From a virus: a stretch of DNA of 64,000 nt. The position numbers were made by a program, and so were the translations under genes. This document shows, one piece after another, positions 1 through 64,000 of the stretch. Location of the stretch: the IMG/VR virus record IMGVR_UViG_3300050013_000065, positions 1-64,000 of that record. The stretch is one strand, 5' to 3'. Under the pieces are notes generated by a model. It saw nothing but the letters and a program-made list of their open reading frames with translations. It ran no database searches and was not told the origin of the DNA. How positions within the stretch are numbered: position 1 is the stretch's first letter; each line of letters opens with the position of its first letter.

Positions 1-1
1 T

Positions 2-121
2 GTGTTTTACGCTAGGCCATCGCCCCAAGAGAAATTCGAAGAAGTAGCCAGATTTTTAACCAAGAACATTTACAAGATTAAGGAGACACCATGTCCGAAT
101 CAAAATCATGGATCATCGTAA
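2..121 (+). CDS. possible 3' end of an upstream gene (partial)
   Basis: The second forward frame is open from the window edge to a TAA at 119-121 and would encode a short charged tail (reads ...EKFEEVARFLTKNIYK...). It overlaps the start of the next gene by about 30 nt, as is common here. The other two forward frames close at 15 and 47. There is no other evidence that it is translated. Confidence 0.3.
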   Translation: MFYARPSPQEKFEEVARFLTKNIYKIKETPCPNQNHGSS

Positions 122-654
122 GTGACGCGGGTCCGAGCACCCACCCGGTAAGACACACTTCTTTTGAAGAGGCTAAGACAGAGAGCTTCCGTCTAGCCAA
201 ACTGCGCCCCGACTTGAAGTTCGGAGTGTTTGAACTCGTTGGAACCGCTTCGGCCACGCCAAAGAAGAAAACGGTAACGAAGTGGATGCGGGTTTTGAAT
301 AGCGGTAACGACCTAATTCCCGGCTCCAAGTTTTATGACACGAAACAAGAAGCCAACTGTGTGGTATCAAAATTCGACCCCCGGTACCACGGAGAACCAA
401 TCCCGGTGCTTGTCGAAATCGACGTAGACCAGTCGGTCGCCTTCGAAGTGCCGGACGCGAACCCCGCTGTAGAGTACCGTCTCTACAACGGTATTCCAAC
501 TTGGGGTTTCTCACGAGGGGAGACGTTCTTTCCCTTTAATAGCAAAGAGGGAGCCGAACACGGGACAAAGTACCCCAGCGAAAATTATACGGGACGCCCT
601 GTTTCTGCGTGTCCTCTCGTTCCTGAACCAGGATACGCTTACTACTCATTCTAA
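91..654 (+). CDS. hypothetical protein, 187 aa
   Basis: The ATG is preceded by AAGGAGACACC, a good ribosome binding site. The product is soluble with no signal peptide or membrane segment. Residues 24-50 (SFEEAKTESFRLAK then a hydrophobic strand FGVFELVG) resemble residues 20-45 of the small protein at 2121-2363 (TFEQAVSEAQRLVD then YEILEAR), so both may carry the same small alpha/beta fold. I do not recognise the family. It is the first complete gene of the rightward replication block. Confidence 0.75.
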   Translation: MSESKSWIIVSDAGPSTHPVRHTSFEEAKTESFRLAKLRPDLKFGVFELVGTASATPKKKTVTKWMRVLNSGNDLIPGSKFYDTKQEANCVVSKFDPRYHGEPIPVLVEIDVDQSVAFEVPDANPAVEYRLYNGIPTWGFSRGETFFPFNSKEGAEHGTKYPSENYTGRPVSACPLVPEPGYAYYSF

Positions 655-684
655 CCGTCCATTATCTGGACAAAGGAGATTTCC

Positions 685-1077
685 GTGGCAAAGTTTACCG
701 TACTAACACACAATGACCGCAACCTCGTAATTGAGGCGGACCGTTTCGAACCTAACAACACCGACTATGTGTTCTTGAAGGACGGCAGCGTGGTGGGTTC
801 CATTCCCCGCTCGCCCAGCATCTTTGCAGTCGTCAATCAAGAAGCCGAGAAAGCCGACTTCTACTTCGCAGACCACCAAGACGACGATACCTACGCTCCT
901 CCCGTCTGCGAGTGTACTCCAGAGTTTGACGACGAAACCGACGACGTGTGTCTCGACTGCCGGTTCGAAGAGTTCTTGGAGTCTCAGGAATTCTACAACG
1001 CCGTGGCGGACATCGTCTGCGAGATGACAGGAATCACTGGGGAAGATGAACCCAAAGGCGCGGAGGTGACCGATTGA
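685..1077 (+). CDS. hypothetical acidic protein with a Cys cluster
   Basis: The GTG start at 685 follows AAAGGAG at 672-678, and that ribosome binding site directly abuts a copy of the dispersed palindrome (657-671). The 130-residue product is strongly acidic. Its Cys-x-Cys and CLDC groups around residues 74-92 could bind a metal. The reverse-strand ORF over the same stretch has no ribosome binding site and is a shadow. Function unknown. Confidence 0.75.
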   Translation: MAKFTVLTHNDRNLVIEADRFEPNNTDYVFLKDGSVVGSIPRSPSIFAVVNQEAEKADFYFADHQDDDTYAPPVCECTPEFDDETDDVCLDCRFEEFLESQEFYNAVADIVCEMTGITGEDEPKGAEVTD

Positions 1078-1105
1078 GCAAGGGATTCTCTTACGCAATC
1101 GTAGA

Positions 1106-1127
1106 AGGGGGTCTCGGAAGGGACCCC
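1106..1127 (+). promoter_or_regulatory. GC-rich hairpin before HNH gene
   Basis: GGGGGTC and GACCCCC form a 7-bp perfect stem around an 8-nt loop, 16 nt upstream of the HNH start. No T-tract follows, so it is not a classic terminator. It could limit read-through or translation of the endonuclease gene. Confidence 0.5.
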
Positions 1128-1143
1128 CAATGGAGTGACGGAC

Positions 1144-1653
1144 GTGAGCAATAAAGGATACCGAAAAGATCCAGCCGAAAGATTTTGGAAAAAGGTAGAT
1201 TGTCTTGGAGAGGACGAATGCTGGAACTGGTCAGGGGCCTGCACCCACAATGGATACGGAGTCTTGGGTCCTAATCTAAAAGAAAGGCGCGCCCATCGTC
1301 TATCTTGGACTCTTCATTATGGAGAAATTCCAGATGGGGCGCTAGTTTTGCATTCTTGTGACAATAGGAAATGTGTCAACCCTAAACATCTATTTCTCGG
1401 GACTCCGCTGGAAAACACCGAGGATATGTACGCCAAAGGAAGAGAACAAAACCCAGGACCGAGCGTGATTCAGTACGGAGAAAATGTTCCTTCCGCTAAA
1501 ATATCAACGGAAGAAGCTAGACAGATTCGGTCTCTGTATCGTCCTTACCAAAGAGGGTTGACCAAATCTCTTGCCGAAAAGTTTGGTCTATCTCAAGGCC
1601 AAATTCGTGTCATCGCAACAGGCCGTCAGTGGTCACATTTGAAGGAGGAATAG
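1144..1653 (+). CDS. HNH homing endonuclease
   Basis: Residues about 20-100 match the phage HNH_3 type: an ECWNWSG strand, then R(A)HRLSW, then LHSCDNRKCVNPKHL with the paired Cys and catalytic His, then a GTPLENTEDM helix. The C-terminus (about 125-165) is a helix-turn-helix-like DNA-binding tail with ISTEEARQIRSL and LAEKFGLSQGQIRVI. I chose GTG 1144 because TGGAG at 1131-1135 is correctly spaced; an in-frame GTG at 1135 is the alternative. It sits freely between the Cys-rich gene and SSB, as expected for a selfish free-standing nuclease. Confidence 0.85.
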   Translation: MSNKGYRKDPAERFWKKVDCLGEDECWNWSGACTHNGYGVLGPNLKERRAHRLSWTLHYGEIPDGALVLHSCDNRKCVNPKHLFLGTPLENTEDMYAKGREQNPGPSVIQYGENVPSAKISTEEARQIRSLYRPYQRGLTKSLAEKFGLSQGQIRVIATGRQWSHLKEE

Positions 1654-1654
1654 C

Positions 1655-2107
1655 GTGAGTGGATACATAAACGTTACAGTAGTTGGGAGTTTAGGTCGTG
1701 ATCCAGAGATTCGATCCACCACCTCGGGAAAGAAGATTGCTTCGTTCTCCGTAGCTGTGGATCAAGGCTACGGAGAGAACAAGAAGACCGAGTGGGTGAA
1801 TGTAATCGCTTGGGAAAAGCTAGCCGATCTGGCCGAGAAGTACCTCAAGAAGGGCAAGCAAATTGCCCTATCCGGGAGTCTTCAGACTTCCTCGTGGGAA
1901 GACAAGAAGACCGGCGATAAGAAGTACAAGACGGAGGTCGTAGCCCGAGATATTACCTTCATGGACTCTCCCGGGGGAAAGACCAACGATGCTCCCCGAC
2001 CGGAACGGCAAGCTCCCGCACCTCGACAGCAAGCCGCCCCAACCCCGCGAGCGGCTGCAACTGACAACCCGTTTGACGATGATGATGCGTCAGATATACC
2101 TTTTTGA
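1655..2107 (+). CDS. ssb: single-stranded DNA-binding protein
   Basis: A complete 150-residue SSB. The OB fold spans residues 1-105 (VTVVGSLGRDPEIRSTTSG, FSVAVDQ, TEWVNVIAWEKLADLAEKYL, KGKQIALSGSL). It is followed by a Pro/Ala/Gln-rich linker and the acidic tip DDDDASDIPF, which in bacterial SSBs recruits repair and replication partners. GTG start after GAAGGAGG at 1641-1648, 1 nt after the HNH stop. It coats single-stranded DNA during phage replication and recombination. Confidence 0.95.
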   Translation: MSGYINVTVVGSLGRDPEIRSTTSGKKIASFSVAVDQGYGENKKTEWVNVIAWEKLADLAEKYLKKGKQIALSGSLQTSSWEDKKTGDKKYKTEVVARDITFMDSPGGKTNDAPRPERQAPAPRQQAAPTPRAAATDNPFDDDDASDIPF

Positions 2108-2120
2108 GGAAGGAACTACG

Positions 2121-2363
2121 ATGACTAACTTCTACTATGTCTACAAGGTCGGGGGAGGCAGACCGACCTTTCACCACCCAACATTTGAACAGGCTGTATC
2201 AGAGGCCCAGCGTCTAGTTGACTCGGTCGGCGGTGAGTATGAAATCCTCGAAGCCCGGGCGATTGTAAAGGCTGCTCCGAAGTATGTGATTGAAACGCTC
2301 AATCCATCTCCGTGGACGCCCTATCACTACAACGAGGTAGTGGTAGACGATCCGCCCTTCTAG
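2121..2363 (+). CDS. hypothetical protein, 80 aa
   Basis: ATG 2121 is preceded by GAGGAAGGAACTACG. The small soluble product has a TFEQAVSEAQRLVDSVGGEYEILEA segment like that of the protein at 91-654. It lies directly downstream of SSB in the same operon. Function unknown. Confidence 0.7.
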   Translation: MTNFYYVYKVGGGRPTFHHPTFEQAVSEAQRLVDSVGGEYEILEARAIVKAAPKYVIETLNPSPWTPYHYNEVVVDDPPF

Positions 2364-2371
2364 GAGGCATC

Positions 2372-2518
2372 GTGTCCGAACAAATTGAATTCAAGAGAGC
2401 CGTGAATGAAATCGTGAAGCTGGCCGAGACAAAAGCCTGGAGTCTACCTTCAGCGGAGTACCGAGACTTCTTCAACGAAATCATCAAGGCTCTCAAAAAG
2501 AAAAGGGATGTGGAATGA
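2372..2518 (+). CDS. small hypothetical protein, 48 aa
   Basis: GTG start after TAGGAGG (2361-2367), just after the previous stop. The product is mostly helical and charged (FKRAVNEIVKLAETKAW ... FFNEIIKALKKKRDVE). It overlaps the next gene by an ATGA. Confidence 0.65.
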   Translation: MSEQIEFKRAVNEIVKLAETKAWSLPSAEYRDFFNEIIKALKKKRDVE

Positions 2519-2748
2519 GAATCCAAGTTACACAGAAGCATATCAATGCGGGTCTCCGGGGGAGTTGCTCTGGGGACCCAATTTGTTTGGCGATGAAAGA
2601 CGCCGGACTAAAAAATATTTGGGCATCTCCGAGTCAGTTGAGGTATAATGGAAGAATAACAGAAATTCCAGAAGAAGTTTTACAGTTTATGAAAAACTTC
2701 GACAACGAGATGCTTGTCGATCCGTTCGAATTTTTACTGGAGGAATGA
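2515..2748 (+). CDS. hypothetical protein, 77 aa
   Basis: ATGA overlap with the previous gene and with the next. The sequence begins MRIQVTQKHINAGLRG followed by SCSGDPICLAMKDAG. I recall that pattern from many small phage proteins of unknown function. No membrane segment. Confidence 0.7.
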   Translation: MRIQVTQKHINAGLRGSCSGDPICLAMKDAGLKNIWASPSQLRYNGRITEIPEEVLQFMKNFDNEMLVDPFEFLLEE

Positions 2749-3047
2749 TGCCCAACGCTTGGAAATACAACGATAACGAAGATTACGATGAGTTCACCGC
2801 GAGGCAAGTAACGGTTCGAGACTTAATCGACTACTTAACCCAGTACTTGAGTGAATCTTCCGAAGGAGAAGGAAGAGAACAGTCCAGTCACAATGCCCCC
2901 TTTGGAGTATACATCTTCGACGAAGATGGTGAGTATTACACTCTCGCAGGTGCGGAGCTAAGCAGACGAATGGGGTGTGGGTGCGAAGACGGAATAAATT
3001 TGAGAATCAAGAAGTTTAGTCCAGATAATGGACAGGAGGAAGTATGA
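2745..3047 (+). CDS. hypothetical protein, 100 aa
   Basis: Starts at ATG 2745 or 2748 after GGAGGA. The product is acidic. A QVTVRDLIDYLTQYLSE helix is followed by beta-strand sequence (FGVYIFDEDGEYYTLAGAE). Its last codons run through a dispersed palindrome (3019-3033), giving SPDNGQEE. Function unknown. Confidence 0.7.
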   Translation: MMPNAWKYNDNEDYDEFTARQVTVRDLIDYLTQYLSESSEGEGREQSSHNAPFGVYIFDEDGEYYTLAGAELSRRMGCGCEDGINLRIKKFSPDNGQEEV

Positions 3048-3298
3048 AAATTCTAAGCATGATTCAACGCGCCTTCGGCGAAGCCGACGACCAAGAGCAG
3101 GCTGAATTTCTAAACCAACTTGGCTACAGTCTCCTCGAAGCCTGTAAGTTCGACCACAACAAGGTAGAAGGACAACTCTGCTACGTGTCGTCCAAGTTGG
3201 ACAAGCACGGGAAGGAATTGATCCAACAACTCGCCGCGTTTATTGCCCTTCGAGAAAACGAGGAGCCTAGTCCATTTTCTGGACAGGAGGAGCAATGA
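3044..3298 (+). CDS. hypothetical protein, 84 aa
   Basis: ATGA overlap with the preceding gene. The ribosome binding site AGGAGG immediately follows the palindrome at 3019-3033. The product is mainly helical. Its C-terminus SPFSGQEEQ is again encoded by a palindrome copy (3270-3284). Confidence 0.7.
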   Translation: MKILSMIQRAFGEADDQEQAEFLNQLGYSLLEACKFDHNKVEGQLCYVSSKLDKHGKELIQQLAAFIALRENEEPSPFSGQEEQ

Positions 3299-3498
3299 AC
3301 AAGCTGGTGTTTAGCACAAACGAATACAGGGGCCACAATGTCCGAGCTTACTACGTTGGAGAATCAGGAGACGCCGAAATAGAGGTGTGCAGACCTGATC
3401 GTGTTGTGCGCGTATTCAAGGTTCCAGCATACAAGATCTGGAATTATGCCGCGCACGATACGGACCTAATTGATTCTATTCTGGATAAGGAGGACTGA
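3295..3498 (+). CDS. hypothetical protein, 67 aa
   Basis: ATGA overlap; ribosome binding site AGGAGG directly after the palindrome variant at 3270-3284. Predicted beta-rich start (LVFSTNEYRGHNVRAYYVGESGDAEI). Function unknown. Confidence 0.65.
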   Translation: MNKLVFSTNEYRGHNVRAYYVGESGDAEIEVCRPDRVVRVFKVPAYKIWNYAAHDTDLIDSILDKED

Positions 3499-3695
3499 TG
3501 ATAAGCGGAGGAGGATCAACAACCAACACGACCGTTTGCGCTAGGTGCCTGCGGGACCTTGTGTGGAATGAAAGCCGAAAATCTCCAGTGTGGACAGACG
3601 TGCAGTCCGACAGTATGTATTGCCCTTTTGACGGTCGTCTGTCCCCCTCTGCTTTGGCAAAGGCCCATAAGCCGGTCTCCGGAGAAGCCCGATAA
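3498..3695 (+). CDS. small zinc-ribbon-like protein, 65 aa
   Basis: Overlaps its neighbours by single nucleotides (TGATG). Has CARC near residue 15 and a single Cys before PFDG near residue 42, so a zinc site is possible but incomplete. Ribosome binding site AAGGAGG. Function unknown. Confidence 0.6.
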   Translation: MISGGGSTTNTTVCARCLRDLVWNESRKSPVWTDVQSDSMYCPFDGRLSPSALAKAHKPVSGEAR

Positions 3696-3880
3696 TGCCT
3701 ACTTCAACTCCTTTGCCCGTAACTATCTGTGAACTGTGTGGGGCGACAAAAGAACCTACGCAATCTTGGAATCCTGTTTATGGGGACTGGACTTGGTACT
3801 ACGAGCACACTTCCCCGAACAGTTGCATTAAGTACCTGCGGTCTTTAATTGACGACACCAGATCCCGAAGGATTGTTTGA
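3695..3880 (+). CDS. small zinc-finger-like protein, 61 aa
   Basis: Starts in a TAATG overlap. ICELCGATK at residues 11-18 plus a downstream His/Cys pair (YYEHTSPNSCIKYL) resembles a CxxC...H...C metal site. Overlaps the helicase start by ATGATG. Function unknown. Confidence 0.6.
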   Translation: MPTSTPLPVTICELCGATKEPTQSWNPVYGDWTWYYEHTSPNSCIKYLRSLIDDTRSRRIV

Positions 3881-4914
3881 TGCCCACTAAGAAGAAACCA
3901 ATCCCGAAGCAGATTACCCTCAATGAAGAGCAGCAAGCTGTGGTTGACGCGAGGCTCGGAGTATATGCGGTATATGCTGGGCCAGGAAGTGGGAAAACCA
4001 GTGTTGCTGTCCAAAGAGTAGCCGCTCTCGTCCGGGAAGGAGTAGACCCAAACAACCTGCTTGCCTTGTCTTTTACGGCCACAGCGGCGCGCAACCTACG
4101 GGACCGAGTCGAAGCGTTGACCGGTCCTTTGTCCATTACCCGGACAGCGGGGTCTATGACTCTGCACTCCCTAGCCTTAAAGTTTGCGGAGGAAGAAAGA
4201 AATGAATTTCCGTTTGAGCTCGCCGATTTTCCTTTGGCGACTGAGCCAGTTGCTTATCGTCTATCCGCCGAAGCCTCAAAACGCTATGAGATTGACCCCC
4301 GATCTCTACGCTCCGCGATTAGCTTATTTAAGAGGGGTCGCGTTCGTCCTGGTCAGGCCGTCGCTGACGCTGAATCGAAGGGGGACCCCAAGCAACTTCG
4401 ACTAGCCCTGGCCTACAAAGCGTATGACAAGAAGTGCCGGGAGGAAAAGGTTCTCGATTTCGACTCCCTCATGTTCGAGATGGTGGATTTGATGGGCAAG
4501 AAGAAGGCTGTACGAGACCGGTGGCAGTACCAGTTCGTGACCTGCGACGAGGCTCAAGATTGCTGCAAGACTGACTGGGAACTGTTAAAACTGCTATCGG
4601 AGAAATATGGAAACCTATTGGTAGTAGGCGATCCGGGGCAGTCCGTGTTCGGATTTCGGGGAGCATCTCCGAAACTATTTCTGAATATGGAAGAGATGTT
4701 TCCGGGAACTAAGAAGCTATTTCTGGCAACCAATTATCGAAGCACCCGAGAGCTGGTATCGTTCCTGAAAGAGATAGGACCCGTTCCAGAATTGTCCGAG
4801 CGGTTTACTACTCCAAACGACACCGGAGTTCGTCCCGAAATAAAAGGATTCGTATCCCCAGCACTAGAGGCCGAGTTTGTGGTAAAATGTATTCAGGAGA
4901 CACAAAATGTTTAA
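3877..4914 (+). CDS. UvrD/Rep-family helicase, N-terminal part
   Basis: The 345 residues hold the first half of an SF1A 3'-5' helicase: Q motif LNEEQQAVVDA (15-25), Walker A GPGSGKTS (34-41), motif Ia LALSFTATAARNLRDRV, Walker B CDEAQDCC (about 221), motif III VVGDPGQSVFGFRGAS and motif IV TNYRST. The chain stops at the start of domain 2A. Motifs V and VI are in a separate gene at 5599-6423, and four small genes lie between. A palindrome variant lies in it at 4131-4145. It would act in repair or replication if the two halves associate. Confidence 0.9.
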   Translation: MMPTKKKPIPKQITLNEEQQAVVDARLGVYAVYAGPGSGKTSVAVQRVAALVREGVDPNNLLALSFTATAARNLRDRVEALTGPLSITRTAGSMTLHSLALKFAEEERNEFPFELADFPLATEPVAYRLSAEASKRYEIDPRSLRSAISLFKRGRVRPGQAVADAESKGDPKQLRLALAYKAYDKKCREEKVLDFDSLMFEMVDLMGKKKAVRDRWQYQFVTCDEAQDCCKTDWELLKLLSEKYGNLLVVGDPGQSVFGFRGASPKLFLNMEEMFPGTKKLFLATNYRSTRELVSFLKEIGPVPELSERFTTPNDTGVRPEIKGFVSPALEAEFVVKCIQETQNV

Positions 4915-5188
4915 CGAAACCTACAGCTATGGTGATCTTCCACCCTCTTCAATATGGTCCGGTTTGTTTGGCCCTGGTTATTCTCCGTATTTCCACGAAG
5001 ATTGGGTTGACCCCGCTCCGGAAGGGTGGAGAAACTGGATCGGAGATACTCCGCCGGAAGGTAAATTGATCCAGCGGTGGAGAAAAGAGTGGGACAAGCC
5101 AGTAACCGGATATTCCCACGAGATCAGTCCGTACGCCAACGTAAATGGACTCTACTGGAGACTAACCGGAATTGCAAAGGAGACCTAA
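4907..5188 (+). CDS. hypothetical protein, 93 aa, in split helicase
   Basis: ATG 4907 lies in the 3' end of the helicase N-part; its AGGAG is at 4897-4901. Rich in Trp, Tyr, Pro and Gly (SSIWSGLFGPGYSPYFHEDW). Unrelated to helicases. It is the first of four small genes that separate the helicase halves. Confidence 0.7.
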   Translation: MFNETYSYGDLPPSSIWSGLFGPGYSPYFHEDWVDPAPEGWRNWIGDTPPEGKLIQRWRKEWDKPVTGYSHEISPYANVNGLYWRLTGIAKET

Positions 5189-5277
5189 TGGATGATCTTT
5201 CAATGTTCTTAGGAGCAGTAGGACTTCTGATCTTTCTTTTGATCTGGGCTAAGCTGAACGAGAAGGAGGGACGATGA
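5188..5277 (+). CDS. membrane micropeptide, 29 aa
   Basis: ATG 5188 in a TAATGG overlap, ribosome binding site AAAGGAG at 5175-5181. The peptide is almost entirely one transmembrane helix (MFLGAVGLLIFLLIWAKL) with a basic/acidic tail. Possible small membrane or lysis-accessory protein. Confidence 0.5.
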   Translation: MDDLSMFLGAVGLLIFLLIWAKLNEKEGR

Positions 5278-5465
5278 AGTGGACTAACATAAAAGATCAA
5301 CTACCTGAAGAATCGTGGGATAAATTCTTCCTCGGGAGACTATCACAAGAGCACATGTGGACTACACATAGGACGTGTCCGTATGATGTAGTAAGTGGGG
5401 CTTATTTGAATCGTTTTCCGGGCCTGTATACTCATTGGATGCTTATCCCAGAGGAGTCCGAATGA
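5274..5465 (+). CDS. DUF551-like hypothetical protein, 63 aa
   Basis: ATGA overlap, ribosome binding site GAAGGAGG. Starts MKWTNIKDQLPEE and ends with THWMLIPEE, the typical ends of the phage DUF551 family (WxxxxDxLP ... THWMPLP). Function unknown in the family. Confidence 0.6.
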   Translation: MKWTNIKDQLPEESWDKFFLGRLSQEHMWTTHRTCPYDVVSGAYLNRFPGLYTHWMLIPEESE

Positions 5466-5599
5466 ACAACCTAGATTTGTTGTATGAGATCAAAAACCGC
5501 CTCGGGATGCTCGACCTCGGTCTCGCCCTTTGTATCCCTTTGCTTGTTCTTAATATGGCTTTTACTGCCATTCTTCTGAACAGAAAGGAGTCCAGATAA
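5462..5599 (+). CDS. membrane micropeptide, 45 aa
   Basis: ATG 5462 overlaps the previous TGA. The peptide has a helical N-terminus and one transmembrane segment (LGLALCIPLLVLNMAFTAILL) with a basic C-terminus. Its stop codon TAA (5597-5599) is inside the palindrome 5590-5604 and shares its last A with the ATG of the helicase C-part. Confidence 0.55.
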   Translation: MNNLDLLYEIKNRLGMLDLGLALCIPLLVLNMAFTAILLNRKESR

Positions 5600-5604
5600 T
5601 GGAC
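5590..5604. repeat. dispersed palindrome over stop/start junction
   Basis: Exact copy. TAATGGAC in its right half supplies the stop of the upstream micropeptide and the start of the helicase C-part. The upstream AAAGGAG is the ribosome binding site. Confidence 0.9.
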
Positions 5605-6423
5605 AAACCGACTACGGCGATCCTCTGCCGGGTGAATGCCGGACTCAGGCCGTTCGAGCAGGCGTTGTCCGAAGCGGGGGTTCCGTTTCACTATATCAAC
5701 CGTGCGGGGTTCTTTTCTCAACCAGAAATCCAATCAAGCCTCGCTTATCTCGGAGCCTGTTTGTTCCCAGCTAACTATTTGATTTCAGGAATGTTGCGTT
5801 CGGATTTTCACCCTACTAAGTTCCTTCCGAAGACTAAACTAGCCGCCCGATTTAAGGAGTTGAAAGCCAACGACCCCGAAGTGTCTTACTGGACTCTGAT
5901 TACCAAGGAACCTAGAACGCTGGTCGATCCGAGAAACTTGGAAGCTCTGCAACACTTCTCACAGTTCGTCCACTCTCTGTCTAGATACCGAGACCTTCCC
6001 CCCTCTGAGGCCCTCAAACAGGTGCTCGGAGCTTTGAAGGTTGGAGACCATTTTGCTGAGCAAGAAACCATTGACAATGACCCCTTGCAGAACCTGTCTG
6101 ACTTGATAAAAATGGCAGGTAAGTATCGGTCCATCAAAGAGTTCCTGGATTTTACACGAAGAGTTGCCGCCGCCTCTCGGGCTAAGAAGGGGGTGGCCCT
6201 CGGAACAATCCACAGCGCCAAGGGCCTTCAGTGGCACTCGGTTTTCCTGGTAAGCTGCCAAGAGGGTATTTTACCTCATTCCAAATCTACTGATCTAGAA
6301 GGCGAACGGAACTGCTTTTTTGTGGCGTGTTCACGGGCCGAACAGAAATTGACTGTAACGTACAGTGGACAGCCAAGCTCATTTGTGATACCATACTTGC
6401 AGGTTAATAAGGAGGAAGCATGA
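5599..6423 (+). CDS. UvrD/Rep-family helicase, C-terminal part
   Basis: The 274 residues continue where the protein at 3877-4914 stops: AILCRVNAGLRPFEQAL with GVPFHYI (start of 2A), then motif V GTIHSAKGLQWHSVFLVSCQEGILPH (about 201) and motif VI ERNCFFVACSRAEQKLTVTYS with the arginine finger. There is no Walker A of its own. The start is fixed by AAAGGAG at 5584-5590 and the palindrome. Together the two parts make a complete helicase of about 620 residues. Confidence 0.88.
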   Translation: MDKPTTAILCRVNAGLRPFEQALSEAGVPFHYINRAGFFSQPEIQSSLAYLGACLFPANYLISGMLRSDFHPTKFLPKTKLAARFKELKANDPEVSYWTLITKEPRTLVDPRNLEALQHFSQFVHSLSRYRDLPPSEALKQVLGALKVGDHFAEQETIDNDPLQNLSDLIKMAGKYRSIKEFLDFTRRVAAASRAKKGVALGTIHSAKGLQWHSVFLVSCQEGILPHSKSTDLEGERNCFFVACSRAEQKLTVTYSGQPSSFVIPYLQVNKEEA

Positions 6424-6893
6424 GATTCTGGACGCACAAAATGACAGATGAATCAGCACCGATTGAACCCACGTCTCTCGAACAAGCTCTCAAAGAGTAC
6501 CCAGACAAGGTTCAGGTTCTAGAAACCCCAACGGACCCGCCTCCTGACATGTCCACAAAGCCAAAGGACATTGTTGAGTATTGCTTTGGGTATGCCTGCC
6601 CGAAAAAGCACGTATTTGACCTATTTGACTCAATTACACCGGCTGGATATGATACCCAAAAAGCATGTCCAAAATGTGGGGAGTTGGCGAAACCATCGGT
6701 AATCCGAAAAATAGCAGAGCCGGTGTGGCGTAAGCTTATTTCAGACATGTCCTCGGAAATAAACGATGAATCAGAGTTTAAGTGGCGCACAACTTCCCTA
6801 GTTGGTTATAGAAAAATTACGCTGTGGAGCCGTTATGAGTTTGTCCATTATCTGGACCCAGTTAAGCCTAGACCAAGACGGAGGAAGAAATGA
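6420..6893 (+). CDS. zinc-ribbon protein, paralog of 19889-20338
   Basis: 157 residues. A CPKKH ... CPKCG metal site (about 60-88) is followed by a strand segment and a conserved Trp. The tail YEFVHYLDPV is encoded by the palindrome 6843-6857, and the C-terminus is basic (RPRRRKK). The protein at 19889-20338 has the same order: CANGH ... CLTCG, VIKRTFEPY, and DEFVHYLDED over another palindrome. Function unknown. Confidence 0.75.
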   Translation: MRFWTHKMTDESAPIEPTSLEQALKEYPDKVQVLETPTDPPPDMSTKPKDIVEYCFGYACPKKHVFDLFDSITPAGYDTQKACPKCGELAKPSVIRKIAEPVWRKLISDMSSEINDESEFKWRTTSLVGYRKITLWSRYEFVHYLDPVKPRPRRRKK

Positions 6894-8077
6894 GTGTACT
6901 CTACACCAGCGCTTCTGGAAGACAAGTAACCCACAGTTCCTCTAGCGCGCTTGATACTTTTAGACTGTGCCGACGTAAATTCCGCTTGTCCCGCATCGAC
7001 GGATGGAAGCAGAAGGCCCGCAAAGCTAGTTTGGAAATTGGAAAGTGCTTGGAATCCGCCCTCCAGTTCTACCACGATAACGGCCTAAAGGACGGCGACT
7101 TTGAATCAGAGTGGCAGCGACTGTGGCTAAAATTTGCCAATATTGACCTCACCTACACGGACCAGGAGAAGGACTGGAAGAACGTCTATGATCTTGGAAA
7201 GGACTGGGCACGGCTATACCCCATTCTCCTCCCCACATTTCCAATCCGAAACCCCAAGTGGCAGCTTCAGTTCCTCAAGGAATTGTGGCCTAGAGATCCC
7301 TTGTATGGCGGTCTCAGCTTCATGGGATACACCGATATGCTGTCTACGTTAGAAGACGGAACCCGACTAATCATCGACGTGAAGACAGCTGCAAAGGCAC
7401 TCCCAGTAACCTCGGATTTGATGGCTCTCGATGGCCAACTCCGAAAGTACGCATGGGTAAGTGGGATAAACCAAGTCAGTTTCTTAAACTTCGTAAAATG
7501 CGACCCTAGTTCCTTTCGTAAAGGAGTGGACGTAACTCTACTAGAGGATACCCGAGATTGGAAGGCTGGGCAACCCCTGGTCGTTTTCAAAGCTGAAGAG
7601 AAGCAGTTCGGAGCTTCTGAAACTCCTCTCCTGCTGCTTACCCTCGGAACTGCCGAAACTGTCCGGATAATGGACGAAGAGTTAGACATCATCAAGGGGA
7701 AGGGAAGTACGGAAGCCAAGGCGGCGGTAGTCTCTTCTTATCTCTCAGACGGTCGGCTGTGTGTAGTTGAAAGATCGGGGGTCACTAAGGTCAAAATCCA
7801 ATTCGTTCGTGGTACAATACCAGAAGAAGACTTGCCAGAGATCGGGCAACAGATCGGGCAGGATATGATCGCTCTCAAATCCGCGTCTGATACCAACTCC
7901 TTCTTCAAGGATGGTGGTGTGCGATTTCCAAATGCCATTTGTGGGTGGTGCGAATTTTTGCCCATTTGCAACCGAAATGACCAGCGTCGGGACGAGACCT
8001 TAGTTCAAATCAAACCCGCCAACGCCACTGAAGAGAAAGACTGGCTCACCGAATTAGAAAGCGAGGACGGTGAATGA
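6890..8077 (+). CDS. RecB-like PD-(D/E)XK nuclease
   Basis: 395 residues. The N-terminus SSSSALDTFRLCRRKFRLSR is the usual entry helix of the RecB/Cas4 fold. The active site follows: GYTDMLS (Asp), then LIIDVKTA (D-x-K), then LDGQLRKYAW (QxxxY). The C-terminus carries Cys residues (AICGWCEFLPIC) that may hold an iron-sulfur cluster together with LCRR. The gene follows the helicase and zinc protein with ATGA overlap, suggesting a helicase-nuclease end-processing role. Palindrome variant at 7661-7675. Confidence 0.88.
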   Translation: MSVLYTSASGRQVTHSSSSALDTFRLCRRKFRLSRIDGWKQKARKASLEIGKCLESALQFYHDNGLKDGDFESEWQRLWLKFANIDLTYTDQEKDWKNVYDLGKDWARLYPILLPTFPIRNPKWQLQFLKELWPRDPLYGGLSFMGYTDMLSTLEDGTRLIIDVKTAAKALPVTSDLMALDGQLRKYAWVSGINQVSFLNFVKCDPSSFRKGVDVTLLEDTRDWKAGQPLVVFKAEEKQFGASETPLLLLTLGTAETVRIMDEELDIIKGKGSTEAKAAVVSSYLSDGRLCVVERSGVTKVKIQFVRGTIPEEDLPEIGQQIGQDMIALKSASDTNSFFKDGGVRFPNAICGWCEFLPICNRNDQRRDETLVQIKPANATEEKDWLTELESEDGE

Positions 8078-8307
8078 TCATCTATACAAAATCAGGAAGC
8101 AAGTACCGAATCGACCTCGACGCCAAGACCTGGGAACGTCTGCACCATGACCCAACGTCCAACAATCTTCGGACGCCCAGAGGTTCCTACTTGGAAATCC
8201 GACTCAAGCTGGGAGAACCGATGGAGATGCTGTGTCCGCCTCTTGTAGCAGATGCAGACGCCCGGTACGTAGGAACCAGCACTGTAACTAGAATGGAGGA
8301 GGAGTAA
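8074..8307 (+). CDS. hypothetical protein, 77 aa
   Basis: ATGA overlap with the nuclease gene, preceded by GAGGACGG. Predicted beta-rich (IIYTKSGSKYRIDLD). No recognised motif. Confidence 0.65.
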   Translation: MIIYTKSGSKYRIDLDAKTWERLHHDPTSNNLRTPRGSYLEIRLKLGEPMEMLCPPLVADADARYVGTSTVTRMEEE

Positions 8308-8582
8308 TGGAACGTATCATACGTAATGCTGCCCGCTGTAAGAAGTGCGGGGATGAACTTGAATCGGAAAACAGACACGATTTCGTGACCTGCTCGTGTG
8401 GCGCGCTGTCCGTAGATGGGGGTCTTGACTACTTGAAGAGGTGCGGAGACCCAACGAACTGCGAGGAACTGTCCGAGTACTCGGACGAACCCGTACTGCC
8501 GAAGCCCCGAGTCAGCCACTACGGACTCCTGCTTGACCAAACCGAAGAGCCTAAGATTCTAGGCGGAAAGTTGACTCGATAA
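8307..8582 (+). CDS. zinc-ribbon protein, 91 aa
   Basis: TAATG overlap. ARCKKCGDELESENRHDF then CSCGALSVDGG gives a CxxC ... CxC ribbon, followed by DYLKRCGDP. I recall this layout from a small phage zinc-ribbon family of unknown function. Confidence 0.7.
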   Translation: MERIIRNAARCKKCGDELESENRHDFVTCSCGALSVDGGLDYLKRCGDPTNCEELSEYSDEPVLPKPRVSHYGLLLDQTEEPKILGGKLTR

Positions 8583-8797
8583 TGGCCTACGAATATGTAA
8601 AACAGTATTACGGAGTTCCTGTTGAAATTGGACAGAGGGTTTCTATGGAAGGTCGTAGACTGGAGTACGGGACTGTGGTCCGGAAAAGGGCGTACGATCA
8701 ATATGTCCATGTCCGCTTCGATGGCCAGAAGTTCGATGTCCCCGTACACCCTCTGGACTTGAAGTATCTTGCTCCGGGCGAAGAGATGTCCGGTTAA
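8582..8797 (+). CDS. hypothetical small beta protein, 71 aa
   Basis: TAATGG overlap with the previous gene. Sequence suggests a small beta barrel (IGQRVSMEGRRLEYGTVV ... QYVHVRFDGQKFDVPVHPLDL), like short phage proteins of unknown function. Confidence 0.65.
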   Translation: MAYEYVKQYYGVPVEIGQRVSMEGRRLEYGTVVRKRAYDQYVHVRFDGQKFDVPVHPLDLKYLAPGEEMSG

Positions 8798-8799
8798 AT

Positions 8800-8883
8800 G
8801 TCCGGATAATGGATTCCCACGAAACAGGCAGTATAATACTGTTTTACGACTGGAAATAACGTTTTACGACGGAGAGGAGGAAA
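8800..8883 (+). promoter_or_regulatory. candidate promoter/operator before initiator-like gene
   Basis: This gap holds a palindrome variant (8800-8814, last base changed), a 13-bp dyad CAGTATAATACTG (8829-8841) that contains a -10-like TATAAT (8832-8837), and two direct repeats GTTTTACGAC (8841-8850 and 8861-8870) 20 bp apart. The ribosome binding site GAGGAGG precedes ATG 8884. A -35 would fall on the palindrome. This is the densest regulatory cluster on the rightward strand. Confidence 0.5.
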
Positions 8884-9276
8884 ATGCCAGCACGAGTTAT
8901 TGATGATTCAATCTATCTTTCAGACAAGATCAAAGCTCTCCGTCCCGAACATCGGGCAGAATACTCATATCTACTCCCCCTGACGGAAGCCAACGGGGTA
9001 TTGGAAGCCAACCCAGCCCGTATTTGGTCCGCCGCATACTCGTATCACCGAGAAGGAATTGACATCGAATGGGTCCGAGAATTGCTTGAGGACCTAAAAC
9101 AACAGGACCTTCTCCGAACTTGGGAAGAGGCGGGAAAAACATGGGGGTGGTGGGTAGGAATCGACAAACCGGGCAGGCTCCCCTCCAAGGAACACCTCAA
9201 AAGATACAAGAATTTACCGCCATTTCCGCCCCTACGAATAAGGTCGGATGACGTTGTCCCGGAGCCTCCCGGATAG
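8884..9276 (+). CDS. putative replication-initiation winged-helix protein
   Basis: 130 residues. The order SIYLSDKIKALRPEHRAEYSYLLPL, ANGVLEANPARIWSAAY, IDIEWVRELLEDLKQQDLL, WWVGIDKPGRLPSKEH is like phage replication proteins with a DnaD/initiator-type winged helix. The region directly downstream (9276-9391) has short iterated repeats, as expected near an initiator gene. Assignment rests on pattern resemblance only. Confidence 0.55.
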   Translation: MPARVIDDSIYLSDKIKALRPEHRAEYSYLLPLTEANGVLEANPARIWSAAYSYHREGIDIEWVRELLEDLKQQDLLRTWEEAGKTWGWWVGIDKPGRLPSKEHLKRYKNLPPFPPLRIRSDDVVPEPPG

Positions 9277-9391
9277 GTCCGGTCCGGGACTGGTCCGGTC
9301 CTGAAGGGTATTGGTATGGTATGGTATGGTATGGTGTGGAGTCTCGCGGAGCGAATTTTAAAACTATTCTGAATAATGGACAAGGAGAAGC
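9276..9391. other. iterated-repeat region, candidate replication origin
   Basis: Non-coding gap after the initiator-like gene. Two copies of GGTCCGGTCC (9276-9285 and 9292-9301), four tandem GGTAT units (9313-9332) and an AT-rich stretch (GCGAATTTTAAAAC) are followed by a degenerate palindrome copy (9367-9381) and the next ribosome binding site. Iterons plus an AT-rich segment beside an initiator-like gene fit a replication origin; this is inference. Confidence 0.4.
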
Positions 9392-10054
9392 ATGAAAATC
9401 AAGAAAGAACTTCAAGCGGTGTGCGCGGCTTTCGGGGAAAAACCAGGGGGTTACCAATCAACCTGGGAAGACGCTCAGGCTTTGGCGGTGGTCCACTCTG
9501 TCGGTGCGGTAGTTCGGGACTTCACTGAGTGGATGGAAGAGAACCAAGGGGATGATTTTTCCTACGGACCGGTATCGAAGTATCTGCAAGTAGCCTCAGC
9601 ACGACTTTCCAGTGGTGCCTCGCCTGTCTCAGCGGCTTTGAAGGACCCGGAGGTAGTAGCACTAGTCCGAGAGCTGTCCTACGCGTCTGGGGGCCAAATC
9701 TGCTTCGTAGATAAGCAACGTGCTCGGCTGGCAGAAGTGCTGAAAGAGTTCTCCGCCGAGGAAATCAAGTCCGCGTTCAAAACTTGGGTTGGGGCGCAGG
9801 ACCTGAACGACCCTAAGAACGTATCCTTCCTGCCCGGAAAGTTCGTCCAGATAGTGGACAACCTCACCTACGCCGCCCGGAAGCAGAAGCAAGAAGCCGA
9901 GGAAGCCAAAACCCAGAGGGACGCCGCCGTAGTCAAAATGCAGGAGCAGGCCGAGCTTGAACGGAAACAGGCAGAGGAGAAGAAAGCCAAAGAGGCCCAG
10001 ATTTTTGATCCTCTCGCCGATTTGCTGTCCGAAAATGACCAAACTGTGGTATAA
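9392..10054 (+). CDS. hypothetical protein with C-terminal coiled coil
   Basis: 220 residues. A globular N-terminal part (1-160) is followed by a long charged coiled coil (KQKQEAEEAKTQRDAAVV ... ERKQAEEKKAKEAQ) and a short acidic tail. Downstream of the initiator-like protein and upstream of the primase-helicase, so a helicase-loading or replication-accessory role is possible but unproven. Ribosome binding site AAGGAGAAGC. Palindrome variant at 9845-9859. Confidence 0.65.
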   Translation: MKIKKELQAVCAAFGEKPGGYQSTWEDAQALAVVHSVGAVVRDFTEWMEENQGDDFSYGPVSKYLQVASARLSSGASPVSAALKDPEVVALVRELSYASGGQICFVDKQRARLAEVLKEFSAEEIKSAFKTWVGAQDLNDPKNVSFLPGKFVQIVDNLTYAARKQKQEAEEAKTQRDAAVVKMQEQAELERKQAEEKKAKEAQIFDPLADLLSENDQTVV

Positions 10055-10055
10055 T
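10047..10055 (+). promoter_or_regulatory. extended -10-like promoter element
   Basis: TGGTATAAT at the end of the coiled-coil gene, 25 nt before the next ATG, matches an extended -10 (TGn-TATAAT). No good -35 is seen. Confidence 0.35.
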
Positions 10056-10079
10056 GGTTTTGTGTCCAAAGGAGGAAGT

Positions 10080-10277
10080 ATGAAATACCAGAATATAGCG
10101 AGCGCAGTTGAAGAAGCGGAGAGGTTCATCGCAAAGTCAAAGATTCTCTTGGGGTTGACGGGGGAAGAGAGCGAGTACGTTCTTCAAGGCCGGGAGTCTG
10201 CGTCGGTCCGCAGATGCTCCCTCGAACTGTCCAACCTTTTGTCCCAAATGAGAAAGTCTGATTGGGATGAAGCATGA
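10080..10277 (+). CDS. hypothetical helical protein, 65 aa
   Basis: ATG 10080 follows AAAGGAGGAAGT. Helical sequence (IASAVEEAERFIAKSKILLG ... RRCSLELSNLLSQM). ATGA overlap with a 25-codon ORF. Confidence 0.65.
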   Translation: MKYQNIASAVEEAERFIAKSKILLGLTGEESEYVLQGRESASVRRCSLELSNLLSQMRKSDWDEA

Positions 10278-10351
10278 GGACTTGTGATGTGTGCTCCGAT
10301 GACCAACTCGAAGCGTGGGCAGAAGACATTGGATATGTGAAGACGGAATAG
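10274..10351 (+). CDS. possible micropeptide, 25 aa
   Basis: ATGAGG overlaps the previous stop. The short frame encodes MRTCDVCSDDQLEAWAEDIG... with a CxxC pair and ends just where the next ribosome binding site begins. Only its tight fit between genes supports it. Confidence 0.35.
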   Translation: MRTCDVCSDDQLEAWAEDIGYVKTE

Positions 10352-10359
10352 GAGACAAC

Positions 10360-10671
10360 ATGGATTGGGAACAGAAATTTAGAGCGATGCAGGCCCTCCT
10401 GATTTTTAAGGGAGATGCCGCCCTCCACATGCGGACTCCGGGAGACTGGTATGTAGGTCTTCCTGGCGTGAGTCTGAAGAAAGAGTTCACGTTGGAGGGG
10501 GTGTCGGGTTCGGGGAATACTCCCGAAGAAGCCATAAACTCAGCATGGAAAAGGTTAACCAATCCGGGACTAGGGCAGTATCTAGTGACTAGGACTCTCA
10601 CCAACCCCAGCAAAGCCGTGAGGTGGAACGGATTCATGTGGGAGGATGTTGCGGAGGAGAAGCAATGCTGA
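10360..10671 (+). CDS. hypothetical protein, 103 aa
   Basis: ATG 10360 after GGAGACAAC. Contains DWYVGLPGVSLKKEFTLEGVSGSGNTPEEAINSAW, a strand-strand-helix pattern reminiscent of phage DUF proteins with a T-P-E-E-A helix. Function unknown. Confidence 0.65.
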   Translation: MDWEQKFRAMQALLIFKGDAALHMRTPGDWYVGLPGVSLKKEFTLEGVSGSGNTPEEAINSAWKRLTNPGLGQYLVTRTLTNPSKAVRWNGFMWEDVAEEKQC

Positions 10672-10847
10672 TCAGCGAATTCAGTTTGAGAAACAAAGAG
10701 CCACTTCCTGACATCGTCTTGTTCGCGGGTGATCTCCTCGAACATCACGGAGAGCTGTTCGGACATACTTTCGGCGTCCAAACTGCTGTAGACAAAGCTG
10801 CCCGGATGTTGACTATGCAGCTTGAAGAAGATGAAGACTGGGTGTAA
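10665..10847 (+). CDS. hypothetical protein, 60 aa
   Basis: ATG 10665 overlaps the upstream stop; ribosome binding site GCGGAGGAG. Short acidic helical protein (FGVQTAVDKAARMLTMQLEEDEDWV). Function unknown. Confidence 0.6.
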   Translation: MLISEFSLRNKEPLPDIVLFAGDLLEHHGELFGHTFGVQTAVDKAARMLTMQLEEDEDWV

Positions 10848-10894
10848 TTTAGGCGTCTGCTCCGGAGCCAGGATATACAAGGGGATTGGTCATA

Positions 10895-12766
10895 GTGGAT
10901 AATCTGGACGAAATCAAAGAAAACCCGGCGGTTCTGAAAATCTACGGGCAGTACGTGCATGGGTTGAAAAAGGCTGGGAATCTGTATACCGGCTCGTGCC
11001 CTCTTCATCAGGATTCTCATCCGTCGTTTTCGGTTTACCCGGACATGCGTTGGACTTGCTTCTCTGGGGCGGACTGCGGGTCGGGGAACATTTTTCAGCT
11101 CATCGAGCGTGTAGATAAAATCAGTTTCCAAGAGGCCGTAGAAAAAGTGAAAATCGAGATAGGGCAACCAGACTCGTGGAAGAAGGACAAAGAACGTGTC
11201 GAGAGCGTATTCAAGCCCGTGTCCGAAAAGAAAGTCTACAAGACAATTCAACTGAGTCGTATTGCTTCTTTGGAAGAGGCTTTGAAGAACTCCCCAGAAG
11301 CTATCCATTATCTGGACACGCGGGGGATTACACTTGAGACTGCTCAACAGCTAAGACTTGGATTCGTCCAGAATCTGGGGTCCTTAGCGGGAGAAGAAGG
11401 AAAGGATATTGCCGACAAAGGCTGGCTGGCCTTTAACTACCTCGACGGCGATCTTGTCCGGCTAATCAAGTACCGAAGTCTAGTAAGGAAGCGACCGGGT
11501 GGCTTCGCCCGGCAGTTTGGCATGGAGACTGTTCTCTACGGGATCGAGGATATTGATCCTTTTGAGCCTATTTATCTAGTGTCCGGAGAGTTCGACCGGG
11601 CAGTAATGAAACAAGCCGGGTTTCGTGCGGTCAGCCTAGCCTCAGATACGCATAAACCAACTCCCGAACAAAAAGACCAGTTGATGACTGCGAGTATGAT
11701 AATCCTTGCCGGGGATACTGACACCGTCGGTTCCCAGACTATGGATCGTTTGTGGAAAGAGTTTGGAAACCACTCGTACAAACTAACTTGGCCAGACGGC
11801 TCCAAAGATGCCAACGATGTGTTTCTCAACGCCTGCGGACGCGACCTTTCAAAATTCAAGAATCTTGTAGACGAGTTAACGAGTAAGGCTAAGTCACAGC
11901 CGATGCCTTCTGTATATTCCTTGCAGGAAACTATGCGGTCCGGAGATGACGCGGTTCTCTCTGATCACCCAGATAGAATGCGCGCTCCGTGGCACGACGT
12001 GGACACAATGGTGAATATCATGCCGGGGGACGTGGTCGGAATCAATGCCACGAATAGTGGTATGGGCAAGAGCACTTTTGTGTTACAATGGACTTTGTAT
12101 AATGCCAGGAAGTACGGTCGGTCGTTTGTAAACTTCCAAGCCGAAATGCGTCCTGCTGAGATTGCTACAATGGTAACAGCGCAGGTTCTCAGGAAAGATA
12201 GAAATTTTCTGACCGGCTCTGATAAGAAACAGGCCGCGAATGAGTTGGAAGGCGTGGAATATTACGTGGGGTTTGATCCAGTTTTGAATGGCATCAACGC
12301 GGTCCTTGATCTACTTGAGGCTGCTATTAAACGTTTGTCGCCATATGGGGTCGTGTTGGATCACTTCCACCACCTGACCACGGGAATGAACAACGAGACG
12401 CAGGTGCAGACAGCGGCAATGACCCGGATCAAGCAGATAGCTGAGACCTACAAGGTTGTGTTCTTTAACGTGGGTCAGCCCCGGAAGGCAACGCAGCAGA
12501 CAAAGGGTAAGCAGATTCATCTGACAGATGCAAAAGGTTCCGGAGCTTGGGCGGACGCCTCAAACTCAGTGGTTACGATTCACCGAGAACTAAACAAAGC
12601 AGACGACCCCACGATGACTAAGGGCGTATACGAAGATCGTACGCTCGTCAAGTTACTGAAAGGTAGATCAATGGGAACCGGAAACTCGGCTTGCTATCTG
12701 ACATCGTTTGGTGAGTTCGCCAGCTTTGAGCAAATCGATACAAACCACGAAAGTTACGAAGAATAA
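10895..12766 (+). CDS. primase-helicase (T7 gp4-like)
   Basis: About 623 residues from GTG 10895; AAGGGG at 10879-10884 is spaced 10 nt from it, while the in-frame TTG 10886 is too close. The N-terminal CHC2 zinc finger has CPLHQDSHPSFSVYP then WTCFSGADCG. The Toprim domain has YLVSGEFDRAVMKQAG and IILAGDTDT. The C-terminal DnaB-type RecA domain has Walker A NSGMGKST, FVNFQAEMRPAEIATM and Walker B GVVLDHFHH. It unwinds DNA and makes primers at the phage fork. A degenerate palindrome lies at the start and a near-exact one at 11303-11317. Confidence 0.93.
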   Translation: MDNLDEIKENPAVLKIYGQYVHGLKKAGNLYTGSCPLHQDSHPSFSVYPDMRWTCFSGADCGSGNIFQLIERVDKISFQEAVEKVKIEIGQPDSWKKDKERVESVFKPVSEKKVYKTIQLSRIASLEEALKNSPEAIHYLDTRGITLETAQQLRLGFVQNLGSLAGEEGKDIADKGWLAFNYLDGDLVRLIKYRSLVRKRPGGFARQFGMETVLYGIEDIDPFEPIYLVSGEFDRAVMKQAGFRAVSLASDTHKPTPEQKDQLMTASMIILAGDTDTVGSQTMDRLWKEFGNHSYKLTWPDGSKDANDVFLNACGRDLSKFKNLVDELTSKAKSQPMPSVYSLQETMRSGDDAVLSDHPDRMRAPWHDVDTMVNIMPGDVVGINATNSGMGKSTFVLQWTLYNARKYGRSFVNFQAEMRPAEIATMVTAQVLRKDRNFLTGSDKKQAANELEGVEYYVGFDPVLNGINAVLDLLEAAIKRLSPYGVVLDHFHHLTTGMNNETQVQTAAMTRIKQIAETYKVVFFNVGQPRKATQQTKGKQIHLTDAKGSGAWADASNSVVTIHRELNKADDPTMTKGVYEDRTLVKLLKGRSMGTGNSACYLTSFGEFASFEQIDTNHESYEE

Positions 12767-13644
12767 TGACTAAAATTTGTTCGCTATGCCGCAAGGAAAA
12801 ATCTCTAGAGGATTTTCACCGGGACAGTCAAGGCAAGTACGGAAGAAAGTCTAAATGCAAGGACTGCATCGCACAATACATGCTGAGCAGAAAGAATATC
12901 CCCGGAGTGCGCGAGTCCATATATCGCAATAGCAGAGCATACGACCGCAGAAACCCAGAAGCTAGAATGGCAAATTCGGCAAGAGAAAGATCAAAAAGGA
13001 ACGGTACTCTTTGTACTATAGCTAAAAACGAAATAGTAATTCCTGACTTGTGCCCGATATTGGGCATTCCTCTCAAACGTGGAAATCGATCTTCACACGA
13101 TGACGCTCCTAGTTTGGATAGAATTATTCCCGAGGAGGGGTACGTAGCAGGCAACGTGAACGTAGTATCCTACCGGGCCAATCGTCTGAAAAATAATGGA
13201 ACGCCAGAGGAGCACCGTCTTATTGCCGCTTGGATGTCAAATTCAGGGTTTACAAGTCCAACCAAAAGTGAACAGATTTTAGAAAACTCCCAAAAGGAGA
13301 TGTTTAACGCCTCCCGACAACGGGCAAGGAGACTGGGTCTTAATTTTGGAATACAAATAGGAGACATAAAAATCCCACGCGTATGTCCTATATTAGGAAT
13401 TCCACTAGAACCAGGAAAGGGTAGAGGTAGCAGACACGAGGGATCTCCAACACTAGACAGGACTGATCCAACAAAGGGATACATTCAAGGAAACATTTCT
13501 GTTATTTCTTATCGGGCTAATCGCATCAAAAACGACGGCACCGCCGAGGAGCATTTAAAGATTGCGGATTGGATGGACAGTATGTTACAATCCAAAGTGT
13601 TGGATATGAACCATGAAGAGGAGGACCCAAATGGGTTTGAATGA
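12766..13644 (+). CDS. putative homing endonuclease, duplicated domain
   Basis: 292 residues. N-terminal zinc module CSLCRKEKSLEDFHRD ... CKDC. Two copies of one domain follow (about 85-155 and 205-275), each with CPILGIPL, a His, SLDRI or TLDRT, GYV..GN, SYRANRLKN..GT and EEH. The protein at 59333-60385 has the same architecture. Inserted between the primase and the next gene (TAATG overlap), like a free-standing selfish nuclease. The catalytic class is not certain; a His-Me finger (HNH-like) fold is my inference. Confidence 0.7.
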   Translation: MTKICSLCRKEKSLEDFHRDSQGKYGRKSKCKDCIAQYMLSRKNIPGVRESIYRNSRAYDRRNPEARMANSARERSKRNGTLCTIAKNEIVIPDLCPILGIPLKRGNRSSHDDAPSLDRIIPEEGYVAGNVNVVSYRANRLKNNGTPEEHRLIAAWMSNSGFTSPTKSEQILENSQKEMFNASRQRARRLGLNFGIQIGDIKIPRVCPILGIPLEPGKGRGSRHEGSPTLDRTDPTKGYIQGNISVISYRANRIKNDGTAEEHLKIADWMDSMLQSKVLDMNHEEEDPNGFE

Positions 13645-14560
13645 GGATTTAGGAGATCGAGAAAACGTGGGCAACGCCTCTCTGTCTGCTCCGAAGATTG
13701 CTACGAAGACGGATGAACCCACGTATGAAGACCTTGTTGGGGAAGAAGTAGCACACGACGAGGACCTGGAGGAAGATGCAAAACTCAAGGCCCACGACCT
13801 ATTCCTCCGCCTTCAGAGTTCCTTTTCTGCCCCGAACTATATCACTCTGGAGGAGGTTCGAGACGCCACCGGGTTCGACGGACAAAGAACAGCCGACGCA
13901 ATGGCTATCTCGCTATACCGGAGTCGGGGAAAAGCTCTATGGGGGTTCGAATTCAAGGTGTCTCGGTCTGATTGGTTGCACGAGCTGAAGCAGCCAGAGA
14001 AGTCGGAATCGATTCTCAGGTTCTGCGACTACTGGGCGCTCGTAGTTCCAAATAAGGACCTCGTAAAGGTCGGGGAACTCCCCCCAACGTGGGGGATGTA
14101 TGTGGCACAGAAGAACCGTTTGAAATGCGTTGTTCCTTGTCCGAAGCTAGATCCTGTCCCTCTAGATCGGATAATGCTTACCGCTTTGGCCTACGCAATT
14201 GACCGTCGTCAGGCTAAAGTGGACAAAGTAGCTTTGGATGCCGCCAGAGACGAAGGGTATAAACAAGGAGTATCCCGGTCCGGGTCCGACTACTACGAAA
14301 AGTCCTACAGAACTCTCTTGGGGAAAGTAGAAGAGTATGAAAAGGCGTCGGGACTCGACATTCGGTACGGATGGACTTCTCCGGACAAGATAGGGGGCAT
14401 AGTTTCTCAGATTCTGTCCGGGGATAAAAACTTGAAGTCAATCCTGCACGATGTCCATTTCTCACTCAAAAGCAACGAAAGACTCAAGACTCTGTTAGAG
14501 GAACAAGCAAAAGAACTAGAAGCGTTTTTGGGAAGAAAGTCAGAGGAGGAAACAGAATGA
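13631..14560 (+). CDS. PD-(D/E)XK-like (MmcB-like) protein
   Basis: 309 residues from ATG 13631, preceded by GAGGAGG. An acidic N-terminal leader (1-55) precedes a core: ADAMAISLYRSRGKALWGF, EFKVSRSDWLHELKQPEKSE (candidate D-ExK site), CDYWALVVP and GELPPTWGMYV. These match phage proteins related to MmcB-type DNA-repair nucleases. A helical C-terminus follows. Probably a DNA-end or repair nuclease. Confidence 0.65.
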   Translation: MGLNEDLGDRENVGNASLSAPKIATKTDEPTYEDLVGEEVAHDEDLEEDAKLKAHDLFLRLQSSFSAPNYITLEEVRDATGFDGQRTADAMAISLYRSRGKALWGFEFKVSRSDWLHELKQPEKSESILRFCDYWALVVPNKDLVKVGELPPTWGMYVAQKNRLKCVVPCPKLDPVPLDRIMLTALAYAIDRRQAKVDKVALDAARDEGYKQGVSRSGSDYYEKSYRTLLGKVEEYEKASGLDIRYGWTSPDKIGGIVSQILSGDKNLKSILHDVHFSLKSNERLKTLLEEQAKELEAFLGRKSEEETE

Positions 14561-14736
14561 CATCAGCTCGAATTATTAAAGCCTCAGACACAGCGAATGA
14601 GTACACCCGTTTGGAAGATATTAAGGCCGACTCCACCCGCGTTGGCCTCAAGATTTACGGGTGGGCGAATGGCAGGTTTTACGAGGTTTTCCCGGGCGGT
14701 CGCACCATTGAGTACACAGACTTGAGGGAGGAATAA
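14557..14736 (+). CDS. hypothetical protein, 59 aa
   Basis: ATGA overlap with the previous gene after GAGGAGG. Encodes MTSARIIKASDTANEYTRLE ... VGLKIYGWANGRFYEVFPGG, a small beta-rich protein. It ends directly at the TTG start of the clamp gene. Function unknown. Confidence 0.6.
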   Translation: MTSARIIKASDTANEYTRLEDIKADSTRVGLKIYGWANGRFYEVFPGGRTIEYTDLREE

Positions 14737-15816
14737 TTGAACATCGCAGCCACAGAACTAAAGAAAGCTCTTCGGGTTTTTGCGCCAGTTCGAACCGAGT
14801 TCTACCAAATCGGGGAGCACGGAATTTCTGCCCAGGACTCCGACATCTGGGTAGTATCCGAAAGTCCATTATCCGGACTAGGGGGAATTTTCTCGGTCAA
14901 CGGTAAGAAGCTGTCCCAAGTCGTAGGTCGAATGTCCGGGCAAGTTGAGATCACCAAAGAGGAGAAGCTCCTGTCTCTGAAGTCGGCGCGCGCGAAGATC
15001 GAGTTGGAAATCCAGGACATCAAGCCTCTCAAGATCCCCGATCCCCCCGCCAAGGTCCTGGAACTGGCTTCTGTCGATCTCAAGAAAGCTTTGTCGATAG
15101 CTGTTGCTTCGGCCTCCCCCAATAAGGCTTCAGCGTTCGGGGGTGTTGTCCTGCTCCAGAGCCTGCCTTTGGGAATCGAGGAGGGGTCTCCATCCGGCTA
15201 TCGAATTGTGGGGACAGACGCGAACGTTCTCACCGTAGCCACCGTGGGAAACTCAGTCCAGTTTGAGTTCAAGATGACGTTGAACCTTCCGGCGGCTGCG
15301 ATAGTCCAGATAATGGACGGTACGATCTCCCTCGGAGAATCAAATACGCATCTGTACGCTCAGTCGGGGGGAATCCGTGTGTTCGCCTCCAAGCCGACCC
15401 AGACGTTCCCGAATTTTGACAGCCTTTTGTCCGTTCCTTCGAAGCTGAAGTTCGGATTCAAGACCGAGGAGTGGGTATCAGCTCTCCGCACAGTCGAGAC
15501 TCTGATCGAAGAATCTGTCGATCAAGGAGGAATCGATTTACAATTCGCCGAAGGTGTGGTACAATGGAACAATACTGGAGTAGGGTCAACAGCGTCAGAC
15601 GAAGCGCCCTACGAACAGATTGACCCAGACCCGCTATTTCAGCCGGTAACTGTTTCGAATCTTAGGGTTAAGGCCAAGTACCTGTCCGGATTCTTGGCGA
15701 AGGCTGGGGAAGAATCTACTTTGGGGCTGGTAGACAAGAATAAACCGATCCGACTGGAATCCGGAAATATGACTACTTTGGTAATGCCTATGGCAGGGAA
15801 GAAGGAGACGAAGTAA
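14737..15816 (+). CDS. dnaN: DNA polymerase III beta-like sliding clamp
   Basis: 359 residues with three repeated clamp-type domains. Visible pieces: an N-terminal KKALRVFAPV helix, VNGKKLSQVVGRMSGQVEIT (domain 1), IPDPPAKVLELASVDLKKAL with the long domain 2, and VKAKYLSGFLAKAG ... IRLESGNMTTLVMPM (domain 3 with the C-terminal MPM). TTG start after GAGGGAGGAAT. It tethers the phage or host polymerase to DNA. Two palindromes lie in it (14864-14878, 15304-15318), encoding SPLSG and VQIMD in different frames. Confidence 0.85.
   Translation: MNIAATELKKALRVFAPVRTEFYQIGEHGISAQDSDIWVVSESPLSGLGGIFSVNGKKLSQVVGRMSGQVEITKEEKLLSLKSARAKIELEIQDIKPLKIPDPPAKVLELASVDLKKALSIAVASASPNKASAFGGVVLLQSLPLGIEEGSPSGYRIVGTDANVLTVATVGNSVQFEFKMTLNLPAAAIVQIMDGTISLGESNTHLYAQSGGIRVFASKPTQTFPNFDSLLSVPSKLKFGFKTEEWVSALRTVETLIEESVDQGGIDLQFAEGVVQWNNTGVGSTASDEAPYEQIDPDPLFQPVTVSNLRVKAKYLSGFLAKAGEESTLGLVDKNKPIRLESGNMTTLVMPMAGKKETK
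15537..15565 (+). promoter_or_regulatory. internal sigma-70-like promoter in clamp gene
   Basis: TTTACA (15537-15542), a 17-nt spacer and TACAAT (15560-15565) preceded by TGG (extended -10). It could drive the genes from 15816 on. Sequence match only. Confidence 0.4.
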
Positions 15817-16535
15817 TGGACGAAATCCAGACAACACCTTCCTACCTGCCCCCTCTAAACCAAGAGGATGCTCTCGTAAAAGGCAAGGAAATTGACGCAC
15901 TCATTGGGCAAATCTGCTCCCACGAGGAGAGGCTTTCCCATTCCTACGCGCGCCTCGGGTCCCTACTCCGGGAGGTAAAGCTCCAGCAGTACTGGATTGC
16001 GTACGGTTTTGACCGATTTTCTTCCTACTTGGAGACGGTTCGTGAAAAAATAGATAGACGCCGGTCACAATTGTATGCTATACTGTCTGTAGCTGAAGTT
16101 TTGCTTCCGCATATTTCTGAGTCCAAGTTGGAAGAGATTGGAATCACTAAAGCTCATGAATTGAGACGGTTGGTTCAGAACGATGGAAATGTGCACGCGG
16201 AAGTTTTGGACCCGGATAACCAGACAGAAGATACCTGCGGGACTGTCCGGATAATGGACTACGCTCTACGCCCCAAGGTAACAGCAGCACAACTTCGGGT
16301 TAAGGTAAACGAGCTTCTTCATATTCACGAACTTCCGTCCGGGCTCTGGCTGGAGCTTCCCGGGTTCTACGCTACGCCAGACGAGAGAAAAGAAATCGAT
16401 GAGTTCTGGAAGTTGGGGAAACAAGTTTTGGAGATCACGTCCGAGTCAGAACACGAAGTTCACAAAGAGGTGTTCTTGGCAGCTATTCGCGAGTGTGTAA
16501 GTTCGTGGATTCCTTTACTACAGGAAGAAAAATGA
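15816..16535 (+). CDS. hypothetical protein, 239 aa
   Basis: TAATGG overlap with the clamp gene. The N-terminus has a helical ICSHEERLSHSYARLGSLLREVK and AYGFDRFSSYLETVREKI, like phage proteins resembling DUF3102/ParB-type helical domains. A palindrome (16245-16259) encodes VRIMD in the middle. Function unknown. Confidence 0.65.
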   Translation: MDEIQTTPSYLPPLNQEDALVKGKEIDALIGQICSHEERLSHSYARLGSLLREVKLQQYWIAYGFDRFSSYLETVREKIDRRRSQLYAILSVAEVLLPHISESKLEEIGITKAHELRRLVQNDGNVHAEVLDPDNQTEDTCGTVRIMDYALRPKVTAAQLRVKVNELLHIHELPSGLWLELPGFYATPDERKEIDEFWKLGKQVLEITSESEHEVHKEVFLAAIRECVSSWIPLLQEEK

Positions 16536-16738
16536 TTATTTTGGAAAAGCGGTGTCACAAATGTGGGGATACCAAAGATGCCTCGTTTTTTAACAAAGAT
16601 AAAAGCTCTAAGGACGCCCTGAGCCGAGAATTTCCTCCGGACTACCAACTACTGTGCTGCAATTGCAATCGCTCAAAACACTGGGGAAATGGTATTTGTA
16701 TTCACCAGCGAGAAGAAAAGGAGTCTAATGCCGAGTAA
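16532..16738 (+). pseudogene. HNH endonuclease remnant, internal deletion
   Basis: 68 codons. It starts with the zinc module used by other nucleases here (KRCHKCGDTKDASFFNKDKS) and jumps straight to FPPDYQLLCCNCNRSKHWGNGICIH, the usual C-terminal end of phage HNH enzymes. The catalytic His region between them is missing, so this looks like an internally deleted gene. It may still be translated (GGAAGAAAA before ATG). Confidence 0.55.
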
Positions 16739-17093
16739 AACAGTCCGCGTAGAACTCGGAGAAACCGGTCTCCCGATCCGCATATTCCGGGATAAGCAAT
16801 GGTTAAACTACCCTACGGTAGAAATGACCAAGGCCAAAGCGGTGGGGGGAATTCGAAAGCAAGTATTTCGTAGATGTTGGAATCCATTATCTGGAAACTT
16901 CGAATGCGAAAAGTGTGGACGAACAATCACTTGGACTTCTGGAGAAATGAACGAGAAAATCGCGAAGGGTTCTGGTGGGGAAGTAAGTTTGAGCAACTGT
17001 GAAGCGTTATGTCACAGTTGTCACACAGGAAGTCCGGATTCCGCTCACGGAGACCGGAGATGGCAAACAGCAAAATTGAGTCCGAAGGAATAA
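16728..17093 (+). CDS. HNH endonuclease
   Basis: 121 residues. FECEKCGRTITWTSGEMNEKIAKGSGGEVSLSNCEALCHSCHT fits the HNH fold: CxxC, a central loop, NC..LC..CH. ATG 16728 after AAAAGGAGTCT. A near-palindrome copy (16882-16896) lies just before the CxxC. Likely a free-standing homing or packaging-type nuclease; its position beside the HNH remnant suggests repeated insertion at this site. Confidence 0.75.
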   Translation: MPSKTVRVELGETGLPIRIFRDKQWLNYPTVEMTKAKAVGGIRKQVFRRCWNPLSGNFECEKCGRTITWTSGEMNEKIAKGSGGEVSLSNCEALCHSCHTGSPDSAHGDRRWQTAKLSPKE

Positions 17094-17095
17094 CA

Positions 17096-17614
17096 ATGGA
17101 CGTTCTTAAATACAAATCGGTAATCAAGCAGGTTTTGTCCGAGCTTAAAATCCCCGCAGATCAGAGGGAAGACATGAGCCAGGAGTGTTACGTAGCCTTG
17201 CTTGAAAAGCAGTCTCACATTGAAAAACGGATTGAAGCCAAAGAGGACTACAAATATGTAGCCCAAATCTGTCGGAGAAAGATCATGTATCTTTGGAGGA
17301 CGGGGCAACACCCTCAGAGGACCAAGGAAAACCCGGGGCCGAGGTTGGTGTCTCTTTCTTTGCCCAAGATCATGCACCAAGTAGAAAAGATACCTCAACC
17401 GACCGCCGAAGTTTCGGACGAGGAGCTATACGGAGCGATTGATAGCCTTCCCCTGGATGAATACCGAGTAATTTACAACGTGTTTGTGGATGGGAAATCA
17501 CAGCGAGAGACCGCCGGAGATTTTGGAATCAGCCGCCGACAGGTGGCAAATTTAGCGGATCGCGGGATCAAAAATCTGAAGAAGTATTTTGAGGTAGAAG
17601 ATGGCCAAGATTGA
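17096..17614 (+). CDS. phage sigma factor (ECF-like)
   Basis: 172 residues from ATG 17096 (GAAGGAATAAC before it). The region 2-like part has EDMSQECYVALLEK ... YVAQICRRKIMYLWRT. The region 4 helix-turn-helix has IDSLPLDEYRVIYNVFVDGK, SQRETAGDFGISRRQVANLA and RGIKNLKKYF. A two-domain sigma factor would redirect host RNA polymerase to phage promoters. Which promoters it reads cannot be told from sequence. Confidence 0.75.
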   Translation: MDVLKYKSVIKQVLSELKIPADQREDMSQECYVALLEKQSHIEKRIEAKEDYKYVAQICRRKIMYLWRTGQHPQRTKENPGPRLVSLSLPKIMHQVEKIPQPTAEVSDEELYGAIDSLPLDEYRVIYNVFVDGKSQRETAGDFGISRRQVANLADRGIKNLKKYFEVEDGQD

Positions 17615-17873
17615 AGGTAGAGGAACTCTAAAAGCCGAAGTGGTCCTAGTTCTGTCTGAGGAAGAGGCGGGAGCCTTGGACGCCTTAGCGGGATACGGAG
17701 ACGATTCGTTCATCGAATGCTTTTACAAACACATGGGGAGGGTATATCTAGAGCCCTACGAGAGGGGCCTACGCAGTCTGCTCAAGTCGGTCAGAACCGG
17801 AGAGGGATGTGTATCTTCTATTTTAGGCCGGGCTCAAAAGGCTAGGCGTATATTCTATGGGGAGGAAAAGTAA
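17601..17873 (+). CDS. hypothetical protein, 90 aa
   Basis: Overlaps the sigma-factor 3' end by 14 nt. Contains VLSEEEAGALDALAGYGDDSFIECFYKHMG, a pattern seen in small phage proteins with a strand followed by helices. Function unknown. Confidence 0.65.
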   Translation: MAKIEGRGTLKAEVVLVLSEEEAGALDALAGYGDDSFIECFYKHMGRVYLEPYERGLRSLLKSVRTGEGCVSSILGRAQKARRIFYGEEK

Positions 17874-18193
17874 TGGGAATCCGAAACACAGTCGAAATTA
17901 TTTGTGATTATCCCGAATGTAAAGCTGGACAAAACGGCAAACCCGTGGTATACTCTTGGTGTAAGGATGATGTTGAGAGCGGAAAAGCACAAGCCCCTCC
18001 CGAAGCTCAGTATTTAGTAATCTTCAACCAGGGAGGAGTTACGAAGTCCTTCTGCTGTCAGTTACACGCTGCGAGGTATTTTCTGCCGCCTGGGTACGAT
18101 ATCAAGCAGACCCCGGTGGTGGACATTTCAACGCGAAAGCCCGTCGAACCTTGGACGGAACCAATTCCAGATAATGGACAGGAGGGCCAGTGA
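17873..18193 (+). CDS. hypothetical protein with Cys/His site, 106 aa
   Basis: TAATGG overlap. CDYPECKAGQ near the N-terminus and SFCCQLHAARYFLPP near residue 60 could form a CxxxC...CC..H metal site. The C-terminus IPDNGQEGQ is encoded by the palindrome variant 18165-18179. Confidence 0.65.
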   Translation: MGIRNTVEIICDYPECKAGQNGKPVVYSWCKDDVESGKAQAPPEAQYLVIFNQGGVTKSFCCQLHAARYFLPPGYDIKQTPVVDISTRKPVEPWTEPIPDNGQEGQ

Positions 18194-18561
18194 CCGGAAC
18201 AGACTTTAAACAAAGCCAAGTAGCCCTTGCTTGTTGGCGCGCGGCCAAGACAGAACTCCACCAGACAATGCTGGCGGTCTGTCAGGTGTTCATGAATCGA
18301 GCAGCCGCCGGATGGTATGACGGAGACCTATACGAAAACTGCTGTATGTGGCTATCTGAGAATCCCGGCGAGTACCCGGACCCACGCGACCCTCAATTTC
18401 AACAACTGCTGTCCCGGATTGAATCAGTAACTTCAAAGCTGGTGTCAGATGTGACGGGAGGGGCTATCTACTTTACCCCCAAATCCGAACTAGACGAGGA
18501 GACTCTGCCCAAACGGTACAGCATAACTACTACCATTGGAAATATGGTATTCATCAAGTAG
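18190..18561 (+). CDS. putative cell-wall hydrolase (SleB-like)
   Basis: 123 residues from GTG 18190 after AGGAGGGCC. VALACWRAAKTELHQTMLAVCQVFMNRAAAGWY ... CCMWLSEN resembles the SleB/hydrolase_2 layout (helix, V.NR loop, then the Q/W segment). The usual catalytic Glu is not clearly placed, so it may be an inactive or divergent relative. Small membrane proteins follow it, consistent with a lysis segment. Confidence 0.4.
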   Translation: MTGTDFKQSQVALACWRAAKTELHQTMLAVCQVFMNRAAAGWYDGDLYENCCMWLSENPGEYPDPRDPQFQQLLSRIESVTSKLVSDVTGGAIYFTPKSELDEETLPKRYSITTTIGNMVFIK

Positions 18562-18569
18562 GAGGTAAC

Positions 18570-18731
18570 ATGACCAGGAAAAGACTGACTGTCAAAGAGC
18601 TGTATGAAAAGATGGAGGAGATTCACTCCGCTTTGGACTCCTCCGAAGTTTACCACTTTGGATTGTGGGAGGCGATTGCCGGACTTATGGTAGGACTCTC
18701 AATTGGGTATACTCTTGCGAGGATATTCTAG
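18570..18731 (+). CDS. small membrane protein, 53 aa
   Basis: ATG 18570 after AGGAGGTAAC. A charged helical N-terminal half is followed by one transmembrane segment (LWEAIAGLMVGLSIGYTLARIF) at the C-terminus. Possible lysis accessory. Confidence 0.55.
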   Translation: MTRKRLTVKELYEKMEEIHSALDSSEVYHFGLWEAIAGLMVGLSIGYTLARIF

Positions 18732-18898
18732 TGAGCCCCGTATACAATTACCAGTGCGTAGAGTGCGGGGAGAAGTTCGAGAAGCTGGTCAAGAAGGACA
18801 CCAAACCTCCCCGATGTCCAACTTGCGACAAACCGACTCAGCAGATTTGGAGTGTACCGGCGGTCGCGGTTTGGAAATGCAGTAAGGGAAGTTTATGA
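18731..18898 (+). CDS. FmdB-type zinc ribbon, 55 aa
   Basis: GTG 18731 overlaps the upstream TAG. The sequence YNYQCVECGEKFEKLVKK ... PRCPTCDKPTQQIWS is the classic FmdB-like CxxC...CxxC ribbon. The partner is unknown in phages. ATGA overlap with the next gene. Confidence 0.75.
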   Translation: MSPVYNYQCVECGEKFEKLVKKDTKPPRCPTCDKPTQQIWSVPAVAVWKCSKGSL

Positions 18899-19365
18899 CA
18901 CGAAAAGCAAAGCCGAAGACTAAAGTGCAGCTTGACAAAGCCGCCGACCAGAGACTCCAAAAGACGTATAATATCACTCTTCGAGAGTACGAGGAGATGG
19001 CCAAGAGGAACAATAGATGCTGCTGGGTGAGTGGGAAACCGGCAGGAACCCGTCGTCTGCACGTCGATCACGATCATGCGTGGAAGAAGGTCAAGATCGA
19101 GACCGTCAAGGTAAACGGATTGTGGGCGGCGGCGGCTCTCTACAACGAGAGAGAGTATGTTGGTGTAAATTCCAAAAAGTCTTTGGCGGTTCTCCAAGTG
19201 AAACGTCAACTGCTGCGCGCCAGTGTCCGGGGGTTGCTTTCATATCAAATCAATGCCGGGTTACAAAAATTCGCGGATGATCCGATTCTACTGAGGGCGG
19301 CTGCTGACTACCTCGAAAACTTTCAGAAAGGAAGTCCATTATCTGGACAGGAGAAAAATGACTAA
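18895..19365 (+). CDS. recombination endonuclease VII (resolvase)
   Basis: 156 residues. The N-terminal helix KTYNITLREYEEMAKRNN is followed by the zinc/His core RCCWVSGKPAG, RLHVDHDH and a late SVRGLLSYQINAGLQKFADDPILLRAAADYL, the typical endonuclease VII order. The spacer between HVDHDH and the RGLL segment is longer than usual and the second Cys pair is absent. It cleaves Holliday and branched DNA before packaging. The C-terminus runs through a palindrome (19334-19348). Confidence 0.85.
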   Translation: MTRKAKPKTKVQLDKAADQRLQKTYNITLREYEEMAKRNNRCCWVSGKPAGTRRLHVDHDHAWKKVKIETVKVNGLWAAAALYNEREYVGVNSKKSLAVLQVKRQLLRASVRGLLSYQINAGLQKFADDPILLRAAADYLENFQKGSPLSGQEKND

Positions 19366-19510
19366 ACCGGTTTCAGAATATGCAACACCTCGCAAGTGCT
19401 CCGTTTGCCAGCAACCAGCAACCGTCTGGAGTTTCAAGTCGGACAAAAAGGGAGGTATCAATCTATCCTCTCGTTCCGCTCGGTGCGAAGAGCACAAGGA
19501 GACAGCATGA
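19358..19510 (+). CDS. small zinc-finger-like protein, 50 aa
   Basis: ATG 19358 after the palindrome 19334-19348 and AGGAG. KCSVCQQPATVWSFKSDKKG ... RCEEHKE gives CxxC ... CxxH. Function unknown. Confidence 0.6.
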   Translation: MTKPVSEYATPRKCSVCQQPATVWSFKSDKKGGINLSSRSARCEEHKETA

Positions 19511-19716
19511 GCAACGTAACAGTAAATTCTTACCGAGGAATGGGTCTCGGCGGATGGCTTACCCTGATCTTCGTTACTCTCAAGCTGGTGGGGTTTATTA
19601 CGTGGAGTTGGTGGTGGGTACTAATCCCCCTCTGGATCGGGGCGGGCATCTTCCTCGCTGTTTTCCTCTTCATTCTTCTGCTGGCGTTTGTCGTTTCCTT
19701 TGCGGAGATCCTATGA
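19507..19716 (+). CDS. small two-helix membrane protein (holin candidate)
   Basis: 69 residues, ATGA overlap, AAGGAGACAGC. Two hydrophobic segments (GGWLTLIFVTLKLVGFITW and WVLIPLWIGAGIFLAVFLF onward) separated by a Trp-rich turn. Small size, two membrane helices and nearness to the SleB-like gene make a holin possible. Confidence 0.5.
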   Translation: MSNVTVNSYRGMGLGGWLTLIFVTLKLVGFITWSWWWVLIPLWIGAGIFLAVFLFILLLAFVVSFAEIL

Positions 19717-19892
19717 CACACGAAATCAAACTCGAACGCCGAACGGTAGAAGCCATCCTGGCCTCTGTATTTGGGGCGGCGGCGGTAGAAGCCTTTATCC
19801 AACGTTCTTGGCTGCTGGGCGGGTTCTCCGCGCTAGTAGGCGTAGCTCTCTTGATTACTGAGAAGGCTGATATTGAAGAGGAGGAAGCATGA
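19713..19892 (+). CDS. small membrane protein, 59 aa
   Basis: ATG 19713 overlaps the upstream stop. One hydrophobic stretch (WLLGGFSALVGVALLITEK) after an amphipathic helix (RTVEAILASVFGAAAVEAF), acidic tail. May act with the preceding membrane protein. Confidence 0.55.
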   Translation: MTHEIKLERRTVEAILASVFGAAAVEAFIQRSWLLGGFSALVGVALLITEKADIEEEEA

Positions 19893-20338
19893 GTTGGTTC
19901 AAACCTGCCCCACCCAAACCCGATCCAGAGGTAACCTACCGAATTGGATTTGCCTGCGCTAACGGGCATGTTCAATCTGTTTCATGGAAACAATCTATCG
20001 AGTCCGAGAAAGAAGAGGTGTGTTTGACTTGCGGACTGCGCTCTGCTGTGGCCGTCATTAAAAGGACATTCGAACCTTATTTGGTAGGTTTCTTTGCAGA
20101 GCGTTGGATCACAAGCTCCTGGTTGAGCATGACCGATGAATTTGTCCATTATCTGGACGAAGACTCTAACGTAAAACTCTCGGAAGAAATACTCACCAAG
20201 CTCAAAGTTCGAGCGGCCCGAGATATGACTCGACAAATTTCCACTGAAGAGCTTCATACATACTCTTTGGGGCTACAAGACGGGGAGACAATGACCGCTT
20301 TATGGCTGCTGGGCGAGATTCAAAAGGAGACTAAGTAA
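19889..20338 (+). CDS. zinc-ribbon protein, paralog of 6420-6893
   Basis: 149 residues. CANGH ... VCLTCG then VIKRTFEPYLVGFF and DEFVHYLDED. Its order matches the protein at 6420-6893, including a palindrome (20144-20158) at the same place in the gene. The C-terminal 50 residues are helical and differ. ATGA overlap upstream. Function unknown. Confidence 0.72.
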   Translation: MSWFKPAPPKPDPEVTYRIGFACANGHVQSVSWKQSIESEKEEVCLTCGLRSAVAVIKRTFEPYLVGFFAERWITSSWLSMTDEFVHYLDEDSNVKLSEEILTKLKVRAARDMTRQISTEELHTYSLGLQDGETMTALWLLGEIQKETK

Positions 20339-21828
20339 TGCCTAAGACAACACCGGTTCCAGAAGAACTCAAGACTCGGGTACACGAGTGCGCCGATCTT
20401 AATCCAGAAGCGTCTCATCGATGGATTGCCAAGCAGTTCGGTCTCCACCACAAGACGGTAGATCGAATTCTCGGACAGATTCGTCACCTAAGCTACGAGG
20501 TTCTTCCGAAGGATGCGAGACCAGAAAAGACCTCTGAAGTCGAGGATATGTCCACTCCTGTAGAAAAGGAGGAGCCTGATGGAGACTGGGTACAACGGGA
20601 TCGCTACGTTTACAACGGCCAAACTGACTCGTATATTACATTCCTCAAGTGCCGCCCGAAACCTCTGGTCATCAACGGTGTCAAGTTCCGGTCGATGAAA
20701 AAGGCGTATTCTGATTGGGACGGAAAACCCTCCACAATCAACGAAATTTGCCGAAGGTTTGCAATCCCCCGCGATCAGTTTCAAGAACTTAAAGCAGTAC
20801 ACGGCTGGACCCACGAATCTGAGCCATTTACCCGCGAGGAGATACTATCTCGGGAAGTGGACGATCTCGCTGACGACGCCTTCCAACAGAGACGGCAGGC
20901 TGTATGGGAAGGGTTCGAGAAGAAGCGCTGGCACCAGACAAAGATCGACGCTGAAAAGTGGAATGATCTTGAGCAGAACTTTATCGTTCCGTTGCAGGAC
21001 CACTTGTCTACGCTTATCCCTGCGTATACTCCCCCTGTGTTCAATTTGAAGTCTCCTCGAAATCCCTTTGCAGTAGTCACCAGCGCGGGAGAACTTCACT
21101 ATGGAGGTTCGGGTTGGGAAGTCGAGACCGGAGAAAACTTCAGCCGCAAAGAAGCAGAGGAGCGTCTTGTCTACGCCAGGACGAAACTTTTGGAGGACGT
21201 GGCGGACAAGGGAAGGCCGGATAAGTTTTTCTATACCTCTGGTAATGATTTCTTCACGATAGACAATGACCAAGGTGGGACGACTCGCGGAACTCCACAG
21301 GAACTGGACGGAACTGCCGCACAGATTTTCTCAGAAGGCGTGGACCTTGCGTTCCGAGATGTTGACATGCTTCGAAGTGTGGCCCCAGTCCTGATACTTT
21401 TTGTCCCCGGCAATCATGATCGGCTGCTGAGCTTAGCCTTGCTGAAATGCCTCCAGGTCAAGTATCAATCGGACCCCGCAGTGGAAGTTGTGTTCTCTGC
21501 CAAGACTCGGGCATACGCTTGCTACGGAGACACCCTAATGGGGTTTGCCCACGGAGACGGGGCGCTCAAACCTCCGCAGTACATGGCAACAATGGCGAAG
21601 GAAGAACCGAGGTTGTGGTCCGAGACGATCTACCGTGCTTTCTTCACCGGACATCTGCACCACGAGGTTGTTCAAGAGTTGGTCGGGGGGACTCACTACC
21701 AGATGTCCTCTTTAAGGGGAGCTGACCGATTCCATGAGAGGAATGCGTACTTGGCAGATGCCGCTTTGTCCAGCTACATAGTTGACAGACACCGGGGTGT
21801 TACTGGTACAATTCAGACGAGGGTTTAG
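20338..21828 (+). CDS. metallophosphoesterase with N-terminal HTH
   Basis: 496 residues. Residues 1-50 have a helix-turn-helix (HRWIAKQFGLHHKTVDRILG), and a linker with a second helical DNA-binding segment (STINEICRRFAIPRDQF) follows. The calcineurin-like core has SAGELHYGG, SGNDFFTID, FVPGNHDR, MGFAHGDG and FFTGHLHHE. The first metal motif has Glu-Leu-His instead of Asp-x-His. Likely a nuclease or phosphatase guided to DNA. ATG in a TAATG overlap. Confidence 0.8.
   Translation: MPKTTPVPEELKTRVHECADLNPEASHRWIAKQFGLHHKTVDRILGQIRHLSYEVLPKDARPEKTSEVEDMSTPVEKEEPDGDWVQRDRYVYNGQTDSYITFLKCRPKPLVINGVKFRSMKKAYSDWDGKPSTINEICRRFAIPRDQFQELKAVHGWTHESEPFTREEILSREVDDLADDAFQQRRQAVWEGFEKKRWHQTKIDAEKWNDLEQNFIVPLQDHLSTLIPAYTPPVFNLKSPRNPFAVVTSAGELHYGGSGWEVETGENFSRKEAEERLVYARTKLLEDVADKGRPDKFFYTSGNDFFTIDNDQGGTTRGTPQELDGTAAQIFSEGVDLAFRDVDMLRSVAPVLILFVPGNHDRLLSLALLKCLQVKYQSDPAVEVVFSAKTRAYACYGDTLMGFAHGDGALKPPQYMATMAKEEPRLWSETIYRAFFTGHLHHEVVQELVGGTHYQMSSLRGADRFHERNAYLADAALSSYIVDRHRGVTGTIQTRV
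21782..21812 (+). promoter_or_regulatory. candidate sigma-70 promoter before deoxyribosyltransferase gene
   Basis: TTGACA (21782-21787), a 19-nt spacer and TACAAT (21807-21812) with an upstream TGG. Transcription would begin near 21819, so the exact palindrome at 21828-21842 would lie about 10 nt into the transcript, between promoter and ribosome binding site. Confidence 0.45.
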
Positions 21829-21842
21829 TCCAGATAATGGAC
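21828..21842. repeat. dispersed palindrome between promoter and gene
   Basis: Exact copy that begins at the metallophosphoesterase stop and ends before AAAGGAG of the next gene. It sits just downstream of a candidate promoter, where a bound protein would block transcription. Confidence 0.9.
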
Positions 21843-21855
21843 AAAGGAGACCTGT

Positions 21856-22269
21856 ATGAAGGTTTATCTAGCTGCTAGGTACTCTCGAAAGAAGGAAATC
21901 AAGTCTTTGGTGCCGATTCTTCTTGAGCATAATATCGAAGTGACAAGTAGGTGGCTCGAAGAAACCGGGTCAGATACGGCCCATCTCCACGAGTTCACTC
22001 CAAAGTTCTGCCGCCAAACTGCTTACATCGATTTAGAGGACATCGATAAAGCGGACACGTTTGTGTTCTTCTCCGAAGACCCAACTATCGGTATCCCTCG
22101 CGGTGGTCGCCACACCGAATTTGGGTATGCTCTGGGTACCGGTAAACGACTTATAGTGATTGGTGGAGAAGAAAATATCTTCCACTACCTGCCTCAAGTT
22201 GTCCATTATCCGGACTTAAACTCCTTCTTAGAAGGGGAAAGGATAGACGATGTCATTGCTTCCGACTGA
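21856..22269 (+). CDS. nucleoside deoxyribosyltransferase-like protein
   Basis: 137 residues with a Rossmann-like start MKVYLAARYSRKKEI, then ITSRW-type strand, ALGTGKRLIVIGG and the GIPRGGRHTEFGYAL segment typical of the nucleoside 2-deoxyribosyltransferase/YtoQ superfamily. May recycle or make deoxynucleosides. The palindrome 22201-22215 encodes VHYPD near its C-terminus. Confidence 0.7.
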   Translation: MKVYLAARYSRKKEIKSLVPILLEHNIEVTSRWLEETGSDTAHLHEFTPKFCRQTAYIDLEDIDKADTFVFFSEDPTIGIPRGGRHTEFGYALGTGKRLIVIGGEENIFHYLPQVVHYPDLNSFLEGERIDDVIASD

Positions 22270-22564
22270 CCCGCAGGAGAGGAAGAAGATTCCTCTGTGG
22301 TCGGGGTTGCTACAATATTTTCCCGATGCTTTGGCCGATGTTGCGCATTTATCTTACGTCGGAAACGATCAGCACAACCCTGGAGAAAGCCTACACTGGG
22401 CGCGCGAAAAATCTACCGACCAAGAAGATACCCTTCTTCGACATTTGATGGAGAAGGGAACCCTAGATACGGACGGAATTCGGCACAGTGCAAAAGTGGC
22501 GTGGAGAGCCCTAGCCATGCTACAATTGGAAATCGAAGGAGAAAAATGTCAGAAAACTTTTTGA
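22250..22564 (+). CDS. dATP/dGTP diphosphohydrolase-like (DUF5664)
   Basis: 104 residues, overlapping the previous gene by 20 nt. RKKIPLWSGLLQYFPDALADVAHLSYVGNDQHNP, HWAREKS, LLRHLME, DTDGIRHSAKVAWRALAMLQL follow the order of the DUF5664 family, annotated as dATP/dGTP diphosphohydrolase N-terminal domain. It would adjust the dNTP pool. Confidence 0.75.
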   Translation: MSLLPTDPQERKKIPLWSGLLQYFPDALADVAHLSYVGNDQHNPGESLHWAREKSTDQEDTLLRHLMEKGTLDTDGIRHSAKVAWRALAMLQLEIEGEKCQKTF

Positions 22565-23007
22565 TGAACCGTTTGTTCAGTGCTACTAATCCCTATCAAG
22601 GCAAGTACAAGAAGGTCCTCTGTGTTTGCTCTGCTGGGATTCTTCGGTCGCCCACAGCAGCTCTAGTCTTGGCCCAGGAGCCATACAATTTCAATACAAG
22701 GGCGGTAGGATTGACCGCAGAGTTTGCTTTAGTTCCGGTAGATGAAGTTCTGTTGCACTGGTGTGATGAGTTGGTTTGTATGGATCACCGGCAGGAGCGT
22801 CAGTTGAAAAAGATGCTGAAGGAACCCAAGCCAATTGTGGTCCTCAACATTCCAGACAACTACGAATACCGAGACCCAGATTTGATGAAGGCTATCAAGA
22901 CCGCTTATGACGAGGCCGATCCGAGTTATAAGGCAAAACAACCTCCTCCTCCTATTACGATTGGACAGTATGAATTCACAATCAACGATGACAAAACCAC
23001 CCAGTAG
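22546..23007 (+). CDS. low-molecular-weight protein tyrosine phosphatase-like
   Basis: 153 residues. VLCVCSAGILRSPTAALVL has the C-x5-R P-loop of the low-molecular-weight phosphatase family, and LVCMDHRQERQL resembles the later substrate loop. ATG 22546 follows AAGGAGAAAA. Could dephosphorylate a host protein or a nucleotide; the sequence does not say which. Confidence 0.6.
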   Translation: MSENFLMNRLFSATNPYQGKYKKVLCVCSAGILRSPTAALVLAQEPYNFNTRAVGLTAEFALVPVDEVLLHWCDELVCMDHRQERQLKKMLKEPKPIVVLNIPDNYEYRDPDLMKAIKTAYDEADPSYKAKQPPPPITIGQYEFTINDDKTTQ

Positions 23008-23038
23008 TGGTCCAGATAATGGACAGAGAGGAGGTATT

Positions 23039-23212
23039 GTGGAAGATTCCGATGGTACAGTAATCGAGAGACAGCAAGCGGAGAGTTTGATTAGTTTGAT
23101 AACCTCACAAAATATTCAAAGCAGGCTGAGAGAGGAAGGACTCATGGTTAATCCTGGTGCAATAGTAGATGCCCTGTCTGGCTTGTATCAATCTAAGCCT
23201 ATCAACGGCTAG
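23039..23212 (+). CDS. hypothetical protein, 57 aa
   Basis: GTG 23039 after AGAGGAGGT, which directly follows the palindrome 23010-23024. Helical, acidic. Function unknown. Confidence 0.55.
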   Translation: MEDSDGTVIERQQAESLISLITSQNIQSRLREEGLMVNPGAIVDALSGLYQSKPING

Positions 23213-23255
23213 TTTATACAGAGTTGTCCCAAATAATGGACAGAATCGAGACGAA

Positions 23256-23495
23256 ATGAAACAAACAGTTAGAAAATACGTGGGCGTGTGGGTTGGATAC
23301 GATAATCCCGACGAACTGAAGTTTGGGGCGTTGCCAGAGTTGCTTGAGACGGATTTTGGAGGGAACGGAACCATTCCAGCCTCAAGGGCTGCTGTGAAAT
23401 ACTACCCCATTGACATTGTAGTAGACCCCTCTGAATTGAACGGCTTTGATAGTTTAGAAGCTGCTCGGGGCGCGCTCAACCACAAAAACAAGTAG
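23256..23495 (+). CDS. hypothetical protein, 79 aa
   Basis: ATG 23256; a degenerate palindrome copy lies just upstream (23227-23241). Last gene before the terminator. Predicted beta-rich start KYVGVWVGYDNPDEL. Function unknown. Confidence 0.6.
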   Translation: MKQTVRKYVGVWVGYDNPDELKFGALPELLETDFGGNGTIPASRAAVKYYPIDIVVDPSELNGFDSLEAARGALNHKNK

Positions 23496-23509
23496 TCCAG
23501 ATAATGGAC
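23495..23509. repeat. dispersed palindrome before terminator
   Basis: Exact copy starting at the stop codon of the last rightward gene, 6 nt before the terminator stem. No gene starts after it, so at this site it cannot serve a translation-initiation role. Confidence 0.9.
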
Positions 23510-23515
23510 ACAGAA

Positions 23516-23555
23516 AAGCCCCCGAATCCGCAAAGGACCGGGGGCTTCTGTTTTC
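23516..23555 (+). terminator. intrinsic terminator of the rightward block
   Basis: A 9-bp stem AAGCCCCCG/CGGGGGCTT with a 14-nt loop (which can add TCC/GGA), followed by CTGTTTT. It closes the rightward replication operon. Confidence 0.9.
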
Positions 23556-23656
23556 CACAGATTTATTGTGTTTTACACAAGATTTCCACAAATATATTTG
23601 TCACGCTAACGATATATTATGCCGATTACCCTCTTTTTATGCTACTATTTAGTAGC
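23551..23656. other. AT-rich gap with DnaA-box-like repeats and hairpin
   Basis: Three related 9-mers TTTTCCACA (23551), TTTTACACA (23571) and ATTTCCACA (23582) resemble the DnaA box TTATCCACA with one to two changes. AT-rich sequence and an inverted repeat GCTACT-ATTT-AGTAGC (23641-23656) follow. It may be an origin element or just the leader of the next gene. Confidence 0.3.
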
Positions 23657-23679
23657 GAACAAATTCAAAAGGAGCCGCT

Positions 23680-24672
23680 GTGGAACAACGGAAAGAACAA
23701 CAGAAGAAATATTTTGTTTACCTAATCACGAACCAGATAAACAAAAAAGTATACGTGGGATTTACCTCGAATTGGAAGAAGAGGTGGAAGGAGCATAATT
23801 TAGAGTCCCAGCGAAATCGAAATGATCAGAGGAATCGGCATCTGTACCATGCTATGCGGATGTATGGTCGCGAGAATTTTTCGTTTTGTCTTCTCTGTTC
23901 TGTAGATGATGAAAAGGAGGCTCTACGTTTAGAACAATACTATATTGAACAGTACGGTTCTAAAAATCCGGACAAGGGGTACAACATGACAGCGGGCGGG
24001 GACGGGGTGCGCGTACTGAGAGGAGATAGCCTAGAGAGAATGAGAAAAGCTGTTTCAGAGAGGATGTCTGTCCCTGAAAATACTCCGAATTACCGAGAAG
24101 ATATTTCGACAGAAGAGATTGTGGAATTGTATGTTATAGAGGGGTTGAACACCGTGGCTATCGGAAAGAAACTTGGAATATATCCGGGTCTAGTTAGTTC
24201 CCGTTTAAAAAGGAAAGGAGTAAAAAGAAGAGGACGCCGGATAGAAATAAATGTTGCTGAAGTGCTCCGCCTTTACGAGATTAAGAAGACGGCGGCGGAA
24301 ATAGGAGAAATATTTGGAGTTAGTAAATACAAAATATTATCTGTCCTAAAAGAACAGGGGATAGACAGGAGGAGGTCCGGGGCCAGAAAAACTACGGAGG
24401 GGAGAAAGGAGAAAAGATGCCCGGGGTGCCAAAACATAAAACTTCTCTCCTTCTTCAATAAGAACAAAAGCTCGCACGATGGGTATTCGAGTTTGTGTAA
24501 GCAGTGTATTTCAGACAGAAACAAGATGAAGTTACGGACTAAAAAGGAGATTGCTCCGGAGCCATGTTCAAGTACCGGAGGAACGTTGGGTCCTTCAGAC
24601 GTTCTTGGGGCTGAAGATTCTTCATCGCCTTCGCTATGTACTTCTTTCTCGTCTGAAGGGTCAGAGGCATAA
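23680..24672 (+). CDS. GIY-YIG homing endonuclease
   Basis: 330 residues. GIY-YIG domain at 10-105 (YFVYLITNQINKKVYVGFTS, KKRWKEH, EQYYIEQYG ... GYNMTAGGDG). Two helix-turn-helix repeats follow (LNTVAIGKKLGIYPGLVSSR and KTAAEIGEIFGVSKYKI), then the zinc module CPGCQNIKLLSFFNKNKSSHDG ... CKQC. GTG 23680 after AAAAGGAG. Its last 134 nt overlap the 3' end of the leftward gene at 24539, so the C-terminal tail is likely junk read into that gene. Confidence 0.85.
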   Translation: MEQRKEQQKKYFVYLITNQINKKVYVGFTSNWKKRWKEHNLESQRNRNDQRNRHLYHAMRMYGRENFSFCLLCSVDDEKEALRLEQYYIEQYGSKNPDKGYNMTAGGDGVRVLRGDSLERMRKAVSERMSVPENTPNYREDISTEEIVELYVIEGLNTVAIGKKLGIYPGLVSSRLKRKGVKRRGRRIEINVAEVLRLYEIKKTAAEIGEIFGVSKYKILSVLKEQGIDRRRSGARKTTEGRKEKRCPGCQNIKLLSFFNKNKSSHDGYSSLCKQCISDRNKMKLRTKKEIAPEPCSSTGGTLGPSDVLGAEDSSSPSLCTSFSSEGSEA

Positions 24673-27600
24673 GGGCTGTTTTTTCCGTTGGATTCATTTG
24701 GTCATAAAGACGAAGGTATTCCTCTCCCGGCAGTCTGGAAGCTCTAGTGTAGAGAGACGCTAGACTAGAATCCATTCCTTGTGTTTTCTTTATGTTTTCG
24801 GTTATTTTCTTCAGATCATCTTGGTGCAAGTCTCCCGAAGCATACATTTTGTAAACGTCAGGCATGGTCATTTCTCCTGAGCGTACCTTGTCCTCAAAAC
24901 CCATGATTACTCTGTGTCTGGCCATTTGCGCCGGGTCTAACGCCCCGTCTGGATTATGGGAGGCGGCAAGCTCAGAGGCTAACTTCTGAGCCGGGGTTGC
25001 GTACGTCTGCGCAGTACCGCCGACAGATTTCCACACCTGTCCAGGATTGCCGACAGAAGGTCCCGTTCCGGAAACCATCTGTCCGATAGTTTGTGCAGGA
25101 ATCGGGGCCATGTTTCTAAAAACATCACTCCAAAGCTCATCGGGTTGTAGCTTTCTTCCAAACTGGTCACGTTGGGACAGGAGTTCTTCTCCCGTGCGCA
25201 TGGTCGGTGATAGTCTCCCCTTGATGAATCCCACTGGATCGGATGCTGCGTGGAGTAGATCGGTAGGCAGGGTCCTGATTCCGAAGACGGTTTCTTTACC
25301 CTCTTTGTTCTTTACAGCAAGACCGAAGGGGGCTTCATTGTGGAAGTTTCCTGTCGAAGCGTAGTTGAGCACACGAGCTATTCCCCACAAACCTAGAGCC
25401 ATCTTGGCAACTTGGGCGCGACCTAACCCGCCCTCATCTTTGTTAAACAGATTAGCTCCGGAGCGCATTTCTGCCTCTAGCCAGTCCGGAGCGAGTAGTA
25501 ACAAACGGCCCCAATCTTGATTGGTAGCTGACCGTCCCATCTGTCTCCAAGGAATTCCTCCGAATGTATTATTTGCGTGGGTGGCCGCAGCTTTTGCAAC
25601 ATGATCGTCTGACCAATCTGGATGGGCCTCTCGGTATCGGTCAAACATAAGTTCGTAACCACGCGCTTTAAGGGCAGGGATATAGCGTTTGAACAAGAAC
25701 GATTGGTACCAGTCCATAGCATTAGACAGAGGTTTCCCGACTCCAGGGATGAGACGAAGAATTCCGCCACCCGCAGCGACACCTTCAGAATGGTCCTGCA
25801 AGGATTTGTAATCTACTCCTAGTTGGAGGTTATTGCGAACCCCTACATTTATCTTTGTGGGTGAATTAGGGTCGAGCGGGTCTACTTTGGCTCCAGTTAG
25901 AATGTCCGGCCCAGTAATGTGGAAAGGGTTAACCCCGACCATGACTCCGCGTAGTGCTTCTTGGACCATGTGGAACGGAGATAGAGACAGCAACGTCTCC
26001 TTCATTTTAGTCCCCACGCCGAGCAAAGCTTTCCCCACAGCGCTACTTGCGACAGCAGACGGTTCCAGACCCAAACGGTTCTTCAGATACTCGGCAAACT
26101 CCGGGTGAACGCGGATATCTGACCGTACTAGAATGTTATGTCCGGCAGAGTCGTTAGTTACGAAGTTCCAACCCTTCATTGCGTTATTGTTCAGGCTGAT
26201 GTAGTCTTGTGGGTCCCACGCATAAATCTTCTTCTGGGCCTCGTTAAACTCCTTGAGCCCCGAGAAGTCCTTATTGTTTGCCATCGACTTCAGATACATG
26301 ATGTCGGTCGAGAGTTTATTGTTCCCAACTTCGTCGTACTGAGCTTCTTTTCTGGTGGCTTGCTCTTCCAGTTTTTCGATAGCCGCTTGGATATTCGATG
26401 GATGGACATAGGGAGTCAGGTCCTTGATGGTTCCTTCGTCCAGAAATCTTTGAAGGTCTCCTGATTTGTCCAGTTGCTGGACTACTGAATCTGCTATGTT
26501 GATTTTACGAACCCGATTTGGGTCGATGAAGGTCTTTGGGTCCTCGCCGTTTTGTCCGGACACAACTTGGCCTTGTCCTGAGAGCACTACCGCAGGGCGA
26601 CCATCTGACCCACGAGTAAAGGAGTCTCGGAGAGTATCAATTAGCTGCTTGTTGGCCGCCGCTTTGATGAGTTCTCCGCGACCTTTGGCCGTTACAGAAA
26701 CGGGATCAAAATCAATCGGCTTCGGAGATTTCAAAAGCGCTGTCAAGTGAGAGTCGTACACACGTTGACGAGCCATCGTAACCTCTGTAGCGAACTTGCC
26801 CTGCTTGGCTTCAGACGCAACAACCTTGCCCAAAGGATTTAGGTCCTTGTAGGTACGGGTCATATAGTCTTTGACGAACGAGTGCAACAGGTCGTTGGAC
26901 GACCCGATTTGGAAATTACGCGCTTGTTCTTCTCTCAGAACTTTGGCCGCGTCGAGTTCGCGGTCTGACAGTTCTCCGTTGGCAACTCTCTTCAAGGATT
27001 CAAGAACGGTGTTCTGATAGGAAGTAGGAAGGTCTTTGAGTTTGTTATCGGCAATCATCTGGGGAAGATTATCGGGAAGTCCATTATTTGGACTAACCGG
27101 CCCAACATCTAGTCTATCTTCTTTTCCAAGACTCTCGGCCACGGCGTTGTACCACTGCGCGGCCTTGATTTTATCCCCACCCGTAACCACCTGATGAAAC
27201 ACAGAAGCGAGTTCAAGTTCTTTCTGTGCTTTTACGTCGGCTTTTGGGCCAAACACCTTCTCCATAAATCCAGGAGTTTCGTGTCCGAGAATTCCCCGAA
27301 CGCGGTTGTCTAGGTTGATGGATTCTTGTTCGCCAATTGCATGTTGAACTTCTCTTTCTTTGTTGGCTCGGTCCAGTGCCAAAAACTCGTCGTTAGGCCG
27401 GAACTTGTCCGTCTCAAGAAGAGGCTTGAACAACTCGCCTGCTGAGTGCAGGGCGTGAGGCATTCCCAAAATTCCCAAAGCCCCGCCCGCAAAGGCTTCC
27501 GTTCCGTATTCCCACGCTTTGTCGGTATCTCCTTCTTTCAGAGCGTCGAGGAATCGAGGAGACATAGCCGCTGCTGTTTCAAACTGCTGGAGGGTAAACC

Positions 27601-28525
27601 CAGCATTCAAAACAGCGTTCGCAGTCTTGGCCATTCGGGCAGTAGCCGCGACGGGTAGATCGGGAATCGTGTGACGCAGGACTTGGAACGCCCCGTTTTC
27701 GAGCATGTTCTTGGATAGCAAATCTTGCTCGGTCAGACCGTTGTCGTATAACGCTTTCTGAGCGCGCTTCCAAGTATCGACATCTGCTCCTGTTTCGCGT
27801 ACGGCGTCCTCGACCGGATGAAATCCAGCTTTGGCTCCGGCAACTGTGTCACTGGTTTTGCCCAGAGCTTCGAGTTCTTCGGGGGTGAATTTTCCAGATT
27901 CCTTCAGGGCGTTTTGGATCGCGGGCGTACCAAACTCTGCGTCTCGGTTGAGCGGAGACACGAGTTTTCTAGCCCTGTCCAGAAGGCCCATATCGTGGCC
28001 TCCTGCTTCCAGAGCTTGTTGGATGACTGGGTCTACTGACTTTGCTTCCTTGAGAGCACCTAGAGCCGCTTGCGAGCCTTTGACAGCGTCGGCGATCTCA
28101 GTGGCAGACAGTCCGGCTTCTTTGAGAGCAGTAGCCCCCGCACTTTCGATCAAACCACCCGTTCCGAAGGTAGCCGCTGTTAAAGCTAGACTATAGGGCG
28201 CTGTAAATCCAGACGCGATATGCTCAACAGCGCGCTCGAATCCACCAGCTCCCTGACGTTCTTCGGGAATCCCAAACAAACTTTCTGTAAGCGGGGTTGA
28301 AAAGAAATCATGGGCGCGTTTGTACCACGGCTGGGAGGAGTCTTGGTAGATGTGTTGAGCGGGTTCGGATGGTTGAGAAGTTTGTCCAGATAATGGACCA
28401 GAAATTGATCTTCCCCCAAAAGCGGCAAACGGATCAGAGGAAGAAGCGGGAGTCGTCTCATTTTCCGTGTTTTCGGGAGCAGAAATCATTCGACCGCCGA
28501 ATTGTGCAAAAGGATCGTTAGTCAT
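24539..28525 (-). CDS. large internal virion / DNA-ejection-like protein
   Basis: 1328 residues. Starts with two DPFAxFGGR repeats (residues 4-11 and 31-38), then Ala/Gly-rich hydrophobic helices (about 100-135). Coiled-coil stretches fill the middle. A C-terminal part (about 860-1200) has SPFHMVQEALRG, DWYQSFLFKRYIPALK and amphipathic helices. Size, last place in the structural block and helix-rich make-up fit an internal virion or DNA-ejection protein of podovirus-like phages. Three palindromes lie in it (26468, 27079, 28384). Confidence 0.6.
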   Translation of the reverse strand: MTNDPFAQFGGRMISAPENTENETTPASSSDPFAAFGGRSISGPLSGQTSQPSEPAQHIYQDSSQPWYKRAHDFFSTPLTESLFGIPEERQGAGGFERAVEHIASGFTAPYSLALTAATFGTGGLIESAGATALKEAGLSATEIADAVKGSQAALGALKEAKSVDPVIQQALEAGGHDMGLLDRARKLVSPLNRDAEFGTPAIQNALKESGKFTPEELEALGKTSDTVAGAKAGFHPVEDAVRETGADVDTWKRAQKALYDNGLTEQDLLSKNMLENGAFQVLRHTIPDLPVAATARMAKTANAVLNAGFTLQQFETAAAMSPRFLDALKEGDTDKAWEYGTEAFAGGALGILGMPHALHSAGELFKPLLETDKFRPNDEFLALDRANKEREVQHAIGEQESINLDNRVRGILGHETPGFMEKVFGPKADVKAQKELELASVFHQVVTGGDKIKAAQWYNAVAESLGKEDRLDVGPVSPNNGLPDNLPQMIADNKLKDLPTSYQNTVLESLKRVANGELSDRELDAAKVLREEQARNFQIGSSNDLLHSFVKDYMTRTYKDLNPLGKVVASEAKQGKFATEVTMARQRVYDSHLTALLKSPKPIDFDPVSVTAKGRGELIKAAANKQLIDTLRDSFTRGSDGRPAVVLSGQGQVVSGQNGEDPKTFIDPNRVRKINIADSVVQQLDKSGDLQRFLDEGTIKDLTPYVHPSNIQAAIEKLEEQATRKEAQYDEVGNNKLSTDIMYLKSMANNKDFSGLKEFNEAQKKIYAWDPQDYISLNNNAMKGWNFVTNDSAGHNILVRSDIRVHPEFAEYLKNRLGLEPSAVASSAVGKALLGVGTKMKETLLSLSPFHMVQEALRGVMVGVNPFHITGPDILTGAKVDPLDPNSPTKINVGVRNNLQLGVDYKSLQDHSEGVAAGGGILRLIPGVGKPLSNAMDWYQSFLFKRYIPALKARGYELMFDRYREAHPDWSDDHVAKAAATHANNTFGGIPWRQMGRSATNQDWGRLLLLAPDWLEAEMRSGANLFNKDEGGLGRAQVAKMALGLWGIARVLNYASTGNFHNEAPFGLAVKNKEGKETVFGIRTLPTDLLHAASDPVGFIKGRLSPTMRTGEELLSQRDQFGRKLQPDELWSDVFRNMAPIPAQTIGQMVSGTGPSVGNPGQVWKSVGGTAQTYATPAQKLASELAASHNPDGALDPAQMARHRVIMGFEDKVRSGEMTMPDVYKMYASGDLHQDDLKKITENIKKTQGMDSSLASLYTRASRLPGEEYLRLYDQMNPTEKTALMPLTLQTRKKYIAKAMKNLQPQERLKDPTFLRYLNMAPEQSPF

Positions 28526-28545
28526 TCCCTATTCTTTCTTTTATA

Positions 28546-30339
28546 CTACTTTGCTCTTTTGATTCCCTGACGAATAGCATTGGCTTCGTCGGGATCTACG
28601 TCTAGCTTAGCTATATCTTTCTCCACATCTTCGGGAGACTTTTTCTTCAAGCGGGTGATGGCTCTTTGCACCATCAAGTTGTTATTGTATTTAGAAAGGT
28701 TTGGAGGGTCTATATTCAATTGTTGACGAATATTGTCTTCTTGCGTGAGAGAAATAGAAGGGTTGGATAAAGTCTTCTCTCTCTCGGTGGGAGACATTTC
28801 TCTGAGTTTGTTTATGTCAGGACCCACCGAAGTCTGAGTTGTTCCTCCCAAGGTATTTCCCGAAGAAACTACCGTAGATCCTGGGTTTTGCTGCATAAAT
28901 GCCGACAAATTTTCGGGTGGAACTTCTCCTATTGATCCGTTTGCTAGACGAACCGAAGTAACCTGTGTGGCTGGGTTGACTTGCGAAAGAACACTGTTCG
29001 GGTAAAGTTTTTCGCGGATTCCTTGATACTCTTTGCGGGTCTTTTCGAGTTGGTCACTTAGAACTTTTTGTTGCGCGGGGTCCGACACCGTTTTGAGTTG
29101 GCTTTCGTAGCTACGCATAGTGCTGCCGAGTTGGTCTGCCGCCGCTTTCATCTCCGCCTTTTTTCCGCTATCTATTTCCATTTTGATACGTTGGGTTTCG
29201 TTTGCAATATGAACTCCATCAAGGTAGAGTTGCTTAGTTTCCATTTTAAGTTTACCAAGTTCGGCGGCGTCCTTCATGCCGTTTCCGTACATAGCAACTT
29301 TGTCGGCGGGAGCTACCATATAATCTTTATCGGGGTCAAACATGTTAACTCCCTTGGGAAGTTGCATGATACTATTCAACGCACTTCCCTTGGTGGGCGT
29401 TTTTACAAACATGTTTTGGATTGGAACATCAATTACTTTTATGGAAGTTTGATCCGTCATATTAACAGGCTCGCCTGACGAGTCTATCCAATGTAAGCCG
29501 TTGAAACTAAGTTCTGAATGGTCATGGAGATCAATAAAGTGACGGGTATAAGTTTTTCCATCTCCAACTTGCCGAATTGAAGGGTCTTTTTGATACGCCT
29601 CAACGAGTTGGTTAGCCGTCAAATCTCCCGGCAATTTTCCATCGACGGGTGCAGTCCCTCCTATTTTGGGATCAGTGAGACCATCAATCATCGCTTGTGC
29701 TGCTTTATTGTGGCCGTCAATAGAATCTTGGGTCCGAAAATCTAAATCAGCGTGTTTCGCAGCGGTTGTTGCTTGCACATCTGCTAAGTTAGCTTTCATC
29801 ATCTGAACCCGAAGAGGTTCTTCCTCTTGTTCTCGTTTCTCTTTATTTGCGGTCAGTTGGTCTTGCCACTGTTGACGGGCTTGTTGCTGAGATTTCTGCT
29901 GCTCGGCTTGCTGATTTTGCATACCCGCTTTCGCCCCGGGCATCAAACCGCTAGCAAAACCTCCGTAAGGATTCTGGTTATGAGCTTCTTGTCCAGCGGC
30001 TCCTCCCATAATGGCCCCAGCTAAAATACTACGGAATAGCTGACCCGGTTTGTCTTTAACTTGGGTCGGGACAGGAGGTCCGTTTGGGTTGCTAGTATTT
30101 GGTCCCCAAACCGTATGCTCAGGCATGAGGGCATTCCACATCATTCCCAGTTTGGAGTGGTGGACCGCTTGGGCCTGCGCGGGCGTAGGTAAAGACTGCG
30201 CAGGAATATTCATTTGCTGCGGCGGCTGAGAGTCTAGTTGTGGGGCTCCGGAGTCGGGAGACGGACTCAAAGGAATCGGCGGGGTCGGTCCGGGGGTTAC
30301 TACTGCGGAAACTGCGGAATTCGGAAGAGTATCAGGCAT
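28546..30339 (-). CDS. putative internal virion structural protein
   Basis: 597 residues. Pro-rich N-terminus (VTPGPTPPIPLSPSPDSG), an Ala/Gly hydrophobic segment (FRSILAGAIMGGAAGQ) and a long Gln/Lys/Glu coiled coil (about 135-200). Sits next to the ejection-like protein. A second coiled coil is at 375-450. ATG 30339 after AAAAGGATCAC. Function by position only. Confidence 0.6.
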   Translation of the reverse strand: MPDTLPNSAVSAVVTPGPTPPIPLSPSPDSGAPQLDSQPPQQMNIPAQSLPTPAQAQAVHHSKLGMMWNALMPEHTVWGPNTSNPNGPPVPTQVKDKPGQLFRSILAGAIMGGAAGQEAHNQNPYGGFASGLMPGAKAGMQNQQAEQQKSQQQARQQWQDQLTANKEKREQEEEPLRVQMMKANLADVQATTAAKHADLDFRTQDSIDGHNKAAQAMIDGLTDPKIGGTAPVDGKLPGDLTANQLVEAYQKDPSIRQVGDGKTYTRHFIDLHDHSELSFNGLHWIDSSGEPVNMTDQTSIKVIDVPIQNMFVKTPTKGSALNSIMQLPKGVNMFDPDKDYMVAPADKVAMYGNGMKDAAELGKLKMETKQLYLDGVHIANETQRIKMEIDSGKKAEMKAAADQLGSTMRSYESQLKTVSDPAQQKVLSDQLEKTRKEYQGIREKLYPNSVLSQVNPATQVTSVRLANGSIGEVPPENLSAFMQQNPGSTVVSSGNTLGGTTQTSVGPDINKLREMSPTEREKTLSNPSISLTQEDNIRQQLNIDPPNLSKYNNNLMVQRAITRLKKKSPEDVEKDIAKLDVDPDEANAIRQGIKRAK

Positions 30340-30354
30340 TGTGATCCTTTTGGG

Positions 30355-30382
30355 TTGACAAATGGAAAATCTGTGATATACT
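30355..30382 (+). promoter_or_regulatory. sigma-70-like promoter of rightward island
   Basis: TTGACA (30355-30360), a 16-nt spacer and TATACT (30377-30382). Transcription would start near 30389, with AAAGGAG at 30398-30404 for the TTG start at 30412. Opposite to the surrounding structural genes. Confidence 0.7.
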
Positions 30383-30411
30383 GATTCTAGAGGTTAGAAA
30401 GGAGATCAACA

Positions 30412-30921
30412 TTGTTGACCCTAGAGGAAATTGAGAGTCTAAAGAAGATGTACGAATCGGAAACCAAAGTCGAGGGTGTTCCTCAATGGCTAATTCCGGC
30501 ACGATCTCAAAGAACGGTTGAAGCTCTAGAGGAACTGATTGCTTGGAGAGATGCCTCGGGAAATAAACCACCCCTAGCTCTGAAATTTGACAAAGATGGT
30601 AAGATGGAAACTGTAATTCCTGGGGGAAAAAGCGTAATCACTGTGCAAAATCTCAAACCACCGAAGGCTCGCCCCTCTCGAAAATCAGCGTCCCAACGGC
30701 AACTAGAGAACGCCCGCAGCGCGACTCGCGTAGCGCGCGGCGCTACGAGAAACCCTCACGAACTTTTTCGTGTGGTAGGGATACACCCCGAACCTAGAAA
30801 GTATAACGGAGTACAACTCGTCCAGATAATGGACAAAGGAGAAAGTAATGGAGAAATTCTACCGCACATCAGAGATAAAAGAAGATCCGGAAATCAAAAT
30901 TGCTACCAAAGTAAGCATTGA
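30412..30921 (+). CDS. hypothetical protein, 169 aa
   Basis: TTG start (30412 or 30415) after AAAGGAG and a good promoter. Helical N-terminus (LTLEEIESLKKMYESE), a basic middle (PSRKSASQRQLENARSATRVARG) that could bind nucleic acid, and VQLVQIMDKGES encoded by palindrome 30820-30834. A moron-like gene. The last 74 nt overlap the next gene. Confidence 0.6.
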   Translation: MLTLEEIESLKKMYESETKVEGVPQWLIPARSQRTVEALEELIAWRDASGNKPPLALKFDKDGKMETVIPGGKSVITVQNLKPPKARPSRKSASQRQLENARSATRVARGATRNPHELFRVVGIHPEPRKYNGVQLVQIMDKGESNGEILPHIRDKRRSGNQNCYQSKH

Positions 30922-31195
30922 TTTTCCAGAGAGACATTGGATTCCCGGAAACCCATATCCGGCGACCTACGATAATGTAGTTGCCCACTTTTTGGGCGTT
31001 GTGGTTCGCAAAGAAAATGGGGAATACGAATCAAAACTGGAGTATGGTCTGGATGTCGGACGCGCTCCCAAAAATCCAGAATCGCAGAATATAGGGGATG
31101 CCGTGGAAAAAATAGTCCCATTTCTCAACAGAACTGCCGAGGAATTTCGGGAACAAACAGCGCGCCTAAACTCTGTTTTGCCTCGAAGTTCTTAA
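30848..31195 (+). CDS. hypothetical protein, 115 aa
   Basis: ATG 30848 after AAAGGAGAAAGTA that directly follows the palindrome 30820-30834. Soluble, mixed alpha/beta (NVVAHFLGVVVRKENGEYES). Second gene of the rightward island. Function unknown. Confidence 0.6.
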   Translation: MEKFYRTSEIKEDPEIKIATKVSIDFPERHWIPGNPYPATYDNVVAHFLGVVVRKENGEYESKLEYGLDVGRAPKNPESQNIGDAVEKIVPFLNRTAEEFREQTARLNSVLPRSS

Positions 31196-31217
31196 CCACG
31201 CCTACAGAAAATAAGCA

Positions 31218-31232
31218 GTCCAGATAGTGGAC
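31218..31232. repeat. dispersed palindrome beside tRNA-like element
   Basis: GTCCAGATAGTGGAC, one change from the consensus, 6 nt upstream of the tRNA-like sequence. Confidence 0.85.
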
Positions 31233-31238
31233 AAAAAC

Positions 31239-31311
31239 GGGGCCACCCGGGGGATTCTTCTGGAATGCCAAGGTCCAGAACACGTTGGTTCGATTCCAAC
31301 GGGCCTCACCA
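31239..31311 (+). tRNA. tRNA-like element, non-canonical
   Basis: The 3' half is tRNA-like: T-arm GTTGG-TTCGATT-CCAAC, acceptor strand GGGCCTC, discriminator A and an encoded CCA. The 5' GGGGCCA pairs with the acceptor at six of seven positions. The middle holds TTCTGGA/TCCAGAA, a 7-bp stem with a 9-nt loop ATGCCAAGG, instead of a normal 7-nt anticodon loop. No proper D-arm can be drawn in the 14 nt left. It is either a degenerate tRNA or a captured 3' half of a host tRNA (possible attachment core). No integrase is seen in the window. Confidence 0.4.
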
Positions 31312-31363
31312 ACTTATACCGTCCAGATTCTCGGAGTGCCGGGAGTCGTCTGATGCTAAAATC

Positions 31364-31750
31364 TTAGCTTTCGACAAAATATGCCAAGGGAATCTTAGTG
31401 GTCAAACTCGGGTCTTTGAGCGCGCGCTTCAGGAATTTAACTATCTGGTCTTGGCCTAGCTTCTCAGTTATTCCTAAGACGCGCAATAGATTTTCGAGCA
31501 GGTCGGTAGGCTTGAGATTGGCGCGAGACTCTCCCTTGCATTTGATCGTTAGATCAAACACAGCCGCTCGATACCCGGCGAGAAAAGTCTTGAACACTCT
31601 TCGGCCAACACTGTCTATCTCATTTTTTCCTGGACGGGAAAAGCTCATAGTACCAATCGGGTTTCGAATCTGGTACAAATCAGAGTCCGGATTAGTGGAC
31701 GAACCCCGCAAGTGGGAAATAGCATCAACCAGGGCTTCGATTCTATCCAT
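31364..31750 (-). CDS. hypothetical virion-module protein, 128 aa
   Basis: Leftward gene overlapping the next by one base. Helical C-terminus (LLENLLRVLGITEKLGQDQIVKFLKRAL). Between the rightward island and the tail genes. Function unknown. Confidence 0.6.
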   Translation of the reverse strand: MDRIEALVDAISHLRGSSTNPDSDLYQIRNPIGTMSFSRPGKNEIDSVGRRVFKTFLAGYRAAVFDLTIKCKGESRANLKPTDLLENLLRVLGITEKLGQDQIVKFLKRALKDPSLTTKIPLAYFVES

Positions 31751-32514
31751 TACAATCCTCCCAAGAAGTTCATTCCTTGTTCACCAAGAGAGGAACCTCC
31801 GGTGGTGTCGAGATTTCCAAAACCACCCATAATAGAACCCGCCATTCCTCCCAACATACCCAGCGGACTGGCCGCGTTGTTTGCTTGAGAAACAGCGTTC
31901 GCCTCTGAGTTGGCAGTAGACCCGGCGCTATTAGCAGCAGTAGCCGTTCCGTTCGGGTCGTACATACCAGCTACTCCTCCTAGTTGTCCGATAGCCGACT
32001 CGTAGTCATTATGGCCCTGCTGATACCCAGATTGTTGAATTCCAAGAAGCTGGCTTGAGGCTTGGTTGGCCGCAGAAGAAGCAAGTCCGGCTTGCTGCTG
32101 AGAAGATACTCCAGACGGAAGTAAAGAATTCCCACCTCCCTGCGCCGCTTGGTTAGCCCTCAGAGACTTGCTAGCGTTTGCATACTGCTGCCCGGTTCCT
32201 TGAATAGCCTGCGAATTTAGATTATTGGTTTCAGCCGCGTTGTATCCGAATTGATTTTTACCGGCAGAAATGATCGGATTCAGGGAGTTTTTGAGCGTCG
32301 AAAGTATGGAATTTTTATTAGCAAACTGCGTGCTGTAATCGGACGAAAGGGTGTTGTAGAAATTCTGTTGGCTGTCCACCAAACTAGTCTGTTGGCTCGA
32401 CGCACCCTTGCATAACAAGATCGGTCCCGTCCAGAAAATGGACTTTCTTTTTACCAACAGATACTTAGATTGTTTATCGCTCCAAGTAAATTCAGCTTTT
32501 TGGGTGATCCACAT
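31750..32514 (-). CDS. Ala/Gly/Ser/Gln-rich internal virion-like protein
   Basis: 254 residues. ATG 32514 after GGAGGGAAAAA. Low-complexity helices rich in Ala, Gln, Asn, Ser (NLNSQAIQGTGQQYANASKS; ANQAAQGGGNS), ending in a Gly/Met-rich hydrophobic stretch (LGMLGGMAGSIMGGFG). Resembles internal virion proteins of podoviruses. Near-palindrome at 32429-32443. Confidence 0.6.
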   Translation of the reverse strand: MWITQKAEFTWSDKQSKYLLVKRKSIFWTGPILLCKGASSQQTSLVDSQQNFYNTLSSDYSTQFANKNSILSTLKNSLNPIISAGKNQFGYNAAETNNLNSQAIQGTGQQYANASKSLRANQAAQGGGNSLLPSGVSSQQQAGLASSAANQASSQLLGIQQSGYQQGHNDYESAIGQLGGVAGMYDPNGTATAANSAGSTANSEANAVSQANNAASPLGMLGGMAGSIMGGFGNLDTTGGSSLGEQGMNFLGGL

Positions 32515-32926
32515 TTTTTCCCTCCAAATCCGCTAGCTTAGTTCTGTAAATCTTCATGGGTACTTCCTCGAAAATATGATTGGAGGCGAATTCGGCGGTA
32601 TCCGTATCGCTCGCCAAAAAATAGATTTCTCCAGAACCCCGGACGTGCGCTAAAGTGATGGCGTTCTGAGTTAACTCCCTTAGACAGCAGGCAGTTTGTG
32701 CAGAAGATAACCCAGGACGCAGGGCTAGAGATTCCAGCATAATTGGTTGCTGAAGGGTCTGATAAGCGAGAGGGCCGTCTTTGTCGTAGGCGCACCATGT
32801 GGTCGATGATGAAAATAAGGCTACCGCAGGGTCAAATTCGTTTTTATCCTTGTTTTCAATCGCCCAGCTAAAGTACGTCTGGACTTCTTCAGGAAGTGCG
32901 GGTCGAACATAAACTCGGTTTGGCAT
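32492..32926 (-). CDS. GNAT-like acetyltransferase domain protein
   Basis: 144 residues. The order VYVRPALPEEVQTYFSWAIEN, a strand, LESLALRPGLSSAQTACCLRELTQNAITLAH, IYFLASDTDTAEFASNHIFEEVPMKIYR follows the GNAT fold, though the acetyl-CoA loop is poorly conserved. Similar small proteins occur in phage tail modules. Overlaps the next gene by 23 nt. Confidence 0.5.
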   Translation of the reverse strand: MPNRVYVRPALPEEVQTYFSWAIENKDKNEFDPAVALFSSSTTWCAYDKDGPLAYQTLQQPIMLESLALRPGLSSAQTACCLRELTQNAITLAHVRGSGEIYFLASDTDTAEFASNHIFEEVPMKIYRTKLADLEGKNVDHPKS

Positions 32927-32929
32927 AGT

Positions 32930-33235
32930 TCAAGGCATCCTGGCTAAGACGAGCCGGAGATCATCTCTCATGTTCCCCAGCCCCTCTTTTAAATCGTCGC
33001 GTAGTCCGGCGATGTTCAGGTTTACTTTGACAAGTTCTTCCTGCACGTGGGGGAGATGGCTTGTTTTGATTGTTTCCATGTCCGTTCGAAGTTCGGTGAT
33101 GGCGGTTCCGTAAGAAGCGAAACGATTAACCACGATATATCCTTTATACAAGAATAGGCCGATGGATATCCAGCCAACTAGATATATCCAGTTTTGGGCG
33201 ATCCACGCTGCGGGGTTCCAACTAAAAGGGGGCAT
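32930..33235 (-). CDS. membrane protein with C-terminal coiled coil (holin/spanin-like)
   Basis: 101 residues from ATG 33235. One membrane helix (WIYLVGWISIGLFLYKGYIVV) followed by a heptad-rich helix (ITELRTDMETIKTSHLPHV ... LRDDLKEGLGNMRDDLRLVL). This topology resembles inner-membrane spanins or some holins. The longer upstream frame overlaps the neighbour and has no better start. Confidence 0.5.
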   Translation of the reverse strand: MPPFSWNPAAWIAQNWIYLVGWISIGLFLYKGYIVVNRFASYGTAITELRTDMETIKTSHLPHVQEELVKVNLNIAGLRDDLKEGLGNMRDDLRLVLARMP

Positions 33236-33243
33236 TATTTTAC

Positions 33244-33498
33244 CTAACGAAGAGAGTTTGGGGGATTGATTCTGTATTGTGGGATAACCCCTCCGGCGTA
33301 ATGCTGGCGGAGGTTGTCGGGATTGACAATATTTCCCGACGTTGGTAAAGGACAGCGAAGAGTTGTATTGACGATTGGGGTTGGATTTGATCCCCAAATT
33401 CCCGTTGGAAGAGGGGGGCGAGCCATAATCGGAGCTACAGTAGACGTTCCGGAATAAGACGACGAGGGAGAGACTATTCTAGAAGCTATGCTCGGCAT
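33244..33498 (-). CDS. hypothetical Pro/Ser-rich protein, 84 aa
   Basis: ATG 33498 after AAGGACTTAC. Low complexity, rich in Pro, Ser, Asn. Between the large tail protein and the membrane protein. Function unknown. Confidence 0.5.
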   Translation of the reverse strand: MPSIASRIVSPSSSYSGTSTVAPIMARPPLPTGIWGSNPTPIVNTTLRCPLPTSGNIVNPDNLRQHYAGGVIPQYRINPPNSLR

Positions 33499-33506
33499 GT
33501 AAGTCC

Positions 33507-36500
33507 TTATTTTTCTTGACTAAAAGACCCAAATAGCGTGGTGGACAACAACTCATTTCTGACAGTATCAGTGCCCCAGTCAAATTGAATCTGAAGATGT
33601 CTGCATACTGCTGGTTGTTGTGTTTGAGATAAGTAGAATCTCTGAGCATAAACTGACAAACTGGGAGAAAGCTGTGTCGGGTCCGGGGTGTATAAAGTAA
33701 GAGGTTCAAAATACGTACCGGTTTGTCCGTACGGAATCCTCTGAATTTCGTCGAGCTGAACTGCTAGAGAAATTGGAGTTCCAATTGCCACAGAGTCGGT
33801 CGTAAAACTCTCTACTTCTGCCAACTGCCCAGGTTGGGCCAGAACCATGCTTCCTAAAACAGCAAAAGAGTTGTATGCTGATCCGTTGTCGGAATAAACC
33901 CCATAGTCTCTCTTGAGAATGGGTCCTCCTGCGGAAGGAGGACCAACCAATAGATTATAGGTTCCGGGTACCACCTCAACAGATTGTACCGCCGAAAATC
34001 CTGAAGCTATCTGGGCCTTGGGACTCCATGTTGTTCCGGACTCGGGGGAAGGGGTTGGGCACATTCTCCACCATGTTCCTTGATAATCCGAAACGTACAA
34101 ACCTTTATCTTGAGAACCGGCAACATGCCAAGTTACTCTTGTACTGGTAGGAGTAAAAGTTCCTGTTCCGTTATTTGGACCGAATTGATCTCCGATTGGA
34201 AAACCAACCTCGGAGACTCCGGAACTAGGATCGAGACTAAGAAGTTGATTATCCGACGTATACATGTATACAATGCTTCCGTTAACCGCAAAAGCATCAT
34301 AAGAGAGTAGTCCAACGTGTCGAAGAAAAGGAGAGGAGTACAACGAAGAAGAGGAGGTATTGGTTCCTTGAATAATATAAATATCAGAGGAGGTGAAAAC
34401 CAAAAGACCGGAGGTGGTTGGAAACATGACTGTTACTGAAGACGGAAAGACAAACACATTGCTCGGACTCCACGCCGTGTTTCCGTTTCCCGAAGTGACC
34501 AAGGGGCCGTCGGAATATCTGACAGAGTTTCCGAGTGCCGCCCAAACACACCCCAAGTGGTACGAGAGCGCCGTAATACCCACGGGAGGGGGATCGTTTT
34601 CGTTATTAATTGGAGCTTCAATCAACTCATTAAGATAGGTGTCGGGGATATAGTCTGTAAATGTCCAATTAGAGGCAGTTCCTGGGGTTGGATTTGCTAT
34701 CGAAGAGTCAAAGAATAGAGTTGACGAAGAACCCCCTTGAACCGATCTCCAAATCCAAACCGAAGTTATTTGTTGATCTGCTGGAAAACTTCCGGATATG
34801 ATAGCTCTAGGATTGTTAGAAGGACCTAGAACGTAAGACCCATAATTTTGCGCGGCAAAGGGGGCGGAAGTACTTATGCTTCCGTCAGTTCCGACCCAAC
34901 TGTATGCGTAGTACACGTTTCCAGTAATTATTACCGATCCCGTTCCAACGCAAGTCCATGTTATGGTTCCGTCCGATGTGGTAGACCCTACGGTCGAAGA
35001 CCAAGAAGGAGCAGAAGTTCCCGTGTGAGACCCACTGCCAGCGCCGTTAGTCGCGATCTGAAGATTCCCGTTGGTGTCTAAAACACACATAAAAGTTTGA
35101 TACGCAGTACTAGCTGACCACACCAGGATAGGCCCACAATTTTGCCAAACCACTCCGTTGTCAAGAGTCTGACCGCCTGCCCCGTTTGTCAAAGAGGGTT
35201 CTGTGGCGTTCCAAGTAGGTGAAATAGCTCCAGTAATGTATCCTATTCCTGAGACGTAATTTATGGCCACTTCTACGTCGTTGTTTTTGTCAAGAACAGA
35301 ATACCACTCATATAAGGTAGTGTTAGCAACCCATTGACGATTTCCAGAAGCAGGAGTTACAGTCGGAGCAAGAGTAGGCGCAGCTATTCCCCAGTTATAG
35401 AGAGGAACACCAAAATTCTGCCAAGTCAGTTGATTGTCGAGGGTATATCCTCCGAGAGAGCTGTTCCATGTGGGAGAAGAAGTGCTGCTCAACCCCGACC
35501 CTGTGGAAGACGTAGAGGTCGCTGTTCCTGTATCGGCAGCAGGGCCATAAACAGACGTGGCCGCTGTTGTAAAATACGCAACATTAGAATAGGGGGGAAG
35601 ATAGTTGTTGTTAACAACCACGGTTTGTGATTGTGAGTTAATCGAGGTATAAGTGGTTACGCCAGAAAAACTGACTTGCGTACCTTGCGTCCAGAATACA
35701 CTAGAGTCAAAGGTGACTTGTAGAAAATAGCCGATCGGGCCTAGAGGTAAACCAAGGCTTGAACTAACTATTTGTATTTGAGTAACATTCGCTGTGCCCG
35801 TTCCCTGAACTATTTGTAGATTTCCGTTGGGATCTAGAATTTGATCGCCGTCGTTAAAAGTCTGGCCGGGTGCCCAGACAAGACTCGGGGTTATTAGTTT
35901 CTTCTGATCCGCGCCGTCTGTAAAATACAGAGAATTTCCCACGGATTGGAAATAAGTACTACCCGCCCCGACGGATTTAGTAAAAAGTGTTTTGTTAGTT
36001 GAAGGTCTCGTCACGTCTCGGATGGTCCCCCCAACCAGAGGAAAAACCCCAGTAACTGCTGATGTTCCTGTATCCGAGGCGGGGCCGTATAGAGCCGAAC
36101 CAAACAGAAAGGTTGCCACATTTCCTGTTACAGATACAGAGCCTCCAGGAATTACTTGTCCATTTAAAGAGGTATAGTTTGTTATGCCGGAAAAAGACCA
36201 AGTCTGACCAACCGCCGGTTCCGGCGGTGTTGTTGTAAAAGTAACATTGGCAAAATACTCATATACAATAGGACCCGGAGGGAACGTTCTCTGTTGTCGA
36301 GTGACCTGTATGGAGGAAATATTATACGTCTGGGTGGAAGGACCCGATGCGCTTACGTCCGCGATTACGTTTATGTTTTCTGTAGCCGCCGTTTGAGAAG
36401 CATTATAAACCGTTGTTCTATTTTCGTAAAATCGTTTTATGGCTGGAAATGTTTGACTATTGTAGACAGAGGTTCCTGGTCTTCTGATGAACGTAAGAGA

Positions 36501-36701
36501 CGGACTGATTTCGCAGTTCAAACCATCGATCAGCGCATCTCCGCGCGCCCCATAAAACTCTTCTTCTATTCTCGTAGAAGCGGCATCACGAAGAGGAGAC
36601 CTTTGGGTCCATATTCCGGTCGCAAAACGATTTGACCAAAGAACTCCATACCTTACCGGTTTAGAAGATTGTGCTCCGAATTTAGATAGCCAGTTACTCA
36701 T
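33507..36701 (-). CDS. large tail protein (tail-tubular-B-like position)
   Basis: 1064 residues. N-terminal LWSNRFATGIWTQRSPLRDAA and GLNCEISPSLTFIRRPGT, followed by many Ser/Thr/Gly-rich beta repeats (ITNYTSLNGQ ... VTTYTSINSQ; TSSPTWNSSLGG, ISPTWNATEP, SAPSWSSTVG units), then a beta-propeller-like C-terminal half (SYHLGCVWAALGNSVRYSDG). The layout resembles the tail tubular/nozzle proteins of podoviruses with inserted adhesion repeats. No motif fixes the function. Confidence 0.55.
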   Translation of the reverse strand: MSNWLSKFGAQSSKPVRYGVLWSNRFATGIWTQRSPLRDAASTRIEEEFYGARGDALIDGLNCEISPSLTFIRRPGTSVYNSQTFPAIKRFYENRTTVYNASQTAATENINVIADVSASGPSTQTYNISSIQVTRQQRTFPPGPIVYEYFANVTFTTTPPEPAVGQTWSFSGITNYTSLNGQVIPGGSVSVTGNVATFLFGSALYGPASDTGTSAVTGVFPLVGGTIRDVTRPSTNKTLFTKSVGAGSTYFQSVGNSLYFTDGADQKKLITPSLVWAPGQTFNDGDQILDPNGNLQIVQGTGTANVTQIQIVSSSLGLPLGPIGYFLQVTFDSSVFWTQGTQVSFSGVTTYTSINSQSQTVVVNNNYLPPYSNVAYFTTAATSVYGPAADTGTATSTSSTGSGLSSTSSPTWNSSLGGYTLDNQLTWQNFGVPLYNWGIAAPTLAPTVTPASGNRQWVANTTLYEWYSVLDKNNDVEVAINYVSGIGYITGAISPTWNATEPSLTNGAGGQTLDNGVVWQNCGPILVWSASTAYQTFMCVLDTNGNLQIATNGAGSGSHTGTSAPSWSSTVGSTTSDGTITWTCVGTGSVIITGNVYYAYSWVGTDGSISTSAPFAAQNYGSYVLGPSNNPRAIISGSFPADQQITSVWIWRSVQGGSSSTLFFDSSIANPTPGTASNWTFTDYIPDTYLNELIEAPINNENDPPPVGITALSYHLGCVWAALGNSVRYSDGPLVTSGNGNTAWSPSNVFVFPSSVTVMFPTTSGLLVFTSSDIYIIQGTNTSSSSLYSSPFLRHVGLLSYDAFAVNGSIVYMYTSDNQLLSLDPSSGVSEVGFPIGDQFGPNNGTGTFTPTSTRVTWHVAGSQDKGLYVSDYQGTWWRMCPTPSPESGTTWSPKAQIASGFSAVQSVEVVPGTYNLLVGPPSAGGPILKRDYGVYSDNGSAYNSFAVLGSMVLAQPGQLAEVESFTTDSVAIGTPISLAVQLDEIQRIPYGQTGTYFEPLTLYTPDPTQLSPSLSVYAQRFYLSQTQQPAVCRHLQIQFDWGTDTVRNELLSTTLFGSFSQEK

Positions 36702-37067
36702 TCAGCTTCCTTGTTTTGTTTTCTTGATCTCTTTGCTGGGGTGTTCGGGAGAGGAGTATATCGTATATAGTTTCAAAGTAGAGGTCTTGGACTTGTTGAT
36801 TACGTTGTGGTAGGAACCACCGGGGACTACTACAGAATCTCCATCTCGGGCAATGAATACATCTTCCTTGTTCAAAACGAAGATTGCGGTACCTTGCTCA
36901 ACGCGGAAGAACTGATCGGAGGGGTGTTTCTCTTCGCCAATTTCTTCTTCTGGCTTCAGAGACATCAGAACCAGTTGGAGCTTTCCCGTGAATAGTACCT
37001 TTCGATAGGCAGAATTGTCGCGGGTCTTGTCTTCGATATTTCCATAGAAAGGTTTCATTTTGTCCAT
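36702..37067 (-). CDS. cupin-domain protein, 121 aa
   Basis: A single cupin barrel: GEEKHPSDQFFRVEQGTAIFVLN (motif 1, with H and E) and VVVPGGSYHNVIN (motif 2, G-x-x-H). The metal-binding pattern is largely kept. Its ATG 37067 is inside a palindrome copy (ATGGAC); ATG 37058 is an alternative. Small sugar- or metal-binding role is possible; substrate unknown. Confidence 0.7.
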   Translation of the reverse strand: MDKMKPFYGNIEDKTRDNSAYRKVLFTGKLQLVLMSLKPEEEIGEEKHPSDQFFRVEQGTAIFVLNKEDVFIARDGDSVVVPGGSYHNVINKSKTSTLKLYTIYSSPEHPSKEIKKTKQGS

Positions 37068-37076
37068 TATCTGGAT
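37062..37076. repeat. dispersed palindrome in divergent promoter region
   Basis: GTCCATTATCTGGAT, one change, between the start of the cupin gene and the rightward promoter at 37084. It supplies the cupin start codon on the reverse strand. Confidence 0.8.
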
Positions 37077-37083
37077 TTTTCGG

Positions 37084-37113
37084 TTGACAGAAAGAGGGGA
37101 GAAGTGGTAAAAT
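37084..37113 (+). promoter_or_regulatory. sigma-70-like promoter of endonuclease VII-like gene
   Basis: Perfect TTGACA (37084-37089), an 18-nt spacer and TAAAAT (37108-37113) with an upstream TGG. The predicted start falls at about the ATG (37120), so the message would be leaderless or nearly so. Confidence 0.75.
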
Positions 37114-37119
37114 GTTTCT

Positions 37120-37848
37120 ATGAGAGAAATAACAGAAGAAAGATCAAAAGAACTTCAAACCGCAATACACGAGTATGTCGATGGCTTATCTTCGGCTAAG
37201 GTGTGCAAAAAGTACAAAATAGACCACAAAACTTTGGCGAAGATGGTCGTTGAATCCGGACACCACGTTCGAAGTCGTGCAGAAGTGGTTCAGCTCATGT
37301 ATGGGGTTAACCACGCGACGCAAAAGGATGACAGCACTTGGGTAAAAGTGTGTAAAGAGTGTGGGCAAGAAAAATCGGTAGAAGTTTTTCATCCCGACAA
37401 GGAGTATGCAGACGGAAGAGGAAGTATTTGTTACGATTGTAAAAATGCCAAAAGAAGACCTCGCGAACGAACTCGGTACCAAAACGATCCGGAGTACCGA
37501 GATAAAGCCATCGCGGAGTCCAAAAAATACTACGCGGAGCATCCAGAAACTATCAAAGCATATCACATAAAAAGTACGTATGGCTTGGAGTTTGAGGACT
37601 ATACGAAAAAGTTAGAAGAACAAGGAAATTGTTGTGCGGCTTGCGGTGCTACATCTCCTGGAGTAGTGGGGAGAACTTGGCATGTAGATCATGACCATTC
37701 TTGTTGTTCTGGAAAAAAGAAAGCTTGCGGAAAGTGCGTACGAGGTTTGTTGTGTCAACCCTGTAACTTGATACTGGGCATGGCAAAGGATAGTCCTGAA
37801 ACTCTCCGGAGCCTAATTTCTTACTTAGAAAAATACAAGAGAGGCTAA
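37120..37848 (+). CDS. endonuclease VII-domain homing-type nuclease
   Basis: 242 residues. An N-terminal helix-turn-helix (SSAKVCKKYKIDHKTLAKMV) is followed by the zinc module CKECGQEKSVEVFHPDKEYADG ... CYDC, then a C-terminal endonuclease VII domain: YGLEFEDYTKKLEEQGNCCAACG, WHVDHDH, CGKCVRGLLCQPCNLILGMAKDSPETL. Transcribed against its neighbours from its own promoter. No ribosome binding site, consistent with leaderless translation. Its 3' end meets the leftward neighbour. Confidence 0.85.
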   Translation: MREITEERSKELQTAIHEYVDGLSSAKVCKKYKIDHKTLAKMVVESGHHVRSRAEVVQLMYGVNHATQKDDSTWVKVCKECGQEKSVEVFHPDKEYADGRGSICYDCKNAKRRPRERTRYQNDPEYRDKAIAESKKYYAEHPETIKAYHIKSTYGLEFEDYTKKLEEQGNCCAACGATSPGVVGRTWHVDHDHSCCSGKKKACGKCVRGLLCQPCNLILGMAKDSPETLRSLISYLEKYKRG

Positions 37849-38945
37849 CTTCCATACCCTGGCGAGAAAAATGCAGAACCAAAAGGCTGAGCTGCCCCGA
37901 TACCAGCCGCTCCGTAAGGAAATCCATTTCCCCCGAGGATCGTGCTGGAAGGGGTGAGCACATTATTTTCCTGCTGACGATCCGCGCCATTGAGGCTTTT
38001 GCGTAAAACTTCTTCCCACTCTGCATACGCTTGCGCGCCTTTTGGGTTACCATTAAACATTTGTAACTGCGCGCGAACACCGGCCCTAAAGAGGTAACTC
38101 ATAGAGAGCGGAATCGGGTCAATCGTCTGCTGCATTGTCAGCAAAGTTGGAGGTAACTGCTGATATTGCCCGCCAATATACCAACAGAGCCCGTTCAGAG
38201 CAGGCAGCGGAGCAACTCTCCAGCAAATGCCGTTGGGGTCTGCAACTGTCCAAATCACCGATCCATCTTGAACCAAAGTCCCAGGTGTTGCGTCAGGGTC
38301 GGCGGCAGGTTGTACACTTCCAGAAACACCATAAGGAGAAGTGGACGGGAGAGGAATCGTAGTTCCTGTGTATCCGGGGGACTCAATAGTAATCCCTAAC
38401 TGAGTTGAATCGATGAACAGGATGTTCCCATTCTCGTCTTGGAATTGCTGGATCGGAGACTTGGGAAGCTGAGCTACCCCGTATCCGCAACCGTACGCCG
38501 TGTTCGCCTGCCACTGCCCCATGTAAGCTTGGTAGTTATACACAAAAGCTATCTGGAATGGCACGTTTTGGACTGATGTACTGACAAGGTCACGGACTGT
38601 CTCCATCGGACGAATTGGCTTAGGAGCCCCGTTAGAATTGGACGTAGAGTTGTTGATGTCTACAATCCAGCAGGCTTCGAGCCAGCTTACGTCGGTCAAG
38701 TTAGTACAGTAGTCTTGCTGGAGAGATACCGTCAAGAAAGGAGGGATAACCTTGCGGTTCCACTTCCAGGGCATACTCTCGTCCAGAATCCGGCACATGA
38801 CATCGTTGCAGGCCGTCAGCAACGGTTCCGTCGAATACCCAGCAGTGCCCCCGAGAACGTTGTAGAACTCGGGGTTCACTTTCATCTGCTTACTAAGGTC
38901 CGCTACTGTGATCGAAGTAGATTGATTGCCCGGTACTATTGGCAT
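37845..38945 (-). CDS. tail/neck structural protein, 366 aa
   Basis: Residues 55-90 (MPWKWNRKVIPPFLTVSLQQ then DYCTNLTDVSWLEACWIVD) resemble residues 48-90 of the protein at 44499-45209 (PPFAWRWNRN ... DYPVSLPNFGWIEKAVGYD). So these are likely paralogous tail or neck proteins. The middle carries Gly/Pro-rich repeats. ATG 38945 after AGGAGAAGAT. Confidence 0.6.
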   Translation of the reverse strand: MPIVPGNQSTSITVADLSKQMKVNPEFYNVLGGTAGYSTEPLLTACNDVMCRILDESMPWKWNRKVIPPFLTVSLQQDYCTNLTDVSWLEACWIVDINNSTSNSNGAPKPIRPMETVRDLVSTSVQNVPFQIAFVYNYQAYMGQWQANTAYGCGYGVAQLPKSPIQQFQDENGNILFIDSTQLGITIESPGYTGTTIPLPSTSPYGVSGSVQPAADPDATPGTLVQDGSVIWTVADPNGICWRVAPLPALNGLCWYIGGQYQQLPPTLLTMQQTIDPIPLSMSYLFRAGVRAQLQMFNGNPKGAQAYAEWEEVLRKSLNGADRQQENNVLTPSSTILGGNGFPYGAAGIGAAQPFGSAFFSPGYGS

Positions 38946-38987
38946 ATCTTCTCCTGGTCAAAACTCATTCTGATCCCTTTCATGCTT

Positions 38988-39455
38988 CTACCGTACAACA
39001 GATCGAAGCGATGCCACCTGAGTTCCTGTATCCGGAACGGCTACGCTGGCAGTGGTAGTGCTTTTTGCCCCGGTTACCGAGGTTGGGGCAACTGGATTTG
39101 CAGGAACCACGTAAGGCCCTGCTGTTGCGCTGGCGACTGAATATGCCCCGCCCAAATCAGTTTGAGCCACATAGCATACCGTTAAACCTGCTGCGGTCTT
39201 GTCCGTGTAGGCAACTGTACTAGTCTCAGCACCGCTGTTGAGGGAAGCATACGTACCCGTGGTTGCCACAGGACAGGTCACAGCCCCTGATGTCACCGCG
39301 ATGCGGCTGAATAGGTAGGTGCAAGAGTTTCCTGTGCAGATGGATGGGGCTGTCCCATTTATAGCTACCACATGTGTAGTAGCAGGAACCTGTGCATGGC
39401 ATCCAATAGAAACTAGTAGAAATGCCAGAGTCATGAGAAAAGAAATTCGTTTCAT
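38988..39455 (-). CDS. secreted lipoprotein-like protein, 155 aa
   Basis: N-terminal signal MKRISFLMTLAFLLVSIGC with a possible lipobox ending in Cys, then a Ser/Thr/Ala/Val-rich beta region. A phage-encoded exported protein next to two other signal-peptide proteins. Base composition resembles the beta-helix genes more than the replication genes. Confidence 0.6.
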   Translation of the reverse strand: MKRISFLMTLAFLLVSIGCHAQVPATTHVVAINGTAPSICTGNSCTYLFSRIAVTSGAVTCPVATTGTYASLNSGAETSTVAYTDKTAAGLTVCYVAQTDLGGAYSVASATAGPYVVPANPVAPTSVTGAKSTTTASVAVPDTGTQVASLRSVVR

Positions 39456-39467
39456 TTTACCCTCTTT

Positions 39468-41705
39468 TTAGTTGATTGTGAAGTTTCCAGAGATGACCAC
39501 ATTGCCAGTAATTTGTGGTGGCATTAGGGACGCTGATGAATAGCAGGTTGCCGCGTTAAACGAGATTGGAGATCCCGCACCGCCGTAGCTGCCACCCGAT
39601 GTGCCCAGATAGCAAGCCTGTGCCGGAATGGATGTCGTCTCCGAAACGTGCCCGCCGGGTCCGCTCCCTCCGGTAACGTCCGGGCCAATAGCTGGGTACG
39701 GAAGCGATCCCCACCACGAAGGTTTGGCGCTTAAATAAAAAGACGCCGGAAGGGTGTGCGTCAGGCCAGTGGTCCAATAGACGGAGTTGGAGATGTCGCC
39801 GTAGTTTCCGTGCAGCAGCGAAGTGGAATAAGCCAGCGTTGAATCCAACGCCCAGGTGCCGTCGTCTCCGGCCTCTCCGTAGCCGAAGGCGTAATCGTAC
39901 ATGATGGAGTCGTAGGATCGAGAGCCGGGCCACTGGAGAACATCAGTTTGTGGAGAGCCAGAGTTGTAGACTGTTACTCCCTCCCCCCCATAACCGAGGT
40001 TATTGATTTGCCAAGCGCTTCCTACTACGTTACCAAGCAGGTTGGTCCCAAGCGTAAGATACGAGATGTTGACTGCTCGCCCGCCTTGGAACTGGTAGCA
40101 GGACTTTCCGCTTGTTATGCCGGTGCAAGGAACCGCCGCCCCTCCCGCGCTGACCGCGTTCCGGCCTGCGGCAATGGGATTGTTGACCGCCATAGACCCT
40201 GTTGTCCAGTTCCGATAATAGGTCGAGTGAATCGAGGTTCCCCAAATTGAATCTGGCTGGAACTCTTGCAGGATGTTCCCCTCAAACAAGTTGAACTCAG
40301 GATGCGCGCCGTGGAACTCAATTGCCCCAGTCACGAAATCAACGCTCCCCACATCGAAGGGAGCTTGGATGAAGTTGTAGGAAACCACATTTCCAGATGC
40401 ACCTTTTTCAAGGTTGATACCTATGTGCAACCGCTCCAATATGTTGTTGTCGAAGAGAAGTAGCGATGTCTTGGAGTCAATTTGGACGCAGGAATCGTAA
40501 GTTCCAGAAGTGTGCAAGATCGCGTTCGAGAAATAACTTTGTGTGATTTCGCCGCCGTAATCCCAACTTGCCAGAACGTGATCCGCGTCTGTGTAGTTGT
40601 CTTCGACGCCGGAAACAAAGCAATACTCGCACTGATTGATTGAGATATTCGGGCCAACAAGGGTATCCGTCCCACCGTTCACAGTGTAAAGTTGCAGGTT
40701 CTTCACGCCCGCTTCGACGGTTGGCGTGAAGGGAGTAGCCAGAGGGCTGGTCGTGGTGCCTGCGCCGAGGTCAAGCCAGTTACAGGTTCCGTCTGTGAAC
40801 TGACTTCCATTTGTGGGGAAGCTGGACGCGGATGTTCCGCTCACGCAGTTATAGTTCGCGGTGCCGTAATTCGCTCCGCTGCCTGGACTGATGACGTTGA
40901 AGTAGATGTGTCCCTTCGTCGTGACATTCTGGCCTTCATAGTAGGTCGTGCTCGCCACCCACGAGGGCAGTGTCGTTCCATAAGTCCAGTACAGACCGGG
41001 CGAGATTGTGACGGTTGTCCCGCTCACATTCGTGACCTTGACCGTCTGACCGCTTGACCTGCTACCGTTGTAGTTGTCGCAGAAGTTGCAGAATCCCTCC
41101 GAGCCGGTCGAGTTGACGTTGTTTGACGCGCTGTTCAACTCCGAGATGGAGAGCAGAGAGCCTACAGAAATATGCGCAGCACTGGCTACTGCGATGCTCG
41201 TAGACCCTGCCGACAGTCCGCCAGTAATTGCCGTATCGTTCGCTGTAGACGGAGCAGCCGGAGAGCCGCCCGACATTGGCGCGCCAAGATTGATCTCGCC
41301 GTTCCCACTGGTACTGGTGAATTGCAGGATGGTAGAGTTCGCGCCCTGGCCGTTCAGGTAGCAATAGCTGGAGGGAATGAGTGGACCGGATAGGACAAAC
41401 GTTCCTGCCGCCAAGTTGACGTACTTGACTGCTCCGGAAGATCCGCCGCAAGCCGCCAGTGCCGCATTGATCGCGGAGGTCTGGTCTGAGCCAGTAGCCG
41501 CGATTGTGCTGCCCGTCTGCGTACCTGTGGGGACGCCACCCGGGATGCCCGACCCGCTCCAGTCCACCGCACATCCGGACGGTGTAGCTCCCGTGCAGGT
41601 TCCCGAGCCAGGCGGGTAAAGCAATCCGCTCCACAACTGTGAAAAGCAGGGCTTCGCAGAGACCGCAGAGAGGGAGAGAAGAAGGAAAAAGAGAAATTTC
41701 TTCAT
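39468..41705 (-). CDS. beta-helix (pectate-lyase-like) protein with signal peptide
   Basis: 745 residues from ATG 41705 (ATGA overlap). Signal peptide MKKFLFFLLLSLSAVSA. Then SDQTSAINAALAACGGSSGAVKYVNL, YVNLAAGTFVLSGPL and CYLNGQGANSTIL, the start typical of pectate-lyase/tailspike right-handed beta-helices, followed by long Gly/Ser/Thr strands. Phage tailspikes with this fold degrade host polysaccharide; the signal peptide is unusual. Confidence 0.7.
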   Translation of the reverse strand: MKKFLFFLLLSLSAVSAKPCFSQLWSGLLYPPGSGTCTGATPSGCAVDWSGSGIPGGVPTGTQTGSTIAATGSDQTSAINAALAACGGSSGAVKYVNLAAGTFVLSGPLIPSSYCYLNGQGANSTILQFTSTSGNGEINLGAPMSGGSPAAPSTANDTAITGGLSAGSTSIAVASAAHISVGSLLSISELNSASNNVNSTGSEGFCNFCDNYNGSRSSGQTVKVTNVSGTTVTISPGLYWTYGTTLPSWVASTTYYEGQNVTTKGHIYFNVISPGSGANYGTANYNCVSGTSASSFPTNGSQFTDGTCNWLDLGAGTTTSPLATPFTPTVEAGVKNLQLYTVNGGTDTLVGPNISINQCEYCFVSGVEDNYTDADHVLASWDYGGEITQSYFSNAILHTSGTYDSCVQIDSKTSLLLFDNNILERLHIGINLEKGASGNVVSYNFIQAPFDVGSVDFVTGAIEFHGAHPEFNLFEGNILQEFQPDSIWGTSIHSTYYRNWTTGSMAVNNPIAAGRNAVSAGGAAVPCTGITSGKSCYQFQGGRAVNISYLTLGTNLLGNVVGSAWQINNLGYGGEGVTVYNSGSPQTDVLQWPGSRSYDSIMYDYAFGYGEAGDDGTWALDSTLAYSTSLLHGNYGDISNSVYWTTGLTHTLPASFYLSAKPSWWGSLPYPAIGPDVTGGSGPGGHVSETTSIPAQACYLGTSGGSYGGAGSPISFNAATCYSSASLMPPQITGNVVISGNFTIN

Positions 41706-44497
41706 TTCACCACCCACGCGCTTCCGTTGCAAAAGGCTGGCTCAGTGTACCCTCCGCCACCTGGAGAGATAGCGGCACCCCAAGTATCAGTCGGCGCATC
41801 GTTGACGCTTGCACGCATTCCAGTATAGGTGGAACTGCACGGATAAGCCGCATTCAGGGTGGAATAGCTGACTACGGGGAGTTGGATTGTAGCGGTCCCG
41901 CTTCCAGTGCCTTTGTACCCAGGAGCCGCAATCGTCTCTGTTGAGGTAATCGTGCTTACTGTAGTCACACCATCATCAATATGACTGGTGCCCCAGGCAC
42001 TTGACCCCGCATATAGCGGATAGTAGTTGGTTTGCGTTGGCCACGTCATGCCGCTGCACGCTGCCCACGATCTTATGCCTGAGCCGTTGTCGTATAAACA
42101 GCCCGGTGTACCTGTAGCTGAAGGCGCAAGCTGCACATACCCCGTTGCTGGACCCTGATTGCCAAGTGCCGTCGAGGGAATGACCGTGCCATTGGCGTTG
42201 GTGTAGTTTGAAAACAGCACATTTGGCGGCGTGGATGAGGCCGTTTGATTCCCGCTGAGATACGGATTCGTCGCGCTCCCGCTATTGATCGGCGTCGTCA
42301 CCCCAGACCACAAAACGTTATCGACAATCTGAGGCCGCGTTCCCTCTGTAAGTATGCCTGTGCCACTGTTGGTGATCGTGTTGGCCCGGAATATCTGGTC
42401 GGTGCCTCGATCAGAGATTCCGTATAGGCTCACTCCTTTGATCTTGTTAGCGGTGAAGCTGCTGTTCGCTCCCAGCGCTATAATGCCAAAATTCATCCCT
42501 GAAACCGTGCTGCCGTCTCCATAGCCATCTATGCTGACGCCGGTCACATTGACGTTATTCGTATTGACCCCAAAGTAAATACCCGAATTACCGCCAGTTA
42601 AAGACGGAGCATAGACAGAGCCTCCCGTGATATTGATGTCAGCGTCATAGCCTTGGAAGTAGTACCCTAAACCGGTCGGAGACATCCAAATATCGTTGTT
42701 CCCGAAGGTGCATTTGTAGCAGTTAGAGACTGAGGTTCCCGTGTCACCGATGCCTGAATGCCCGGCATTCCTTATCGTGTTCCCGGTCACGTTGATGTGC
42801 TCCGCACCCTTGAGATTGATCCCGTTTCCGTAGCCACCAGTAAGGTTTTCAAAGGTGTTTCCAGTAATCGATGTAGAGTACACCCCCGCCAGTGAAACCC
42901 CGTCGCTGATTGGGTTTCCACTACAAACATTCCCTGTTATAGTGCCTCCCCACACAGCGGACAGCCCAATGCAGGATTGCGGCAAAGAAGATGCCGATAG
43001 GTTCTGATCGCACTGCGAAAGGGTGTTGTGTTCGACGGTGGGAGTCGCAACGCCCTGCAAATAAATGCATCCTCCCGCCGTATTGGTTATAATGTTTCCA
43101 ATAATCTGCGGAGAGGAGATCGCGTGCTTCAAACTTGCGTTCGGCGAAGAGATGGAGTCATCCGGCGCGGTTTGTGCCCAGGTGAAGGTTGTTCCGGTCA
43201 CGCCTGTAAGTGTGAATACTCCGTTGAAATCCGTTCCGTTCGGTCCAAACTGACTCTGCGTAACTAGGACCTGCATCCCGCTTGTGAAAGTGAACGATGG
43301 GGCGCTAGGCAGTATCGCCGTGACCACATTCGATGTGCGCGAGATGCTGGATAGCACGTCGGTTCCACTGATCTCGTAGTACACGATCCCATAGCCCTGC
43401 CCGACTCCATCGGCAGAGTTATACATATCGTTCTGGTCGATAACGTTGTTTTCAGCATCGCATTCGGTACAGTTATAAAGTCCGAAGGAAATCCCAGTGT
43501 TTGATGAGAACACTCGATTGTTGCGAAGGTGCAGCCGGGTTGTAAATTTGTTGTCGTAATTGGTCCAAACGTCATATCCTTGCGGATTTGTCCCGCCGGT
43601 CGGACCTACGCCGTTTGCTGTGAAAATGTTGCGCTCTACCCACAAATCCGATGATCCATTCCCAATTATAAGGGCACCAGAATAGCCACTGCCGACACCT
43701 ACTTGAGTTCCCGCTTGCGTGATAGTGTTGTCGTGAAAGCGGAATTGGCTTACCCCGTAGGCTTGCACTGTAAATCTTCCAGTCGTTCCCTCAAACGTGA
43801 TCCCATCCACTTCCACGTTTGAACCAGTGAACGTGATTCCGTTCGTATTGCTGAACTGGATGAACGCGCAATCCCTTCCTGCGCCATGCAGATGCATGTT
43901 GGTACTAGATAATGACCTTGCTGTCAAGGTCCACGTACCGCACGGTAGGTTGATGGTAATGTTTGAACCAAGCGCTAGGTCGGCGGCAAGCTCTGCGGAT
44001 GTGGTTGGGGTGTAGGTAATGTTGGTTTGAGCACTGACCGAAACGCCAGCCACGAGGGTGCCTGAGAACGATGCGCTGGTGCCGTTGACTACGTTTGGGG
44101 TTGTGCTGCCCAAAACAGGCGGGGTGGCAAACAGGGCAACGGAGGACCCCGTGTTCTCACAAATGTTGGTGGTGGTATACGACCCGGCTCCGGGGGAAGA
44201 TACTGTTTCATCTACGCAGTAGTTCAAGGGAATATAGTAGTCGTAATTTCCGTTTGCGTCCGATGTTACAGATCCTGATGCGATTTGGGAGGTAAGCAGC
44301 GGGTCTCTGTAAATAGTAGCTAAAAGTCCCGTCGCCGCGCTGGTAACATGGATAGTTCCACGCGGGACTATTTGAGCGTAGGCCCCCGAGGTTCCTCGCT
44401 GGAGAAGCTGGTTAACTCTATGATATCCGGTAGTGACTTGGCCAAACGCGCAAGTAGTCCAGATAATGGACAAAATGATGGTAAGGGTTTTCTGCAC
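41702..44497 (-). CDS. large beta-helix tailspike-like protein with signal peptide
   Basis: 931 residues. Signal peptide MQKTLTIILSIIWTTCAFG. N-terminal strand region with QIVPRGTIHVTSAATGLLATIYRD, then many parallel beta-helix repeats with Asn-Xaa-Ile ladders (IEGNTFENLTGG, VTGNTIRNAG, GNIITNTAGG type). C-terminal domain ends GGGYTEPAFCNGSAWVVK, resembling a trimerisation or head-binding end. A palindrome (44457-44471) lies inside the signal peptide codons. Probably binds or cleaves host polysaccharide. Confidence 0.72.
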   Translation of the reverse strand: MQKTLTIILSIIWTTCAFGQVTTGYHRVNQLLQRGTSGAYAQIVPRGTIHVTSAATGLLATIYRDPLLTSQIASGSVTSDANGNYDYYIPLNYCVDETVSSPGAGSYTTTNICENTGSSVALFATPPVLGSTTPNVVNGTSASFSGTLVAGVSVSAQTNITYTPTTSAELAADLALGSNITINLPCGTWTLTARSLSSTNMHLHGAGRDCAFIQFSNTNGITFTGSNVEVDGITFEGTTGRFTVQAYGVSQFRFHDNTITQAGTQVGVGSGYSGALIIGNGSSDLWVERNIFTANGVGPTGGTNPQGYDVWTNYDNKFTTRLHLRNNRVFSSNTGISFGLYNCTECDAENNVIDQNDMYNSADGVGQGYGIVYYEISGTDVLSSISRTSNVVTAILPSAPSFTFTSGMQVLVTQSQFGPNGTDFNGVFTLTGVTGTTFTWAQTAPDDSISSPNASLKHAISSPQIIGNIITNTAGGCIYLQGVATPTVEHNTLSQCDQNLSASSLPQSCIGLSAVWGGTITGNVCSGNPISDGVSLAGVYSTSITGNTFENLTGGYGNGINLKGAEHINVTGNTIRNAGHSGIGDTGTSVSNCYKCTFGNNDIWMSPTGLGYYFQGYDADINITGGSVYAPSLTGGNSGIYFGVNTNNVNVTGVSIDGYGDGSTVSGMNFGIIALGANSSFTANKIKGVSLYGISDRGTDQIFRANTITNSGTGILTEGTRPQIVDNVLWSGVTTPINSGSATNPYLSGNQTASSTPPNVLFSNYTNANGTVIPSTALGNQGPATGYVQLAPSATGTPGCLYDNGSGIRSWAACSGMTWPTQTNYYPLYAGSSAWGTSHIDDGVTTVSTITSTETIAAPGYKGTGSGTATIQLPVVSYSTLNAAYPCSSTYTGMRASVNDAPTDTWGAAISPGGGGYTEPAFCNGSAWVVK

Positions 44498-44498
44498 T

Positions 44499-45209
44499 TT
44501 ATCGTCCTTGTTGAACCTTGTTCATTTCTCTGATACTGTTGACGCGGTCTTGAAGCCAGATGTTCTTTTGACTCTCAGTCAGCCCCTCGGATACGTTTGC
44601 TAACTCTGTGTAAAACAGTTGCATTGTTCCTTGAAATCGAGGATCATTCATGTACTGGAAAGACAAGGCGTCGAATCCCATGTTATATATGTATGACATA
44701 TAGTCGGGGATCGGTGCCCACGTTTGAGTTGCCACTGTAAATAGGGGCGCAGCTTTCTGCCACTCCACTACAATGTTATACTCATCATCAGGAGGCGGAA
44801 ACAGTCGGAATACAATGTTTCCCGAGTCGTCATCATACTGGGCAGCAATACGTGCCGGTTCGTTTTGGAGGGACTCCCCACCGGAGACTAGGCCGACCTG
44901 TAGCTCAAAGGCTCGGAAGCCATCGGCCACATCGTATCCAACCGCTTTCTCGATCCATCCAAAGTTGGGGAGTGAAACCGGGTAATCAGAAACTCCTGGG
45001 GTAGTTGTAAACGTCGGGGCCGTAGGAGTTGCCGTAGAGTTCCTGTTCCATCTCCACGCGAATGGAGGCGCTAGTATTGTCTGCATAACCCAGTCTGCGT
45101 TTGAGAACGCGGGATCGTTCGCCGTATTAGACGCAAACGTCAAAGGAGCCAGTCTAATAAACTGGCTACTTCTGTTTATCGTCCTTTGAAGCTGAATTGT
45201 ACTTGCCAT
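44499..45209 (-). CDS. tail/neck structural protein, 236 aa
   Basis: PPFAWRWNRN ... GVSDYPVSLPNFGWIEKAVGYD matches the paralog at 37845-38945. Ends in a helical region QLFYTELANVSEGLTESQKNIWLQDRVNSIREM. Overlaps the 3' end of the peptidase-like gene by 44 nt. Likely a neck or tail tube component. Confidence 0.6.
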   Translation of the reverse strand: MASTIQLQRTINRSSQFIRLAPLTFASNTANDPAFSNADWVMQTILAPPFAWRWNRNSTATPTAPTFTTTPGVSDYPVSLPNFGWIEKAVGYDVADGFRAFELQVGLVSGGESLQNEPARIAAQYDDDSGNIVFRLFPPPDDEYNIVVEWQKAAPLFTVATQTWAPIPDYMSYIYNMGFDALSFQYMNDPRFQGTMQLFYTELANVSEGLTESQKNIWLQDRVNSIREMNKVQQGR

Positions 45210-45621
45210 GTTTTACCTTGGGAAAAGGAGGGATAATATCTTCGGGGAGGGTCTTCAGAAACGCCATCGTCAGCTTTTGGGTTTGCTGTTCGAGTGTTCT
45301 CATGAATAGAGGAGTTGTTGTGCTCGATAGATAGGGTTCCATACAGTCCTGAAAAGGGTCAAGAAAAATGTGAACCAATTCGTGAACAATCGACATTACG
45401 AGAAGATTACCTTCTCCCTCTTCGAAATCTATCTTCGACTGCTGGTAGAGAGTAATAGTCGAAAACTGGTAAGGAGAATTTATGTTGTTGTCCGCGTAGC
45501 ACCCGCTCTTGGATTCCTCGTTTCTGAATTCAACGTGGATGGTCCACCCGGCGAGGTCAAAATACTCGGACACATTCTTTACGAACTGAGTTACCCAACT
45601 TTCGTAAGACAGGTTTTTCAC
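45166..45621 (-). CDS. putative zinc metallopeptidase (HExxH)
   Basis: 151 residues with MSIVHELVHIFLDP (HELVH) near residue 81, preceded by an edge strand (STITLYQQSK), as in small phage metallopeptidases. The third ligand is not obvious. ATG 45621 in the structural block. Could be a maturation or host-targeted protease. Confidence 0.6.
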   Translation of the reverse strand: MKNLSYESWVTQFVKNVSEYFDLAGWTIHVEFRNEESKSGCYADNNINSPYQFSTITLYQQSKIDFEEGEGNLLVMSIVHELVHIFLDPFQDCMEPYLSSTTTPLFMRTLEQQTQKLTMAFLKTLPEDIIPPFPKVKHGKYNSASKDDKQK

Positions 45622-45642
45622 TCGGGCCTCGTTTAGATGGGA

Positions 45643-46251
45643 TTAATCGTCGTCTCGTAAAAAGGAATCATGCGCCGCTTGCACTGGGTTACTGAACCGA
45701 CGTTCTGTTCCGGCGGTAGACAGCTTATTGATGGAAGCTTTTCTGCGCCAATACACGTAGTCGTGACCTTGCGCGTCAACTGGGTCTTCTGGGTGGAACA
45801 ACCTGCCACAAGTAGTGCAAATACCAACATCTATTCCAATGTCTGTTCTGTGCCAAACAATACAAGTCTTTCCATGAACTTCCGGAACTTCTCCCAGACT
45901 TCCAGCAACGTGGTCGCACAAATTCTGCCCACGTTTCTTGGTTTCTTTCTGTCGCCGGGACAGTTCCCTCGCCTGCTCGTAGAACATTCTATCGTTCTCT
46001 TCCCGGGCTAGTTGTTCTTTTGACTTCAGAACTTCACGAGGCTTAGTAGTCTCCAAAATAGCTTCAGCGAGTTTAGCATTTGCTTCTGCGGCGGCGGTTT
46101 GGGAGGCGAGCAACTGCTGTTGCATCGAGGCGATTAGCGTGAACAGAGCGTCTGTAGAAATAGGTGTTACGCGGCTATTGAAAGTCTGAGGGGTTTCCTC
46201 AACGGCTTCGGTTTCTTCATTTTGGTTCTTGGGTGGTCTTCCTGCGGGCAT
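45643..46251 (-). CDS. hypothetical structural-module protein, 202 aa
   Basis: A coiled-coil N-terminal half (LFTLIASMQQQLLASQTAAA ... AKLAEAILETTK) and a C-terminal Cys/His half: CDHVAGSL, KTCIVWHRTDIGIDVGICTTCGRLFHPEDP, WRRKASINKLSTAG. The latter matches the protein at 58576-59319. ATG after AGGAGAATGT. A truncated copy lies at 46393-46689 within a tandem duplication. Role unknown. Confidence 0.7.
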   Translation of the reverse strand: MPAGRPPKNQNEETEAVEETPQTFNSRVTPISTDALFTLIASMQQQLLASQTAAAEANAKLAEAILETTKPREVLKSKEQLAREENDRMFYEQARELSRRQKETKKRGQNLCDHVAGSLGEVPEVHGKTCIVWHRTDIGIDVGICTTCGRLFHPEDPVDAQGHDYVYWRRKASINKLSTAGTERRFSNPVQAAHDSFLRDDD

Positions 46252-46856
46252 ACATTCTCCTATGGCTAATCCAAGCCAAACGGGTTGTCCATTAATCGGA
46301 CTGGTTAAGCAATTTTCTTTGCGTTACGGTGGTTGTTCAGTTTCTTGTACCAAAGCGAATTGACGCCACCCGAAGGGGGTCCGAATTCCTTTTCACACTG
46401 TTCTTCTGTTAGGAACAAAGAACATTCTATCGTTCTCTTCCCGGGCTAGTTGTTCTTTTGACTTCAGAACTTCACGAGGCTTAGTAGTCTCCAAAATAGC
46501 TTCAGCGAGTTTAGCATTTGCTTCTGCGGCGGCGGTTTGGGAGGCGAGCAACTGCTGTTGCATCGAGGCGATTAGCGTGAACAGAGCGTCTGTAGAAATA
46601 GGTGTTACGCGGCTATTGAAAGTCTGAGGGGTTTCCTCAACGGCTTCGGTTTCTTCATTTTGGTTCTTGGGTGGTCTTCCTGCGGGCATACATTCTCCTA
46701 TGGCTAATCCAAGCCAAACGGGTTGTCCATTAATCGGACTGGTTAAGCAATTTTCTTTGCGTTACGGTGGTTGTTCAGTTTCTTGTACCAAAGCGAATTG
46801 ACGCCACCCGAAGGGGGTCCGAATTCCTTTTCACACTGTTCTTCTGTTAGGATGTT
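45981..46856. repeat. tandem 438-bp duplication
   Basis: Positions 45981-46418 recur at 46419-46856 with no visible change apart from the joint. Each unit holds the 5' half of the gene at 45643, its leader with a palindrome (46287 and 46725) and the 3' end of the gene at 46743. At the joint (46411-46432) a 22-bp segment AGGAACAAAGAACATTCTAT.. is identical to 47119-47140 inside the upstream gene. Confidence 0.85.
46393..46689 (-). pseudogene. truncated copy of the 45643-46251 gene
   Basis: Residues 1-90 are identical to the intact gene, then the frame runs into FVPNRRTV from the duplication joint. It lacks the Cys/His half. A duplicate 3' fragment of the gene at 46743 lies at about 46305-46414. 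Confidence 0.8.
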
Positions 46857-47435
46857 GTTTTCAATGAACCTGAGAAGCACAGATCGCCAACCAATATCGA
46901 TACAACGAATCATCACATCTCGTTCGTTGAATTCGTATCTTGAATACTCGGGCCGAACGCCCAAAGTGATGTACCCAAGATACTTGAAGCTGTTATTGGA
47001 CCACTCTGGCTTATTAATTCCTGAGGTTGCATAGAGCGCTAGATCGACAACCACACCATTTATCATTACACCGCCTTGCGCCACGTACAATTGTGGGTAG
47101 ACGTGTAACAGTTTCTGTAGGAACAAAGAACATTCTATCGGTCTTCCGGGCCGGTCGTCAATGATGTCAAGAGTATCTGCGTGTCTCTGCCGTCTCGTCC
47201 CCTCGGAATTATAGTTCATCTCTTGGAGTCGGGCCGTATGCTCTTTAATGCTCAGCTTCGGTTGTTTCAGGCAGTTATAGCACTGGGGACCATATCCGGA
47301 TTTATAGGTCGAGTTCTTCGGAAAGAACCCACCCGAAAATGTCAGCAATCTGTGGCATGACGCACACTCAGCTCCGAGAATGTCATCAGAAACTCCAGCA
47401 TCGTAATCTATGACATCAAACTCGTCTATGATCAT
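46743..47435 (-). CDS. hypothetical zinc-binding protein, 230 aa
   Basis: CASCHRLLTFSGGFFPKNSTYKSG ... CYNCLKQ near the N-terminus is a CxxC...CxxC site like the nuclease zinc modules. The rest has no recognised motif. ATG 47435 overlaps the upstream stop (ATGA); GTG 47450 is a weaker choice. The 3' end is duplicated at about 46305-46414. Confidence 0.65.
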   Translation of the reverse strand: MIIDEFDVIDYDAGVSDDILGAECASCHRLLTFSGGFFPKNSTYKSGYGPQCYNCLKQPKLSIKEHTARLQEMNYNSEGTRRQRHADTLDIIDDRPGRPIECSLFLQKLLHVYPQLYVAQGGVMINGVVVDLALYATSGINKPEWSNNSFKYLGYITLGVRPEYSRYEFNERDVMIRCIDIGWRSVLLRFIENNILTEEQCEKEFGPPSGGVNSLWYKKLNNHRNAKKIA

Positions 47436-47694
47436 TGGTTTGGCACCCACAACTTACTAGGCTCTGGTTTGTTTGGATCGGGGAAAGCTTCGTTCAACTT
47501 AGCTTCGATGGTTTTAACCACGGACTCGGCTAACTGGTTGTCCTCGAAGTTGTCGGCGTGAGCTGCAATCTCTCGTTCCAATGAGATTTCCCCCGAGGGT
47601 TGCCGAACGACTGCGGCAATTACATAACCGATGACGTTTTCGAAACCTCCGATGGGGTCTTCTTGTGCTCTTAGAACCGCGATAGCAACTGACA
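47432..47694 (-). CDS. hypothetical protein, 87 aa
   Basis: Start ATG 47694 chosen because AAGGAATCAA follows the palindrome 47707-47721 directly upstream; the frame extends further but without a ribosome binding site. Strands then helices (VIGYVIAAVVRQPSGEISLE). Function unknown. Confidence 0.6.
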
Positions 47695-47706
47695 TTTGAT
47701 TCCTTA

Positions 47707-47721
47707 GTCCATTATTCGGAC
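47707..47721. repeat. dispersed palindrome upstream of ribosome binding site
   Basis: In gene orientation GTCCGAATAATGGAC followed directly by TAAGGAATCA and ATG 47694, the same arrangement as on the rightward strand. Confidence 0.85.
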
Positions 47722-47827
47722 AAGTTGTTGCGGGTGTTCTCGATATCTCACGTTTGGTTTTACTGAGAGACCCCGAGACCCGTGTACCCGCTCTGCGCAT
47801 TACTACGTAGAGACACCCGCACGTCGT

Positions 47828-48520
47828 TTAGAACTGCGACAAGTTGAGTTCCACCGGAGTGATTGTGTTGGCCGCGCCTGTATTGAACTTCACAGATTGG
47901 AAGAAGAACAAGTCAGTCGGAGAAGCGATTGTGATTGGAGTAAGGGCGGTACGCACCGTATAAGTTCCACCTACTGTTGCCTCAGCCCACCCATTCAGCA
48001 AGTGAGAAACAGCGTCCCAAACCAAATTGACCTGGATCAAGTAGTTGTAACTACCCGCCGCTAGGGTAGCAGAAGATAGAGCCGAGAAAATTGTATTCTT
48101 GGTAGTTAGCTGGGCACCGTTCGCGGCGGTAGCTTGGTACAAATTAATAGCGTGAGCGGTGGCCGAGTCAACTGCTGACGTAGTGAAATACCCAGACGCC
48201 TGCAAACAGAAAGGACGACCATTAAAGCTATTCGAGTTAAAGTACGGGCGCGCGCCTCGGTAATCCTGCCCAGGACGGCCTAGATTGCCGCCCATGCTGC
48301 TCCCGTTTTCATTCTGATCTAGAGGAGCATTGCTCCCGATGATATCAGTCTGAAGGGGGGCGCGAACAAACGCGGCTACCCCCGTTGTAAGGGAGGAATC
48401 CGTGGCCATATTGACTACGGTCTCAGTGGTTCCTAGACCAGTTAGGGGAAGAAGATTGTTACGGTAGGTTGGGTTGCCCGTTAGGACGCCGGAAAGTCCG
48501 GCAAAGGTATCGCTATTCAT
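47828..48520 (-). CDS. putative virion protein, 230 aa
   Basis: Beta-rich Ser/Thr/Asn/Gly sequence (GYFTTSAVDSATAHAINLYQ ... WDAVSHLLNGWAEATVGGTY), no signal peptide. ATG 48520 after AAGGAGTTTTAC. Looks like a head-decoration or tail-surface protein; no family recognised. Confidence 0.6.
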   Translation of the reverse strand: MNSDTFAGLSGVLTGNPTYRNNLLPLTGLGTTETVVNMATDSSLTTGVAAFVRAPLQTDIIGSNAPLDQNENGSSMGGNLGRPGQDYRGARPYFNSNSFNGRPFCLQASGYFTTSAVDSATAHAINLYQATAANGAQLTTKNTIFSALSSATLAAGSYNYLIQVNLVWDAVSHLLNGWAEATVGGTYTVRTALTPITIASPTDLFFFQSVKFNTGAANTITPVELNLSQF

Positions 48521-48569
48521 GTAAAACTCCTTAGAGGTAGTTGGTTGATTATCTTTGCCACTACGGGCA

Positions 48570-49388
48570 CTAGGTTATCGTTTCTGCGTGTGTGCCAGAA
48601 ATAAGAAGAGGTTTGAAGATTTGTTCCGCATTAAAATCTGGGTATTTATCTCCTTTGGCAAGATTATCCCCAGACCAAAGCGGCTGAAGATTCAGGTAGT
48701 AGCAAGCCAAAACAACATGTTGACGCTCCCCCAAGTCATAGGCGGACAAGGGAATTATGTGGTCTATGTTCCATCGATCCTCCCCTATTCCCCAGTTCTC
48801 CCAAGTCATTCCAGTTTGGAATTTAGATTCAAGGTGCGCCTTTAGTTCTTCTATAGAGCATCCTAAGTCTCGAACAGCCGATCCAGTCTTCGTGTTCGAT
48901 TTAATTGCTTGGTTAAGGCGAGTACGTAAATCACAAGCGAGTTTATAGTTGAGGTCTTCTTCCTTCTTTTGTTTCTCAAACTCATTCCTATGTCTACGAT
49001 ATTCGGGACTTTTACTCTTCTCTCTTTTATTAGCTTTATGCTCTTCGCTGGTATATCGTTTTCTACTTTTTTCTTTAGATTCAGGAAGATTTCGATACGC
49101 GGTATTTCTAGCAGATATTTCTGGTTTTAGTTGAATATATCTGTTTGCGTGGTACTCAGAAATTCGTTGTTTATGGATTTCGTAATACTCGTGATTCTTC
49201 TGCGAAAATCTTGAGAAATATTCCGGGTCTTGTTTCTTTTCTCGACGAGTTTGGTTACGGCAATCTTTACACCAAGAGTCTAAGCCGTTTTTCTTATTTT
49301 TATTTGCCCCAAAACAATCTCTACTTTTTCTCTCTTTGCACTTAGAGCAGAGCGCCGAGGTAGCTATTTCCAAGAATTCTGTTTCCAT
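48570..49388 (-). CDS. HNH homing endonuclease, 272 aa
   Basis: N-terminal zinc module CSKCKERKSRDCFGANKNKKNG ... CKDC, a long Lys/Arg/Tyr helical linker (spacer), and a C-terminal HNH domain RWNIDHIIPLSAYDL ... YLNLQPLWSGDNLAKGD. Lower GC and AT-rich codons differ from its neighbours, fitting a mobile gene. ATG 49388 after AGAGGAATA. Confidence 0.88.
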   Translation of the reverse strand: METEFLEIATSALCSKCKERKSRDCFGANKNKKNGLDSWCKDCRNQTRREKKQDPEYFSRFSQKNHEYYEIHKQRISEYHANRYIQLKPEISARNTAYRNLPESKEKSRKRYTSEEHKANKREKSKSPEYRRHRNEFEKQKKEEDLNYKLACDLRTRLNQAIKSNTKTGSAVRDLGCSIEELKAHLESKFQTGMTWENWGIGEDRWNIDHIIPLSAYDLGERQHVVLACYYLNLQPLWSGDNLAKGDKYPDFNAEQIFKPLLISGTHAETIT

Positions 49389-49411
49389 TATTCCTCTGAA
49401 AAATGAATATT

Positions 49412-50047
49412 TTACGAGATTGTTTCCGACCTCGTTCCCGGGGGTGTATTGGTCGGCCTGAAAATTGGATCTGCCACTACTTTTCCATTATTCAGGTAAA
49501 TAGCAACGATTCCCCCCGGCTCTACCAAAATACTCTTGTGGTCGTTATACAGCATACTTCCAACTTCATGGACTATGCTACTATGGGCAACCACAATAGT
49601 AGGAACTCCACATTTTAGAGCTATATCCACGGCCTCTGTGATGCAGGGCCTAATCCTACTTTTGAAGTTATTCAGCGATTCCCCGCCGGGTATATCTGTT
49701 GACGGGTGATCTATGAATACCTGTAATGCGGCTTCTGACTCTTTTGTTCTTAGTTTTCCGGAAAAATCCCCCACGTCAAGAGCGCGCAAACTTTCTGACC
49801 TATGTATGGGTAGTTTTGCCGATTTTCCTATCTCCTCAGCAGTTGTAGTGGCCCGGAGTCGGTCGGAACAAAATATATGGGATATTTCTACGGGTTCTAG
49901 AAGTTTGGCCACCATTTCCGCCTGTCGAATGCCGACACTATCTAAAGGCGGATTGCTATTGCCTCTAAAACATCCATCTGCATTGAGCGTAGTCCTCCCG
50001 TGCCTAACGACGTAACACAGAACATTTGTTTTATCCGCTAGTTGCAT
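49412..50047 (-). CDS. histidine phosphatase (phosphoglycerate mutase-like)
   Basis: 211 residues. VVRHGRTTLNADGCFRG is the catalytic RHG motif and TIVVAHSSIVHEV holds the second His. A CSDRLRATTTAEEI segment is typical of the branch. It removes phosphate from a small molecule or sugar; why a phage carries it is unclear. Overlaps the upstream gene by 17 nt. Confidence 0.85.
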   Translation of the reverse strand: MQLADKTNVLCYVVRHGRTTLNADGCFRGNSNPPLDSVGIRQAEMVAKLLEPVEISHIFCSDRLRATTTAEEIGKSAKLPIHRSESLRALDVGDFSGKLRTKESEAALQVFIDHPSTDIPGGESLNNFKSRIRPCITEAVDIALKCGVPTIVVAHSSIVHEVGSMLYNDHKSILVEPGGIVAIYLNNGKVVADPIFRPTNTPPGTRSETIS

Positions 50048-50372
50048 TGCTGTCTCCAGAATTTACTGTCACGTCGGGACCAAACATAGTCTTCGTTGTT
50101 ACTCCGGCTGTAAAAGGACCCGGGCCTTGCTCTACTTCTGGGACTGGAAATTCGAACGAGATTCCCTCGTATTCGGCTTCCAACTCCTGGACAAATTCTC
50201 GGAGATCCGTGTGCTTGACGTAGGGAGATTTGCGGACCCACAGAAGCTCCACAGCAAATTTACGATAGTCTCTGGGGGCAGCGTCATTGCGAGCTAAGTC
50301 GCGGAGGGTAGAGTCGGGGAGGGGGTTAAGATGGCGGTACCCATCTGAAAAAGGATCGGCTATTTTTGGCAT
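50031..50372 (-). CDS. hypothetical protein, 113 aa
   Basis: ATG 50372 after AGAGGAACA. Contains HLNPLPDSTLRDLARNDAAPRDYRKFAVELLW, a helical motif I recall from small phage head proteins, and an acidic Gly/Pro tail. Function unknown. Confidence 0.6.
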   Translation of the reverse strand: MPKIADPFSDGYRHLNPLPDSTLRDLARNDAAPRDYRKFAVELLWVRKSPYVKHTDLREFVQELEAEYEGISFEFPVPEVEQGPGPFTAGVTTKTMFGPDVTVNSGDSNATSG

Positions 50373-50676
50373 TGTTCCTCTGGGTAGATACAAATCGCAG
50401 ACCGTAGTAGAAAGTTAAGATCGGACGTTGCCCGGTTGGAGTCGTAATCTGACTACGATAGTAGAGGTCATCTAAAATCTTGTCGGAGCGACCCAACCTG
50501 CCCAACCTGCCTCCTCGCTCATTCAGGGCTAGTGAACGATTGGATTGGCTGGTTCTCTTGCGGTCTGCATACGTCCATTATCTGGACAAACTTGGGAGGC
50601 CGGGACAGTTGAAAGGAGGAAGAAAGAACTGTCCCGGCAGGCTGTCCTATATTTATGAAGGAGGCGGACAGCCGAT
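50373..50676. other. gene-poor gap between structural genes
   Basis: No convincing gene. It holds an exact palindrome (50573-50587) and the long inverted repeat at 50599-50638. Short frames here lack ribosome binding sites. Confidence 0.6.
50599..50638 (-). ncRNA. perfect 12-bp stem with anti-Shine-Dalgarno-like loop
   Basis: GCCGGGACAGTT and AACTGTCCCGGC form a 12-bp perfect stem around a 16-nt loop. On the leftward (transcribed) strand the loop reads CTTTCTTCCTCCTTTC, which contains CCTCCTTTC, the same as the 3' tail of bacterial 16S rRNA. On the other strand it reads as a Shine-Dalgarno sequence AAAGGAGGAAG, but no gene follows. No T-tract on either side. May be a terminator-like element or a structured RNA. 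Confidence 0.5.
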
Positions 50677-50898
50677 CTAACGAACTCTGGTGTTCTTGTG
50701 TGCGTTACGAATGTGTTGGTGGAAATACGACCCGGGACTATCCGCTTGTTCAAGTCCGTCTATAAGTTCTTGCGGCACTTGGTGGTAGGCCACAGTTGCA
50801 CCATTCAGAACGGTAGTCAAGCGTTCTGTATCCGGGTCGTAGGTCGATCCTTCGTGAATCTGACTGCTCTTCTTCTTGAGTTTTAATGGGCGGTCCAT
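50677..50898 (-). CDS. KTSC-domain-like protein, 73 aa
   Basis: TVAYHQVPQELIDGLEQADSPGSYFHQHIRN matches the KTSC pattern (Y.VP...I..L..A.SPG.YF...IR). ATG 50898 overlaps the upstream stop as TAATGGAC. Small phage proteins of this family occur near head genes; molecular role unknown. Confidence 0.75.
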   Translation of the reverse strand: MDRPLKLKKKSSQIHEGSTYDPDTERLTTVLNGATVAYHQVPQELIDGLEQADSPGSYFHQHIRNAHKNTRVR

Positions 50899-51071
50899 TA
50901 CTTGCCTTTTGCGATCTTCTTCATGTTTTGGGCAAAGACGGCTTTCTTGGCCTCAGCGCCTCCGGCTTTCTTACCAGCCGCAATCTTCTTTCCGGTGGCC
51001 TTGCCGAAGGACCCTATCGTGCCCTTCTTCTCCATTTTCTTCGTAGCGTTCTGAATCCATTTTTCGGCCAT
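50898..51071 (-). CDS. small Lys-rich basic protein, 57 aa
   Basis: ATG 51071 after AAAGGAGACAAC. 19 lysines, many in KK pairs (NATKKMEKKGTIG, GKKIAAGKKAGGAEAKK). Likely binds nucleic acid. First gene after the promoter at 51095-51123. Confidence 0.65.
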   Translation of the reverse strand: MAEKWIQNATKKMEKKGTIGSFGKATGKKIAAGKKAGGAEAKKAVFAQNMKKIAKGK

Positions 51072-51094
51072 GTTGTCTCCTTTGATTTAAGAAC

Positions 51095-51123
51095 ATTGTA
51101 CTACAGTTTGGTGGGTTTGTCAA
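51095..51123 (-). promoter_or_regulatory. strong leftward sigma-70-like promoter
   Basis: Perfect TTGACA (51123-51118), 17-nt spacer and TACAAT (51100-51095) on the reverse strand. It would start transcripts about 17 nt before the basic-protein gene and could serve much of the structural block. Confidence 0.8.
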
Positions 51124-51233
51124 CACTTTTACGGAATTTTTATCCAAAAACCAGGAGAGTACTCATAGACAACCCCTCGGTGTGCTAGGAGCGGTCGAAA
51201 ATCATCAGGAAACCTAACCAACTTGTCCATGAA

Positions 51234-51440
51234 TTATTTCAACTTCCAAAAGAGATTAGCTACGTGCATCAAGCCGGGCTCCCCAAATCCAGACCATGTT
51301 TCTTTCGCAAAATCCGAACCGTTCATTCGAAATAGCACAAACTCGGCCAGAGTGTTTTCAGGAGGAGGAGACTTCCAATATTTAGTTAGTCCCTCTAAGT
51401 TTGGGGGAAACTCTGATTTTTCAACCACGTGTTTGTCCAT
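51234..51440 (-). CDS. hypothetical protein, 68 aa
   Basis: ATG 51440 lies in a palindrome (TAATGGAC), sharing a base with the upstream stop. A longer frame to 51491 overlaps the neighbour. Contains KYWKSPPPENTLAEFVLFRM. Function unknown. Confidence 0.6.
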   Translation of the reverse strand: MDKHVVEKSEFPPNLEGLTKYWKSPPPENTLAEFVLFRMNGSDFAKETWSGFGEPGLMHVANLFWKLK

Positions 51441-51449
51441 TATTCGGAC
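51435..51449. repeat. dispersed palindrome over stop/start junction
   Basis: In gene orientation GTCCGAATAATGGAC: its TAATG is the stop of the 46-residue gene and the start of the 68-residue gene, like the site at 5590-5604. Confidence 0.85.
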
Positions 51450-51580
51450 TCCTTCTTCGGAGTGATATTCCAGACCCATCCAGAATTGCAAGCAGCCAAG
51501 TGCTCCAAAGGAATCTGGTTGGGCGGGTAGATCACACCCTCTTTGTAGATTCTCGGAACTCCATCAGTTAGCCGCTTCAT
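51440..51580 (-). CDS. small hypothetical protein, 46 aa
   Basis: Reads MKRLTDGVPRIYKEGVIYPP and continues through a Trp/Asn-rich part to PKKESE. ATG 51580 overlaps the upstream stop (ATGA). Small, with an I-Y-P-P segment. Function unknown. Confidence 0.6.
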   Translation of the reverse strand: MKRLTDGVPRIYKEGVIYPPNQIPLEHLAACNSGWVWNITPKKESE

Positions 51581-51690
51581 TTCTTCTTGGTCTTCTTTGC
51601 TTTCTTGGGCTTGGGTTTAGGTTTGGCTCCGTAGTACGTCGCGGTCGTGCTGGGCATTGATGGGCCGGTGGTTACTGAGGCGTTAGGCAT
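51577..51690 (-). CDS. small basic protein, 37 aa
   Basis: ATG 51690 after GAGGATTTCGCC. Thr/Ser/Pro-rich start, then AKPKPKPKKAKKTKKK. May bind nucleic acid or the capsid interior. It follows a promoter and hairpin just after the capsid gene. Confidence 0.55.
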   Translation of the reverse strand: MPNASVTTGPSMPSTTATYYGAKPKPKPKKAKKTKKK

Positions 51691-51723
51691 TGGCGAAATC
51701 CTCACATGAGAGTTTGGGCTTCC

Positions 51724-51749
51724 GGGGACCGCGGTGAGGCGCGGCCCCC
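51724..51749 (-). promoter_or_regulatory. GC-rich hairpin after capsid gene
   Basis: GGGGACCGCG/CGCGGCCCCC forms a 10-bp stem with one mismatch and a 6-nt loop, in the leader between the promoter at 51777-51804 and the 37-residue gene. It could slow RNA polymerase or protect RNA. Confidence 0.55.
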
Positions 51750-51776
51750 TTCAACCGTTTGTTCGAACATAGTAGT

Positions 51777-51804
51777 ATTATATCACACTTTCGTGCAATT
51801 GCAA
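51777..51804 (-). promoter_or_regulatory. leftward sigma-70-like promoter after capsid gene
   Basis: Reverse-strand TTGCAA (51804-51799), a 16-nt spacer and TATAAT (51782-51777), immediately downstream of the capsid stop codon. It would supply the small genes below independently of capsid splicing. Confidence 0.6.
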
Positions 51805-51807
51805 CAA

Positions 51808-54800
51808 CTATTTTCGAATTTTTACGATGACGACGTTTCTGACTGCAAACGCTGCTTGTTGCGTCCATTATCTGGACGGGTCGATCATTTCTGTCGGCCT
51901 CATACGGTTTCGTTTTCCGTATGGTCGGACTGTTGCATACTCTTTCGAGTCTTCTTCGCTCAGTCTCTCACGGTCTCTTTCGAGTTCCGCCTCGTCACCA
52001 TTTCAGGGTTCGAGTCAATCAGAAGAAGTTTAGGCTCCGCCGCTGCTTTAACGGAGTGTCATCGTGCTTCCCGGCACATGTTACTCATTCTAAACATCTT
52101 AGAACGGAGTAGATCGTTTCCGTCTACTTCATACGGTTTTTGTTTCCCGTATGCTCGGACTATTGCATGTCCATTATCTGGACCCGCTTCGCTTAGTCTC
52201 TCAGCCTGCTTTCGCTTGGCCCTCCTTGGCATTTCAGCGTCGGAGTCAATCAGAAGTGGTTTATACTGCGCCCGTATGTTAACGCAGTGTGTTGGTGTAG
52301 CGCACATTGTAAGAAACCCATCCGCCAATTTGGCGAGCTGGATCGCTCACGCTTCCCTGCTCAGGAGCACTCTGAATAAACAGCTTATAGTTCTTCGAGC
52401 CGTCATTCGGGTTCTTCCCGCGTATGTTACTCATTCTAAACATCTTAGAACGGAGTAGATCGTTTCCGTCTACTTCATGCAGTTACTATTTCTGCATGTC
52501 CAGACTATTGCATCGTCCATTATCTGGACGCCACTTCGCTTAGTCGTTCACGGTCTCTTTCGAGTTCCGCCTCGTCACCATTTCAGGGTTCGAGTCAATC
52601 AGAAGTGGTTTTCCTACGCAGATTACGCTGCGAGGTCCCCGGAGTTAAGGAACACAGAGAAGATAGCATCGTCGCCGAAAATGTAACTATTGTAATACGT
52701 ATTGCCTGAAATAGTCACAGTGGGGGCAGTGGATGTCTGTTTGAAAGTAACACCCGCGAACGAGATGGTATCCTCATTCTTAGGCAGTTCAAACAGCATG
52801 TTGCGCATCTCGTCGCTTCTCTTGATGATGTCCGACAATCCGTTGAAGGAGGTGTCGTTCAAAACATCTCTGACAACATTAGGTAATTTTGTTAATCGGA
52901 GTTTTTACTTCCATCCGTGGTGTTCCGAGATTAGAACGCAGGGTGTTGCCTCGTTCAATAAATCCCCGGTCTCCCATGGGTGACCCACTCCGTACAGGTC
53001 AGTCACCTGATCTGTTTTCTTACAGTCGCCTGTAAGTTCGGACTCTATCTTCGCCGTCCATTTTTCGGACGGGTCCGGCGTATTAGTCTCTACGGGTTTG
53101 CCTTTGCGATTCAATTCTTTACAAAGAGAAATAATCTCATCTCTGCGCTCCATGCTTCCGAATCTATTCAGTTGCACATATTCTAACAACAGAGCCGCTT
53201 GTCTTTGTTTTATCTTCAGATGAGGTATTATGCCCTTCAACAGAACTTCTTTGCTTTCGTTTCCGAGAGCAACCCAGGTCCATTGGTTCTTCCACTTTTT
53301 CTTAGCCATAGGTCTGAAATAAACGGTACCCCCAAATTTCTCCAATAACCAATCTAGAGGTTCTTTGGTGGTAAGACTCATGGATATTCGGGAGTCCCGG
53401 TGTATGTAGGGCTTTCCCTTTGTGGATATAGAACGACCGCGAGATTTTGTTTTGTGAGACGTGGCCGCTATGTGGCCTTCTCCGTCTATTAGTCCCGCTG
53501 CGTACGCAAAATCTACTTCTGAAATAATTGAATCAGGCATCTTCCCTCGGTATTGTCTGGAATTTCACTACAACAAGTCTATCACAAACGACAGAAATTG
53601 TCAACCAGAGATTCACCGATTTAGCCAGATTTTATATCCACCCTATATACGGCTTACGCCGCTTGGTGATAGTTTTGATAATGGATAATTCCACCAAATT
53701 TGTTGTCCACGAGAGGACGAGCGTTGACGCTTACCAGCGACTGAGCAGCAGACCGGATGTTATTCGCGGTCAGATACGAGCCGTTCGCAAGCTGGATGTT
53801 GACCAAGCTATCGACCGCAACAGCCGAGTCAGCGGTAAGCTGGACCAAGGAGTTGAGGGTGAGGGCTAGGCGGTAGTTTAGTTCGTTCCTTTTTGTTACC
53901 GTCCAGATAACGGGCGGGGCTGGTCATTTCTGCCAGCCTCTATACATCGCTGCATAGAGCGGACTATCGCATCACCCCGAAGGGCGTCCTCTTGTTTAGT
54001 CTCTACTGCTGCCCAGCCGAAGCCTGCTTGCAGTCTGTTGTCTCCTTGCGGAGAGTTCCAGCTTAATTAAAGAGGATTTATACTGGCCCATTGGGTTAAG
54101 CCAGATTCTGCAATAAACCCGGGTCATCTATCGCGACATCCAACGCTAGGTCAGATGAATTGATGAAGTCGGCATATTGCCCGCAATGTGTTTAGGCAAC
54201 CAACATCACTGTTGGTGCGCTCTCGCAGTCGCCTACGAGGTCAGACTCTATCATCTGTCCGTTATCCGGACAGGCAACCGTATTAGTCGTTAGGGATATT
54301 CCGCGATGATTTAGTACTCGAAATTTTTTGATAACTTCTCGGGTCTCATCATCAGAAAGATTTCTTCGGTTTCGAAACCAGTCAAGTAGGAGAATAGCTT
54401 GCTCTCGTTTAGTAACCATATAAGGCAAAATAGCTAAGAGAGTAGTTTCCAAGAATCGGGTCGGTAGTACCCAATTTCCTAGTTCACGATGTTCTCTTTT
54501 GGAAGAGCTTACGCTGCCGCCAAACTTTTCAAGAAGGAAATCGAACACTCTCATGTCCGTATTGGGAAGCTGAATCTTGGGGTCGAAAGAACGTTTTGAT
54601 TCATACAAACTCAAAGTTCCTTCGGCGTCTAAAATTCCGGCTAAATATTGATAGTCGTCCTTGCTCGCTGTAACTTCTTCTACATCTCTGTGCATTCTTT
54701 TTACTGGCTCAAAAAATCCGTTCCTAAAAGAAACGTAATCAGACAGTTCTTTTCTAGCATCAGAATTGTGGTAGCTTCTCCCCCCCAATCCAATAAATTG

Positions 54801-56494
54801 AACTATCGTTTCTCCTTGTCTCCGTTTCAACTTCAGAAGAGGGGAAACCATTTTCAATAGATTAAGTTGGTGTTCAGAATTACTCACATACCAATGATGA
54901 TTTGGTTTACGATTTGGACGCTTATCCTGTGTCGTGTAAAATTGTCCTCCGAAAGTATCGGATAGCCATTTTACCGTAGGCAGGTGCGTGGTCGCTACTT
55001 CTACCGTTGCATCATAGTTAATGTAGTTTTGTTCGTGCGGGTGGACTGCTATTCCCAAAGAACCATCGCCGTCTATTAAACCGGCTAGGTAGTTCCATCT
55101 TGCGGGGCTTATTTTTGTCTTATCTTTCAAACGGGTTTCCTCGGTATTGTCTACTCCAACTACTATACTACTACACCAAGTAGTATTTTGTCAAGCAGAT
55201 GTTCACCGATTTAGGCTGCTTTTTCGACCACCGATATATTCATGGTCGCTACGATCTTGTTGCTGGACTCGCTGATGGGCGATCCAACGGTTCCCTCAGC
55301 AGCCTGATTTAGGTTTGCTGCGAGCAGAGCGTAGGTGAAGACTTTTGTGTTTAGGCCGTCAGTATCTCTACTGGGGCGCTCTCATCGTCGCCGATGAGAA
55401 CAGGCTGTATCTTCGGTAGGTTGAGATAACGAATTACATCGCACAACTTCTTGCGGAGTTCCCTATTCGGAGAACTAGGAAGACGAACAAGCTCCAAAGC
55501 GATCTTGGCTTGCGGTCTCTTGATTCTTAGGTAGGGAAGAACTTGGAGGAGGAATTGTTCCCGCCTTTCTTTTCCCGTCAACTCCCAAGTATAAAACTCC
55601 TCGGTGTTGTCGTGGGCCTTTGTCGTATGAAACCAACCTCCGTAGAGATCGAGAAACATTTGGACAAGGGGGCGGTAGTTGTTTCCCATCCGAATTCGTA
55701 GCATCGGTTTATTGTCTGGGGTGAAGGCGGCAGATACGCAACCTTCTCCGTCCATAATTCCGGCTATATACGCATGTGTTAGTTTATCTTCAACTTTTCC
55801 GTCTAGCGTCTCAGTCGTTAGGCATTCCCTGTTCTTCATTCCGCGAATCGTTTCCATAAGCTCTTGGCGTCTGGAAGGATTCTGTGCGTCTCCCAAGCTA
55901 TAGAACTCCTGAAGTACGAGAGCCTCAGCTTTTTTGATGCGAAGATACGGAAGAATGTATGAGAGGAATTCGGGGGCAAACTTTTTGCCGTTGAGGTTCC
56001 ACTGGTACCAAACCTGCCCTTTCTTAGGGGTGTGTTTGGTAAAGAAGCCACCGAAAGTTCTAACCAGCCATTTGACTATCGGCAGATTAGTATTACTCAA
56101 AACAATGCGTGGTTGGTAGTTGGTGCAGGGGCCGTTCGGTTTAACTGTTGGTTTGTAAATCGAAAAGCAACCCTCGGCGTCCATCAGTCCGGCTACGTAT
56201 GCTTTTGTTCGTTCTCTCATAGGGTCTTTGCTCGGTATTGTCTAGTTGACAAGATAAGAATACCACACCAGCATTCTATTGTCAATAGGGTTCCACCGAT
56301 ATAGCTAGATTTTAATTCAGCACTATTCAATACTGAATCTGGTTTCCCTGACGGAGCGGCAGCGGACGCTGCTTCGTCATGCTAAGGAAGGGTGTTTGTG
56401 CCTTCAGGTTAGGAATTGCTTCACGTTCATAGTGAATAGCTACGAGGTTGGGCAAAGCGCCCGAAGTCACAATTGATGCAGGTGAGTAACTCAT
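51808..56494 (-). CDS. major capsid protein, eight exons
   Basis: Exons 56494-56332, 55341-55242, 54183-54099, 53887-53681, 52883-52648, 52420-52282, 52074-52051 and 51861-51808 join to 1008 nt, 335 residues. Pieces read continuously: MSYSPASIVTSGALPNLVAI ... NQIQF|FTYALLAANL ... KIVATI|GQYADFINSSDLALD ... NLA|NELNYRLALTL ... FGGIIH|PNVVRDVLNDTSFNG ... IFSVFL|GKNPNDGSKNY ... NTLR|PGSTMTLR|QQAAFAVRNVVIVKIRK. I recall similar VIHP...D..ND and SDPAG/RQIGG segments from podovirus capsid proteins. ATG 56494 has ACAAAGGAG upstream. Every 5' exon ends in T, and all introns carry an in-frame stop soon after the 5' splice site. No tools were used, so exact junctions are best fits. Confidence 0.82.
51862..52050 (-). 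ncRNA. group I intron 7 of capsid gene
   Basis: 189 nt, no ORF. Begins TAAAGC after exon T and ends in G. Core GAGACTGAG and AACAGTCCG give P7 as GACTG/CAGTC, a pair change relative to introns 3, 5 and 6 (GACTA/TAGTC), which supports the helix. P8 is ACTC-GAAA-GAGT. An exact palindrome (51863-51877) occupies the last positions before the 3' splice site. Confidence 0.8.
51863..51877. repeat. dispersed palindrome at 3' splice site of intron 7
   Basis: Exact copy ending one nucleotide before the predicted splice point. Confidence 0.9.
52051..52074 (-). other. 24-nt micro-exon of capsid gene
   Basis: Eight codons PGSTMTLR between introns 6 and 7. It fits the frame of both neighbours and the expected C-terminal strand of the capsid protein. 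Confidence 0.7.
52075..52281 (-). ncRNA. group I intron 6 of capsid gene
   Basis: 207 nt, no ORF. Begins TAACATACGG, ends in G. Core GAGACTAAGCG and GCAATAGTCCG (P7 GACTA/TAGTC). The P8 position holds an exact palindrome (52169-52183), which itself is a 5-bp hairpin. Its 3' part (52078-52132) is identical to intron 5 (52424-52478) over 55 bp. Confidence 0.82.
52169..52183. repeat. dispersed palindrome as P8 of intron 6
   Basis: Exact copy between the two P7 strands of the ribozyme core. Confidence 0.9.
52421..52647 (-). ncRNA. group I intron 5 of capsid gene
   Basis: 227 nt, no ORF. Exon ends CCT, intron begins TAACTCC and ends in G. Core ACGACTAAGCG and GCAATAGTCTG. The 5' part (52548-52605) is identical to intron 7 (51968-52025) over 58 bp and the 3' part to intron 6, so it is a mosaic. 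An exact palindrome (52515-52529) fills the P8 position. Confidence 0.82.
52515..52529. repeat. dispersed palindrome as P8 of intron 5
   Basis: Exact copy between the two P7 strands of the ribozyme core. Confidence 0.9.
52884..53680 (-). ncRNA. group I intron 4 of capsid gene (with endonuclease)
   Basis: 797 nt. The P4 pair appears as AAATCGGTGAA ... ACAATACCGAG, shared with introns 1 and 2. A hairpin CTTACAG-GCGA-CTGTAAG lies inside the endonuclease coding region. Exon 4 ends ATCCAT. Restoring I-I-H-P needs a 3' cut before CCTAATG, leaving a terminal A; the G-ending alternative (exon from 52896) would insert LTKL and lose the His-Pro. The boundary is therefore uncertain. Confidence 0.7.
52905..53540 (-). 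CDS. LAGLIDADG homing endonuclease (intron 4)
   Basis: 211 residues with one clear LAGLIDADG motif (FAYAAGLIDGEGHIA, residues 11-25) followed by the usual strands (RISMSLTTKEPLDWLLEKFGG). A second motif is not evident, so it may dimerise. ATG 53540 after GAGGGAAG. A near-palindrome (53056-53070) lies in it. The C-terminal 40 residues overlap the ribozyme 3' part. Confidence 0.85.
   Translation of the reverse strand: MPDSIISEVDFAYAAGLIDGEGHIAATSHKTKSRGRSISTKGKPYIHRDSRISMSLTTKEPLDWLLEKFGGTVYFRPMAKKKWKNQWTWVALGNESKEVLLKGIIPHLKIKQRQAALLLEYVQLNRFGSMERRDEIISLCKELNRKGKPVETNTPDPSEKWTAKIESELTGDCKKTDQVTDLYGVGHPWETGDLLNEATPCVLISEHHGWK
53888..54098 (-). ncRNA. group I intron 3 of capsid gene
   Basis: 211 nt, no ORF. 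Exon ends GCT, intron begins TAACCC and ends GG. P-like TTAATTAAGCTGGAAC, then GTAGAGACTAAAC and GATGCGATAGTCCGC give P7 GACTA/TAGTC. P8 is a CGCCC-TTCG-GGGTG hairpin. A degenerate palindrome lies at 53901-53915 near the 3' end. Confidence 0.82.
54192..55130 (-). CDS. double-motif LAGLIDADG homing endonuclease (intron 2)
   Basis: 312 residues with two motifs: NYLAGLIDGDGSLGI (about 13-27) and YQYLAGILDAEGTLSL (about 160-175), so it can act as a monomer. Start TTG 55130. A palindrome with both arms changed (54257-54271, GTCCGGATAACGGAC in gene orientation) encodes CPDNGQ near the C-terminus. The last residues GDCESAPTVMLVA overlap conserved RNA hairpins. Confidence 0.88.
   Translation of the reverse strand: MKDKTKISPARWNYLAGLIDGDGSLGIAVHPHEQNYINYDATVEVATTHLPTVKWLSDTFGGQFYTTQDKRPNRKPNHHWYVSNSEHQLNLLKMVSPLLKLKRRQGETIVQFIGLGGRSYHNSDARKELSDYVSFRNGFFEPVKRMHRDVEEVTASKDDYQYLAGILDAEGTLSLYESKRSFDPKIQLPNTDMRVFDFLLEKFGGSVSSSKREHRELGNWVLPTRFLETTLLAILPYMVTKREQAILLLDWFRNRRNLSDDETREVIKKFRVLNHRGISLTTNTVACPDNGQMIESDLVGDCESAPTVMLVA
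54257..54271. repeat. dispersed palindrome with compensatory change
   Basis: GTCCGTTATCCGGAC: the innermost A-T pair of the dyad is replaced by G-C on both sides, so the symmetry is kept. Confidence 0.8.
55342..56331 (-). ncRNA. group I intron 1 of capsid gene (with endonuclease)
   Basis: 990 nt. Exon ends CAGT; 28 nt later TATATCGGTGGAA and then ACAATACCGAGC form P4. Near the 3' end CTCATCG-GCGA-CGATGAG and CAGTA-GAGA-TACTG are hairpins within the endonuclease coding end. 9 nt ACACAAAAG separate the endonuclease stop from the splice site. Confidence 0.8.
55351..56220 (-). CDS. double-motif LAGLIDADG homing endonuclease (intron 1)
   Basis: 289 residues with motifs AYVAGLMDAEGCFSIY (about 8-23) and AYIAGIMDGEGCVSAA (about 150-165). 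Each is followed by the typical strand and FGG/YGG turn. C-terminus GDDESAPVEILTA aligns with the intron 2 enzyme GDCESAPTVMLVA. ATG 56220 has a weak ribosome binding site. Confidence 0.88.
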   Translation of the reverse strand: MRERTKAYVAGLMDAEGCFSIYKPTVKPNGPCTNYQPRIVLSNTNLPIVKWLVRTFGGFFTKHTPKKGQVWYQWNLNGKKFAPEFLSYILPYLRIKKAEALVLQEFYSLGDAQNPSRRQELMETIRGMKNRECLTTETLDGKVEDKLTHAYIAGIMDGEGCVSAAFTPDNKPMLRIRMGNNYRPLVQMFLDLYGGWFHTTKAHDNTEEFYTWELTGKERREQFLLQVLPYLRIKRPQAKIALELVRLPSSPNRELRKKLCDVIRYLNLPKIQPVLIGDDESAPVEILTA

Positions 56495-56521
56495 TTAGAG
56501 ATACTCCTTTGTTGTTAGTTT

Positions 56522-57688
56522 TTAGCGCCGACTTTGAGCACGTGCCCGACGAATAGCATTGAGGGTGTTCGCAACTTCTTCGTCTGTCATGTTCTCAAAA
56601 TCCTCGGCTGAGGGTGCGTTCGGAGACTCCGGAGGTTTGACGGGTGTTACGTCATTCCTGCCAATTCCTAGTGCCGCTCTCGGGCGCGTAACCTGACTTA
56701 CAATCCGTGAGTCGGGACGCGGCGCAGGTGCCGGTTCGTGTTGAACCGCTACCGGCGGAGGGGGTTCCACCGTTTCCGGTGAAGGTGTTTTGGGTTGCCT
56801 TGGTGCCTGAATCATCAAACCATCGTTGTTCAGGTCTTGGAAGGCTTCCTCAAGATTTTCGGCTGTGTAGTTTCCGGTGGAGAGTAGATTATTGAATACC
56901 GCTTCTTCATCTCCCTTTCGGATTGATTCACCGAGTTTGAACTTCGCTAGCCACTGAAGTAGCAGGTTGAAGTTCTGAAAATTTGTGTCCGCATAATAGT
57001 CGGGGTTATTCGCCAAGAAGGTTTTATTTGCCTGCTCGGCAGTAAGCTGATTGGCCGCGTACGATCCTTGCTTTGCTCCCTGCTGGGCGAGGTTCAGGAC
57101 TTGGTCCATAGTCACCCCGCGAGTTTTTTGGAGTAAGAAGTCGTTGGCGGCTGCTGGATCTGACTCCCACAAAGTCCGGTATTCAAAAATCTCGTCTGCG
57201 GTGAGTTGCCGGACAGGAGACGGCTGAGGGGTCTGTGTTTGTGCTACTGGCTTCGCGGGAATAGCTCCGAACTTGATCTTGGCATTCTGCTCCCGAATCT
57301 TCTTGGTAGCATTTGCCTGAGCCTTTAGAACTTCCAGAATCAACTTGTTCTTGGTAGCTCCTTTGTAGACTTGGGCGCTTCCCGCGCAACCTACGACCGA
57401 ACCAACCCACACTCCTTTGTCTTTACTCAGGACTAGTTGGGTACCATCTTCGAGGTCCATTGTTTCTGGTTCTTCTGGTTCCTCGGGGGGTGGGGGCGGA
57501 CCTGCTACAGGAGGAGTCTCGATAATTTCCGGGTCTAGGTTTTCCTGAGATGTGAGAACTGGATCTTGGTCATTAATATCTTCGTCGAGGTTGGGAAGAT
57601 CGGGCATATTCCAATCTACGTTGTTTGCGAATGGGTCGGGGCTTCCGTCAGAGTTCAGGAGCCAGGGGTCAGATACAGGCTTACTCAT
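56522..57688 (-). CDS. scaffolding-like protein, 388 aa
   Basis: Directly upstream of the capsid gene. Very acidic, Pro-rich N-terminus (PPPPPEEPEEPETMDLEDG), a helical middle (NDFLLQKTRGVTMDQVLNLA ... KTFLANNPDYYADTNFQNFN) and a basic end (LNAIRRARAQSRR), a usual scaffold layout. Start ATG 57688 with AAGAGGA spaced 9 nt; ATG 57697 abuts it. Confidence 0.75.
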   Translation of the reverse strand: MSKPVSDPWLLNSDGSPDPFANNVDWNMPDLPNLDEDINDQDPVLTSQENLDPEIIETPPVAGPPPPPEEPEEPETMDLEDGTQLVLSKDKGVWVGSVVGCAGSAQVYKGATKNKLILEVLKAQANATKKIREQNAKIKFGAIPAKPVAQTQTPQPSPVRQLTADEIFEYRTLWESDPAAANDFLLQKTRGVTMDQVLNLAQQGAKQGSYAANQLTAEQANKTFLANNPDYYADTNFQNFNLLLQWLAKFKLGESIRKGDEEAVFNNLLSTGNYTAENLEEAFQDLNNDGLMIQAPRQPKTPSPETVEPPPPVAVQHEPAPAPRPDSRIVSQVTRPRAALGIGRNDVTPVKPPESPNAPSAEDFENMTDEEVANTLNAIRRARAQSRR

Positions 57689-57769
57689 GTTGTTCATTCC
57701 TCTTGATATAATCCAATATCAACGGGTAGGTGTTTAAGGAAAAAGTATACGTTATTTCTTAGTGGAATT

Positions 57770-57784
57770 GTCCATTATTCGGAC
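57770..57784. repeat. dispersed palindrome between two structural genes
   Basis: In gene orientation GTCCGAATAATGGAC, beginning 3 nt after the stop codon of the gene at 57787. Confidence 0.85.
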
Positions 57785-57786
57785 TT

Positions 57787-58029
57787 TCAGCCAATGTTTG
57801 TGGAAGTACGAGTTATCCAAGCTTGGCCGGTGGCCCAGGACCAATCACCAACGTACGGCTGCGGGTATCCGGGCCAAGGCTGAATATACGGAGAGGATAG
57901 TGGGTTCTTTCTACCACAACATGGGCAATACCCACAATTGGGGCAAACGTGTTGCGTCTGCTGATTAGGTTCCCCTCCGCACGAAAGTTGTGTATATGTG
58001 CTTGCTTGTCCTACGAGATTCTCGTCCAC
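57787..58029 (-). CDS. small zinc-binding protein, 80 aa
   Basis: HVCPNCGYCPCCGRK (about 27-41) is a tight CxxCxxCxxC cluster, then a Pro/Tyr/Trp tail (YIQPWPGYPQPYVGDWSW). Single-base overlap with the upstream gene. Function unknown. Confidence 0.65.
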   Translation of the reverse strand: MDENLVGQASTYTQLSCGGEPNQQTQHVCPNCGYCPCCGRKNPLSSPYIQPWPGYPQPYVGDWSWATGQAWITRTSTNIG

Positions 58030-58370
58030 TACGCCTCCTGCTGTTTCAAAACATCAAGTTTATCTCGGAACCCACTTAAGTACGCCGTGAACTCCGTATC
58101 TGGGTGTAGTGCGAATTCCATTGCATTTTCGAGGTCCTGCTTGAAGAAAGTCTCGAATTGACTCAGGACAGAAAGTCCGGCATGGGAGGCTACTACTGCG
58201 GGGTCTCCCGGCGGAAGAGATCGATGCGCTTGGTCAGTACCATCTACGTAGCTGTGGACAGTATCAAAGATGATCTCCCAGGCTTGGTCTGGTACTGTTC
58301 GTAGAATCCGTCCCCGTTCGTACACATCAATCTTGCCTTCTAGTTCATCGGGGTAGATAATGTCGGTCAC
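58029..58370 (-). CDS. hypothetical protein, 113 aa
   Basis: Helical and acidic, no motif. ATGA overlap upstream. Lies between portal and scaffold, so a small head-assembly role is possible. Confidence 0.6.
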   Translation of the reverse strand: MTDIIYPDELEGKIDVYERGRILRTVPDQAWEIIFDTVHSYVDGTDQAHRSLPPGDPAVVASHAGLSVLSQFETFFKQDLENAMEFALHPDTEFTAYLSGFRDKLDVLKQQEA

Positions 58371-58576
58371 GACTGCCCTCCGTACCGCTTAATAAGCCCG
58401 TCGATGTCTACATACCCTTTTTGAGGGGGAGGAGGTGCGGCGGATACTCGGCCCATACGTCCTGTTTTGACTTGGTGGGCTTGGTTGATTAGGTTCTGAA
58501 TCTCGGCGTCCGACATTCGATCATAATCGGTGGCGGGGATAGCGTTGTCTTTAGTACTAAAATTTGGTTGAGTCAT
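58367..58576 (-). CDS. hypothetical protein, 69 aa
   Basis: Short, with a YDRMSDAEIQNLINQAHQVK helix, Pro-rich loop and DIDGLIKRYGG end. ATG 58576 shares a base with the previous stop. Function unknown. Confidence 0.6.
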   Translation of the reverse strand: MTQPNFSTKDNAIPATDYDRMSDAEIQNLINQAHQVKTGRMGRVSAAPPPPQKGYVDIDGLIKRYGGQS

Positions 58577-59319
58577 TAGTAGTCGTCATCCCTCCAATCG
58601 TCGTAGTCGTACTCTGGCTCGTTTTCTTCCTCTAGTTTTTCCGGAGGGATGATGTCGGTTCTCACACTCCACTCCGGCCCAGAAAAGATTTTCTCTAACG
58701 CTTTCTCAGGGTTCTTGAGGGCTTTGCGGTATTCCCGAACGCCCACAAAAAGTTTATTGATCTGGTCGTCTGAGAGAGCGTCCAGACCTTCCGCCGGGTA
58801 CGCGTAGCCCCCGATAGACTTTCTTTCGTCCTCTACCTTTTGGTAAAGTTCTTCTTGTGTATAGGAGGGGGTGAACTCTTCTTCCGAGTTTTGGGATGTG
58901 GGAAATTGCGTTATTCTCCCGTCCGGCCAGAATCTTGTGCCCGCAGAAGACCATCTATTAAACGAAGGCTTTGCGCGCCATTCCGCGTAATCTTTGTCTT
59001 CCGGGAGGAAAATTCTTTGGCAGACAGTACAGATTCCAACAGCCGCACCCGTATCCAAAGTGTGCCAGACGATGCTCGTCCTTCCAAAGGTATCTTGCAT
59101 TTCGCTTAGAGGATTACAGCCAGCAACGTGGGGGCAGTTGTCTTGCTCGTCTTTCTTGTAACGCTCTTGTCTTTCTCGTAATTCTTTCGCTAGTTTTCTA
59201 AACGTAGATTCACGAGTTTCTTCTTCCAGGAGCGCCTGCGCTTTTCTCTTGAATTCTTTCAGAAAATCCTCTAGTGCGGAAAGAAGAGGCTGTAACAAAT
59301 CTTCTAACTTTTGGGCCAT
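58576..59319 (-). CDS. hypothetical protein, paralog of 45643-46251
   Basis: 247 residues from ATG 59319 (CAGGAGACACG upstream; ATG 59361 in a palindrome is a longer option). Coiled coil first, then CPHVAGCNPL, TSIVWHTLDTGAAVGICTVCQRIF, WRAKPSFNRWSSAG, which align with CDHVAGSL, TCIVWHRTDIGIDVGICTTC, WRRKASINKLSTAG of the other protein. Acidic C-terminus. Function unknown. Confidence 0.7.
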   Translation of the reverse strand: MAQKLEDLLQPLLSALEDFLKEFKRKAQALLEEETRESTFRKLAKELRERQERYKKDEQDNCPHVAGCNPLSEMQDTFGRTSIVWHTLDTGAAVGICTVCQRIFLPEDKDYAEWRAKPSFNRWSSAGTRFWPDGRITQFPTSQNSEEEFTPSYTQEELYQKVEDERKSIGGYAYPAEGLDALSDDQINKLFVGVREYRKALKNPEKALEKIFSGPEWSVRTDIIPPEKLEEENEPEYDYDDWRDDDY

Positions 59320-59332
59320 CGTGTCTCCTGCA

Positions 59333-60385
59333 TCAATCCGATGCCTCGGGGGTTTGTCCATTATCTGGACGGTTTAGTTGGGTGTCTATCCAATCGGCTA
59401 TTTGGCGGTGTTCGGCGGCGGTGCCCACGTTCTTGATTCTGTTTGCTCGCCAACTGATTACCGCAACATTTCCGGGAACGTATCCGAGTTCGGGGATGAT
59501 CTTGTCTAGAGTCGGCGAACTGTCTTGCATCTTTCCAAGACCGGGCCTGATAGGTATTCCGAGAATGGGACAAATACTGGGAATGAGAAAATCCTCTTTT
59601 GTGATAGAGAACGGAAATCCACCTCTCTTTGCCCGCCCTTTCGCGCTAGCGGTAAGCCGGTACAAATGCTTTTTAACAGCCGGAGTTGTCTCAAATACAA
59701 AAGAAGAAATACCTTCGATCCAGTTGGCAATCAGCCGGTGTTCTTTAGCCGTCCCGTCAGTCTTTAAAGTATTCGCCCGGTAGCTTATTACTGCGACATT
59801 TTCCCGAATGTATCCCAACTCAGGAACAATTCTATCCAAACTTGGAGATTCATCGTGATGAACTCCGGTCCCCCGTTCTAACGGTATCCCCAGAATAGGG
59901 CACAAGCGGGGAATGACCACATCTTCCTCCACCAAAGAAAAGGGTATATTATTCTCTTTGGCGCGGTTTTTAGCGGCATAAAAAATAGAGTACGAGGGTC
60001 TCTTCCGTCGCTTATCTTTCTGTTCTTCTAGAATGCGAGGCTTATTTTCCTCGTAAAAATCTTTACTTCTCGCAATATTTTTATCTCGGTTTATGACGTG
60101 ACGAGATCGACGATATTGCTTTATTTCTTCTGAGTGGGTTTCGTTATACGCTTTTTCTGCTTTGCGAATAGAGTCTCTATTTTTTAGATTATATTCTCGA
60201 TTTTTAGCGAGTATTTCTTCTTTGTTCTCCGCGTAGTACTCTCTTCTTCTCCGGGAAAAGCAGGATTTACAGTCGTTTCGAAACCCATCTTTCTTGCTTA
60301 AGTCTTTGTAAAACTCTGTTAACGGTTTAACTTCGCCGCACTTAGAGCAGCGTTTCATCATGGCTTCTTCTGTCATTTGGCTCAT
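59333..60385 (-). CDS. putative homing endonuclease, duplicated domain
   Basis: About 350 residues; same architecture as 12766-13644. Zinc module CSKCGEVKPLTEFYKDLSKKDG ... CKSC, a long basic helical linker, then two copies of CPILGIP..G, SLDRI/TLDKI, GYV..N, SYRAN/SWRAN, GTA.EH..IA.W. Start choice is uncertain (60427, 60385 or 60361). The C-terminus RPDNGQ is encoded by palindrome 59356-59370. Inserted between portal and the next gene. Confidence 0.7.
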   Translation of the reverse strand: MSQMTEEAMMKRCSKCGEVKPLTEFYKDLSKKDGFRNDCKSCFSRRRREYYAENKEEILAKNREYNLKNRDSIRKAEKAYNETHSEEIKQYRRSRHVINRDKNIARSKDFYEENKPRILEEQKDKRRKRPSYSIFYAAKNRAKENNIPFSLVEEDVVIPRLCPILGIPLERGTGVHHDESPSLDRIVPELGYIRENVAVISYRANTLKTDGTAKEHRLIANWIEGISSFVFETTPAVKKHLYRLTASAKGRAKRGGFPFSITKEDFLIPSICPILGIPIRPGLGKMQDSSPTLDKIIPELGYVPGNVAVISWRANRIKNVGTAAEHRQIADWIDTQLNRPDNGQTPEASD

Positions 60386-60496
60386 CCTGAATATGAGGTA
60401 GGGCTTTGGGGACGATGATTCAGGCACCGACCCCTCTGCCGTTAGTTCGAACTAAAGATAGTATACCACATCCTTTACAAAAAGTCAACTGTTTTC

Positions 60497-62575
60497 TTAT
60501 AGATTCCCGCCGAATCCGGAACTACCTGTGTTTGGCTGGCCTGTTAATACATCTGGCTCAACGGCTCGTTTGAATGATTCGCGCAGCACGTCACGCGCGC
60601 TCCGGGCAATATTTTCGCTGTCTGCTTGTTCGGCTTGTAGTTGTGCCTTCTGCGCCAACAGAGCCTGTTGCTGCTGGAACTTGACTTGCATTGCCCCACT
60701 TTGACTCTTCTGCTGTTGGCGTTGTAGGTCTTCTGGGGTCATATCGACGATTACATCGTTCTGGTTACGGAACTCAGAGGCTTCGAACCACATCCTACAG
60801 ATTTCGTTTACGTCTATCTTTTTACCTTCCATAGCTAGCTGTTCCACCACGGAGGGATTGGCCAAGAATTGACTTAGGAGAGGAAGACCCTGTGACATGT
60901 TTCTCCTCGTAGTCATTTTGCTCCCGGCCAATACGGCGAACTTCACCTTGGCATTGAGGACCGAAACAAGATCGCCCCCATTTTGCACGTACTCGTGTTT
61001 TAGTTCATCCGAAAGGATAAATTCCAACTGCGAATAGGGCAACATCATCTGGTTCATTTCAGAAACGTCATACAAATAAGGCACCAGCACCTGATTAGCC
61101 AGTTTATCGATACAATCGGAGATGATATTTGACGCGCCCTGTCCGAGTAGTGAAGCTCCGGCGGAGGATCGGGCGAGGTTAGAGTGCCCAGCCGACCCAG
61201 CATTTCCCTGAGAGGTAATTGGGTTAGCGCCCGACACAGAATCCACCCTCTGCTGAGACATGGCAAAGAGCTGGTTGGCTTCTTGTACTGGATCTCCGAA
61301 CTTCAGAGGTTGTAGATCGCCTTGGGCGTCCACTTCGATCATTTTGTTGGGGCCGATGCGGATGCTTTGTGTCGGGACCGACTTTCCTTTTACACGAACC
61401 ATAGGAGCGTTCAACTTCAGGTTCGCGATGTTCATCATCAGGTTTGTAATACCGGCTTGGACACGCTGTTCTGTGCCGATCAGCCGACCAAGACCGATAG
61501 ACCAGAAAGCTCCGGGCTGGTCCCACCAACCGATACTCAGGAACGGGATTTTACCGTAGGCGTTCTGTCCGTTGTAGATGACCACCTTTTTCTGGATCAC
61601 TACGATTAGGGTTTTGTTGTCCCACCGTTCGAGGACTTCCAGAGGTTGCTGGAAAGGATCGACCGTGGTAGCTTCCCACGGAGATTCCGCGCGCGCGTCC
61701 CACAAAGGATTGCGTCCGCCTTCTTGCTGGGGATTGGATTCGACGGGTTCCTTCGGGGGGAGAAACAACTCAAGCATCTTCTCGCGAGATGGAATATCGT
61801 AGCCTTCACGGTCGCGCAGCTTGTCAATATCGTCCCAGGTCATATACCGGCGGCGGACAATATATTTAGCTTTGCGGATGTCTGGGACTTCGAGACCTGG
61901 GTCCACCAGAATTTCCCGAAGATTGACTATGTGCTCAAAAGTAGGTCTGTCGATTACTTCTTCGATCTCTTCTACTTCGAGTTCGTCATCAGATATTGAG
62001 GTCTCAGGAGCGCCGGGAATAGTGCTTGGAATTTTGACAACTGGATTCTTCCGCTTGACGATCTTTCGAGTCTTGGTGTATTTTTCCCACCCTTCGGCGA
62101 AAATGGCTGTTCCGAACAGTAGACAGTTCATCAAACCAAGACGGAGTTCTTCTCGGAAGTTGATGTCTTCCAGTTGATAGCCGAGAAGGGCCGACACGGC
62201 GCGCGCACACTGCGCTGAGGTTCCGCTCCGTTCTTGAACCATAAAAGGGGGATTTTCGTAGAACAATCCGGCCAAAAGCTGGGGGTTGATGCCGTTGACC
62301 GCCGTAGCCACCGTGAAGAAATTTACCGAAGAAGCTTCAATTGAGGTACCCGGCCAGAAGTTCGGGGCATAAATCGAAGTATAGAGGTCTCGGGAAGAAA
62401 CCCAGGCCATTATCCAGCTTTTTCTCTGCTCATCGGATTCTGCCCTCTCCGTATCTTGGACTACGAGAGCAAGAGACGCGGGGTCTCCGAAAGTCCCGGT
62501 ATGCAGAAACTCTAACGCTTCGTCTTTTGTTATGTCCTGGTGCGGGTCGCGGACTGGTTCTGGAAGCTGGCTCAT
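60497..62575 (-). CDS. portal protein, 692 aa
   Basis: A podovirus-type portal: N-terminal part with SSRDLYTSIYAPNFWPG and FTVATAVNGINPQLLAGLFYENPPF, a middle wing, YGKIPFLSIGWWDQPGAFWSIGLGRLIGTEQRVQAGITNL (typical portal clip/stem entry), ARSSAGASLLG, and a Gln-rich helical C-terminus. The dodecameric ring is the DNA gate of the head. Confidence 0.85.
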   Translation of the reverse strand: MSQLPEPVRDPHQDITKDEALEFLHTGTFGDPASLALVVQDTERAESDEQRKSWIMAWVSSRDLYTSIYAPNFWPGTSIEASSVNFFTVATAVNGINPQLLAGLFYENPPFMVQERSGTSAQCARAVSALLGYQLEDINFREELRLGLMNCLLFGTAIFAEGWEKYTKTRKIVKRKNPVVKIPSTIPGAPETSISDDELEVEEIEEVIDRPTFEHIVNLREILVDPGLEVPDIRKAKYIVRRRYMTWDDIDKLRDREGYDIPSREKMLELFLPPKEPVESNPQQEGGRNPLWDARAESPWEATTVDPFQQPLEVLERWDNKTLIVVIQKKVVIYNGQNAYGKIPFLSIGWWDQPGAFWSIGLGRLIGTEQRVQAGITNLMMNIANLKLNAPMVRVKGKSVPTQSIRIGPNKMIEVDAQGDLQPLKFGDPVQEANQLFAMSQQRVDSVSGANPITSQGNAGSAGHSNLARSSAGASLLGQGASNIISDCIDKLANQVLVPYLYDVSEMNQMMLPYSQLEFILSDELKHEYVQNGGDLVSVLNAKVKFAVLAGSKMTTRRNMSQGLPLLSQFLANPSVVEQLAMEGKKIDVNEICRMWFEASEFRNQNDVIVDMTPEDLQRQQQKSQSGAMQVKFQQQQALLAQKAQLQAEQADSENIARSARDVLRESFKRAVEPDVLTGQPNTGSSGFGGNL

Positions 62576-62703
62576 TTATTCTCTCGTTAGGCCAAGGGCC
62601 TTTATTTTGTTAGAAACAGTGTGGTGATCAGACCTAGTCGTTTTCCGATTTCTCGTAACGATATTGATACCGTTCAATGCGCCGATGATTGCCATGCGAC
62701 CCC
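62576..62703. other. gap upstream of portal
   Basis: No gene supported. A short AGGCC-AAG-GGCCT hairpin with a T-rich side (62588-62610) is the only structure seen; it is weak. Confidence 0.4.
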
Positions 62704-62979
62704 TTAGATTGAAACCTTATTGAGTACCGCCGCTGGCAGTCCGGAAAGCAACACACGGGCTGTCTGAACTCCCAACTCATAGCCGGACTTGAAGTCCTCG
62801 GAGGCATTAGGTACGGCGGAATGCAGCTCTTTCCGCTGATCCGGCAAAACCCACGCCTCCGCGCTGAAAGCTGTAGGCGATTGCAATTGGTCAATCGCCG
62901 CTTCGATCATCATCGCCGCTGGTACAATCATTTCTCGCCTCCCTGGAGCCTCGCCGGGCGTACAAATCCCTAACTGCAC
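62704..62979 (-). CDS. hypothetical protein, 91 aa
   Basis: GTG 62979 overlaps the previous frame. Contains MMIEAAIDQLQSPTAFSAEAW and KSGYELGVQTARVLLSG; no motif. Function unknown. Confidence 0.45.
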   Translation of the reverse strand: MQLGICTPGEAPGRREMIVPAAMMIEAAIDQLQSPTAFSAEAWVLPDQRKELHSAVPNASEDFKSGYELGVQTARVLLSGLPAAVLNKVSI

Positions 62980-63410
62980 CCCGTGATAGTAACCGACCCA
63001 GTCCCACTTATCGTGATTTTTCCTGTAGTGCCTACTGTGATGGTGCAGGAACTGGAAGGTGTGGTGATCGTGTACAGCGCCGAGCTAACCGCACTGTTGG
63101 TGTATCCGGATTTCACTGCCAGCGCCTTGACGGTCGTGGTCGTCACAATCGAGAACGGCGCAGCATAGAGAGTCGAAGAGGTCGTGGGATTGGTGCCATT
63201 TGTAGTGTAGTAAATCGCCGCGCCGCTGGTGCTGCTGGCGAGGGCTACTGACTGAGCTACGGTGTACGTACCTGCCACGGGACTGAACGTGGGAGTTGCG
63301 GCGGTTGGAGGCGTGGTGGTGATGGTGTACGCGGCGGAGCCAACTGTCGAGTTGGTGTATCCGGACTCGGTTGCGATCGCATAGAGCGTTTGCGTTGATG
63401 CCACGGTCAC
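62970..63410 (-). pseudogene. chitobiase-type repeat gene fragment
   Basis: 147 residues of CHB_HEX_C-type repeats (TFSPVAGTYTVAQSVALASS, AAIYYTTNGTNPTTSSTLY, VKALAVKSGYTNSAVSSALY), common in secreted proteins of soil bacteria such as Acidobacteria. The first repeat unit is cut short. Upstream frames continue only in other phases with stops, so the gene looks truncated or frameshifted at about 63410-63470. GTG start. Confidence 0.55.
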
Positions 63411-63534
63411 CGCACCCGTCGCCTGAGTCGCGCCGGTGCAGGAGGCACCATGTTTTTATTCCAAGCACCGCAGTGCCATCATTATCGTTGCCTGACTCCC
63501 ACCTGACGATTAGGCACCGTTCAGATGTATTCAG

Positions 63535-64000
63535 CTACGGCCTTGGCTTCAGCGAGTAGACGATCACCGCATTCCCCGGTGCTCCGCCTAAAGTGCTGGT
63601 CAGCGTGACGGTACCGGAACAGGTGGCAGTGCCACTCGTGCATGTGGCCGTAGTGGGTGCGGCTGTGCAGCTTTGCCCTCGCGAGGTGATTGTGATCGCT
63701 CCGGCCACTCCGCTTGTGACTGCCATTGTTGCCGTAGCTGTGCAGGCAGCATTGAAAGTCCCCAGTGATACGTTTCCTGTCCCGCTAAGCGGGAGGCTGC
63801 TCACATACGTTGCTGTTGCCACGCCTGTGGCTATAAATCCTATCTCAGGCTGTAAGTTTTTCGTTGTCGTTGAACTGACAGTTATCGGTGAATATGTATT
63901 TTCTGCGGCTACCAGGGATGCGCTGGAAAAGTTCCCCGACATAAACTCCGATACGCTAAGGACGGATGGAGAGAGAGCGACAATGTTGTAATTGATTTCT
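63535..64000 (-). CDS. partial beta-rich surface protein, runs off window
   Basis: Open to the window edge (frame reads ...EINYNIVALSPSVLSVSEFM...). Ala/Thr/Ser/Gly-rich strands with regular Cys (CTAAPTTATCTSGTATCSG), like secreted or tail-fibre-type proteins. ATG 63942 is internal. The complete gene lies beyond position 64000. Confidence 0.6.
   Translation of the reverse strand, partial: EINYNIVALSPSVLSVSEFMSGNFSSASLVAAENTYSPITVSSTTTKNLQPEIGFIATGVATATYVSSLPLSGTGNVSLGTFNAACTATATMAVTSGVAGAITITSRGQSCTAAPTTATCTSGTATCSGTVTLTSTLGGAPGNAVIVYSLKPRP

What the first reader, a model, noticed from the sequence alone, without database searches (positions are those of the whole stretch)
3877..6423. UvrD-type helicase split into two genes by a four-gene cassette
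Motifs Q to IV are in 3877-4914 and motifs V-VI in 5599-6423. The break falls cleanly between domain 1A/1B and 2A, and both parts have their own ribosome binding sites. The four genes between encode an aromatic-rich protein, two membrane micropeptides and a DUF551-like protein, with no intron core or intein ends. A helicase made from two chains would be unusual.
Basis: partly seen in the sequence, partly recalled or inferred. Interest (0 to 1): 0.7.

Follow-up and report, generated by a model that had tools for sequence, protein, structure and literature searches.

The report
Phage helicase encoded as two chains
A group of uncultivated phages makes a common DNA-unwinding motor as two separate proteins, cut inside one of its engine domains; the cut is old and shared by 13 phage lineages, and the genes between the halves arrived separately, probably helped by selfish DNA-cutting genes.

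Summary
The split is real, but the cassette did not cause it. N-half (ATG 3880-4914) and C-half (5599-6423) match PcrA profile positions 4-336 and 347-611 with no overlap. Together they carry every motif. The break is not between 1A/1B and 2A: both structure comparisons place it at UvrD residue 343, about 60 residues inside the 2A RecA fold. Each chain therefore holds part of 2A, which suggests obligate assembly.

Thirteen phage lineages (17 records) share this break, and each searched record has no other UvrD helicase. Close relatives L024 and L048 are unsplit, as were all further relatives in which both parts could be seen. The gap varies from none (L010: stop and start overlap, TAATG) to 2.3 kb. 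Its genes come from a shared pool, joined by overlapping start/stop codons and a repeated start-site linker. In L014/L015 the gap is exactly one intact HNH/endonuclease-VII-type homing-endonuclease-like gene; L017 and L020 keep deleted remnants; L001 and L003 hold other endonucleases. No intron or intein was found.

Best reading: a two-chain SF1A helicase, a "genes-in-pieces" case like Aeh1 nrdA or T4 topoisomerase, working beside a PD-(D/E)XK nuclease. Known kind, new target. Assembly and activity are inferred, not shown.

The parts
3880..4914 (+). Helicase chain N (344 aa): domains 1A and 1B plus the first ~60 residues of 2A; motifs Q to IV
   Evidence: Pfam UvrD-helicase 8e-51; PcrA profile 4-336; AF2 pLDDT 90.6; aligned to PcrA 7-346 (2pjr), Z 34.1
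4834..4914 (+). 3' end of chain N where similarity switches from L010-like to L001-like (recombination boundary, position approximate)
   Evidence: blastn segments; AU tests
4907..5188 (+). Gap gene 1, 93 aa, aromatic-rich; family also in the gaps of L001, L013, L016, L017, L025
   Evidence: clustering
5188..5277 (+). Gap gene 2, 29 aa, one membrane-span-like stretch; family also in L004 gap
5274..5465 (+). Gap gene 3, 63 aa, DUF551-like; family also in L012 and L016 gaps
5462..5599 (+). Gap gene 4, 45 aa, one membrane-span-like stretch
5585..5605 (+). Start-site linker AAGGAGTCCAGATAATGGACA, shared with the C-half start of L010, L016, L020 and others
5453..5464 (+). Second copy of the linker (GGAGTCCGAATG) before gap gene 4
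5599..6423 (+). Helicase chain C (274 aa): rest of 2A and all of 2B; motifs IVa, V, VI
   Evidence: Pfam UvrD_C 2e-25; PcrA profile 347-611; AF2 pLDDT 83.3; aligned to UvrD 343-647 (3lfu), Z 18.2
6420..6893 (+). 157 aa ORF between helicase chain C and nuclease; no family above threshold
6890..8077 (+). PD-(D/E)XK (RecB/Cas4-type) nuclease gene, the conserved neighbour of split and unsplit relatives
   Evidence: Pfam PDDEXK_1 3e-10; neighbourhood

Best explanation
This is a naturally two-chain SF1A (UvrD/PcrA-type) phage helicase. Chain N carries 1A, 1B and the start of 2A. Chain C carries the rest of 2A, including the DNA-contacting motif IVa, plus all of 2B and motifs V-VI. Shown here: the break lies at one homologous site, inside the 2A RecA fold, in 13 phage lineages; no UvrD-helicase (PF00580) copy other than the split one was found in the split-clade records searched; and close relatives are unsplit. 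Inferred: the two chains reassemble by completing the shared 2A sheet and then act as one 3'-5' motor, next to the PD-(D/E)XK nuclease whose gene follows, probably in DNA-end processing or recombination. Inferred origin: a free-standing homing endonuclease gene entered the linker of the single helicase gene (the state kept in L014), then decayed or was lost (L017, L020, L010). The overlapping stop-start junction then became a landing site for small genes that share a start-site linker. The four genes in this window are one such later filling.
For: Same break in 13 lineages; one UvrD helicase per record among 20 records, 17 split and 3 unsplit. Unsplit relatives L024, L026, L028, L048, and 68 of 71 further viral loci, the other three running off contig ends. 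Split rows need one change on both trees. All catalytic residues invariant across 15-16 sequences. Both halves look under purifying selection: C, dN 0.077 / dS 0.59-0.72; N, dN 0.23 / dS about 1.8. Both fold confidently and map side by side on PcrA/UvrD; confidence falls in each chain's 2A part, as expected of fragments of one domain. L014 gap is exactly one endonuclease (phrog_3322 7e-35; phrog_374, HNH, 9e-31), overlapping both halves by 4 nt. Deleted remnants in L017 and L020. 50 of 58 junctions overlap. Linker at 1.38/kb in gaps against 0.057/kb elsewhere. Split phage enzymes are known to reassemble and work (PMC2988022).
Against: No binding or activity was measured. The window's own gap holds no endonuclease or remnant. 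Phages of this group carry several such endonucleases elsewhere, so one in the gap could have come after the fission. L010, sister to the window on the N tree, has no insert, which fits a plain stop-start fission equally well. Support for a single origin is modest once L048 is added (N 62/48, C 81/88). N- and C-half distances barely correlate across split phages (r 0.12), though correlation inside the N-half is also weak (0.37), so general mosaicism explains part of this.
Confidence: 0.72

Rival explanations
1. Fission came first, by point or frameshift mutations that made an overlapping stop-start (TAATG, as in L010). Homing endonucleases and small genes invaded the junction later. The enzyme is still two-chain, so this rival disputes only the origin.
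For: L010 has no insert, and chain C's ribosome-binding site lies in chain N's last codons (AAGGAGTCCATTTAATGG). Several other N-halves also end in IKE(S). The window gap has no endonuclease.
Against: Endonucleases or their remnants occupy the gap in 5 of 13 lineages; in L014 one fits the site exactly, and L017 and L020 keep remnants directly after the N stop.
Confidence: 0.4
2. The halves are joined after all, by RNA splicing, protein trans-splicing, frameshifting or ribosome bypassing.
For: Many phage genes with endonucleases inside are spliced (PMC10448857).
Against: No Rfam intron in the window or 14 loci. Chains end within about 10 residues of the unsplit alignment, leaving no room for intein parts. 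The gap holds stop codons and up to eight intact genes, each with its own start.
Confidence: 0.03
3. The two products work separately, for example chain N as an ATPase and chain C as a DNA-binding regulator, and do not rebuild a helicase.
For: N- and C-terminal fragments of Plasmodium UvrD were each reported active (PMC3503981). N and C halves have different histories in the window.
Against: Residues that work only across the 1A/2A cleft, including motifs V and VI, stay invariant in the separate chain C, and each chain holds only part of the 2A fold.
Confidence: 0.1
4. The split helicase is a decaying gene.
For: Splitting by insertion can break a helicase gene (Clostridium plasmids, PMC4824171).
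Against: Open frames and catalytic residues kept in 13 lineages, with 46-90% identity to the window halves; dN/dS well below 1.
Confidence: 0.03

Closest known systems
Aeromonas phage Aeh1 nrdA-a / mobE / nrdA-b (genes-in-pieces ribonucleotide reductase)
   Same: Free-standing HNH endonuclease between two halves of an enzyme gene (the L014 state); no splicing; unsplit relatives
   Different: Different enzyme; here most members no longer carry the endonuclease, and the gap is filled with changing small genes. Function is proven there (PMC2988022), not here.
T4 topoisomerase large subunit split by mobA (genes 39 and 60) and gene 43A/43B DNA polymerase of phages 25 and 44RR
   Same: Phage replication enzyme in two chains, endonuclease or other insert at the break (PMC2988022)
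   Different: Not a helicase; not a variable small-gene island
Fractured genes with split inteins, including a gp41 helicase (Dassa 2009, from memory; paper not held)
   Same: Fractured phage replication gene with an endonuclease between the parts
   Different: Those parts trans-splice through split inteins; there is no room for inteins here
Single-chain UvrD/PcrA/Rep helicases
   Same: All motifs and the domain order
   Different: One chain; NCBIfam PcrA, UvrD and Rep cut-offs are far from reached (171 against 911 bits for PcrA)
Start-Associated Sequences of cluster K mycobacteriophages (PMC3203893)
   Same: Short conserved sequence around the ribosome-binding site in front of many small genes
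   Different: Different sequence; here concentrated in the gap between the helicase halves

Membership tests
UvrD/Rep-type SF1A helicase | N- and C-terminal helicase domains | tested here: met
   PF00580 8e-51 and PF13361 2e-25, both above cut-off, in two ORFs
UvrD/Rep-type SF1A helicase | Catalytic motifs Q, I, II, III, IV, IVa, V, VI intact | tested here: met
   Invariant columns incl. Q18, K39, D223 E224 Q226 D227, Q254, R260, R287 in N; R11 N13, H205 K208 G209, E236, R246 in C
UvrD/Rep-type SF1A helicase | Single polypeptide | tested here: not met
   Two ORFs in 13 lineages
PcrA, UvrD or Rep proper | Curated equivalog score | tested here: not met
   171.5 and 83.7 bits against a PcrA cut-off of 911
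Homing-endonuclease genes-in-pieces enzyme | Endonuclease gene between the halves | tested here: inconclusive
   Intact in L014/L015, remnants in L017 and L020, other endonucleases in L001 and L003; none in the window gap
Homing-endonuclease genes-in-pieces enzyme | Unsplit relatives with the same protein | tested here: met
   L024, L048, L026, L028 and others
Homing-endonuclease genes-in-pieces enzyme | Halves reassemble into an active enzyme | not testable with these tools
   Needs co-purification and assay
Intron-interrupted gene | Group I or II intron between the halves | tested here: not met
   0 Rfam matches at the gathering threshold in window and 14 loci
Split-intein fractured gene | Intein N- and C-parts at the break | tested here: not met
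   Chains end within about 10 residues of the unsplit alignment
AddAB/AdnAB-type helicase-nuclease | UvrD-type motor plus PD-(D/E)XK nuclease as one complex | tested here: inconclusive
   Nuclease is a neighbour of split and unsplit relatives; complex not testable

The most novel reading that the evidence does not exclude
The break in the motor has become a standing landing site: small genes bounded by a shared ~20-nt start-site linker are swapped in and out between chains N and C by recombination while start-stop coupling is kept, and the two chains reassort between phages as interchangeable subunits of a split helicase that assembles through its 2A domain.
Probability: 0.3. Interest if true: 0.7.

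Novelty: new variant of a known kind. Interest (0 to 1): 0.5.

Why it matters
If the chains assemble, this would be a natural split SF1A helicase, cut inside one of its two RecA-like motor domains. I found no report of one in the papers searched. It would give a ready-made way to test how the 1A and 2A cores couple ATP use to movement, and a two-part helicase for engineering. It extends genes-in-pieces from reductases, polymerases and topoisomerases to a DNA motor. Across 13 lineages it also shows stages from intact endonuclease to remnant to replaced or empty gap, and shows such a break acting as a gene-insertion site.

Tried and rejected
Intron or intein rejoining: Rfam negative, no room for inteins. 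Cassette as cause: rejected by L010, L014 and the varied gaps. A second, intact UvrD copy: none found. Chance or assembly error: rejected by 13 lineages. Reassortment of halves as a general rule: N-C distance correlation is 0.12 in split phages against 0.86 in fused ones, but correlation inside the N-half is also low (0.37), so only the window's own case (AU tests) is firm. Promoter and terminator scan of the region: no more sites than in shuffles, so uninformative. The phages and GTDB collections gave no relative of the split form. The nuclease had no sequence match in the PDB. The paper on fractured genes and the original Aeh1 nrdA paper are not held. No complex model could be made, because joined sequences are not accepted by the structure tool.

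Full report
Observation. The window holds an intact N-half (ATG 3880-4914, 344 aa) and C-half (5599-6423, 274 aa) of a UvrD-type helicase, with four small ORFs between them. Pfam and NCBIfam place the halves side by side: UvrD-helicase 1-271 and UvrD_C 73-348, and PcrA profile 4-336 and 347-611. The likely N start is ATG 3880, because GAAGGA lies upstream at a good spacing; the TTG at 3877 is not needed.

Where the break lies. Models of the two halves (pLDDT 90.6 and 83.3) align to UvrD 4-343 (3lfu, Z 29.7) and 343-647 (3lfu, Z 18.2), and to PcrA up to 346 and from 347. In the standard domain scheme (from memory: E. coli UvrD 2A = 281-377 and 551-647) residue 343 lies about 60 residues inside 2A. 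PMC3503981 likewise places the 1A/2A border next to motif IV, and motif IV (NYRS) sits about 56 residues before the end of chain N. Model confidence falls at residues 311-344 of chain N and at 1-40 and 200-274 of chain C, which are the 2A parts, while 1A/1B and 2B are mostly above 90. So each chain holds part of the same RecA fold. That makes assembly by strand and helix complementation the natural mechanism; this is inference.

Relatives. Searches of IMG/VR gave 13 lineages (17 records) with the identical break: the window, L001, L003, L004, L010, L012, L013, L014=L015, L016, L017, L019, L020-L023 and L025. Each of the 20 records searched has a single UvrD helicase. L024, L026 and L028 are unsplit (L026 is one ORF, 5022-6872), and so are L048 and the other viral loci in which both parts are visible (68 of 71). 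In the trees the split rows need one change (N 96/94 with the first row set and 62/48 after changing the outside rows; C 44/18 and 81/88). A single origin is favoured but not proven.

The gap. It ranges from -1 nt (L010, TAATG) to 2,260 nt (L003), and 50 of 58 junctions between successive genes overlap. In the window all five junctions overlap, so chain N, four small genes and chain C form one chain of possible translational coupling. Gap genes fall into families shared in different combinations. Two families found in gaps lie downstream of chain C in L010, and one of these also in L013, L017 and L020. A linker (consensus AAGGAGTCCRRATAATGGACAA) precedes many of these starts; the motif used occurs 17 times in 12.3 kb of gap against 10 times in 176 kb elsewhere, while ordinary GGAG-start sites are enriched only 2.4-fold. 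In L010 the same linker is the tail of chain N itself.

Endonucleases. In L014/L015 the whole gap is one 252-codon HNH/endonuclease-VII-type gene (phrog_3322 7e-35, phrog_374 9e-31). Its GTG overlaps chain N's TGA and its TGA overlaps chain C's GTG. L017 and L020 carry internally deleted remnants right after chain N. The L020 remnant ends in FVVKCIKEGL, a copy of the window/L001 type of chain N tail (FVVKCIQE), which looks like a recombination scar. L001 has another HNH gene and L003 a GIY-YIG gene in the gap; L004 has a GIY-YIG gene just before chain N. These phages carry several such genes elsewhere, so the link to the origin of the split is suggestive only.

Halves as modules. The window's chain N groups with L010 (99/98) and its chain C with L001 (99/96). 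Chain N data reject WIN+L001 (p 4e-5) and chain C data reject WIN+L010 (p 5e-6). So this phage pairs halves from two lineages, with the switch near 4834. Wider reassortment is suggested but not separable from general mosaicism.

Selection. Chain C window-L001: dN 0.077, dS 0.59-0.72. Chain N L013-L025: dN 0.23, dS about 1.8. Both ratios are well below 1, as expected if both products are used. Most other pairs are too diverged for dS to be estimated.

Neighbour. A PD-(D/E)XK nuclease follows the helicase wherever the contig extends far enough. It directly abuts or overlaps the helicase gene in the unsplit L048, L028, L050, L124 and L026, and in most split phages it is separated by small genes. 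The ancestral unit looks like a two-gene helicase-nuclease pair, now three cistrons.

Comparison. The closest known cases are the split nrdA of Aeh1, T4 genes 39/60 and gene 43A/43B; the nrdA and gene 43 parts are known to give active enzyme (review PMC2988022). Nothing on a split UvrD-type phage helicase was found in the papers searched; the only split-helicase hit is an insertion-disrupted plasmid gene (PMC4824171). The library is partial, so this is not proof of absence. A new variant of a known kind.

Noticed in passing
window 12961-13584 (+) and 59375-60001 (-): Two separate tandem duplications of the C-terminal module of the same endonuclease family that sits between the helicase halves in L014 (four copies in all).
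   Followed up: partly
window 23707-23967: GIY-YIG endonuclease ORF (PF01541 6e-18), related to the one in the L003 gap.
   Followed up: partly
window 1135-1653: HNH_3 homing endonuclease gene (E 1e-13) just before the SSB gene.
   Followed up: partly
window 6890-8077: PD-(D/E)XK nuclease with a C-terminal cysteine pair (CGWCEFLPIC), conserved beside both split and unsplit helicases; no PDB sequence match.
   Followed up: partly
L020 5982-6300: Endonuclease remnant ending in a copy of another lineage's helicase chain N tail (FVVKCIKEGL), apparently a recombination scar.
   Followed up: partly
window 5453 and 5585; L001, L003, L016, L017, L025 gaps: Repeated start-site linker AAGGAGTCCRRATAATGGACAA in front of small genes, similar in kind to start-associated sequences of cluster K mycobacteriophages.
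   Followed up: yes
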